Assembly (NCBI GenBank): GCA_005880875.1
Contig: VBJI01000078.1
Coordinates: 22,309 to 54,790 of the forward strand
Reading direction: 5' to 3'
Length of the DNA: 32,482 nt
Source of the DNA: Chloroflexota bacterium
Lineage (GTDB): Bacteria > Chloroflexota > Dormibacteria > CF-121
Shown one piece after another: positions 1 through 32,482 of this stretch. Position 1 is the first letter of the stretch; each line of letters begins with the position of its first letter. Both the position numbers and the translations under genes were made by a program. Under the pieces are notes generated by a model that was not told the origin of the DNA, searched no databases, and was given only the letters and a program-made list of their open reading frames with translations.

Positions 1-376
1 ATGACTGCATCACGTCCCAGGCGTAACGGTCGGCGGCGCGGCGCGTCTCCTCGGCCTTCGCCGCCGCTTCCCTGAGCATCGCCTCCGCCTGCTTCTCGGC
101 CCGCTTCACCAGCTCGTGCTGCCCGATCATGGTTTGCGCCCGCTCGCTGGCTTTGCTGACCGTCCGAGCGGCTTCCGCCTGCGCCTCGGACAGCAATCGC
201 TGCTGCTCCTGAAGCGTCCAGCGAGCCTGTTTGATTTCATCGGGAAGGCTGAGCCGGAGATCGTCGACGCAGGCCAGGGCCTCTTCCTGGTCGATGACCA
301 CGGTTCGGGTCAGCGGGATCTGGCGGCTATGGGCGATCAGGTACTCGAGGCGGTCGACGGCTTCATGGATGTTCAT
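1..376 (-). CDS. Coiled-coil protein, ATP synthase b-subunit/DivIVA-like (3' end beyond window)
   Basis: The reading frame starts at ATG 374-376 on the minus strand and runs open to the window edge, so the C-terminus is missing. About 125 residues are visible. The start (MNIHEAVDRLEYLI) overlaps the end of coaD by 14 nt, which indicates co-transcription with rsmD and coaD. The N-terminal 45 residues look like a compact helical region. The rest is Ala/Glu/Arg/Gln-rich heptad sequence, for example AQAEAARTVSKASERAQ, typical of a long coiled coil. Proteins of this kind are often annotated as ATPase subunit-like or DivIVA-like next to coaD in Gram-positive-type genomes. The biochemical role is unknown. 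An extracytoplasmic or membrane role cannot be judged because no signal or membrane segment is seen. Confidence 0.7.
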   Translation of the reverse strand, partial: MNIHEAVDRLEYLIAHSRQIPLTRTVVIDQEEALACVDDLRLSLPDEIKQARWTLQEQQRLLSEAQAEAARTVSKASERAQTMIGQHELVKRAEKQAEAMLREAAAKAEETRRAADRYAWDVMQS

Positions 377-866
377 GCTGCTGCTCCCTTGATGTAAGAC
401 GTTGCTTGAGTGGTGCGACGACGTTGGCTGGGACGAATTCCGAGATGTCTCCGCCGAACTCGGCGAGTTCCTTGATCAGGCTGGAGCTGAGAAATAGATG
501 GCGCAGACTGGTCGGGATGAAGACGGTGGTGACCTCGGGTTCCAGGCGGCGATTCATCAACGCCATCTGGAACTCGCTCTCAAAGTCTGACACAGCGCGG
601 AGGCCCCGGACGATCACCTTGGCGCCTACCTGGCGCGCAAAATCGATGGTCAGCCCATTGAAGGTGCTGACCTCGACGCCGGGGCGCTCGCCGAGGCTTT
701 CGCGGATCATGCCGACCCGATCGGCGGTGGTGAACAGCGGCCGCTTGCTGGGATTCTCAAGCACGGCGATCACGACCCGATCGAAGATTCGCGCGGCGCG
801 ATCGACGATGTCGAGGTGGCCGTGCGTCAGCGGATCGAAGCTGCCGGGGTAGACCGCGGTAATCAC
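363..866 (-). CDS. coaD: Phosphopantetheine adenylyltransferase
   Basis: This 167-residue protein catalyses the penultimate step of coenzyme A synthesis, transferring AMP from ATP to 4'-phosphopantetheine in the cytoplasm. The length matches the family (about 160 residues). The N-terminus AVYPGSFDPLTHGHLDI carries the nucleotidyltransferase T/HxGH motif (THGH, residues 14-17). Later blocks include VRGLRAVSDFE (substrate binding) and LSSSLIKELA near the C-terminus, which corresponds to the family's second ATP-contacting motif. The start ATG at 864-866 overlaps the rsmD stop by 4 nt (ATGA), and the two genes are a well-known pair in bacteria. The stop overlaps the next gene's start region. Nothing is degraded, and identification is firm. 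Confidence 0.97.
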   Translation of the reverse strand: MITAVYPGSFDPLTHGHLDIVDRAARIFDRVVIAVLENPSKRPLFTTADRVGMIRESLGERPGVEVSTFNGLTIDFARQVGAKVIVRGLRAVSDFESEFQMALMNRRLEPEVTTVFIPTSLRHLFLSSSLIKELAEFGGDISEFVPANVVAPLKQRLTSREQQHEHP

Positions 867-1426
867 GGGGACCTGAAAAACGTCAGCCGGGTGGCTCCGT
901 AATCGCGGTCGCGCACCTGCGCCAGGCGATGCAGCGATGGCAGGGGTTGGCTTCGATGATGCTCGAGAACGACGAGCGCTTCGTGGCGCAGTGACGCCTG
1001 GTCCAGCGCCTCCAGGGTCCCGTTGACGGCGCCGCTGTCACGGTACGGCGGGTCGAGCAAAAGAAGGTTGTAGGTGGCGAGGTCGCCGGCGTGCGCCCTC
1101 AGCCAGTCGATGGCATCGGCACTTGCAACGTCGCCCTGTTGGGCGAAGCCGGTTGCGGCCAAATTCTCGGCGACGATGTTAGCACAGGCTCGGTCGCGTT
1201 CGACAAAGGTCGCCGACGCCGCGCCGCGGGAGAGCGCCTCGATGCCGAGGGTTCCGGCTCCGGCGAACAGGTCCAGTACCCGCGCACCGCGTATGCTGTC
1301 GCCGATGATGTTGAACAACGCTTCCCGGACGAGCGAGGTGGTGGGACGGGTCGCCCGGCCGGGTGGCGTTTTCAGGAGTCGTCCCCGACACGCGCCGGCA
1401 GTGACCCGGGTAGCCGCTCCTGGCAT
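863..1426 (-). CDS. rsmD: 16S rRNA (guanine(966)-N2)-methyltransferase RsmD
   Basis: This is a 187-residue class I SAM-dependent methyltransferase that methylates G966 of 16S rRNA in the 30S subunit. The SAM-binding motif I is LDLFAGAGTLGIEA (about residues 51-64). The catalytic motif IV is LLLLDPPYRD with DPPY at 125-128, as expected for N2-guanine methylation. The N-terminal block VTAGACRGRLLKTPPG and the TSLVREALFNII segment are typical of the family. The ATG at 1424-1426 is preceded by a TTTACT hexamer (1433-1438 on the minus strand) only 6 nt away, so the transcript may be leaderless and this gene may head the rsmD-coaD operon. The 3' end overlaps coaD by 4 nt. Confidence 0.96.
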   Translation of the reverse strand: MPGAATRVTAGACRGRLLKTPPGRATRPTTSLVREALFNIIGDSIRGARVLDLFAGAGTLGIEALSRGAASATFVERDRACANIVAENLAATGFAQQGDVASADAIDWLRAHAGDLATYNLLLLDPPYRDSGAVNGTLEALDQASLRHEALVVLEHHRSQPLPSLHRLAQVRDRDYGATRLTFFRSP

Positions 1427-1432
1427 GCGATG

Positions 1433-1438
1433 AGTAAA
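1433..1438 (-). promoter_or_regulatory. Candidate −10 element before rsmD
   Basis: TTTACT on the minus strand ends 6 nt before the rsmD ATG, with no room for a leader or a ribosome binding site. It matches TATAAT at four of six positions. No convincing −35 hexamer is seen at the expected distance, so support comes from position and from similar sites elsewhere in the window. Confidence 0.35.
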
Positions 1439-1503
1439 TCAGGCGCGCCCGGCTTGATGGGCGTGGCCAGGGAAGGAGCGGCAGCATAGTCGTCGTCGCA
1501 GCG

Positions 1504-1737
1504 GTGCTCGGCATCATCCTGGTGCTCCTCCTCCCCATCGCCGCCGGCCTCACGATCGGCTGGCTGCTGAGCCGGTTGTTTCGGGTACGGCCCGCCGCGG
1601 GTTCTGCCCCGGGAGCGCCCGTCAATCCAACGCGAACACCCGACGATACGCCGAAAGCTGGCGGCGGAGGGCCGGCTCGCCGGCCAGCGTCGGGTCGCGG
1701 TCCAAGAGGCGGACGGCCTCGGCCTGGGCGTCGCTGA
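1504..1737 (+). CDS. Small one-membrane-segment protein (uncertain)
   Basis: A GTG-started frame of 77 residues begins with a clear hydrophobic segment (LGIILVLLLPIAAGLTIGWLL) followed by an Arg/Pro/Gly-rich tail. The first part lies in the only free space between rsmD and recG. The last 116 nt are antisense to the recG 3' end, so the tail may be only a shadow of recG codon usage. A purine-rich GGAAGGAG (1471-1478) sits 8 nt before an ATA codon at 1486 in the same frame, so an unusual upstream start is conceivable. The hydrophobic stretch argues for a real membrane peptide, but there is no homology to name. It would be divergent from rsmD and convergent with recG. Confidence 0.35.
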   Translation: MLGIILVLLLPIAAGLTIGWLLSRLFRVRPAAGSAPGAPVNPTRTPDDTPKAGGGGPARRPASGRGPRGGRPRPGRR

Positions 1738-3667
1738 TCAGCGCGGCGTCGAGCAGGTTCGCCATCTTGAACTCGTTGCCGTGCTGGCGGAACCCGTGCA
1801 ACTCGCCCATGCCCCGGAGCTTCAGATCGATTTCGGCGAGGTCGAAGCCGCTGTGGTGGGTGACCACCGCATTCAAGCGCCGGATCGTCTCCGCATCCTC
1901 CATGTCGGTAAACAGCAGGCAGGTGGATTCGTGGACGCCGCGCCCGATGCGCCCGCGAAATTGGTGGAGCTGGGCTAGGCCGAATCGCTCTGCCCCCTCG
2001 ATCATCATGACCGTCGCATTCGGGATGTCGATGCCCACTTCGACCACCGAGGTCGACACCAGAATGGCCACCTCCCCGCCCTGGAATTTCAGCATCACAC
2101 CCTCTTTCTCCGCGGCCTTCATGCGACCGTGCAGGAGGGCGATGCGGGGCGCCAGCTCGGGGAAGACCTCGCGCTGCAGCTTCTCCGCCTCCTGAGTCGC
2201 CGACCGGACACCCAGTTTGTCCGACTCCTGGATCACCGGACAGATGACAAAGACCTGTCGACCGGCGACCACCTGCTGGCGGATGAAATCGTAGGCGGCA
2301 GACCGTTCATCGGGCGGCACCAGCCGGGTGGCGACCGGCAGCCTTCCCGGCGGCATCTCGGTGAGGACGGAGATGTCCAGGTCGCCGAAGAGCGTCAGGC
2401 CCAGCGTGCGCGGGATGGGCGTGGCGGTCATCGAGAGGAAATGCGGCCAGCGCTCGCCCTGGCGGACCGATAACCGCTGAACGACGCCGAACCGATGCTG
2501 TTCGTCCACGACGGCGAGCGCCAGCTGTTTGAATCGGACATCCTCTTCGATCAGGGCGTGCGTGCCGACCAGCAGGTCGATGGAGCCGTCGGCGAGGGAT
2601 GCCAGCAAGGCGCGGCGGGCGGCCGCAGGAGTGCTCCCGAGCAACATGCCGACGACGATGCCGAACGGCCGCAGCAACGCCTCCACGACTTCCGCATGCT
2701 GCCGGGCGAGGATCTCAGTAGGCGCCAGCAGCATCGATTGCAGGCCGACGTGCGCCACGTGGTGTATCGCCATCGCCGCGACCACCGTCTTGCCGGAGCC
2801 GACGTCACCCTCCAGCAAGCGGTTCATCGGCTCCGGGCGGGCGATGTCCTGGAGGATTTGCCACGCCGCCGTGCGCTGGGCATTCGTCAGCTTGAACGGC
2901 AACGCCGCGACGAAAGCCCGCGCCGTCGCCTTATCGAAGGGGATCTGGTGAGCGGCATGGGCCTTGCGGGCGCGCTTCGCCTGCTGCACCGCAACCTGGT
3001 TGAGAAACATCTCCTCGAATCCGAACCGGCTGCGGGCGTCATCGAGGATTTCCAGCGAGTCGGGGAAGTGGACTTGCCGGATGGCGTCGGGTCGGGACAT
3101 GAACCCGCGACGCTGCATGAGCTCGGCCGGGAGTACCTCCTCCAGCTGGTCCGCCAGCCAGAGCAAGGGCCGGATCTTCGGTCGGAGCCAGCGCGAGGTC
3201 AGCCCTTTGGTTTCCGGATAGATGGGCACGATGCGAGCCGAGTGGCTGGGATCATCCGAGACCTTTTCGTACTCGGGGTTTTTCATGAGAAGGCCACCGT
3301 TGAGGTCAACCTCCCCCGCCACGAAAATCTGATCCCCCTCGTGAAGATAGTTCGCAATGTACGGCTGGTTAAACCAGATCACGTTCAATTGTCCCGAGTC
3401 GTCGGAGATGGTCGCCTTCGCGATCCGCATGTGTTTGCGCGGGGTGAACTGACGTTGGACCTGGTACACGCGTCCCCGAACGGTCGTCCGCATGCCCGGC
3501 CGGATCCAGGCAATCGGCATCACGCTGCCGAAATCCTGGTGGCGGCGAGGGAAGTAGAGCAGCAGATCGCGAACGGTTCTAACCCCGAGGCGCTCGAGCT
3601 TGCTGCCGTACGCGGTGTTGATCCCGGTGATGGCGGTCACCGGATCATCCAGGGAAAGCCGTGGCAC
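1622..3667 (-). CDS. recG: ATP-dependent DNA helicase RecG
   Basis: The 681-residue protein has the full RecG layout and near-usual length (about 690). RecG is a double-stranded DNA translocase that remodels stalled replication forks and Holliday junctions. The N-terminal wedge/OB region occupies roughly residues 55-135. Walker A GDVGSGKT is at 287-294 and the DEQH box (VVDEQHRFGV) at 388-391. Motif III is SMTATPIPRTL, and the C-terminal helicase lobe contains QFRGRIGRG. The TRG-type region with RGMGELHGFRQHG follows. The start is GTG at 3665-3667, only 2 nt after the degV stop, which shows operon organisation. A helix-hairpin-helix-like N-terminal segment (ITGINTAYGSKLERLGVRT) is present. 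Identification is firm. Confidence 0.97.
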   Translation of the reverse strand: MPRLSLDDPVTAITGINTAYGSKLERLGVRTVRDLLLYFPRRHQDFGSVMPIAWIRPGMRTTVRGRVYQVQRQFTPRKHMRIAKATISDDSGQLNVIWFNQPYIANYLHEGDQIFVAGEVDLNGGLLMKNPEYEKVSDDPSHSARIVPIYPETKGLTSRWLRPKIRPLLWLADQLEEVLPAELMQRRGFMSRPDAIRQVHFPDSLEILDDARSRFGFEEMFLNQVAVQQAKRARKAHAAHQIPFDKATARAFVAALPFKLTNAQRTAAWQILQDIARPEPMNRLLEGDVGSGKTVVAAMAIHHVAHVGLQSMLLAPTEILARQHAEVVEALLRPFGIVVGMLLGSTPAAARRALLASLADGSIDLLVGTHALIEEDVRFKQLALAVVDEQHRFGVVQRLSVRQGERWPHFLSMTATPIPRTLGLTLFGDLDISVLTEMPPGRLPVATRLVPPDERSAAYDFIRQQVVAGRQVFVICPVIQESDKLGVRSATQEAEKLQREVFPELAPRIALLHGRMKAAEKEGVMLKFQGGEVAILVSTSVVEVGIDIPNATVMMIEGAERFGLAQLHQFRGRIGRGVHESTCLLFTDMEDAETIRRLNAVVTHHSGFDLAEIDLKLRGMGELHGFRQHGNEFKMANLLDAALISDAQAEAVRLLDRDPTLAGEPALRRQLSAYRRVFALD

Positions 3668-3669
3668 GA

Positions 3670-4500
3670 TCAGGCGATCAGGTAGGTGAAGCCGATCACC
3701 CCGGGTCCCGTATAGGTGCCGATCACGGCTCCGGTTTCGACCAGCAGAATCTCGAGCCCCGGATAATTCCCCGCTACCCGTTCTTTGAGCCGCTGTGCAT
3801 CGGACAGCGCGCCCCCGTGGAGCACCGCGAGGTTGCTAACCCTCCCGTCACGCTGCAGTAACTCGACCAGGCGGTCGATCGCCTGCAGGCGGCCCCGCGC
3901 CCGCCCCAGCGGCGCCACCTCCCCATCCTGAAGGGTGATCAGTGGCTTGAAGTTCAGCAGGGAGCCGAGCAGCGCCCGCGCCCTCCCGATCCGGCCGCCC
4001 TTTTCCAGATAGGTCAGCGTATCGATGGCGGCCAGCACGCGGGCCTTGGGGACCAGCGATCGCACCCGTTCCGCGACGGCCGCGCGGTCGGCGCCGGTCT
4101 TCGCCAGCCTGGCGGCCTCGAGGGCGAGAAAGCCCAATGCCATCGACGTGGTCAAGGAGTCGATCACGTCGATGTGTTCGCCGTCTACCGACTTCGCCGC
4201 CGTCGAGGCCGCGCCTACCGTTCCCGAAACCTTGCCCGAAATCAGCACCGCGACCACATCGTCGCCCGTGTCCCGATGCCGTCGAAAGACTTCCTCGAAT
4301 GCGCCCACCGCCGGCTGCGAGGTTTTGGGGAGCTGTGGCGAGGTCTTCAGCCTGGCGAAGAAATCGTCGCCCGTGAGGTCGACGTGATCCTTGAAGACCT
4401 CGTCACCAAAGCGGACGTTGAGCGGCACAACCGTGATTCCGGCGGCTCGCTGCTGATCGTCGGCCAGGTCCGCCGTTGAATCGGTCACGATCCGGACCAC
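3670..4500 (-). CDS. DegV family fatty acid-binding protein (FakB type)
   Basis: The 276-residue protein begins VRIVTDSTADL, the DegV signature that helps bind the fatty acid carboxylate, and continues with TSQPAVGAFEEVF and TLTYLEKGGRIGRA, both typical of the family. DegV/FakB proteins hold a fatty acid so that the FakA kinase can phosphorylate its carboxyl group. FakA lies just upstream at 4933-6540, so a functional pair is a reasonable inference. The start GTG at 4498-4500 has a TATACT hexamer (4508-4513, minus strand) 7 nt before it and no ribosome binding site, which suggests a leaderless mRNA. recG follows 2 nt after the stop. Which fatty acid is bound cannot be told from sequence. Confidence 0.93.
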   Translation of the reverse strand: MVRIVTDSTADLADDQQRAAGITVVPLNVRFGDEVFKDHVDLTGDDFFARLKTSPQLPKTSQPAVGAFEEVFRRHRDTGDDVVAVLISGKVSGTVGAASTAAKSVDGEHIDVIDSLTTSMALGFLALEAARLAKTGADRAAVAERVRSLVPKARVLAAIDTLTYLEKGGRIGRARALLGSLLNFKPLITLQDGEVAPLGRARGRLQAIDRLVELLQRDGRVSNLAVLHGGALSDAQRLKERVAGNYPGLEILLVETGAVIGTYTGPGVIGFTYLIA

Positions 4501-4507
4501 GCAGCCG

Positions 4508-4513
4508 AGTATA
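4508..4513 (-). promoter_or_regulatory. Candidate −10 element before degV
   Basis: TATACT on the minus strand lies 7 nt before the degV GTG, placing the predicted transcription start on or next to the start codon. It matches TATAAT at five of six positions. The −35 region at the usual spacing is weak (TGATCG-like). This would drive the degV-recG transcript. Confidence 0.45.
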
Positions 4514-4591
4514 GAGCGACCAATTCAGACCGATCACGGGGGAGCAACGGCTGCGTGGCGTTAGGTTGCACCCAACAAAGCTTGCTAAAGC

Positions 4592-4597
4592 TATACC
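4592..4597 (+). promoter_or_regulatory. Candidate −10 element before the DUF5658-like gene
   Basis: TATACC ends 7 nt before the in-frame GTG at 4605. A TTGCAC sequence (4566-4571) lies upstream but with a 20-bp spacer, which is too long for a normal −35. The geometry again fits leaderless transcription from within the divergent degV intergenic region. Confidence 0.35.
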
Positions 4598-4604
4598 TGC
4601 TGTG

Positions 4605-4922
4605 GTGCTCCCAGGCGGCGTGAGCTCGCGCCCGAGCCAGGCGCTGATTCTCGCCGGGTTCCTCGGCTTCCAGCTATTGGATTCGGTAACCACCCACCTG
4701 GGCCTGGCGCTCCAACACCCCGAGCTCAATCGGCTGATGGCGACGCTGATCTCAACCCAGGGCGAGCTCAGCGCCTACGCCGTCAAGGGCACGGCCCTGG
4801 CCGTGCTGCTCGCGATCTTGATGCTGCTCTACCGCCGAAAGCCCTGGGTCTGGCATGCCTACCGGGTCGGCGCCTGGCTGAGCGCCGCGGCGGTGATCGC
4901 CAACGTCCTGCAACTGCTCTAG
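4605..4922 (+). CDS. DUF5658-like membrane protein
   Basis: The protein is about 105 residues from GTG 4605, or 118 if the TTG at 4566 is used. Three hydrophobic segments are visible: ALILAGFLGFQLLDSV, GTALAVLLAILMLLY and VGAWLSAAAVIANVLQLL. The motif LDSVTTHLGLALQHPELNR resembles the D-x-x-TT-x-x-GL...E-x-N signature of DUF5658 proteins, small polytopic membrane proteins of unknown function. I favour the GTG at 4605 because a −10-like hexamer lies 7 nt before it and the extra N-terminal residues are not hydrophobic or conserved-looking. It is inserted on the opposite strand between degV and fakA, so it interrupts an otherwise conserved operon order. No function is assigned. Confidence 0.75.
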   Translation: MLPGGVSSRPSQALILAGFLGFQLLDSVTTHLGLALQHPELNRLMATLISTQGELSAYAVKGTALAVLLAILMLLYRRKPWVWHAYRVGAWLSAAAVIANVLQLL

Positions 4923-4932
4923 ACGTGCCCGC

Positions 4933-6540
4933 CTACTCGACGGCCACGATATACGGATAGAGCGCTTGTTCTCCCGCCTGGAGCTCGACCGAAGCCTTCG
5001 GGAACTGCAGCGCAATCGCGTTGACCAGGGCTTCCCGCTCGCCCTCGTCGGCGTCGGTACCGGCGTAGACGGTGATGGTGCTGACCTTCGCGGTGTCGAT
5101 CCGCTTGAGGACCGCCTGCACGACGTTGCCCGGCATCTTGCCGGCCTCCACGATGCGGTCGTTGAGCAGCCCGATGACATCGTTTTCGGCGATCTTCAGG
5201 CCATCGACGTCGCTCGCCCGGACAGCGCGCGTGACCTCGATGGTCTGAACCTGGCTCAGCGCGTGCGACATCGCGTTCGCATTGGCTTCGAGGTCCGCGC
5301 TGAAGTCGAAGGCGAACAGCGCCGCGATTCCCTGCGGCATGCTGCGCGAAGGCACCACTCGCACCCGCTTTCGGCTCAGTTCCGCCACCTGCTGGGCAGT
5401 CATCGTCACGTTGCCGTTGTTGGGTAGCAGCAGGACGTCATTCGACGGAACCGACTCAACGGCGGCCAGGATGTCCTCGGTTGACGGGTTGACCGTCTGC
5501 CCGCCGCCAACCACGGAATCGACCCCGAGGCTTTCCAGGATCCGGCGAAAGCCGTCGCCGCTGGCGACCGCCACCAGAGCCAGATGTTTCGTGCTTGTCG
5601 GGCGACGCACGCTGTCCCCCTGGAGCCGGTGGTGCTGCGAGGACATGTCGTCGACCTTGAGGCGCGTCAGGCGGCCCACCCCAGTGGCGTAACCGATCAC
5701 GACCGCCGGCTCATGCGTGTGCACGTGGACCTTGATCGCCGCCTCATCGCCGACCACCAACGCCGACTCACCATGCCGCTGGATTTCGTTGCGGACCTCG
5801 TCCACCGGCAGCTGCTCGCCGTTGATCACGAACTCGGTGCAGTAACCCCAGCCGGCGGAGGGCGCCTCCACGGTTTTCGGCCGGGCGTGCTGAGTGGTGG
5901 GCCGCTCGAAGGTCGCGACGGCCTCTCCGCGCATCCGTTTGAGGAACCCTTCGAAGATCAGCTGGAGACCGAACCCACCAGCGTCGATAACCCCCGCCTG
6001 TTTCAAGACCGGCAGTTGTTCCGGTGTCCGCTCCACGGCGCTGGCCGCGGCCTCACACGCCGCGCGCACCACCTGGGTGAGGTCACTGGTTTCGGCGGCC
6101 TTTGCCTCGGCGCCCGCCGCCGCCTCCCGGGCCACCGTCAGCATGGTGCCCTCGGTCGGCTTGATCACCGCTCGATAGGCGACCTCCGCGCCCTCCCGGA
6201 TGGCTCCCGCCAGACCCTTGGCATCGACCGCGCGCTGCGAGCCGATCCCGACGCAGACTCCCCGCAGAATCTGCGAAAGGATGACGCCCGAGTTGCCCCG
6301 GGCCCCCATCAAGGCGCCGTGGGAGGCCCTCCGGACCATGACGGAGAGATCGGGATCATCGAGCTCGCGGATGTCTTCGACGGCGGATTGGAGGGTGAGC
6401 AGCATGTTGGTCCCCGTGTCGCCGTCCGGGACGGGAAAGACATTGAGGGCATCGACCTCGTCACGATTGAGCGTGAGCCAGGCCAGCGAACCCAGCAATG
6501 CCTCCTTGAACAGCCGGCCATCGCACTGCGTGATGGGCAT
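4933..6540 (-). CDS. fakA: Fatty acid kinase catalytic subunit FakA (DhaL-domain protein, YloV type)
   Basis: The protein has about 535 residues from the ATG at 6538-6540. The N-terminal DhaL/DAK kinase domain starts DGRLFKEALLGSLAWL and carries NVFPVPDGDTGTNM, whose Asp residues bind the Mg-ADP phosphates, followed by SHGALMGARGNSGVILSQ. A middle linker (ELPVDEVRNEIQRHGES and VHVHTHEP) and a C-terminal DegV-like domain complete the usual FakA layout. FakA phosphorylates fatty acids presented by FakB/DegV, feeding phospholipid synthesis through PlsX/PlsY. The longer frame to 6606 would overlap asp23 by 38 nt and adds a non-conserved leader, so I prefer 6540, 28 nt after asp23. The asp23-fakA order is conserved in Firmicutes. 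Confidence 0.93.
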   Translation of the reverse strand: MPITQCDGRLFKEALLGSLAWLTLNRDEVDALNVFPVPDGDTGTNMLLTLQSAVEDIRELDDPDLSVMVRRASHGALMGARGNSGVILSQILRGVCVGIGSQRAVDAKGLAGAIREGAEVAYRAVIKPTEGTMLTVAREAAAGAEAKAAETSDLTQVVRAACEAAASAVERTPEQLPVLKQAGVIDAGGFGLQLIFEGFLKRMRGEAVATFERPTTQHARPKTVEAPSAGWGYCTEFVINGEQLPVDEVRNEIQRHGESALVVGDEAAIKVHVHTHEPAVVIGYATGVGRLTRLKVDDMSSQHHRLQGDSVRRPTSTKHLALVAVASGDGFRRILESLGVDSVVGGGQTVNPSTEDILAAVESVPSNDVLLLPNNGNVTMTAQQVAELSRKRVRVVPSRSMPQGIAALFAFDFSADLEANANAMSHALSQVQTIEVTRAVRASDVDGLKIAENDVIGLLNDRIVEAGKMPGNVVQAVLKRIDTAKVSTITVYAGTDADEGEREALVNAIALQFPKASVELQAGEQALYPYIVAVE

Positions 6541-6568
6541 GGACGGGGCGCTGGTTATCGGAGACGTC

Positions 6569-6982
6569 TCAGCCGCTGCCACCACTGATGTGAATGCCCT
6601 GCACATTCACATCGACCTCAATCACCGGCAGGCCGAGGGTCCGCTCGACCGAATACCGGACCGCATTAGAAAGGTTATGAGCGACTTCGGAGACACGGGT
6701 GCCGTACTCGACGATGACGTAGAGCGAGACCGCGATCCCCTCCTCGCGCACCTCGACTTCGACCCCGCGGTGAAGCTTGTCGCGATGCAGCCGCTCGGCC
6801 AGGCCATCGCGCAGGCCGCGGGCAGCCATCCCCACCACCCCGTAGCAGCCGGCGGCCGCATGCCCGGCAACGGTGGCGACGACGTGACGCGATACCTCGA
6901 TCCGCCCGAGGTCTCTGGCCTGGATCAGCGTCCTCGGCGGCTTCCCGGTGCGCGGCGGATTGGCCTTCGTCTTTGAGTCCAT
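6569..6982 (-). CDS. Asp23/Gls24 family envelope stress protein
   Basis: This 137-residue protein has the Asp23/Gls24 fold signature: [28 protein letters not shown], then a basic loop, [34 protein letters not shown] and a final [11 protein letters not shown] strand. Family members sit at the cell membrane and respond to envelope stress. The copy next to fakA is often called YloU. The short basic N-terminus ([16 protein letters not shown]) is not conserved in the family. The gene is 28 nt upstream of fakA on the same strand and divergent from rpmB, the same neighbourhood found around yloU in Bacillus. It has no membrane segment of its own. Confidence 0.92.
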
Positions 6983-6994
6983 TGTTGTTAGGGT

Positions 6995-7009
6995 CGCGGG
7001 ATTCCCGCG
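6995..7009. repeat. Short perfect hairpin between asp23 and rpmB
   Basis: CGCGGG-ATT-CCCGCG forms a 6-bp inverted repeat with a 3-nt loop in the divergent promoter region. It lies where an rpmB −35 would be, so it could be an operator or simply a fortuitous GC palindrome. Confidence 0.3.
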
Positions 7010-7016
7010 TGTCGTG

Positions 7017-7025
7017 TGCTACTAT
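7017..7025 (+). promoter_or_regulatory. Extended −10 promoter for rpmB
   Basis: TGCTACTAT contains the TGN extension plus TACTAT, 63 nt before the rpmB ATG. No good −35 accompanies it, which is normal for extended −10 promoters. The same TGCTAC start is seen before the arsM gene and the gene at 25793. Confidence 0.45.
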
Positions 7026-7088
7026 GTGACGCTGATTTCGCCCCAATCATACGCGATGCCTGCCGGGGCGCTGAAGGTATCCAACACC

Positions 7089-7274
7089 ATGGCACAACGT
7101 TGCGCGATCTGCGGCAAGGGGCCCCAATACGGCCATAACGTGAGCCACTCGAAAGTGCGCACGAAGCGTCGCTTTATGCCGAATCTGCACAAGGCGCGGG
7201 TCACCATCAATGGTCGTTCCCAGACCGCGCTGGTGTGCACCCGGTGCCTTCGGACCCAGGCGAAGTCCGCCTAG
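7089..7274 (+). CDS. rpmB: 50S ribosomal protein L28 (zinc-binding form)
   Basis: The 61-residue protein starts [21 protein letters not shown] and ends [10 protein letters not shown]. It is a component of the large ribosomal subunit. Four cysteines in two CxxC pairs (residues 5, 8, 50 and 53) make this the zinc-ribbon (C+) form of L28. The conserved [12 protein letters not shown] block is present. The frame is open further upstream, but the L28 N-terminus fixes the start at ATG 7089. The stop overlaps the stop of the opposing gene through a shared CTAG, so there is no room for a terminator. rpmB beside asp23-fakA is a conserved arrangement. Confidence 0.96.
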
Positions 7275-7732
7275 TCCGAGCTCGGGGCACCACCGATATA
7301 GCCGGCCTGGCCGCGCGGCGACACCCACAGGGTCACCGGCGTCCCCGGTTTGAGCCACCCGTCCGCGGATCTCAGCTGCGCCGGGGAGATCACCAGATAA
7401 ACTCGCGTTTCCCCCGCCAGGGAGAGCTGACGCCCATCGACCCTTGAGACGACGCCACTGACCTGCCGCGGCAGAGCGGCATAGCTTTGCAGGCTTAGCG
7501 ACGTCAGCCAGCTGCCGCCCACAGTGCCGAGCAGGGCGATCACGAGCAGGACGCTGCCGCCCGCGCGAGAACCCTTGAAGAGCAAGCCGTAAACGAGCCA
7601 GGGCAAGAAGACGGCGAGGAGCGCCAGGCTGGTCTGGGTCTCTTGCCAGATGTTGTCGGCGTAGGTGCGTTGCGTCAGGTCGCCAGTCAGCGTCACGACC
7701 GTGTAACTTGCGGCCGGACCGGATTCCGACAC
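7271..7732 (-). CDS. Two-membrane-segment protein with C-terminal beta domain
   Basis: The 153-residue protein starts at GTG 7730-7732. A short N-terminal segment precedes two hydrophobic helices (about residues 36-52, [17 protein letters not shown], and 60-78, [17 protein letters not shown]). The last 65 residues ([19 protein letters not shown] and [15 protein letters not shown]) look like a small beta-barrel, OB-like or PRC-like, on one side of the membrane. I do not recognise the family. It is convergent with rpmB, overlapping by 4 nt, and divergent from the AIM24 gene with only 26 nt between starts. Confidence 0.75.
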
Positions 7733-7758
7733 CGCGCTTCAGCTCAGAGGAGACCAAT

Positions 7759-8460
7759 ATGCAAAAGCAGCCGCAGCTGTTACCCACCAAACTCGAAGAC
7801 GGGCAGGCTCCTGGCATCCGCTATCGCATCGATGGCGAGCTGGTCCCGGTCCTGCACACCTGGCTCGATGGCACGGTGCCGGTGTTCTTCGAGCACCACG
7901 TGGTGCTCTGGAAGGATCCGCCGCTCAACATTGGCATTCGTGCCATGAAAGGGGCCTTCAAGCGGATGGTCGCCGGGATGCCGATCTTCCTGACCGAGGC
8001 GCAGGGACCGGGCGAGATCGCGTTTTCGCGAGACGGCGCCGGCCATCTCTTTCCCCTCCATCTCATGCCCGGGACGGCCGTGCTCGTCCGTGAGCACCAG
8101 TTCCTGGCGGCAACCGGGAACCTCGACTACACCTTCAACCGGGTGAAGGGCGTCAGCAACATGCTGTTCGGCTCGACCGGATTCTTCGTCGATCGTTTCA
8201 GCGCATCGCATCAGGAGGGCGTCCTCTGGTTGCACGGTTACGGAAATGTCTTCGAGAAGCAGCTGGCGCCGAACGAACAGATCGATATCGAGCCGGGCGG
8301 CTGGGTCTACCGCGACGAGAGCGTGCGCATGGAGGTCCAGATGTTCGGGCTCAAGACCGGCATGTTTGGCGGCGGCGGCAACATGATCTGGAATCGGTTC
8401 ACCGGTCCGGGCCGGGTCGGCATCCAGTCGATGTACCTGCACCTGCCGACCAGCGAGTGA
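7759..8460 (+). CDS. AIM24 family protein
   Basis: The 233-residue protein belongs to the AIM24 (DUF124, TIGR00266) family of beta-rich double-psi-like proteins of unclear function, distantly related to yeast mitochondrial Aim24. Recognisable blocks are GAFKRMVAGMPIFLTEAQG, IAFSRDGAGHLFPLHL, FSASHQEGVLWLHGYG and WVYRDESVRMEV. The start at ATG 7759 is chosen because AGAGGAG lies just before it at the right spacing. An in-frame start 51 nt upstream would add a non-conserved leader. This is one of the few genes here with a classical Shine-Dalgarno sequence. It converges on rpe with a 1-nt gap. Confidence 0.9.
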   Translation: MQKQPQLLPTKLEDGQAPGIRYRIDGELVPVLHTWLDGTVPVFFEHHVVLWKDPPLNIGIRAMKGAFKRMVAGMPIFLTEAQGPGEIAFSRDGAGHLFPLHLMPGTAVLVREHQFLAATGNLDYTFNRVKGVSNMLFGSTGFFVDRFSASHQEGVLWLHGYGNVFEKQLAPNEQIDIEPGGWVYRDESVRMEVQMFGLKTGMFGGGGNMIWNRFTGPGRVGIQSMYLHLPTSE

Positions 8461-8461
8461 T

Positions 8462-9103
8462 TTAGCGCAGTTCCTCGATCGCCGCCTTCTTGCCCCGGGG
8501 GTGACTGAAGACAAAGCTGCCTGCCACCAGCACCGTGGCGCCGCTCAAGATCGACTGCCGGCCGGTCTGGGCGTTGACGCCGCCGTCGATCTCGATATCG
8601 AGCCTGGGATTGAGCCGGTCCCGCAGCGTCCGCGCGGCTTTGATCCGATCCAGACTGCCGTCGATGAACTGCTGTCCACCCCAGCCCGGGTTGACGCACA
8701 TCATGACGAGCAGGTCGGCGTCCTTGAGGACCGGCTCGACCAGCGCCAGCGGACTGCCGGGGTTGAGGCAGACGCCCGGATGAAGGCCGGCCGCGCGGAT
8801 GCTATCGAGCACCCGGTGGATATGGCGAGTCGCCTCCACGTGGACCGACACGGTGGTCGCGCCAGCATCCCGGAAGGCCGCGATGCTGCGCTCCGGGTTC
8901 TCGATCATCAGGTGGACGTCAAAGGGGAGCTTCGCGTAGCGGCGGCAGTGTTCGACCGTGCGGGGTCCGATCGTGATTGGTGGGACGAAATGCCCGTCCA
9001 TCACGTCGAAGTGCACCCAGTCCGCGCCGGCCTGTTCGAGGGCGGCCACTTCCTCCCCCAGCCGGCTGAAGTCGGCCGATAGCAGCGAAGGCGCGACCAG
9101 CAC
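8462..9103 (-). CDS. rpe: Ribulose-phosphate 3-epimerase
   Basis: This 213-residue TIM-barrel enzyme interconverts ribulose 5-phosphate and xylulose 5-phosphate in the pentose phosphate pathway. The N-terminus APSLLSADFSRLGEEV is the first family signature and HFDVMDGHFVPPIT contains metal and catalytic residues. DVHLMIENP, MCVNPGWGGQQF and IEIDGGVN follow in the right order, and the phosphate-binding VLVAGSFVF closes the barrel. The GTG start (9101-9103) overlaps the stop of the upstream lipoprotein gene by 1 nt (TAGTG), which suggests translational coupling. Length and motifs are complete. Confidence 0.96.
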   Translation of the reverse strand: MLVAPSLLSADFSRLGEEVAALEQAGADWVHFDVMDGHFVPPITIGPRTVEHCRRYAKLPFDVHLMIENPERSIAAFRDAGATTVSVHVEATRHIHRVLDSIRAAGLHPGVCLNPGSPLALVEPVLKDADLLVMMCVNPGWGGQQFIDGSLDRIKAARTLRDRLNPRLDIEIDGGVNAQTGRQSILSGATVLVAGSFVFSHPRGKKAAIEELR

Positions 9104-9948
9104 TACGGGACAGTCGGGATGCTGATCGTGACCGGCGCGTCGAAGTCGTGGTAGTTGATGACCACGGTCGCGACGGCATGGATGGTCGCGCCGGCCGGCA
9201 GGCTGCTGCTCGATGTCGCGGCTGACGCGCCCAGCGAGCCCAGCAGCTGGTTGAGGTCCACGCTGTAGTCGGCGTTGATGCTGACCCGGCGGACCAGGTG
9301 ATCATCTTTGCCGAACCACACGTCAACCGTCATCGTCCCACTGTCGAGAACCTGTTTTACGGCTGCGAGCGCTTGCGGGCTCGTCGAGGCGCGCTTCGAA
9401 AGGCTGGCGATCAATTTGTCCTTATCCGGCGTCAGCTGATAATGATGGACCGTCGTCCCGCCAAGCGTCGTATCGCCGAGGTCCTTGACCGACTTGACGT
9501 TCTTCAGGTATTGGTCGTAGGAAAGCGGATCCGGCTGACCCAGCTGATCGGTGAGGCTGCTCGACTGGGTTGAGACTTCCCATTTTTGCGTGAGCGGGTT
9601 CCTCACGTAGGCCTTTCCATTGGCGACGATCACCTCGGTCGCAATCGAGAATCCCGCCATCTTGGCGTTCACCGTCATGTGGTAGCGATCCGGGAATTGG
9701 GCTTCGCCGTTTCCGCTCAGATCCACCGCGAGCGTGCCGTTGCCGCCACTCTGCCCAAACAGCGTGGCCATCTGGGGCGGGAAGGTCATCGCAACGTGGC
9801 CCTGGAGATCGAACTTGGCCGACTTCAGCTGGCTCGCCCGTTGCGCGGCAGCGGAGAGCGCCTGTTGGGGAGTTTCCGGCTTGGCCAGCGGCGAGGCGCA
9901 GGCGGTTAGCGCCACGATCGTGAGCAGGCTCGCGAGGATGCGTTTCAC
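9103..9948 (-). CDS. LppX/LprG-like lipoprotein
   Basis: The 281-residue protein starts at GTG 9946-9948 (VKRILASLLTIVALTACAS), a lipoprotein signal peptide with lipobox LTAC. The mature protein is rich in beta-strand patterns (FDLQGHVAMTF, GNGTLAVDLSG, YHMTVNAKMAGF and VIVANGKAYVRNPLTQKWE). These are characteristic of the LolA/LppX_LprAFG-like half-barrel that binds lipids in the cell envelope. A frame open to 10035 would add 29 residues before the signal peptide and is not preferred. The stop overlaps the rpe start by 1 nt. Substrate and exact family are uncertain. Confidence 0.82.
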   Translation of the reverse strand: MKRILASLLTIVALTACASPLAKPETPQQALSAAAQRASQLKSAKFDLQGHVAMTFPPQMATLFGQSGGNGTLAVDLSGNGEAQFPDRYHMTVNAKMAGFSIATEVIVANGKAYVRNPLTQKWEVSTQSSSLTDQLGQPDPLSYDQYLKNVKSVKDLGDTTLGGTTVHHYQLTPDKDKLIASLSKRASTSPQALAAVKQVLDSGTMTVDVWFGKDDHLVRRVSINADYSVDLNQLLGSLGASAATSSSSLPAGATIHAVATVVINYHDFDAPVTISIPTVP

Positions 9949-10009
9949 CGGACTTGCTGAGTATATCCGCGTAGTCTCGACAATCCCTTCGGCGTCCCCA
10001 ACGAGCCGG

Positions 10010-10525
10010 CTACGAAGGCGAAACGGGCCGTGCATAACTCCCCTCCAGCCAGGAGGGCAAGTCGCTGAGCCGCGTGATCACGTGCGTGGGTGCGACGCCG
10101 GCGACCTCGATCGCGCCCGGGTGTTTCAGCCAGATCGCGGGAATGCCCGCCTTCAAAGCGCCGGCGACGTCGGTGTCGAGGCGGTCGCCCACCATGCAGG
10201 TCGCCGCCAGCGGGACGCCCAACCGGCGCGCTCCCTCCGCGTAAATTGCCGGATCGGGTTTGGCTTTTCCGAAATCCCGCGAGGTCACGAGGGCGTCGAT
10301 CAAGGTCCGCATACCGGCCTGTTCCAGGACATCCGCCAACTCGATATCGCCCGAACCGACCGTGTTGGAGATCACCCCGAGCCGGTAGCGCGACTTCAGC
10401 GTCGACAGAACCTCGAGAGCGCCGGGAATCGGCGTGATCTGCATTTCCCAGAGGTGCTTGCCAGGCTCTTCGACCACCAGGGTGTTGCCCGCATCGAAGA
10501 AGATGCCCAGCAGTCGGGCCGGCAT
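10010..10525 (-). CDS. HAD-superfamily hydrolase
   Basis: The 171-residue protein has the HAD motifs in order: FFDAGNTL (motif I nucleophile Asp), VISNT (motif II), KAKPDPAIY (motif III Lys) and MVGDRLDTDVAGA (motif IV acids). The second residue of the usual DxD is Gly here (DAG), a variant known in some HAD subfamilies. The protein is short, with room for only a minimal cap, so the substrate is probably a small phosphorylated compound or a macromolecule. It starts at ATG 10523-10525, sharing one nucleotide with the rlmN stop, so the two are probably coupled. Confidence 0.9.
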   Translation of the reverse strand: MPARLLGIFFDAGNTLVVEEPGKHLWEMQITPIPGALEVLSTLKSRYRLGVISNTVGSGDIELADVLEQAGMRTLIDALVTSRDFGKAKPDPAIYAEGARRLGVPLAATCMVGDRLDTDVAGALKAGIPAIWLKHPGAIEVAGVAPTHVITRLSDLPSWLEGSYARPVSPS

Positions 10526-11406
10526 CAGACGGGCGAGGGCATCGTCTGTAATTCGCGCGCTCGCAGCTGGCCACAGGCGGCATCGATATCGAGCCCGCGG
10601 GTGGCGCGGATCGTGGTTGAGATCATGAGGTTGACGTGACTGAGGCGATGGTTGACGAGTGCTGCCAGTTGGCGGGCCTGCTCCAGGCTGTCGTTCACAT
10701 CATGGAGCAGGACGTACTCATAGCTGATGCGCCGGCTCGTGCGTTCCGCATGGGCTCGCGCCGCAGCGGTGATGGCGGCGATCGGGTACTTGCGGTTGAC
10801 CGGGATCAGGCGGCTGCGCAACTCATCGTTGGGCGCGTGGAGGGAAATCGCCAGATTGACCGGCAGACCCTCGGCCGTGAGCCGTTCCATGAACGGAACC
10901 AGTCCAATCGTCGATATCGTGACCCGCCGTGGGCTGAAGTTGAGCGTGTCCGATCTCGCCCATCGGCGGATCGCGCCGACCACGGCCGTGTAATTGTTCA
11001 TGGGCTCGCCCATCCCCATGAAGACCACGTTGGTCAGAGCGCCCGGACCCTGGCCGAGATCCCGGCTGGCCATCAGGAACTGGTCCACGATCTCGGCCTC
11101 GTTGAGGTTGCGATCGAAGCCGGACTGGCCGGTGGCGCAGAAGCTGCAACCGATCGGGCAGCCGACCTGCGAGCTGACGCAGATCGTGGTGCGGGCGCGC
11201 GAACGCGGGGTGGCGTCGTAGTGCATCACCACCGTCTCGATGGTTCGCCCGTCGCCCAGCCTGAACAGGTACTTGACGGTCTGTCCGTGGTCCGCGGCTC
11301 GCTTGAGTTGCGAGCTGATGGTGCTGAAGGCATAGGTCGTGTCCAGGTGTTCACGCGTAGCAGCGACCGCAGCTGCTCCAGGTCCGCCGTCGCGAACGGC
11401 GCCGGA
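10525..11406 (-). CDS. rlmN: 23S rRNA/tRNA adenine-C2 methyltransferase RlmN with abnormal 5' end
   Basis: RlmN is a radical-SAM enzyme methylating A2503 of 23S rRNA and A37 of some tRNAs. The catalytic core is intact: VSSQVGCPIGCSFCATG with the CxxxCxxC iron-sulphur ligands, the upstream Cys in TICVSS, VVFMGMGEPMNNY, ISLHAPNDELR, and the methyl-carrying Cys in DIDAACGQL near the C-terminus. The same frame continues upstream of the first GTG (11230-11232) through family-like sequence (TVKYLFRLGDGRTIE and TYAFSTISSQLKRA) to the stop of the preceding gene at 11407. No ATG, GTG or TTG occurs in that upstream part. An alternative frame gives DLEQLRSLLR, resembling the expected preceding helix, so a frameshift near 11351-11360 is likely. 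The normal N-terminal 40-60 residues are not found. Confidence 0.88.
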   Translation of the reverse strand, partial: SGAVRDGGPGAAAVAATREHLDTTYAFSTISSQLKRAADHGQTVKYLFRLGDGRTIETVVMHYDATPRSRARTTICVSSQVGCPIGCSFCATGQSGFDRNLNEAEIVDQFLMASRDLGQGPGALTNVVFMGMGEPMNNYTAVVGAIRRWARSDTLNFSPRRVTISTIGLVPFMERLTAEGLPVNLAISLHAPNDELRSRLIPVNRKYPIAAITAAARAHAERTSRRISYEYVLLHDVNDSLEQARQLAALVNHRLSHVNLMISTTIRATRGLDIDAACGQLRARELQTMPSPV

Positions 11407-12123
11407 TCAGTCGTTGCGACGATTTCCGAAGACGAGCGACGCGTAATACAGCAGAGTCAGCATGGCCCCGAACAGCGCCACCCAGTAGGTGAAGGCGGCC
11501 GCTCGCAGCATGCGACGGGCGCCGTCCTGCTCTTCGGGAAAGATCACGCCGCTGTCGGCCAGGAGGCGGAGCGCCCGCCGGCTCGCGTTCAGCTCAACCG
11601 GCGTGGTGATCAACTGGAAGACAACGACGGCCGCGAACAGGGCGAGGCCCACGATGGCTACATAGAACCCGAAGGTGCTGCGGGTAAAGATCGATAGGAA
11701 GAGGCCCGCCAGCACGATGAGTGGCCCGGCCTGCGATCCCAGGTTCGCTGCCGGAACCAGGTCGGATCGCCATCGCATCGCGAAGTAGCCCTGCCGGTCC
11801 TGCTGGGCGTGGCCGATCTCATGGGCGACCACCGCTTCGGAGGCGACGGAGCTGCCCATCGCGACCGCCTTCGAGAGGTTGAGGGTCCTGGTCCGCGGAT
11901 CGTAGTTGTCGCTCAGCTCGCCGTCGATCACCTGAATCGTGACGTCGTTGAGGCCGGCGCCGCTCAAGATCCGGCGGGCGACATCCACGCCTGTCATCCC
12001 GCTGGAGTTGCGGACCTGTGAGTAGCGCTGATAGGTGCGCTTGACCCAGCTGCTCGCGATGAAGCTGAGCACCATGATCGGCAGCGCGACGTAGAGCAGG
12101 TAGCCCCAGCCGAAGAAGAACAT
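11407..12123 (-). CDS. YugP-type neutral zinc metallopeptidase
   Basis: The 238-residue membrane protein belongs to the Zn_peptidase_2 (PF04298, YugP) family. One hydrophobic segment at residues 8-25 anchors the N-terminus. The zinc site is HEIGH at 101-105 (VVAHEIGHAQQ). Further hydrophobic segments follow (GPLIVLAGLFLSIF, YVAIVGLALFAAVVVFQLI and YWVALFGAMLTLLYYASLV). The family block TTPVELNASRRALRLL, which provides the third zinc-side acidic residue, is present. A TAGAAT hexamer (12136-12141, minus strand) lies 12 nt before the ATG. The stop is followed immediately by the abnormal start region of rlmN in the same frame. Substrates of this family are unknown. Confidence 0.92.
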   Translation of the reverse strand: MFFFGWGYLLYVALPIMVLSFIASSWVKRTYQRYSQVRNSSGMTGVDVARRILSGAGLNDVTIQVIDGELSDNYDPRTRTLNLSKAVAMGSSVASEAVVAHEIGHAQQDRQGYFAMRWRSDLVPAANLGSQAGPLIVLAGLFLSIFTRSTFGFYVAIVGLALFAAVVVFQLITTPVELNASRRALRLLADSGVIFPEEQDGARRMLRAAAFTYWVALFGAMLTLLYYASLVFGNRRND

Positions 12124-12264
12124 TGACCTGCCCGAATTCTACCCACGGCCGCGGCGCCCAATCGCCGCCCTTCGTCGATATCCTTCCGCCGACTCGTGGC
12201 CGGCTCGTCACTCTGCGTGAAAGGTTCCCCGACATGGGGTCGTTTCACCTGCATCGGGACGACC

Positions 12265-12414
12265 ATGCTGGAAGAGCCACAGCGACTCACCATGTCCGAC
12301 GTGTTCAGCCTCTTCGGCCGCCACGCCGAGGATACCCGGTGGGTGGCTTCCGCCGATTCGCAAGAATACCTGGCCGTCGTCCTTTATCTGGTACAGCGGA
12401 ACAACGCCCGCTGA
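12265..12414 (+). CDS. Mini-protein, first of two tandem paralogues (49 aa)
   Basis: A 49-residue frame (MLEEPQRLTMSDVF...) is about 71% identical (30 of 42 aligned positions) to the 46-residue frame at 12490-12630. The conserved core is LFGR, DTRWV, SADS, EYLAVV and YLVQR, and both end in AR. Most differences are conservative, which is strong evidence for coding. An in-frame ATG at 12292 is possible, but the paralogue aligns from LT upstream of it. I know no named family. The Asp/Arg/Trp core followed by a Tyr/Leu/Val-rich amphipathic helix suggests a small folded helical protein. No clear ribosome binding site or terminator is visible. Confidence 0.65.
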   Translation: MLEEPQRLTMSDVFSLFGRHAEDTRWVASADSQEYLAVVLYLVQRNNAR

Positions 12415-12463
12415 ACCGCCCCCACTGCCTCGCTTGTTATGATAGCATTGATGTTAGGTTAAC

Positions 12464-12472
12464 TGCTAAGCT
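12464..12472 (+). promoter_or_regulatory. Candidate extended −10 promoter for second mini-protein gene
   Basis: TGCTAAGCT lies in a short AT-rich island (about 12430-12490) between the two mini-protein genes. Its TGN-TAnnnT form matches an extended −10, predicting a leader of roughly 11 nt. It implies separate transcription of the second paralogue. Confidence 0.35.
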
Positions 12473-12489
12473 GGTATCAGGTTTAAGAG

Positions 12490-12630
12490 ATGTCAGAGAA
12501 ATTGACCCTCAGCGAGCTCTTTGCCCTCTTCGGGCGCACCTCCGACGATACCCGCTGGGTCGGATCGGCCGATTCGGAGGAATATCTGGCGGTCGTGACC
12601 TACCTCGTCCAGCGGTCCAGCGCCCGCTAG
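12490..12630 (+). CDS. Mini-protein, second of two tandem paralogues (46 aa)
   Basis: ATG 12490-12492 opens a 46-residue frame (MSEKLTLSELFALFGR...) ending in TAG at 12628-12630. It shares the LFGR, DTRWV, SADS, EYLAVV and YLVQR blocks with the preceding gene, and the similarity is higher in protein than in silent positions, as expected for selected coding sequence. The pI looks roughly neutral. There is no signal peptide, membrane segment or cysteine. It is preceded by its own AT-rich promoter-like region and followed by a Flp pilin gene 108 nt later. Function is unknown, and a regulatory or toxin-antitoxin-like role would be speculation. Confidence 0.7.
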   Translation: MSEKLTLSELFALFGRTSDDTRWVGSADSEEYLAVVTYLVQRSSAR

Positions 12631-12738
12631 CCGTTACAAGCTGGCCACGATCGCGCGACGAGCCGTCTGAAAGTACGGCAGGCCCGCGTTATACGGCTCA
12701 TACTCGGGCTGCGGCGACCATCGCCGTGCTGAGAAACC

Positions 12739-12930
12739 ATGATCACCATATTGGCGGCGCGGATTCGGATGCTTCTCGGCTGGTCTGACAGCGAACGCGG
12801 TCAGGCTCTCGTCGAGTACTCCCTGATCATGTGCCTGGTCGTGATCGTGGTGCTGATCACGCTGATCGTGCTGGGCAACCAGGTGCGCAACACCTACTGC
12901 AACATCCAGGGCGCCGTCGTCAGCGCCTAA
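12739..12930 (+). CDS. Flp/Fap-type pilin precursor
   Basis: The 63-residue protein is a type IVb (Flp) prepilin. A 21-residue leader ends in Gly, followed by QALVEYSLIMCLVVIVVLI, giving the prepilin peptidase site G|QALVE with Glu at +5 of the mature protein and the hydrophobic assembly helix after it. The short polar C-terminus (NQVRNTYCNIQGAVVSA) is usual for Flp pilins. No tad secretion genes are in the window, so this pilin is orphaned here. A TTATAC sequence near 12690 may be part of its promoter. The stop overlaps the opposing acyltransferase stop (CTAA). Confidence 0.88.
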   Translation: MITILAARIRMLLGWSDSERGQALVEYSLIMCLVVIVVLITLIVLGNQVRNTYCNIQGAVVSA

Positions 12931-13445
12931 GCTCCACCGTCTTTCACCTCGACCGCCGGATTTCCCATCACCACGGATTCCGCCCGAACATCCCCGGCCA
13001 CCAGCGCGCCCCAGCGGACCACGGCTCCCTCCCCTACCGAGACGCCCTTGAGGATCGTCGCCTTCCCCTGAATCCAGGCATTGCGGCCGATGCGGATCGG
13101 CCGGCGTAGCACCGCTTCGCCGGCGCGGCGGCGATCAAGTCCGACGGCGTGAAAATCGGTGTCGACCAGCAGGCAGGGACCAAGGATCGCCCCCTCGCCA
13201 ACGATGATCGTGCTGGCGGACATCAGCCCGGCGCCGTCGATCTCCACCCGGTCACCGATCTCGATGCGGGCGTCGCGGCCGAACGTGAGCAGGGCGGTCC
13301 GACCTGAGGCATTTCGCACCCGGACATCGCGGCCGAAAAGCACCCGACCCGGTCCTCGGATGCGCAGCCGCGCCGGTCCCAGGAATCCCGGGCCAAAGCT
13401 GTGGCGCGGGTAGCGCAGGCGCAGGTACAGGGTGCTGAGGCTCAC
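12927..13445 (-). CDS. Hexapeptide-repeat acyltransferase (LbH fold)
   Basis: This 172-residue protein has the left-handed beta-helix repeat pattern with Ile/Val at every sixth position (ARIEIGDRVEI, STIIVGEGAILG and IRIGRNAWIQGKATILKGVSVGEGAVV). The VDTDFHAVG block supplies the His found in maltose/galactoside-type O-acetyltransferases, and MGNPAVEV near the end is typical of the C-terminal loop (usually GNPAK). Such enzymes use acetyl-CoA or a longer acyl-CoA to modify sugars. The acceptor is unknown. It lies directly downstream of tRNA-Leu on the same strand, 11 nt away, and converges on the pilin gene. Confidence 0.87.
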   Translation of the reverse strand: MSLSTLYLRLRYPRHSFGPGFLGPARLRIRGPGRVLFGRDVRVRNASGRTALLTFGRDARIEIGDRVEIDGAGLMSASTIIVGEGAILGPCLLVDTDFHAVGLDRRRAGEAVLRRPIRIGRNAWIQGKATILKGVSVGEGAVVRWGALVAGDVRAESVVMGNPAVEVKDGGA

Positions 13446-13456
13446 GGGTGGAGTTT

Positions 13457-13540
13457 TGCCCGGGAAGGGATTTGAACCCTTACAAGCTTGCGCTCACAGC
13501 CCCCTCAAAGCTGCGTGTCTACCAATTCCACCACCCGGGC
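13457..13540 (-). tRNA. tRNA-Leu (anticodon GAG)
   Basis: The minus strand folds into a class II tRNA. The 7-bp acceptor stem is GCCCGGG/CCCGGGC, the D-arm runs TGGTGGAATTGGTAGACA, and the anticodon stem CAGCT/GGCTG encloses the loop TTGAGGG with anticodon GAG. A long variable arm (GTGAGCGCAAGCTTGT) and the T-arm GGGTTCAAATCCC follow. It reads CUC and CUU leucine codons. The discriminator is A and CCA is not encoded. Confidence 0.96.
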
Positions 13541-13553
13541 ACGGGCGTCTGAG

Positions 13554-13559
13554 ATTCTA
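13554..13559 (-). promoter_or_regulatory. −10 element of tRNA-Leu
   Basis: TAGAAT on the minus strand lies 13 nt before the first tRNA base, giving a predicted start about 7 nt upstream of the mature 5' end. No clear −35 is visible. Confidence 0.4.
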
Positions 13560-13639
13560 CCGCGTGCCAGTCAGCCCGTACGGATGGGCCGAGCGACCGA
13601 TTCCGCATCGCCTGCCCGGCGTTAGGCTTCCCACATGGG

Positions 13640-13675
13640 GGCGCGAGAGGCACCGCTCGCGCCTCTTTATTTTTG
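13640..13675 (+). terminator. Rho-independent terminator-like hairpin in the leader of the response regulator
   Basis: GGCGCGAG (13640-13647) and CTCGCGCC (13656-13663) form an 8-bp perfect stem with an 8-nt loop, followed by TCTTTATTTTT. The T-tract is on the plus strand. No recognised plus-strand gene lies between the pilin at 12930 and this hairpin, so it either ends an unrecognised short RNA or acts as an attenuator before the regulator gene at 13804. Confidence 0.7.
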
Positions 13676-13707
13676 ATCGACGACTCTGTAACAAGCGTCG
13701 TAAGCCT

Positions 13708-13790
13708 GCCTCTTTACGCTGTGAACGAGCTCGGCCGGTCGGCGAGCTGGTGTGACCCTGACGCGACAAGAGTCATCACATCGTAAAGAG
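13708..13790. repeat. 16-bp inverted repeat upstream of the response regulator
   Basis: The arm CCTCTTTACGCTGTGA (13708-13723) and the arm at 13775-13790 are inverted copies matching at 15 of 16 positions, with 51 bp between them. The right arm ends 13 nt before the regulator ATG. It could be a looped or cooperative operator for autoregulation, or a long-range RNA stem in the leader. Confidence 0.6.
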
Positions 13791-13803
13791 GAATCGTAAG
13801 GAA

Positions 13804-14670
13804 ATGAACGACGAGAGCCATATATCTTTGCCGGCTCTCCACGCGGACCTGAGCCAGCAGCAACAGGTCCAAATCCATGGCGGCCGGTCGGCAGCGCGGC
13901 GCGCGATGGCCGCCGGAAGAGAGGGGTTAAACATCGTCAACCGATACCGGATTCTGATCGTCGACGATGACGCCATGGCCCGCGAGATCCTCAAGCGGAT
14001 TCTCGAGCACGCCGGCTACGAGGTGATGACCGCAGGCAGTGGTCCGGAGGCCCTGCGCAAACTGCACGAGGGCATCCCGCATCTCGTCGTCGTCGACTTG
14101 ATGATGCCGGAGATGGACGGCTTCGAGCTCTGCCGCCGCATCAAGAGTCACCTGGACGTCCCGATCGTCATCCTGAGCGCGGTCGCCGCGGTCGAGAGCA
14201 AGGTCGAGGGACTCCAAATGTATGCCGAGGATTACATCGTCAAGCCGTTCGAAAAGGAAGAACTGGTCGCCCGGGTGCAGCGGGTGCTGCGCCGTTACGG
14301 CGAGTCGGCGGGCGTCGAGCAGCCGGAAGTCGTAATCGATGAGAGTTTGCAGATCAACTTCGTGCAGCACTGGGCTCGGGTGAAGGGGCAGCAGGTCACC
14401 CTGACGCCGACGGAGTCCAAGCTGCTCTTCCTCCTGGTCCGTAATGCCGGCCGGGTGGTGACCAACGAGACCTTGCTCGCCAAGGCCTGGGCAGGCGACG
14501 AGGAAGCCTACGAGGAAGGGCTGCGGGTCCACATCTCGCGGCTGCGGAGCAAGATCGAGCCGAATCCAAGCAAGCCGGTCTACATCCAGACCAAGCGCGG
14601 CGTTGGCTATCGTTTCGGCGCCAAGGTCAACTATCCCGCGGGGCAAGAGCCCATGGCACTGGCCGGATGA
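13804..14670 (+). CDS. OmpR/PhoB-family response regulator
   Basis: The 288-residue protein has a receiver domain (about 48-165) and a winged-helix DNA-binding domain (about 185-275). The receiver carries the acidic IVDDD, phospho-acceptor Asp98 in VVVDLMMPEMDG, Ser125 in place of the usual Thr, and Lys147 in YIVKPF. The DNA-binding part has LTPTESKLLFLLVRNAGRV and the recognition region GLRVHISRLRSKIEP, ending with the usual GVGYRF. An unusual 45-residue N-terminal extension rich in Gln precedes the receiver, so starts at 13906 or later are possible. AAGGA before ATG 13804 is very close. No kinase is adjacent on this strand. The operon at 15702-25638 is the nearest source of phosphoryl groups. 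Confidence 0.9.
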   Translation: MNDESHISLPALHADLSQQQQVQIHGGRSAARRAMAAGREGLNIVNRYRILIVDDDAMAREILKRILEHAGYEVMTAGSGPEALRKLHEGIPHLVVVDLMMPEMDGFELCRRIKSHLDVPIVILSAVAAVESKVEGLQMYAEDYIVKPFEKEELVARVQRVLRRYGESAGVEQPEVVIDESLQINFVQHWARVKGQQVTLTPTESKLLFLLVRNAGRVVTNETLLAKAWAGDEEAYEEGLRVHISRLRSKIEPNPSKPVYIQTKRGVGYRFGAKVNYPAGQEPMALAG

Positions 14671-14735
14671 GCCTGCGCACCATCGTGTTCGCCCTGATGG
14701 TGTTCGTCCTCTCCTTTCCGCTCTTGATGCACTAG
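14667..14735 (+). CDS. 22-residue membrane peptide coupled to the response regulator
   Basis: ATG 14667-14669 overlaps the regulator stop by 4 nt (ATGA), the standard arrangement for translational coupling. It opens a 22-residue frame, MSLRTIVFALMVFVLSFPLL plus two residues, ending in TAG at 14733-14735. The sequence is one uninterrupted hydrophobic helix with a single N-terminal Arg, as in single-pass membrane peptides. The zinc-ribbon gene starts 6 nt later. It has no known homologue to my knowledge and was judged by position and composition only. Confidence 0.5.
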   Translation: MSLRTIVFALMVFVLSFPLLMH

Positions 14736-14741
14736 GGCAAA

Positions 14742-15035
14742 ATGGGCCGCGCCGTCTGCCGGAAATGCTGGACCTGGCACGGCAGCGGTGCCACCGTCTG
14801 CCCCAGGTGTGGGGCTCCGCTCCAACCCGGCACCGCATCCGCGCCGCCGGAAGCGGGGGTGGCGTCCGCCGGCCCAGTGGCCCCTCCGCCGGTCTCACCG
14901 GCTGGACCGACCGCACTGGCCATGACGGGGACTATGGTGTCCAGGCGCCGGGCGCGATGGGTCTTTGTCGCCATCGCCGCGGCGGTCATGGTCATCGGCG
15001 CCGTCGCCACCATTCTGGTCCTGCAGGGATCGTAG
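14742..15035 (+). CDS. Zinc-ribbon membrane protein
   Basis: The 97-residue protein begins with a zinc ribbon: CRKCW and CPRCGAPL supply four cysteines in two CxxC pairs. A flexible Ala/Pro-rich linker (about residues 30-60) follows, then a basic RRRAR and one transmembrane helix (WVFVAIAAAVMVIGAVATILVL). The topology is probably zinc ribbon in the cytoplasm with a C-terminal anchor. It lies 6 nt after the 22-residue peptide and downstream of the response regulator, so all three are probably co-transcribed. Similar zinc-ribbon-plus-helix proteins are common in Chloroflexota-type genomes, with unknown roles. Confidence 0.78.
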   Translation: MGRAVCRKCWTWHGSGATVCPRCGAPLQPGTASAPPEAGVASAGPVAPPPVSPAGPTALAMTGTMVSRRRARWVFVAIAAAVMVIGAVATILVLQGS

Positions 15036-15091
15036 GGCAGCCCGACGACCAAGGCGCTGGCTCGCCTCCTGGCGCTGGACCTAGAGACCAC

Positions 15092-15097
15092 TAAACT
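15092..15097 (+). promoter_or_regulatory. Candidate −10 element before the GDT1-type gene
   Basis: TAAACT ends 6 nt before the GTG start at 15104 and matches TATAAT at four of six positions. There is no ribosome binding site (only CTCCCCCC lies between), so a leaderless mRNA is likely. Confidence 0.4.
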
Positions 15098-15103
15098 CCC
15101 CCC

Positions 15104-15697
15104 GTGGCCCACGCCCTCGGACTTGGCTTCACCGTCTTCGCCATCATCTTTCTGCTCGAGCTGCCCGACAAGACGGCGCTCGCCACTCTCCTCCTGGCGA
15201 CCCGCCATCGTCCCTTGCCGATCTTTCTCGGGTCGGCAGCGGCGTTCGTGATCCAGAGCGCGGTGGCGGTCGCGGCTGGCTCGCTGCTGAGCCTGCTGCC
15301 TCGAGAACCGATCCGGATCGGCGCCGGCCTGCTGTTCCTCCTGATGGCGGCGGTGATCGTGAGGCAGAACCTCAAAAAGGAAGAGGTCAAGGAGAAGGGC
15401 GACATCGAACGGGAGGAGCAACGGCACCGACGCCCCTTTGCCACGGCATTCCTCCTGGTCTTCGTCGCGGAATGGGGCGACCTCACGCAGCTCGCCACCG
15501 CGGCGCTGCAGGCGCGCTACCGCGATGCGGTGACGGTGTTCGCGGCCGCGACCATCGCGTTGTGGGCCGTGGCGGCCATTGCGGTCGTCCTCGGAAATCG
15601 GCTCGGCGCCTGGATCCCGCAGCGCCCCCTGCAATTCGCCGCGGCGGGCGTGATGGTCCTCGCCGCGATTGCGTTGATCACTGGCATCCTCGGCTAG
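15104..15697 (+). CDS. GDT1/TMEM165 (UPF0016) family cation transporter
   Basis: The 197-residue polytopic protein has the two inverted repeats of the UPF0016 family, each with its acidic motif: ELPDKT (residues 19-24) and EWGDLT (122-127). These motifs line the ion path of Ca2+/Mn2+ : H+ exchangers such as yeast Gdt1 and bacterial MneA. About six hydrophobic helices are visible. A charged central loop (KKEEVKEKGDIEREEQRHRR) separates the halves. Pro in place of Gly in the first motif is seen in many bacterial homologues. The start is GTG 15104. It converges on the histidine kinase gene with a 4-nt gap. Manganese export is the most likely role, by family inference. Confidence 0.88.
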   Translation: MAHALGLGFTVFAIIFLLELPDKTALATLLLATRHRPLPIFLGSAAAFVIQSAVAVAAGSLLSLLPREPIRIGAGLLFLLMAAVIVRQNLKKEEVKEKGDIEREEQRHRRPFATAFLLVFVAEWGDLTQLATAALQARYRDAVTVFAAATIALWAVAAIAVVLGNRLGAWIPQRPLQFAAAGVMVLAAIALITGILG

Positions 15698-15701
15698 AGC
15701 C

Positions 15702-17966
15702 TCAGGCCGCTGTTGTCAGGTCGATCGCCGCGGGCACGGCCCGCTGCGGGATCGTGAAGGTAAACGTGCTGCCCTGGCCCGGCGTACTCTTCACCCAGAT
15801 CCGCCCGCCGTGCATCTCGACCAGCTGGCGGGAGATGGCGAGCCCCAGGCCGGTGCCCTGGTATTTGCCGCTGATTCCGCTCTTTCCCTGTTGAAAGCTC
15901 TCGAAGATCCGCTCCGTGTCTTCGAGCGGCACCCCAATGCCGGTGTCTCGCACACCGATGCGGAGCTCGGCGCCCTGGCGCTCCGCGGTGACGCGAACGC
16001 TGCCGGATTCGGTGAACTTGATGGCGTTCCCGAGGAGGTTCAGCAACACCTGCTTGAGCTTCGGGCCATCGGCAAAGACGCGTCCCACCTCGGGCGACAC
16101 GCTCGCGCTGAGCTCCAGCCCTTTGGTCTTCGCCAGCGAGCTGACGCTTTCGACGCATTCCGAGATCAGGGGTTCGATCTCCACCTCGCCACGATGGAGC
16201 TGCGCTTTCCCCGCCTCGAGCTTCGAGATGTCGAGCAGGTCGTTGATCAGTGCCAGCAGGTGCTGGCCGTTCTGGGCAATGATGTCGACGTCCTGCCGCT
16301 GCTCGCGGGTGAGCACCCCGCCATCGCCCTCGAGCAGCAACTGCGAGAACCCGAGAATTGAGTTCAAGGGGGTGCGCAACTCGTGGCTCATGTTGGCGAG
16401 AAATTCCGACTTGTGCTGATTCGCGCGCTGCAGCTCGGCATTGACCGCGCCCAGGCGTGCCGTCTGCTCCGTCGCCAGATGGAATAGGTGCGCCTCCTGA
16501 ATCGCCGTCGCGGCGTGCTGGGCGAATAGGGTGAGGAGCTCGATCGTGTTACGGTCCAGCGGGCGCCGGTGGTAGACGGCGAGCACCCCGAGCAGCTGGT
16601 CGCCGATCACGAGTGGGAAGCCGGCGAAGGCCTGGATGTTTTCCTCGGCCATCCATGGACTGAGCCCAACCTGCCGGTGGTTCGCCGGGTCGTTGGTCAC
16701 GATCGGCACCCGAAGCTCCGCCACCTGGCCGATTTCGCTCATGCCGCGTTCCACCCGGCTCGGGACGGGCGGCGCATTGATCGTGATGTGATGGCCCGCC
16801 CGGCGCCAGAGGGCCCCGTCGCTCGGCTCGAGCAACCACACCTGCGCCGCGGCGAAACCGAGATTTCCGGTGAGCGCGGTGGCAACCACGTCGAGCAACT
16901 CGGGCTCGAACAGCTTCTGGTTCATCTGGTCGATCGATTGGTTCAGCAGCTCCAGGCGGCGGGCACGCTTCTCGGTCTCCTCGAAGAGACGCACATTTCG
17001 CAGGGCGACCGCCAGCTGTTGCGCCAGGACCTCCAGGGCCTCCTCTTCCCAGCGCGTCAGGCGCCGCTGCTCGTCGTGGGTTTGGAGGTGCAACACGCCG
17101 AACACCTTGCCTTCCAGGATTACCGGCGTCCCGAACACCCTGGCGTAGCGGGCTCGGTTCAGCGCCGCCCCGTCGAACAGCGGCGGCTGTGCCAGCATCA
17201 CCAGGCGACGCTCGCGCACCACGCGACCCACGATGCCCTCACCGGCTGAGATCGCGCTTCCGGCGACCGCTTCGGGCAGGCGGACCGCCGCCTGCAGTGT
17301 GAACACGCCTCGATCCTCGTCCAGCAAAACCACCGCACCCGAATCCATCTGCAGCAGCTCCATCCCGCAGCGGATAACGGTATTCAGCATGTGCGTCACG
17401 TCGAGCTGTCCGACGAGCTCGCCAAGGACGTTGCGCAGCTGCTCGGTCTGGTCGAGCCGGCGCCGCGTCCCGCGGATCTCGGTATTCATGGCCCGCACCG
17501 CGGCGCCCAGCCCGGTGATGACCGCGACCGTCGGAATCGCGCGCAGGATCGCGTCGCGCACCGAGATCGCGAGCCCGAGGTCGCTGGTCTGGAACAGAAT
17601 GATGCCGCTCGTCAAGAACAGGCTGGTGCCGATGCCACCCCATAGGTCGAACCGGAAAATTGCCTCGGCCGCCACCAGCGCGTAGAGCAGGTACGGGACG
17701 CTCGAGGACGGCGTCGCGAATAGCAGGATCCAGCCGCTCACCACCAGGTGGTCGAGGACGAGCAAGAGCACAGCCATCGGCCGGGCGAAGCGAGGGATCG
17801 CCTTCTTCTGGATCGCCACCGCGGCGACGCCGTTGTAGGCGGCCAGCAGTCCGGCCAGCACGATCGTGACCGGCACGGATGCCGACGGAAGCCAGAACAG
17901 AAGACCGAACGGAATGGCGACCGCCGCGAAGCGGAGCCTGACGAACCACCGGTCGAGGGCAGTCAT
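15702..17966 (-). CDS. Membrane GAF-GAF sensor histidine kinase (last gene of signalling operon)
   Basis: The 754-residue protein has four to six transmembrane helices in residues 10-160, then two GAF domains (about 175-330 and 340-495), a HisKA dimerisation domain with His528 in [16 protein letters not shown], and a HATPase domain. The latter carries the N box [15 protein letters not shown]1 DTGIGV, F box IFESFQQ and G2 GTGLGLAI. It is a complete, apparently active kinase. There is no receiver on the same chain, so phosphoryl groups must go to other proteins, for instance the receivers encoded upstream in the same operon. It begins 15 nt after the stop of the 815-residue scaffold gene. GAF ligands are unknown. 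Confidence 0.93.
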
Positions 17967-17981
17967 CCGCGCCCTCGCTGG

Positions 17982-20429
17982 CTAGGCGGCCTGGCTGGTT
18001 TGAAGGTTGTTGATCATCTCGAGGAAGCGGTCCTTTCCGAAGTCCCCCTTCTGGATGATCGACTGGATATTCCCCTGCAGGCGCTCCCGGTCCTCGCTGG
18101 TGATGTTTTTCGCCGTATAGATAAGGATGGGAATCTGGCTGGCGGCCGGGTCTTCCCGAAGTTTGGAGACCACCTCGAAGCCGTCGACGTCCGGCATCAT
18201 CAGGTCGAGGATGATGAGGTCGGGCTTCTTCTTCAAGGCCAGCTCGAGGCCGGCCTTCCCCCCGTCGGCGACCATGACTTCCATGTTGAAGGGCTTCAGC
18301 ATGGCCTTGACCAACCGGATGTTCTGCGGGTCGTCGTCCACGATCAAGATCGATGACGGCGTCTTCTTGCCGCGCTTGCCATCGGCCAGCAGGTCGAACT
18401 TGACCATCATCTGCAACAGCTGCTGCCGGTCGATCGGCTTGGTCAGGAAGTCAGCCTGGCCGATGTCGAACGGTAGGGACTCCTTGTTGATCTTCGAGGT
18501 GAGCACGATCGGGATATCCTTGGTCTTCGACTCGCGCCGCAGATCGTAGACGAGGCCGCTTCCCCCGTTGGGCGGGAGCTGAGTGTCGATCAAGACGGCG
18601 AGCGGCTGGAGCTGCACCGCCTTGCGCAGCGCCTCCTGGGCGCTGGCCGCGATCACCACTTCGTAACCAGCGTGGCTGAGGAAAGGCTCGATCCGCTCCT
18701 TCACCGCCGGGTCGTTGTCGGCCACCAGGATGACGGGCGGCTTGTTGCCGCCGCCGACCGGCGGGACCATCTGCACCGGCCGTTCCTGGATCCCCGCCTC
18801 CTGCTTGGCGAATTCGATCAGCTCACGGATGTGCTCGACCAGCCGCTTCCCACTCTCATTGATATGGGCGACGAACTCGCGCCGCTCCTCCGGGGTCGTC
18901 TTGTTCGCTTTCTCGTCGAGCAGGATCTCGGAGAAGCCGATGATCGCATTCAGCGGCGAATTGAGGTCGTGGCTCTGGTCGTAAATAACCCGGAACTTCG
19001 CCTCGAAGTCGCGCTTTGCCTGGGTCAGCGCCGGCGCGGCGTCCTTGTTCTTTCCGCTGGCGGTCAGCTCGGTCTTGAGTCCATCGAGCTGCGCCTGCAT
19101 GGCCCGCTTCTCGGCTTCGTAGCGCGCCAGTACCTGGCTGGTGGGCGGACCGCTGCCGGCGGCTTTGCGCGCCTCGTCGAGCTGGAGCTTGAGGGAGGCC
19201 TTCTCCCGCTGCCAGGCGGTCTCCAGCTCTTTCGCCTCGTTCGCGCGCCGGCTGTGAAGCTCATTGGTCTCCGCCATCATCTCGGAGAGTTGGCCCTGCA
19301 CCCGCTCCAGATCGACTTTGAGCTGGTTCTTCTCGGAGGTGAGGCGCTGTTCGCGCCCGGTCCACTCCTGGGCCTTTCGACCGGTTTCGCCGGCGAGGTC
19401 CGCGTGCAGCGCCTTGATCTTCTCGTAGTCCTGCTGCATCGCCGCCAGCCTCGCCACCGCGTCCTGCATCTGTTTTTTGAGTCCGGCTTTCTCTTCGGCC
19501 ACCGAGGCTTCTCGGCTCTGCCAGTCCTTCTCCAGCGCCTTCACCTTGGCCAGCAGCGCCGAGCGCTCATCGCTGAGACGCTGGAACTCCGCCTCGGCCT
19601 TATCCAGGTCAGCGGCCTTCCGGCGCGCCTCGTCTAGCTGGCCCTGCAGCAGCTTGCGATCCGCCCGGAATTGGGCGTCCGCTGCCTGGGCGCCTTGCTC
19701 GAGGCGGGCGACATCGGCAATCAGGCGCTGCCGCTCGGCCTGCCATTTATCACGGGCCGCCTTGAGCGGCTCGATCTCGGCCTGCGCGACTTTGAGCTGT
19801 TGCTGGAGCTGCGCGTTCAGGTCGGTGAGCCGCGACTTTTCCTGGGTCAGGTCGGCCCGTGCCTTCTGCCATTCCTGTTCCAGCTCCGCCTGCTTCGCCA
19901 CGGCGGCATCCCGGTCTTTGAGCAGAGTCTCCCGGTCCATCGCCCACTGGATCTGCGCCGACTGCAGACTGTCGAGGTCTTCCTGGGCACTCTTGAGATC
20001 GGTCCGCATCTTCTTCTGGTCGTTCTCGAACTTTTGCCCCAGCTGCATCCGTTCCTGCTCGAGCTGGCGCAACTGGCCGCGACGCTCTTCGTCGCGGGCC
20101 TTGGCGCGGCCGACGTCGTCCTTCAGCCGGCCGAGCTCGACCTGGGCCCGATCGTGGCTCTGCTGGAGGTCCTGGTGTCCCTGCTTGAGGGCGTCGTGCT
20201 GGTCGAGCAGCGCCTGACGGTCCATCGCCCATTGGAGCTGCGCGTTTTGCAGTTCGTCCAGCTCCTGCTGTTTCTCCGCCAGCTGGCGCTTGCTGAGGGC
20301 GAGCTCCCGCTCCTTCTCTTCGAGCTGGCCACCGATGTCTTCTTGCAGCGCCTGGAGGTGGGTGATGAACTGCTGGTTCTGCTGCAGGATGTCGGCGAAG
20401 GACTTCGCCTTGGGCGCTTCGGGAGCCAT
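17982..20429 (-). CDS. Coiled-coil scaffold with orphan HisKA domain and two receivers
   Basis: The 815-residue protein is a long coiled coil (about 10-475), a HisKA-like phosphotransfer helix pair (about 480-545) and two receivers (about 566-670 and 692-800). The H-box SHDLNSPLNAIIGFS keeps the phosphorylatable His487 but is altered from the usual SHELRTPL. No HATPase domain follows, since the sequence passes directly through a proline/glycine linker to the first receiver. Receiver 1 has Asp615 (VLIDTQLPPNGG) and FLTKPI. Receiver 2 has Asp742 (ILDLMMPDVDG) but IIQKG instead of a KP motif. The coiled coil contains an internal repeat (QWAMDR at 66-71 and 161-166). The start shares 1 nt with the upstream stop. 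It probably acts as a phosphorelay hub. Confidence 0.92.
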   Translation of the reverse strand: MAPEAPKAKSFADILQQNQQFITHLQALQEDIGGQLEEKERELALSKRQLAEKQQELDELQNAQLQWAMDRQALLDQHDALKQGHQDLQQSHDRAQVELGRLKDDVGRAKARDEERRGQLRQLEQERMQLGQKFENDQKKMRTDLKSAQEDLDSLQSAQIQWAMDRETLLKDRDAAVAKQAELEQEWQKARADLTQEKSRLTDLNAQLQQQLKVAQAEIEPLKAARDKWQAERQRLIADVARLEQGAQAADAQFRADRKLLQGQLDEARRKAADLDKAEAEFQRLSDERSALLAKVKALEKDWQSREASVAEEKAGLKKQMQDAVARLAAMQQDYEKIKALHADLAGETGRKAQEWTGREQRLTSEKNQLKVDLERVQGQLSEMMAETNELHSRRANEAKELETAWQREKASLKLQLDEARKAAGSGPPTSQVLARYEAEKRAMQAQLDGLKTELTASGKNKDAAPALTQAKRDFEAKFRVIYDQSHDLNSPLNAIIGFSEILLDEKANKTTPEERREFVAHINESGKRLVEHIRELIEFAKQEAGIQERPVQMVPPVGGGNKPPVILVADNDPAVKERIEPFLSHAGYEVVIAASAQEALRKAVQLQPLAVLIDTQLPPNGGSGLVYDLRRESKTKDIPIVLTSKINKESLPFDIGQADFLTKPIDRQQLLQMMVKFDLLADGKRGKKTPSSILIVDDDPQNIRLVKAMLKPFNMEVMVADGGKAGLELALKKKPDLIILDLMMPDVDGFEVVSKLREDPAASQIPILIYTAKNITSEDRERLQGNIQSIIQKGDFGKDRFLEMINNLQTSQAA

Positions 20430-20794
20430 CAGGCGGCCTTCCGACCCTGCTGGAGGTAGCGGTCGACGGCGGCGCGCATGGCGTCGAGGTGGGCACTCAT
20501 CGCGCCCAGCTGGTCGACGCGTTCCTGCTCCAGCTGGCGAAGCTGCTCGTGCCGTTCGGCGTCACGCTGATTGGCGTGGGCCAGTTCTTCGTGGAGCCGC
20601 TTCATCTCCGCCTGGGACTGGTCGTAGGAGAATTTCAGCTCGTCGAGTTCCTTTTTCCGGGCGTCGTGTTCCGCCACGAGACCCTCCAGGTTGTGCACCA
20701 GTTCCTGGTTGAGTTGAAGGATCTCCGTGATGGGACGGCCGGGCTTCGACGCCGGCTCGCCCGGTCGTCCGGGTTTCTGCGACTGCTCGGTCAT
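20429..20794 (-). CDS. Small coiled-coil protein related to the scaffold N-terminus
   Basis: The 121-residue protein has a Pro/Gly/Lys-rich first 20 residues and then an uninterrupted coiled coil. It resembles two parts of the neighbouring 815-residue protein: ILQLNQELVHNL matches ILQQNQQFITHL, and RDAERHEQLRQLEQER matches RDEERRGQLRQLEQER (20 of 37 identical over the second region). The C-terminus RYLQQGRKAA also resembles the end of the receiver encoded just upstream (RYLQQGRLKTA). It starts with TAATG and ends with TGATG overlaps on both sides, so expression is tightly linked to its neighbours. A role as a hetero-coiled-coil partner of the scaffold is an inference. No enzyme domain is present. 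Confidence 0.85.
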   Translation of the reverse strand: MTEQSQKPGRPGEPASKPGRPITEILQLNQELVHNLEGLVAEHDARKKELDELKFSYDQSQAEMKRLHEELAHANQRDAERHEQLRQLEQERVDQLGAMSAHLDAMRAAVDRYLQQGRKAA

Positions 20795-21183
20795 TACGCC
20801 GTCTTCAGCCGCCCTTGCTGGAGATAACGGGCGACCTCTCCGGGCAGGCCCTGAGGATCAACGGGCTTGGGGATGTAGCCGTCGCAGCCCGCGCCCAGGA
20901 TCTTTTCCCGGTCGCCCGCCATGGCATGCGCGGTCAGCGCGACCACGACCACCCCCGCCATGCGCGCGTCGGAGCGGATCTTGCGGGTGACGGCCAGCCC
21001 ATCTTCTCCGGGAAGCTGGATGTCCATGAGCACGATATCCGGCAGCTCACGGGTCATCTCGGCCAGGCACTCGGCCCCGCTCCCCGCCTTGCGGACGGAG
21101 AACCCTTTCTTTTCCAGGAGGAACTGGGCCAGGCGCAAATTGACCGGGTTATCTTCGACGATCAAGACCTTGCCGGCGGTCAC
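20794..21183 (-). CDS. Stand-alone receiver (CheY/DivK-like)
   Basis: The 129-residue protein is a single receiver domain: VLIVEDN, phospho-acceptor Asp in VLMDIQLPGEDG, Thr in ALTAHA and Lys in YIPKPV. It has no output domain, like DivK or Spo0F, and could shuttle phosphoryl groups between the kinases and the scaffold. The GTG at 21181-21183 is chosen because AAGGAGG lies 7 nt before it, a strong ribosome binding site, and because the receiver begins right after. A frame open to 21321 is an overlap with the upstream gene. The start lies 35 nt inside the hybrid kinase gene. The C-terminal RYLQQGR is shared with the next protein. Confidence 0.92.
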   Translation of the reverse strand: MTAGKVLIVEDNPVNLRLAQFLLEKKGFSVRKAGSGAECLAEMTRELPDIVLMDIQLPGEDGLAVTRKIRSDARMAGVVVVALTAHAMAGDREKILGAGCDGYIPKPVDPQGLPGEVARYLQQGRLKTA

Positions 21184-23575
21184 GGCCTGTCCTCCTTCGC
21201 CTCTGAACGATGTCCAGCTCCTTGATGGCGCGCAATACGGCATCTGGCTGGGAGAGGCCAGATGGTATAACGGCGCTCCACGCCGTCGCTGGCACCCTCG
21301 GTGAAACTTCGCCCAGGGCAACCAGCGCGGGCTGGCCGGGAAGCCCGCGCAGTCCCAACACCCACTCAGGTTCAGGGGGCCCCAGCACGACCACGTCGGG
21401 GGCGGCCGCCCGAGCCTTCTCCAGGGCCTCCTGGAGGCCGGGAGCGCGGAAGACCTCGAACCCCTCCTCGACGAGGGCGGCGGCCAGCGGCGCCAGCGCT
21501 TTGCGCTCGCGGTGGACCAACAGCACCCGTACCCGGTCTCGCCGGCGCTTGATGCCCTGACCGACCCGGCGCAGTTCGTCCTGCATCGCCTTGGTCACCC
21601 AGGGCTTCGCGACATAGCCGACCACACCGAATTGCGCCATCAAGGGCTCGTTCTTCGTCACCGAGCAGACCAGCACGGGGACGTCAGCGGTCGCGGCCCG
21701 GGACCGCAGCTCCTGCAACACCTGCCAGCCGTCCTTCACCGGGAGCACCGTTTCCATCACCACCAGGTCGGGCAGGATTTCCATCGCCTTGCGGACGGCC
21801 TCGTCGCCGTCCTTGGCGTGCGCGACTCGGAAGCCGACTCCCTGGATCTCGGCCGTCATCCGCTGGCTGCTTGCGGGATCGTCCTCCACCACCAGCGCCA
21901 GCGGGAGCTCCATGCTCTCGATCGTCTGGGCGGCCTCCTCGGCAGGGGCCTCCAGGGCGGGACGCGGCTCCCGCGGGATCGTAAAGGTGAACGTCGACCC
22001 CTTGCCGAATTTGCTCTCCGCCCAGATCCGCCCGCCATGCATCTGGACGAACCGCCGGCAGAGGGCAAGGCCCAGGCCGGTTCCCTGGTAGCGGCGGGTA
22101 TAGGAGCCGTCGATCTGCTCGAACTCGCGGAAGAGCTTGGGCAGATCTTCCGCCTTCATCCCGATACCGGTGTCCTGGACCGAAACGGTGAGCTGGTCGG
22201 GCGTGTCTTTCACGGTGATCGTGATCTGACCCGGTGGGGGCGTGAATTTCACGGCGTTCGAGAGCAGGTTGTAAAGCACCTGCTTGAACTTGCTCCGGTC
22301 CGCTTTGATCACGCTCGCCTCCACCGCCCCGATGGTCGTCAGCTGAAGCCCCTGCTGGCGGGCCATCGGCTCGAGGATCGCCGTCACCTCCTGCAGCACC
22401 TCGGCCACGCGCATCTCTTCGGCCTTGAGCTCCATCTTCCCCGCCTCGATCTTGGCGAGGTCGAGGATGTCGTTGATCAACCCCAGCAGATGCTGACCGC
22501 TGCTATGGATGTTGCGGAGGAATTCCGTTCGCTCGCCCCCGGTCAGGTTCATGGTGACGTCGAGCAGAATCTCGCTGAATCCGAGGATGGCGTTCAGCGG
22601 CGTACGCAGCTCGTGCGACATGTTGGCGAGGAACTCCGACTTGTAGCGGTTCGACTGCTCGAGCTGGCGATTGACCTGCAGGATTTCCTCGTCGGCGCGG
22701 CGCAGCGCGGCGTGCTGCCGCATCAGGTAGCGGTTGGAATCCTTCAGCCGCGCGACCAGGCTCTGGCGCTCCGCCCGCAACCGCTGCTTCTCGAGGTTGC
22801 GATCCAGCATCTCGCGCAGCCGTTGCAAGTCGATCGGCTTGGCGATGTAGTCATCAGCGCCACCGCGGAGCGCCTCAGCCGCCACTTGCTCGGAGCCGTA
22901 GGCGGTCATCATCACCACCACCGCATCGGGGAAATCGCGCAGCATCTGGGGTAGCAGGGCGAGTCCGCTCTCCTCCGGCATCTGCACATCGAGGAAGATG
23001 AGCGCCGGGCGGCGGCCGTCGAGTTGCCGCCGTGCCTGGGTCGCATTCGGAGCCGTGACGACCTCGAAGCCCTGTTTCGAGACGGCCTTGGTCAGGAAGG
23101 CGCGGTTGTCCGGATCGTCGTCGATCGCCAGCAGGATGGGCCGCTGTTCCAGCTCCGGCTCGGCGCCCAGCAGCGTCCGCACCGCCTCCACCAGGTCCTG
23201 ACCGGCGCCGAGCTCCCGGCCCGAGCCCGTCGACAGTGGGCCGAGGTCGGTGAGGAACCGGTCCGCCCCGGCAGCCAGGGCGCGCTTGCCTTCGTCGGCG
23301 TCGACGTGGACGCCGGCCGTCAGCAGCACCGGGATGTTCGTGGTCGCCGGATTGCTCTTCAGGATCTCGCAGACCCGAAGTCCATCGATTCGCCGTAACA
23401 GGAGGTTCAGGACAATGGCGTCTGGCAATTCCTCCCGGGCACGGTCCAGCGCTTCGAGGCCGTCCTGGGCCGTCAGGACGTGAAAACCCTCGCGCTGCAG
23501 CCGGTCGACAATGGCCTTCAGGCGTTCAGGATCGTCGTCGGCGATCAGGATGCGCCGAGTGCTGCCGTCGGTCAT
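21149..23575 (-). CDS. Hybrid histidine kinase with four receiver domains, three lacking the phospho-Asp
   Basis: The 808-residue cytoplasmic protein reads receiver 1 (8-110), receiver 2 (147-250), a linker helix, HisKA with His321 ([17 protein letters not shown]), HATPase (425-535; NLLSNAVKFT, DTGIGM and GTGLGLAL), receiver 3 (559-665) and receiver 4 (683-785). Only receiver 2 keeps Asp (Asp196, IFLDVQMPEESG). Receiver 1 has Asn57 (VLNLLLRRIDG), receiver 3 has Glu608 (VMETVLPVKDG, a possible phosphomimic) and receiver 4 has Gly732 and lacks the acidic pocket (VLLVHRE). The tail is very basic (RRRRTGRDRRQGLDRRR). The start overlaps the upstream kinase by 4 nt. It has no membrane or sensory domain, so pseudoreceivers may mediate docking. 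Confidence 0.93.
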   Translation of the reverse strand: MTDGSTRRILIADDDPERLKAIVDRLQREGFHVLTAQDGLEALDRAREELPDAIVLNLLLRRIDGLRVCEILKSNPATTNIPVLLTAGVHVDADEGKRALAAGADRFLTDLGPLSTGSGRELGAGQDLVEAVRTLLGAEPELEQRPILLAIDDDPDNRAFLTKAVSKQGFEVVTAPNATQARRQLDGRRPALIFLDVQMPEESGLALLPQMLRDFPDAVVVMMTAYGSEQVAAEALRGGADDYIAKPIDLQRLREMLDRNLEKQRLRAERQSLVARLKDSNRYLMRQHAALRRADEEILQVNRQLEQSNRYKSEFLANMSHELRTPLNAILGFSEILLDVTMNLTGGERTEFLRNIHSSGQHLLGLINDILDLAKIEAGKMELKAEEMRVAEVLQEVTAILEPMARQQGLQLTTIGAVEASVIKADRSKFKQVLYNLLSNAVKFTPPPGQITITVKDTPDQLTVSVQDTGIGMKAEDLPKLFREFEQIDGSYTRRYQGTGLGLALCRRFVQMHGGRIWAESKFGKGSTFTFTIPREPRPALEAPAEEAAQTIESMELPLALVVEDDPASSQRMTAEIQGVGFRVAHAKDGDEAVRKAMEILPDLVVMETVLPVKDGWQVLQELRSRAATADVPVLVCSVTKNEPLMAQFGVVGYVAKPWVTKAMQDELRRVGQGIKRRRDRVRVLLVHRERKALAPLAAALVEEGFEVFRAPGLQEALEKARAAAPDVVVLGPPEPEWVLGLRGLPGQPALVALGEVSPRVPATAWSAVIPSGLSQPDAVLRAIKELDIVQRRRRTGRDRRQGLDRRR

Positions 23576-25638
23576 GCGGCCCTCCCCTGGGCGTGGGCCA
23601 GCAGTGGCAAGCGAGGGATCAGAAAGCGAAAGGCGCTCCCCGTACCTGGGACGCTTTCCACCCAGATCTGACCACCCTGCAGTTCGACCAGCCGCCGGGA
23701 GAGCGCCAGCCCCAGCCCAACGCCCTCGTAGTCCCGCGAGGTCGAGCCGTCAACCTGGCGGAATTCCTCGAAGAGGCGGGCCTGGTCCTCCGGCTTGATG
23801 CCGATCCCGGTGTCGCGGACTTCGACGACGGTGCCGGGCTGCGTCTCCATCGCACTGATCACGACGCTGCCGTGATGTGGGGTGAACTTGATCGCGTTGT
23901 TGACCAGGTTGTGGACCACGTGGCGCAGGCTGCGCGGATCGAAGACCACCTGCATGGCGCGATCGATCTGCGAGGTGACCGCCAGCTCTTTCTGGGTCGC
24001 CGCGGCGGCGTTTTCCGCCAGGGCGGCGTCGACCGCCTCGGCCAGCTGGCAGGGCGCGGGATGCAGCTCGAGCCGCCCGGCCTGGATGTGGGTCAGTTCG
24101 AGGATGTCATTGATCAGCTTCAGCAAGCGCCGGCCGCTGGTATGGATGGTTTCCGCGAATTCGCCGCGTTCCGCCTCCGACAGCTCTGGCGTGGTCCGGA
24201 TGATCTCGGAGAACCCGATGATGGCGTTCAGCGGTGTGCGCAGCTCGTGCGACATGTTGGTGAGGAATTCCGACTTCATCCGATCGGCTTCCTGCAACTC
24301 GAGGTTGGCACGCCGCAGCATTTCGATGGTCTGTCGTTCGCGCTGGAACCGCCGCGCGTTGTCGAGCGCGACCGCGGCCTGGTTGGCCAGGATCTGCAGC
24401 ACCTGCATCAGCGTGGCGTCGAAGGCGCGGACATCGTGGAAATAGACCGAGACGGTGCCGACGAACTCGCGTTCGAGGAACATCGGCAGCCCCAACGCCG
24501 CCCGCCAGCCATAGCGCTGGGCCAGGGGATCGAGCGGGAAGCGGCCGTCGAGCTGGATATCCTCAGAGAAGACCGGGCGCTGTTCGATCACGACCTGGGT
24601 CACGAGCCCCGGCGAGACGTGCGTGAGCGGTTTGCCGTGGATATTGGGGTCGACGCCCTCCCCCACTTCGATCACCTGTTCTGCCGGGGCGGTGCCCTGG
24701 GTCAGCGTGATCAGGCAGGACGCGGCGTCGGAGACGCCGATCACCGCGCGCGCCACCCCCTGGAGGAGCGCGGTCGGACCCACCGTCGTCGCGGTCAGCG
24801 CCTGGGAAACCTGCCGAAGCATTTCCATCGAGGTATCGAGCCGGAGCGCCTGCTGCCGGGTCTGCTCGAAGAGGAACGTGTTCTCGAGCGAGACGGCGAC
24901 CTCCGCCCCCAGGGAAGCCGCCAGCTTGACGTCGTAATTCCCGCTGAAGGTGCCGTGCCGTTTGTTGGCCAGCAAGAGCACGCCGACCGGCCTGCCGCCG
25001 GAACCCAGCGGCACCAGCAGCAGGTCGCGATACCCGAAGGTCTGGGGCAGCAACTGCCCGGCCTCGATGTCGTGCAGGCAGTCCTCGACGATGGTGGGCT
25101 GCTGGGTGACGAACACGCGACCGATCAGGGTCGAGGCGTTGGCGCCAAAGCGCAGCTGGTTCAGGCGCATCTGGTTGAAGAGCCGGCTCTCCCGCATGCC
25201 CGAGGGAGCGGCCGGCGCGATCAATGCCTCGAGGCCTTCCTGGTAGAGGAAAAAGCCGCACATCTCGACGTCGAGTAGTTCCGCCAGCTTCGTGGTCAGG
25301 CTGCCCAGATCCTCGCCCAGCTTGGTCAGGTTCGACACTGCGGTCGCCGTCTCGAAGAAGTGGCTGAGCTCCTGAAGATTCTGGTCGGCTCGCCGGGAGA
25401 GCTCGAGGTTCTCCTGGACCAATCGGAAGTACTTGAAGCTCCAGAAGCCGGTGAGAACCATGACCGGAAGAAAGAGAACGGCCAGGAAGTAGGTCACCGG
25501 CGAGGGCGCCCACCACCGGGCGACGTAAATCAGGAAGAGCTCCGTCAGGCTGCCGAGCACGAACCACAGCCGCCAGTTGAAGCGGTTGCGGGAGTTCGGA
25601 AATGGAACCGGTCGGGGGACGAAGTCCTCTTTGGCCAC
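23572..25638 (-). CDS. GAF-GAF sensor histidine kinase (first gene of signalling operon)
   Basis: The 688-residue protein has two transmembrane helices (about 24-41 and 48-66) with a minimal external loop, a short coiled coil, GAF1 (about 95-255), GAF2 (about 270-430), HisKA with His464 ([17 protein letters not shown]) and a HATPase domain (HNLVNNAIKFT, DTGIGI and a GVGLGLAL G2 box with Val for the usual Thr). The small extracellular loop suggests that signals are sensed in the cytoplasm by the GAF domains. It starts with GTG 25636-25638, touched by a 14-bp palindrome, and overlaps the hybrid kinase gene by 4 nt. It heads a six-gene transcript. Confidence 0.93.
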   Translation of the reverse strand: MAKEDFVPRPVPFPNSRNRFNWRLWFVLGSLTELFLIYVARWWAPSPVTYFLAVLFLPVMVLTGFWSFKYFRLVQENLELSRRADQNLQELSHFFETATAVSNLTKLGEDLGSLTTKLAELLDVEMCGFFLYQEGLEALIAPAAPSGMRESRLFNQMRLNQLRFGANASTLIGRVFVTQQPTIVEDCLHDIEAGQLLPQTFGYRDLLLVPLGSGGRPVGVLLLANKRHGTFSGNYDVKLAASLGAEVAVSLENTFLFEQTRQQALRLDTSMEMLRQVSQALTATTVGPTALLQGVARAVIGVSDAASCLITLTQGTAPAEQVIEVGEGVDPNIHGKPLTHVSPGLVTQVVIEQRPVFSEDIQLDGRFPLDPLAQRYGWRAALGLPMFLEREFVGTVSVYFHDVRAFDATLMQVLQILANQAAVALDNARRFQRERQTIEMLRRANLELQEADRMKSEFLTNMSHELRTPLNAIIGFSEIIRTTPELSEAERGEFAETIHTSGRRLLKLINDILELTHIQAGRLELHPAPCQLAEAVDAALAENAAAATQKELAVTSQIDRAMQVVFDPRSLRHVVHNLVNNAIKFTPHHGSVVISAMETQPGTVVEVRDTGIGIKPEDQARLFEEFRQVDGSTSRDYEGVGLGLALSRRLVELQGGQIWVESVPGTGSAFRFLIPRLPLLAHAQGRAA

Positions 25639-25651
25639 AGTGCGCGCACTG
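25638..25651. promoter_or_regulatory. 14-bp perfect palindrome at the start of the signalling operon
   Basis: CAGTGCGCGCACTG is a perfect palindrome whose first base is the last base of the kinase start codon region on the plus strand. A TCAAAT hexamer (25652-25657, minus strand) adjoins it. Position between a possible −10 and the start codon suits a repressor site or an RNA hairpin that masks the start. Confidence 0.5.
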
Positions 25652-25777
25652 ATTTGACGCGGATCGAGGGCATTGCTTCGCCGATGGACGCCGGCTGCCG
25701 GCGGTTGCCCGGGGCGCTTTACAAAGGTTTACGGGATCGTCGCTGATTGCGAATCCGGCGGATGCGTTTCGGCCCTT

Positions 25778-25786
25778 TGCTACTCT
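25778..25786 (+). promoter_or_regulatory. Extended −10 promoter for the NTF2-like gene
   Basis: TGCTACTCT combines a TGN extension with TACTCT and ends 6 nt before the GTG start at 25793. No −35 or ribosome binding site is evident, so the mRNA is probably leaderless. Confidence 0.45.
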
Positions 25787-25792
25787 CTACAC

Positions 25793-26263
25793 GTGCAGCG
25801 GGAAACGGCCTTCAATGTATCGGCGATCAAGGATACGGTCCTTCGATCGATCAAGCTGAACCAGCAGGCCTACAACAACCGCGACGCGGACGTCTTGCGC
25901 GAGGTCTACCTGGAGCCAATGCTTTCCCAGGTGGCGCACGACCTATCGGGTGACTTCGAATCGTTTCCGGCAGCTCGGCTGGATATCACCTGCGAAGTGC
26001 TCGACGTGTCGTATACCGCCTATCTGCAGATCGGCAAGGTCGAGCTCTCGGCGTACGGCCTCGAGGCCAGCCCCCAAAACGTGAACGTCACGACCAAGGA
26101 AGAGTGGATCTATCGCCTCGTTCCCGATGCCGAGAAAGGCGTTGGGCTCGGGCGCCGGACGACCCACCGATTTCTCGGCTACTACCACTACACGCTGGTC
26201 GACATCGACGGCCGCTGGTGGATCACCGACGTCCAGTCCGCCAGCGAGATCTGGCTGCCCTAG
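25793..26263 (+). CDS. NTF2-like/SnoaL-type hypothetical protein
   Basis: The 156-residue protein starts at GTG 25793, just after an extended −10 element. Sequence upstream of it in the same frame is not protein-like. The pattern is an N-terminal helix (VSAIKDTVLRSIKLNQQAYNNRD), a middle beta region, and a C-terminal sheet with EEWIYRLVP, HRFLGYYHYTLVDIDGRWWITDVQ. The last block resembles NTF2-like or SnoaL domains, where aromatic strands line a pocket, and IMS-type domains in membrane-associated proteins. It has no signal peptide. It is divergent from the signalling operon, with about 150 bp between them, and converges on the glycosyltransferase gene with a 4-nt CTAG overlap. Function is unknown. 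Confidence 0.8.
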   Translation: MQRETAFNVSAIKDTVLRSIKLNQQAYNNRDADVLREVYLEPMLSQVAHDLSGDFESFPAARLDITCEVLDVSYTAYLQIGKVELSAYGLEASPQNVNVTTKEEWIYRLVPDAEKGVGLGRRTTHRFLGYYHYTLVDIDGRWWITDVQSASEIWLP

Positions 26264-27852
26264 CGGTCGAGCACGATCTTTCCCGGCGCGAGCGATCCGT
26301 ACGGCACGCCCGAGCGCGGGTCCGATGGCCCCGCAAAGCGCAAGGTAACCGTCGGGTGCGAGGGCCCGAGGATGGCAAATAGGTCGGCCTGCCCTGTTCG
26401 CTCGTACCTCGGCAGCTCGACATAGACACCGTTGGCCTCGAACCCCGCCTGCACCTGGTCGCGGGGAGTCGACTGATAGGCGAGCCGCGCGGCCTGGTCG
26501 CGCGCCGCTTGCCAGGCCAGGTAGTCCTGCTCCCCGACCCCGTACATGGCCAAGCCGCCGGCCAGGGCGGCCGTGGCCCAGATCCGGGCCACGCGCTGTC
26601 TGGGCGTCGCCGTCGCAATCGCAGCGATGAGAGGCACGAGCGGCGCGATCACCGGCAGGAAGTAGCGGTCGTAAATGAATACCTGGACCGCGACGAGGGG
26701 AAGAAACTGCGCGATGCTGAGCAACGCGAGAAGGGCGCCATCGCGCCGCAGCACTGATGGCGTCCACCAGCGTCGGCGGACGATCAGCAACATCACGAAG
26801 GTGACGATGGCGGCGACCTCGACCGCCTGAAAGATCAGACCGGGAACGATCGGCGGCTTCGACCCAGCCAGGATGGCGGTGAACCCGAGCGGCGAGAAGA
26901 CGTTGCCCGGGAAGATCATGCCAAACTGCGCGAGGTCGACCAGGCATCCGATCGCGCCGACCACTCCGACGGCCGTCCACGCCACGGACCACGCATTCTC
27001 CCGCCCGCGCATCCGCGGCCGGAGTGCGAGCGCGGCGCCGTACGGAATGAGCCCCAGGCCGAGCATGGCCGCCAGGGGAAACACCGCGTGTCCGACGTGC
27101 AGCTGAAAAAGATCCGCGGGCGCGTACAGCGGCCGGCTGATCACGAGCCGGCCGGCTGCCGCGACCGCCACCACCGGCAGGACCCAGGTGGCGATCAAGG
27201 CGGCGGTGTCCGCGCGTTCCCAGGCCCGCCGCTTCCAGCATGCGAGTCCCAGGGTGACGGCGGGAATCAGGGCGAGGCCAACCTGTCGTTCGAGGGGCGC
27301 CAGGACGAGCAGCGCCACACACAGCCACCGCCATCGTCCATCGCCCACCCAGGCCAGGCTGGTCAGGGCCACGGCCATGACGATGCCGACGAAGACATTG
27401 TCCGTCATGAAGCTCGTCGCATTGGTCATGAACAGCGGCATGGCCAGCAGCGTCGTCCCCGCGACCGCCGACCAGAACCGGTCGGCCCCAAGTCGTCGGG
27501 CCAGCACGAAGCTGATCCACCCGGTCAGCGCCACGACCGGCACCACGCTCAGCCGGAGCAGTCGCGGATCTGGATGTCCGAGGCTGAACAGGGCGCCCCA
27601 CACCACCTGAGGAAGGGCCAGCGCCGTGCTCTCTGGAAAGACGCGCAAGCCGTGGCCCGTGACCAGCTGCTGCACCGACCAGGCGTACATCCAGTCGTCG
27701 TTGAGCGCCAGCGGGGACGACAGGTCGAAGATGACGAGCGCGATCAGGCCGGCCGCGGCCAGGCTGTAGACGGCGTAAAGTGGCAGGTCACCATCGAGGC
27801 GGAAGGGTCCAGCGCGGCGGACGCCGGCCGCGCGGGCTTCGGGCCGGACCAT
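26260..27852 (-). CDS. GT-C family membrane glycosyltransferase (PMT/ArnT-like)
   Basis: The 530-residue protein is strongly hydrophobic with about 11-12 transmembrane helices. NDDWMYAWSV (Asp52/Asp53) in the first long loop after helix 1 is the acidic motif expected in GT-C enzymes, which take sugars from polyprenyl phosphate carriers on the outer face of the membrane. The segment RRLGADRFWSAVAGTTLLAMPLFM matches the usual helix 3-4 region. IYDRYFLPVIAPLVPL near helix 11 is typical of dolichyl-phosphate-mannose mannosyltransferase relatives. The C-terminal 90 residues are a small soluble domain. Substrate is unknown. It lies alone between a convergent gene and arsC, with 45 bp separating it from arsC. 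Confidence 0.85.
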   Translation of the reverse strand: MVRPEARAAGVRRAGPFRLDGDLPLYAVYSLAAAGLIALVIFDLSSPLALNDDWMYAWSVQQLVTGHGLRVFPESTALALPQVVWGALFSLGHPDPRLLRLSVVPVVALTGWISFVLARRLGADRFWSAVAGTTLLAMPLFMTNATSFMTDNVFVGIVMAVALTSLAWVGDGRWRWLCVALLVLAPLERQVGLALIPAVTLGLACWKRRAWERADTAALIATWVLPVVAVAAAGRLVISRPLYAPADLFQLHVGHAVFPLAAMLGLGLIPYGAALALRPRMRGRENAWSVAWTAVGVVGAIGCLVDLAQFGMIFPGNVFSPLGFTAILAGSKPPIVPGLIFQAVEVAAIVTFVMLLIVRRRWWTPSVLRRDGALLALLSIAQFLPLVAVQVFIYDRYFLPVIAPLVPLIAAIATATPRQRVARIWATAALAGGLAMYGVGEQDYLAWQAARDQAARLAYQSTPRDQVQAGFEANGVYVELPRYERTGQADLFAILGPSHPTVTLRFAGPSDPRSGVPYGSLAPGKIVLDR

Positions 27853-27897
27853 CTGCCAGAGAAAATGGCCGGTCCCGGCCGATCTTGCGGGCGCAAT

Positions 27898-28287
27898 CTA
27901 GCTCAGATCGACGGCCAGCCTTTTCACCCGGGTGCGGATCTCGTCCCGGATTATGCGAACCTGCGGCAGTGGCTGCCCCGCCGGATCCAGCAGATCCCAG
28001 TCGATGTAGGTCTTCCCCGGAAGGTAAGGACACTCGTCCCCGCATCCCATGGTGACCACCACGTCAGCCCAAAGGGTGAGGGCGTCGGTGAGCTTCTGGG
28101 GGCGACGGCCGGAGACGTCAATGCCCACCTCCTGCATGACATCGACCACTACCGGATGCACGCGCTCCGCGGGACGCGTTCCAGCGGACTGTGATTGATG
28201 CCGGCCATTGACGAGCTGTTCAAAGAAGGCCTGGCTCATCTGGGAGCGGCCGGCGTTGTGATGACAGACGAACAGGACGCGCGCCAC
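27898..28287 (-). CDS. arsC: Arsenate reductase (low-molecular-weight phosphatase type)
   Basis: The 129-residue protein reduces arsenate to arsenite using thiols from thioredoxin or mycothiol-like systems. The phosphatase loop VCHHNAGRSQMSQAF gives CX5R (Cys8, Arg14). MGCGDECPYLPG carries Cys82 and Cys86 for disulphide relay, and KTYIDWDLLDPAGQP supplies the general-acid Asp loop. Length is normal. It starts 5 nt after the arsR stop, so arsR-arsC is one operon. The spacing of the second cysteine pair differs from the Staphylococcus enzyme (82 and 89), so the exact thiol partner is uncertain. Confidence 0.94.
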   Translation of the reverse strand: MARVLFVCHHNAGRSQMSQAFFEQLVNGRHQSQSAGTRPAERVHPVVVDVMQEVGIDVSGRRPQKLTDALTLWADVVVTMGCGDECPYLPGKTYIDWDLLDPAGQPLPQVRIIRDEIRTRVKRLAVDLS

Positions 28288-28292
28288 GGGCC

Positions 28293-28631
28293 CTAGACGA
28301 GCACCTCCAGCAGGGCGCGGGTTTTGGCGTCGAGGTGGCTGTTCAGCCGATAGTAAGCCCAGATGCCCGCCTTGGTGACATCGACCAGGCCGGCGTCCCG
28401 GAGTTTGCCCATGTGATGCGAGATCGTGGGCTGGCTCAGCTCGAAGGCGGCCGTGAAGTCGCAGATGCAGAGCGGCTGCGCCGAGCGTTTCAGCACACCG
28501 ATCATCTGCAGCCGGGTGGGATCGGCAAGGGCCTTGAGCAGCTCAACCGAAGCGTCCACCCTGGTCAGGGGAAGCGGAATGGACGGCGGGGAGCACACGC
28601 CCTTGACCCGTTCGGGCAGCGTCGACTTCAT
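28293..28631 (-). CDS. arsR: ArsR-family arsenic-responsive repressor
   Basis: The 112-residue winged-helix repressor has ELLKALADPTRLQMIGVLKRS and the recognition helix region LSQPTISHHMGKLRDAGLV. LCICDF (Cys55, Cys57) matches the CxC arsenite-binding motif of classical ArsR helix alpha3. A third Cys13 near the N-terminus could complete a three-sulphur site. It would release DNA upon binding arsenite and derepress arsR-arsC and arsM. A TAGACT hexamer preceded by TGG ends 6 nt before the ATG, suggesting a leaderless transcript. Two candidate operator copies lie in the divergent promoter region. Confidence 0.95.
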   Translation of the reverse strand: MKSTLPERVKGVCSPPSIPLPLTRVDASVELLKALADPTRLQMIGVLKRSAQPLCICDFTAAFELSQPTISHHMGKLRDAGLVDVTKAGIWAYYRLNSHLDAKTRALLEVLV

Positions 28632-28637
28632 CCCCGC

Positions 28638-28646
28638 AGTCTACCA
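28638..28646 (-). promoter_or_regulatory. Extended −10 promoter for arsR-arsC
   Basis: On the minus strand TGGTAGACT (TGN plus TAGACT) ends 6 nt before the arsR ATG. The upstream region where RNA polymerase would bind overlaps the first ArsR-like box, consistent with autorepression. Confidence 0.5.
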
Positions 28647-28649
28647 GCT

Positions 28650-28667
28650 CCATTGACATTCGTCTAT
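28650..28667 (+). promoter_or_regulatory. Candidate ArsR box 1
   Basis: CCATTGACATTCGTCTAT matches the second copy at 28683 at 14 of 18 positions (CCATyGACAwwCGTCkAT). It contains the arsM −35 TTGACA and overlaps the arsR promoter, so bound repressor would block both genes. Confidence 0.6.
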
Positions 28668-28681
28668 GCGTCTGCTACGAT
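28653..28681 (+). promoter_or_regulatory. Sigma70-type promoter of arsM
   Basis: TTGACA (28653-28658), a 17-bp spacer and TACGAT (28676-28681) preceded by TGC give a near-consensus promoter, the best in the window. The predicted start is near 28688, leaving a leader of about 35 nt before the arsM ATG. Confidence 0.8.
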
Positions 28682-28682
28682 T

Positions 28683-28700
28683 CCATCGACAAACGTCGAT
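28683..28700 (+). promoter_or_regulatory. Candidate ArsR box 2
   Basis: CCATCGACAAACGTCGAT includes the perfect dyad ATCGAC-AAAC-GTCGAT and lies over the predicted arsM transcription start. It is 33 bp downstream of box 1, about three helical turns, so two dimers could bind the same DNA face. Confidence 0.6.
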
Positions 28701-28722
28701 CTTTTGAAGCGAGGGATTTGGC

Positions 28723-29499
28723 ATGGAGAGCATTCGCGAGTCGGTTCGTGCGAAGTACGCGGAAACGGCCATTAGGCTGCGCGGCGGCGCAAGCTGTTGC
28801 GACCCGAGTTGCTGCGGCGGATCCGACGCCGCCAGCGGCCCGATCGGCCAGGACGAATACTCGACGAGCGATGTCGCCGACCTCGGCCTTTCGCTGGGCG
28901 CCAGCCTTGGCTGCGGCAATCCGACGGCGCTGGCGCAACTCCATCCCGGCGAGGTGGTCCTCGACCTGGGCAGTGGTGCCGGCCTGGATGTCCTGCTTTC
29001 CGCCCGTCGGGTCTCCCCGGGCGGCCATGCCTATGGGGTCGACATGACCGACGAGATGCTGGCGCTGGCGAATGAGAACAAGGCGAAGGCCGGAGTCGAC
29101 AACGCCACGTTCCTGAAGGGCAATATCGAAGCGATTCCGCTTCCGCCCGCATCGGTTGACGTGGTGATCTCGAACTGCGTCATCAACTTGGCACCGGACA
29201 AACGGGCCGTGTTGCAGGAGGCCTTCCGGATCCTGAAGCCAGGTGGCCGGCTGGCGGTCTCTGACATGGTCGAGATCGAGCCCCTACCACGGGAGGTAAA
29301 AGCGGCGGTCGATGCCTGGGCCGGTTGCGTGGCCGGCACCATTCCGGTGGAGGCGTATCGCGAGGCGGTGACCGCGGCGGGCTTCGCCAACGTCGATGTC
29401 GAGGTCACCAATACCTTCGGGCCTGGTGAGGCCGGGTTGCCGCCCGGAGCTGGAAAGATCGCCAGCGCCTTCATCCGTGCCGCAAAGCCCGCACGCTAA
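28723..29499 (+). CDS. arsM: Arsenite methyltransferase
   Basis: The 258-residue SAM-dependent enzyme methylates arsenite to mono- and dimethylarsenicals. Motif I is VLDLGSGAGLDVLLS, followed by GVDMTDEML and ILKPGGRLAVSD. The three conserved cysteines that bind As(III) are Cys64 (SLGCGNP), Cys152 (ISNCVINL) and Cys202 (AGCVAGT). Two Cys pairs near the N-terminus (SCCDPSCCGG) form the extra metal-binding motif seen in many bacterial ArsM proteins. The gene is divergent from arsR-arsC and ends at a strong bidirectional terminator. No arsenite efflux pump is present in the window, so detoxification here seems to rely on reduction plus methylation. Confidence 0.95.
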   Translation: MESIRESVRAKYAETAIRLRGGASCCDPSCCGGSDAASGPIGQDEYSTSDVADLGLSLGASLGCGNPTALAQLHPGEVVLDLGSGAGLDVLLSARRVSPGGHAYGVDMTDEMLALANENKAKAGVDNATFLKGNIEAIPLPPASVDVVISNCVINLAPDKRAVLQEAFRILKPGGRLAVSDMVEIEPLPREVKAAVDAWAGCVAGTIPVEAYREAVTAAGFANVDVEVTNTFGPGEAGLPPGAGKIASAFIRAAKPAR

Positions 29500-29502
29500 C
29501 AA

Positions 29503-29530
29503 AAAGGCCCGGGCGTTTGCCCGGGCCTTT
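29503..29530. terminator. Bidirectional rho-independent terminator between arsM and csp
   Basis: A 12-bp perfect stem AAAGGCCCGGGC/GCCCGGGCCTTT encloses a GTTT loop. A-rich sequence before it and T-rich sequence after it allow termination of arsM on the plus strand and of the cold-shock gene on the minus strand. Confidence 0.92.
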
Positions 29531-29552
29531 CGGATTCTGGGTTAGTGAGTCG

Positions 29553-29756
29553 TTAGGCGACGCGCACCCGCGAGGCCCGCGGCCCCTTGGGCGCTGATGC
29601 TTCCACGTCGAAGCTGACCTTCTGCCCCTCCTGCAACCCCTCGAACGAGCCTTCGACGGACGACCGATGGAAGAAATACTCCTTGCCGTCCTCGCCGCTC
29701 AAGAATCCGAATCCGCGATCCATCACGAGTCGCTTGATCGTACCGTTCTGCGCCAC
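29553..29756 (-). CDS. Cold-shock domain protein (CspA family)
   Basis: The 67-residue protein is a single cold-shock domain that binds single-stranded RNA or DNA. RNP1 is RGFGFLSGEDG and RNP2 is EYFFHRSSV. The C-terminus ASRVRVA is normal for the family, and GTIKRLVMD at the start has Leu-Val in place of the usual Trp-Phe, a modest divergence. It starts at GTG 29754-29756 with AGGAG 12 nt upstream. A TTGACA (29839-29844, minus strand) may be its −35, giving a leader of about 50-60 nt. It converges on arsM at the shared terminator. Confidence 0.93.
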   Translation of the reverse strand: MAQNGTIKRLVMDRGFGFLSGEDGKEYFFHRSSVEGSFEGLQEGQKVSFDVEASAPKGPRASRVRVA

Positions 29757-30336
29757 GTCTGTCGCTAGCTCCTTCGCAAAGTTATCCCCGGTCCGCTTGC
29801 GTTTTATGGCGTGCCATGACCGGGCTGGTCTCGCCCGTTGTCAAGCATAGCATGGGTGGTATTGCGACGGCCAAAACCCAGCGCCTGGGCGCGCGGTGCC
29901 TTAAGACGGCCGGACCCGTAACGACGCCGCCACAGTCCTGCGCCGGATCGAATGCGCGGCACACCTCTAACGCGCTCTTAATACTCTCGCGCTACAACGG
30001 AGACAAGCAGGATGTGACCCAGCAATGGACGCTTCCGGGCAGTTCGAAGCCCTCGTTCCGCGGCCACTCGACGCCGAGAGCGTCCGGCAGCGCCGGGACC
30101 TCGAAGACATCCACGAAGATCTGCTCCTGACCGTCCTCGCCCTTGAGGAGGAATGGCTCCTGGACGACCGGATCGCCTTCGCGGTGCGCCACCTGGACGC
30201 GGCCGCCTGATCCAGTCCCCCCTTTTCGCCGCGACATGGCCCAGATTCTGGGGAAATACGCACGTTTTTCGATCCATGGCCGTTTGGACCGGACGACAGG
30301 GCCGCGTGTTGGCTCAAATACTCAACGGAGGACACG
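29757..30336. other. 580-bp region without a recognised conserved gene
   Basis: This stretch between the cold-shock and HU-like genes holds the cold-shock promoter region (a TTGACA at 29839-29844 on the minus strand), a probable HU promoter, and overlapping open frames on both strands near 29992-30237. The only frame I give any credit is 30025-30210. No RNA gene, repeat array or mobile element is seen. Confidence 0.5.
30025..30210 (+). CDS. Small acidic protein (uncertain)
   Basis: A 61-residue frame (MDASGQFEALVPRPLDAESV...) has high GC at third positions and protein-like composition, with an amphipathic acidic segment DLEDIHEDLLLTVLALEEEWLLDD. It sits between the cold-shock and HU-like genes on the HU strand. 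Against it, an 81-residue frame on the opposite strand (29992-30237) is in the same codon phase and also looks plausible, so only one is likely real. No ribosome binding site is clear. No family is recognised. Confidence 0.35.
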   Translation: MDASGQFEALVPRPLDAESVRQRRDLEDIHEDLLLTVLALEEEWLLDDRIAFAVRHLDAAA

Positions 30337-30684
30337 ATGGCGAAAACACAAAAGTGGACAGCGTCGACGTTCGTTAGCCTGGTGCACGAGAATCTCACCG
30401 AGAAGGGCCACAAGGTCAAAAAGTCGGACCTCAGCTGGGCCGTCAAGGATGCCTTTGAGGCGGCCGTCGCCGCCGGCGCCCGCGGCATGCGCGTGCGATT
30501 CCCCGAGATCGGCGCCCTGGCATGGCGCGAAGTCAAGGCCCGCAAGGCAGGGAAAGGCACCAATCCCTTCACCGGCGAGTCGATCATGCTGAAGGCTCGG
30601 GCGGCCTCCAAGAAACCGCGCTGGTCGTTCCCCAAGGCCGTCCGCGAGGCCTACAGCCGCCAGGCGACCCGCAAGGCCGCGTAA
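30337..30684 (+). CDS. HU/IHF-family DNA-binding protein (divergent)
   Basis: The 115-residue protein is a bacterial HU-like histone. The family pattern is visible in LVHENLTEKGHKVKKSDLSWAVKDAFEAA, then VRFPEIGALAWREVKARKAGKGTNPFTGE, which corresponds to the beta-arm and its NPxTG tip. The C-terminal part KKPRWSFPKAVREAYSRQATRKAA is longer and more basic than in HU (about 90 residues). GGAGGA before ATG 30337 is a good ribosome binding site. It likely compacts or bends DNA. A 12-bp hairpin follows. The divergent dimer interface makes partner HU or IHF identity uncertain. Confidence 0.86.
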   Translation: MAKTQKWTASTFVSLVHENLTEKGHKVKKSDLSWAVKDAFEAAVAAGARGMRVRFPEIGALAWREVKARKAGKGTNPFTGESIMLKARAASKKPRWSFPKAVREAYSRQATRKAA

Positions 30685-30703
30685 CAGCCGGCCGGGTAAT
30701 TTT

Positions 30704-30733
30704 GGGGTGCCGCCGCACAGACGGCGGCACCCC
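30704..30733 (+). terminator. Strong hairpin after the HU-like gene
   Basis: GGGGTGCCGCCG (30704-30715) and CGGCGGCACCCC (30722-30733) form a 12-bp perfect stem with loop CACAGA. No U-tract follows, so it is either an L-shaped terminator or an mRNA 3'-end stabiliser. Confidence 0.65.
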
Positions 30734-30755
30734 GTCGGAATTCGCCACGGCTTCC

Positions 30756-30787
30756 TTGACAGGGTTCTGAATTCCCCTGACTATGAT
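30756..30787 (+). promoter_or_regulatory. Promoter of the sortase gene
   Basis: TTGACA (30756-30761) is followed by GACTAT at a 17-bp spacing, or by the better TATGAT (30782-30787) at 20 bp. The second choice places the transcription start on the ATG at 30795. Confidence 0.55.
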
Positions 30788-30794
30788 GGGGAGG

Positions 30795-31409
30795 ATGCGT
30801 CGAAACCTGATAGCGGCACTGCTGATTGCTATTGGCCTGGCACTGATGGCCACCGCCCTGCCGGCCCTGGGCCTCGTGCATCTTGGCTCCTCGAACGTCG
30901 CCATCCAGCCGATCCCCGCGCTCGGCGACCCCCTCTCCCCGCCTCACCAGCACCCGAAGTTCCTCCCTGGAACTGGCAGCAGCGGAGCTGGGCCCAGCCA
31001 GATCGTGGCCTACCTGTCGATTCCCAGGCTCGGGATCAAGGATGCTCCGATCTTCGATCGGGGAGTCGACCCGAGCGGCAACATGTTGATCGCCAGGGGA
31101 TATTCGGTGACCCACTACAGCAGCTCCTCCCCGATTGGCAGCGGCAACGCGGTCCTGTACGGCCATGACGACATCGAGGGCAGCGTGTTCGGTCGGCTGA
31201 AAGACCTCCACATCGGCGATGAGGTCGATGTCACGGTAGCCGGCGGATCATCGGTCGCTTATCACGTCACCGGCCGAACGATCGTGGCGCCGACCGCGGT
31301 CCAGATCCTGGCGCCCACGAATGACGTTCGGCTGACCCTTTTTACCTGCTGGCCGAACTGGGTCGACACCCAGCGCGTGGTGGTAACGGCCGTCCCCGCC
31401 ACGACCTAA
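30795..31409 (+). CDS. Class D/E-type sortase
   Basis: The 204-residue protein has an N-terminal membrane anchor (LIAALLIAIGLALMATALPAL), a Pro-rich linker, and a sortase domain starting IVAYLSIPRLGIKDAPIF. The catalytic residues are His124 (VLYGHDD), Cys185 in LTLFTCWP, and Arg194 in TQRVVV, all in order. Sortases join secreted proteins to the cell wall or polymerise pilins. The start at ATG 30795 (MRRN) is preferred because a −10-like TATGAT lies just before it; ATG codons at 30783 and 30786 are in frame. No substrate with an LPXTG-like motif is seen in the window. It converges on the Cys-rich gene with a CTAA overlap. Confidence 0.91.
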   Translation: MRRNLIAALLIAIGLALMATALPALGLVHLGSSNVAIQPIPALGDPLSPPHQHPKFLPGTGSSGAGPSQIVAYLSIPRLGIKDAPIFDRGVDPSGNMLIARGYSVTHYSSSSPIGSGNAVLYGHDDIEGSVFGRLKDLHIGDEVDVTVAGGSSVAYHVTGRTIVAPTAVQILAPTNDVRLTLFTCWPNWVDTQRVVVTAVPATT

Positions 31410-31726
31410 TGATTTGTCGCTTCGTCCTCGGGCGGCGCCTGGAAGTATTTCAATAGCTCTTCGAGCGCTCGGGCCGCTTCCGGATCTCGGAGTAGCCGTT
31501 CCTGCATTTCCTGCACCTGCTTGACCAGTTCCTTCGCCTGCGTCTCCTGTGCGACCTGGAGGAGCACCGGCTGGCTTGCCGCGGAGACGATCATCTGGAC
31601 CTGCTGACGGAGCATCTCCACGCCCTGACATCCGAGACAGGTTCCGGCATTGTTGCAATGACAGAGTTGCAGCCGCAGGTTGTCCAGCTCGCGCTGCATC
31701 GGTGAAAGGTCGATCGGACGGCTCAC
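31406..31726 (-). CDS. Cys-rich small helical protein
   Basis: The 106-residue protein starts at GTG 31724-31726 and has four cysteines in a tight cluster (CHCNNAGTCLGC, residues 22-33) that could bind zinc or another metal. The rest is helical and Gln/Glu-rich (LRQQVQMIVSAASQPVLLQ, VQEMQERLLRDPEAARALEELLKYF), with coiled-coil character. No membrane or signal segment is present. I do not recognise the family. A TAAGCT hexamer ends 6 nt before the start, suggesting a leaderless mRNA. It overlaps the sortase stop by 4 nt. Confidence 0.8.
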   Translation of the reverse strand: MSRPIDLSPMQRELDNLRLQLCHCNNAGTCLGCQGVEMLRQQVQMIVSAASQPVLLQVAQETQAKELVKQVQEMQERLLRDPEAARALEELLKYFQAPPEDEATNH

Positions 31727-31732
31727 CTTTCA

Positions 31733-31738
31733 AGCTTA
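31733..31738 (-). promoter_or_regulatory. Candidate −10 element before the Cys-rich gene
   Basis: TAAGCT on the minus strand ends 6 nt before the GTG start. The same hexamer forms the extended −10 before the second mini-protein gene at 12467. Confidence 0.35.
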
Positions 31739-31796
31739 GCGGGAAGCGCCGGGAACTTTTCGCCACGATCTTCGTCGCAGCGGTGAGGTGAAGGTC

Positions 31797-32482
31797 ATGG
31801 TTTCCAAGCGTCTTCTCGGTGTCGCGGCCCTGTTCGGCACGGTCGGTCTCATGGCGGCGTGTGGCACCGCGTCGACCAACTCCGCAACTCCAATCAGTGG
31901 CGGGCTCGGCCAGGGAGGTTCGTCGACCACTCCCGCGAAGGCTGCCCTCTCCTCGGCCGGTCCGGCCAACCAGGCGGCCTCCAACGCAGTGCTGCAAGCC
32001 CGCGGCGATCAGAAGCTCATCCAGGACGCCTCGATGGGCGTGCAGATCAAGTCCGGGTCGTTCTGGGACAGCTACAACCTGGTCGCGGTCCCGGCCTCGA
32101 GTTACGCCGATGCGTTGAGCGCGCTGCGCCAGCTCGGCAAGGCGACCCAGCTCCAGATCACCAGCCAGGACGTCAGCGGTGAGTACGTCGACCTGAACGC
32201 GCGGCTCAAGAACCAGCAGACTCAGGCAGCGGTGCTCCTGGATCTGATGCGCCGGGCGCAGAGCATCCAGGACAGCATCACCGTTCAGAACCAGCTCTCG
32301 AGCGTGACGGGCGAGATCGAGCAGATCCAGGGCCGCATCCGCTTCCTCGACCAGCGCACCACCTATTCCACCATCACCCTGCGCTTTTACACGGTGGCGA
32401 CGGTGCCGGCGGAACCCAGCCTCTGGGACCGCAGCGGGCTGGGGGCGGCGTGGGCCTCCGCGGGTGGCGCCTTCGCGGGCGT
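31797..32482 (+). CDS. DUF4349 lipoprotein (3' end beyond window)
   Basis: About 228 residues are visible from ATG 31797. The signal peptide ends in LMAACG, a lipobox. A low-complexity Ser/Gly/Thr linker follows, then the DUF4349 core: [62 protein letters not shown] and [19 protein letters not shown]. The family has a periplasmic/extracytoplasmic coiled coil and often a C-terminal membrane helix, which would lie past the window end. The usual strand-helix segment between the N-terminal strand and the VPxxxY block appears shortened ([20 protein letters not shown]). GAGG and AAGG precede the start. Confidence 0.85.

Follow-up and report, generated by a model that had tools for sequence, protein, structure and literature searches.

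A conserved tandem pair of sister microprotein genes belongs to a small protein family found, as far as searched, in one family of soil Chloroflexota

Two adjacent short genes, B and A, in a 32,482-nucleotide stretch of DNA from a Chloroflexota bacterium (the window, meaning the whole stretch analysed) encode sister proteins that belong to a small family, and the existence of both genes is near certain. Gene B (12265-12414, + strand) starts with ATG and encodes a 49-residue protein, MLEEPQRLTMSDVFSLFGRHAEDTRWVASADSQEYLAVVLYLVQRNNAR. Gene A (12490-12630, + strand) also starts with ATG, is separated from B by 75 nt and encodes a 46-residue protein, MSEKLTLSELFALFGRTSDDTRWVGSADSEEYLAVVTYLVQRSSAR. 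A sequence-only reading of this DNA had placed the two frames correctly and given their lengths as 46 and 49 residues. The A and B proteins are identical at 30 and positive at 41 of 45 positions (BLASTP, E 5e-24), and the 71% identity of that reading is reproduced as 30/42 when the count begins at the shared LT. A and B are the sole copies found in the window's own genome. The pair, which had been described as tandem paralogues, recurs in tandem on one contig in 17 of the 18 genomes sampled from the window's own family of soil Chloroflexota (f1, with four sampled genera), and the likeness of the two genes is therefore far beyond chance. As judged by homology searches and as far as these extend, the microprotein family is new and restricted to this one lineage. 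The dispersed paralogues, the restriction to f1 and the dedicated upstream elements are additions to the sequence-only reading.

Codon changes in both genes are predominantly silent. The 17 A genes have a median dN of 0.024 and a median dS of 0.76, with 1874 silent and 307 replacement codon differences in 136 pairwise comparisons and 215, 121 and 2018 differences at codon positions 1, 2 and 3, respectively. The B set contains 16 of the 17 copies, with the truncated copy of genome G064 left out, and has a median dN of 0.036 and a median dS of 0.69 (7 of 120 pairs excluded from the latter as saturated), with 1489 silent and 284 replacement codon differences in 120 pairwise comparisons and 179, 85 and 1648 differences at the three positions. 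The dN/dS values are about 0.03 and 0.05 for A and B, respectively; the underlying codon-difference counts span related genomes and are not independent, and members were chosen by protein similarity, a bias that is limited because all 17 pairs lie in tandem on one contig. Group D also shows silent-biased substitutions. Selection on the protein, claimed by the sequence-only reading with the proviso that it would fall without an excess of silent changes, is thus supported by a clear excess in each gene. High-GC DNA is rich in spurious frames, and A and B could be read as chance open frames of this kind, but the silent-biased codon differences already refute this explanation, and the fixed start and stop, the synteny and the paralogy leave it a negligible probability.

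Among the 51 profile matches listed, one is a 15-residue fragment (G061:C160) that was left out, which gives a family of 50 members in 18 genomes. A and B are each present in 17 genomes and are accompanied by five C-type copies, five D-type copies and six singletons. Genome G062, which is 82% complete, carries a C-type copy only. The B copy of G064 (L049, G064:C295) is missing its start and N-terminus, owing to either a deletion or a wrong assembly at that place. In 26 aligned members, residues A27, D28, E31, L33, Y38 and V40 are invariant, and L5, F14, Y32, V36 and R42 are kept in at least 90%; the invariant residues make the DTRWV-x-SADS-x-EYLAVV core, to which attention had been drawn at the outset, the most conserved part of the protein.

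The A and B proteins are distinguished by fixed differences at three positions (L10/V, G25/A and T37/L; 17 A and 16 usable B copies), and their roles are therefore probably separate. B, C and D are each monophyletic, and A is not monophyletic in either tree, although trees of 38 codons carry little weight. Each of the four sampled f1 genera has A and B as distinct genes, which is most simply explained by a duplication older than the split of these genera. In the D-type copies (L033, L034, L036, L037 and L038), none of the codons ATG, GTG and TTG occurs where the start is expected. Just upstream is a conserved TACACT/TAGAAT-GGCGCC; CTG is the sole near start, and a near-leaderless CTG start is possible.

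The distribution of the family was examined at several taxonomic depths. With A as the query, 18 of 110 genomes of the class matched, all of them f1, and no convincing relative was found in the other 92. A 26-row profile (alignment A1) matched all 18 f1 genomes; homologues, whose complete absence had been named beforehand as evidence against the genes, are thus present throughout the sampled f1 genomes. Against 400 genomes of the phylum, the same profile matched 11, consisting of nine f1 genomes and two weak matches, G077 (E 0.0016) and G295 (E 0.0076). The G077 match was rejected as a relative and taken as chance because inspection of the locus revealed no family relative at that place. A GTDB-wide peptide-pattern scan returned 41 stretches, 29 of which were confirmed, at 28 loci; all 28 come from soil assemblies titled 'Chloroflexi bacterium isolate CF_*', which may be linked to the Angelo grassland study (PMC6784897). 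The peptide-pattern scan of viral contigs gave 14 stretches with none confirmed, and no relatives were found in plasmid and phage collections.

The sequence-only reading had called the family unfamiliar, in agreement with the lack of a convincing match in the collections searched. None of 26 members matched NCBIfam or PADLOC, and Pfam and PHROGs gave chance-level matches only (E 0.04-0.32; at the Pfam cut-off of E<=1 there were three matches, judged chance). A profile search of the PDB returned no match, and the peptide cores were not found as text in the set of papers searched.

Two small adjacent genes with dispersed paralogues could also form a toxin-antitoxin module of two genes or a module for a peptide signal. 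The two products, however, are sisters of one fold rather than unlike partners, their position is syntenic in 17 of 18 genomes, with the low dN/dS given above, and no PADLOC, phage or plasmid relative accompanies them. Conservation extends over the whole length, unlike that of a leader/core peptide. Such a module is very unlikely, and paralogues held in synteny, with no mobile patchy distribution, do not place the pair among toxin-antitoxin systems.

Both proteins are predicted to be helical. The best A model, built with the 26-row alignment, has a pLDDT of 82 and contains helices at residues 7-13, 23-26 and 29-45, and the other four A models have pLDDT values of 63-69. The B model, built from the single sequence without an alignment, has a pLDDT of 72 and helices at residues 10-21 and 30-48. 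A strand is absent from both the A and B models, which are of modest confidence. A Foldseek search with the A model gave one match (E 9.5) that is not a counterpart, and a VIA search gave no match. The calculated pI values of the two proteins are 4.7 and 5.05, and the net charge is about -2.4 for both.

A tentative mechanism can be proposed for A and B, in which they may be acidic two-helix regulatory microproteins that dock on a partner via D28/E31/Y38/R42 and act in a Sda-like manner; we consider this the likeliest reading, though short of probable. Each protein would be acidic (pI about 5) and soluble and would fold as a two-helix hairpin whose long C-terminal helix packs via L33, V36 and V40 on the short N-terminal helix (LTxSELFALFGR). 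The D28/E31/Y38/R42 stripe would lie on the opposite helix face, as read from residue spacing on the modelled helix, and dock onto a partner protein. Like Sda with KinA, the microprotein would inhibit or adapt a regulatory protein; a histidine kinase or a response regulator is the most plausible target, and A and B would have different partners or form a mixed pair. The helical models, the acidic pI, the invariant polar residues D28, E31 and Y38 and the near-invariant R42 are consistent with a hairpin regulator. Against it stand the low pLDDT of most A models, the absence of a structural counterpart and the missing sequence relation with Sda. The rival readings, from more to less likely, are a DNA-binding autoregulator, an accessory of the pilus and the toxin-antitoxin module discussed above.

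A and B each have their own conserved upstream element. An operator-like inverted repeat, TGATA-N30-TATCA, is located just upstream of A (12440-12479, + strand). The TGATA..TATCA dyad precedes A in 17 of 17 cases, compared with 14 of 8500 shuffled upstream regions. Its N30 form is found before A in 15 of 18 f1 genomes and is the sole occurrence in 14 of those 15, the exception being G000 with one extra site near a pyrB-like gene; the reversed control of the pattern gave no matches. The N7 form occurs in G051 and G052, and both forms occur in G067. In TGATA-N30-TATCA, the 40-base span is fixed and the middle is variable. No RNA covariation was found in the TGATA/TATCA arms, which makes a DNA site more probable than a hairpin in RNA; an RNA element upstream of A was rejected, given that the five outer pairs are invariant and RNAalifold predicts no pairs. 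An Rfam search of the window returned a tRNA only.

The region upstream of B contains a palindrome, TCAC-N-GTGAA (12208-12221, + strand), and TTCACGCnGCGTGAA or TCAC..GTGAA is found upstream of B in 15 of 17 cases. It also contains GTGAAAGGnT-N14-CGTTTCA (12217-12247, + strand). With a gap of 13-18 allowed, GTGAAAGGnT/CGTTTCA has a single exact match in each of 11 of the 15 genus genomes, judged by position to be upstream of B every time, and may be an ECF-type promoter or operator. The B element was rejected as a regulon marker; a search with up to three mismatches matched 9 of 9 genomes and is uninformative because the reversed control matched 8 of 9. Elsewhere in the window, an inverted repeat, TGAAAGGT-N14-ACCTTTCA, is located at 31703-31732 and is followed at about 31752-31776 by GGAAC-N16-CGTC, which resembles an ECF sigma promoter and lies ahead of a lipoprotein-like gene at 31788. 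Locus L111 has an arrangement similar to that at positions 31702-31776 of the window.

Single-site regulators are most often autoregulators. The confinement of the N30 element to the A locus in 14 of 15 carrier genomes would suit a role of A, or of an A/B mixed dimer, as a minimal DNA-binding autoregulator at its own TGATA-N30-TATCA, and the protein length resembles that of ribbon-helix-helix repressors. We nevertheless regard autoregulation as unlikely, given that both proteins carry a net negative charge, that neither model contains a strand, that none of the 26 members has a Pfam DNA-binding match and that B and D have no TGATA-N30-TATCA upstream in the alignments seen. In the hairpin-regulator reading, a separate, locus-specific DNA-binding regulator would set the amount of A through this element.

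The A loci listed share a recurrent gene order, consisting of a Zn-peptidase (-), B, A, a pilin (+), a hexapeptide protein (-) and an OmpR-type regulator (+). In the window, the Zn_peptidase_2 gene (11407-12123, - strand; Pfam PF04298, E 2.3e-75) is divergent from B and upstream of it. In 15 of 17 genomes the Zn-peptidase shares the contig of the pair and adjoins it; it is absent in G053 and G066. No such neighbour is present in sister families. Within the class, Zn_peptidase_2 was detected in f1 only (15 of 110 genomes, E<=1e-20). At positions 13804-25638 of the window, the OmpR-type regulator (13804-14670) is the first of a lengthy series of response regulators and (hybrid) histidine kinases; it and the first kinase of the series recur in related loci. 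Positions 27898-29499 of the window, as read from sequence, look like an arsenic cluster, in which a small protein resembling arsenate reductase is encoded together with an ArsR-like regulator and a protein resembling arsenite methyltransferase.

The gene downstream of A encodes a Flp-type pilin (12739-12930, + strand), for which the class III signal match is weak. It adjoins A in 16 of 17 genomes (all except G052), 88-206 nt away and on the strand of A, and this adjacency would also fit a pilus role. The A/B pair could be an accessory or regulator of the pilin gene. Flp-type pilins are general, however: 107 of 110 class genomes have members, also where A and B are absent. No pilin was seen beside C, D or the singletons, and B and A have upstream elements of their own. 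Together, these points make a pilin accessory decidedly unlikely.

The paralogues have other surroundings. In three genomes, C follows a gene pair for a NarL-type regulator and a kinase of PAS-GAF-HisKA_3 type, as assigned by Pfam in one of these three loci; the other two C-type copies (G054 and G059) are on short contigs with no kinase in view. Within the genus, D has moaA on one side and an rpiB-like or pterin dehydratase gene on the other; in G067 its neighbours are different. The six singletons have mixed neighbours. The position of C supports a signalling role for the hairpin regulators, with the link to kinases resting on one locus type, as only C adjoins a two-component pair. A broader version, in which the family was born in f1 as a multi-copy set of hairpins, each with its own partner, with A and B near-housekeeping and A controlled by its element, would be a long shot.

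Small lineage-restricted proteins are usually dismissed, and orphan small protein families are an already known phenomenon. The A/B family is under strong purifying selection and duplicated, with subfamilies that carry fixed differences, and offers a test case of a newborn microprotein becoming indispensable in uncultured soil bacteria. The combination of strong constraint with a dedicated upstream element makes the family unusually testable, and a peptide such as WVGSADSEEYLAVVTYLVQR would be diagnostic of translation of the microproteins. If the family is indeed a multi-copy set of tuners, it would constitute a lineage-specific layer of signalling control that is largely invisible to current annotation.

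Three known groups of small regulators invite comparison. Ribbon-helix-helix repressors of the Arc/MetJ type (PF01402) have about 45-50 residues and are often autoregulated from palindromic operators. A and B resemble them in length but are acidic, are modelled without an N-terminal strand and have no Pfam match to them. Spo0E-like aspartyl phosphatases (PF09388) are small two-helix regulators of two-component signalling with an SQELD signature. The small two-helix build is also predicted for A and B, but SQELD is absent and the 26 members have no Pfam match to this group. Sda, the Bacillus subtilis sporulation kinase inhibitor (PF08970; PDB 1pv0, 3fyr and 3d36), has 46 residues, like A. Homology to Sda was rejected, as PF08970 is unmatched (E<=1) in the 26 members and in the window's genome and hhalign aligns 1 column. 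The A/B family also differs from Sda in being multi-copy and, as far as searched, confined to one Chloroflexota family. Sda is a 46-residue helical hairpin that binds the DHp domain of KinA (PMC7430163). The comparison is drawn from protein size, from the predicted shape and from the kinase that C adjoins; Sda binds a kinase, and the present family is likened to it here by the adjacency of C to a kinase gene. The likeness would comprise the two-helix hairpin that is tentatively predicted for A and B, and includes a small stand-alone gene with a dedicated control region.
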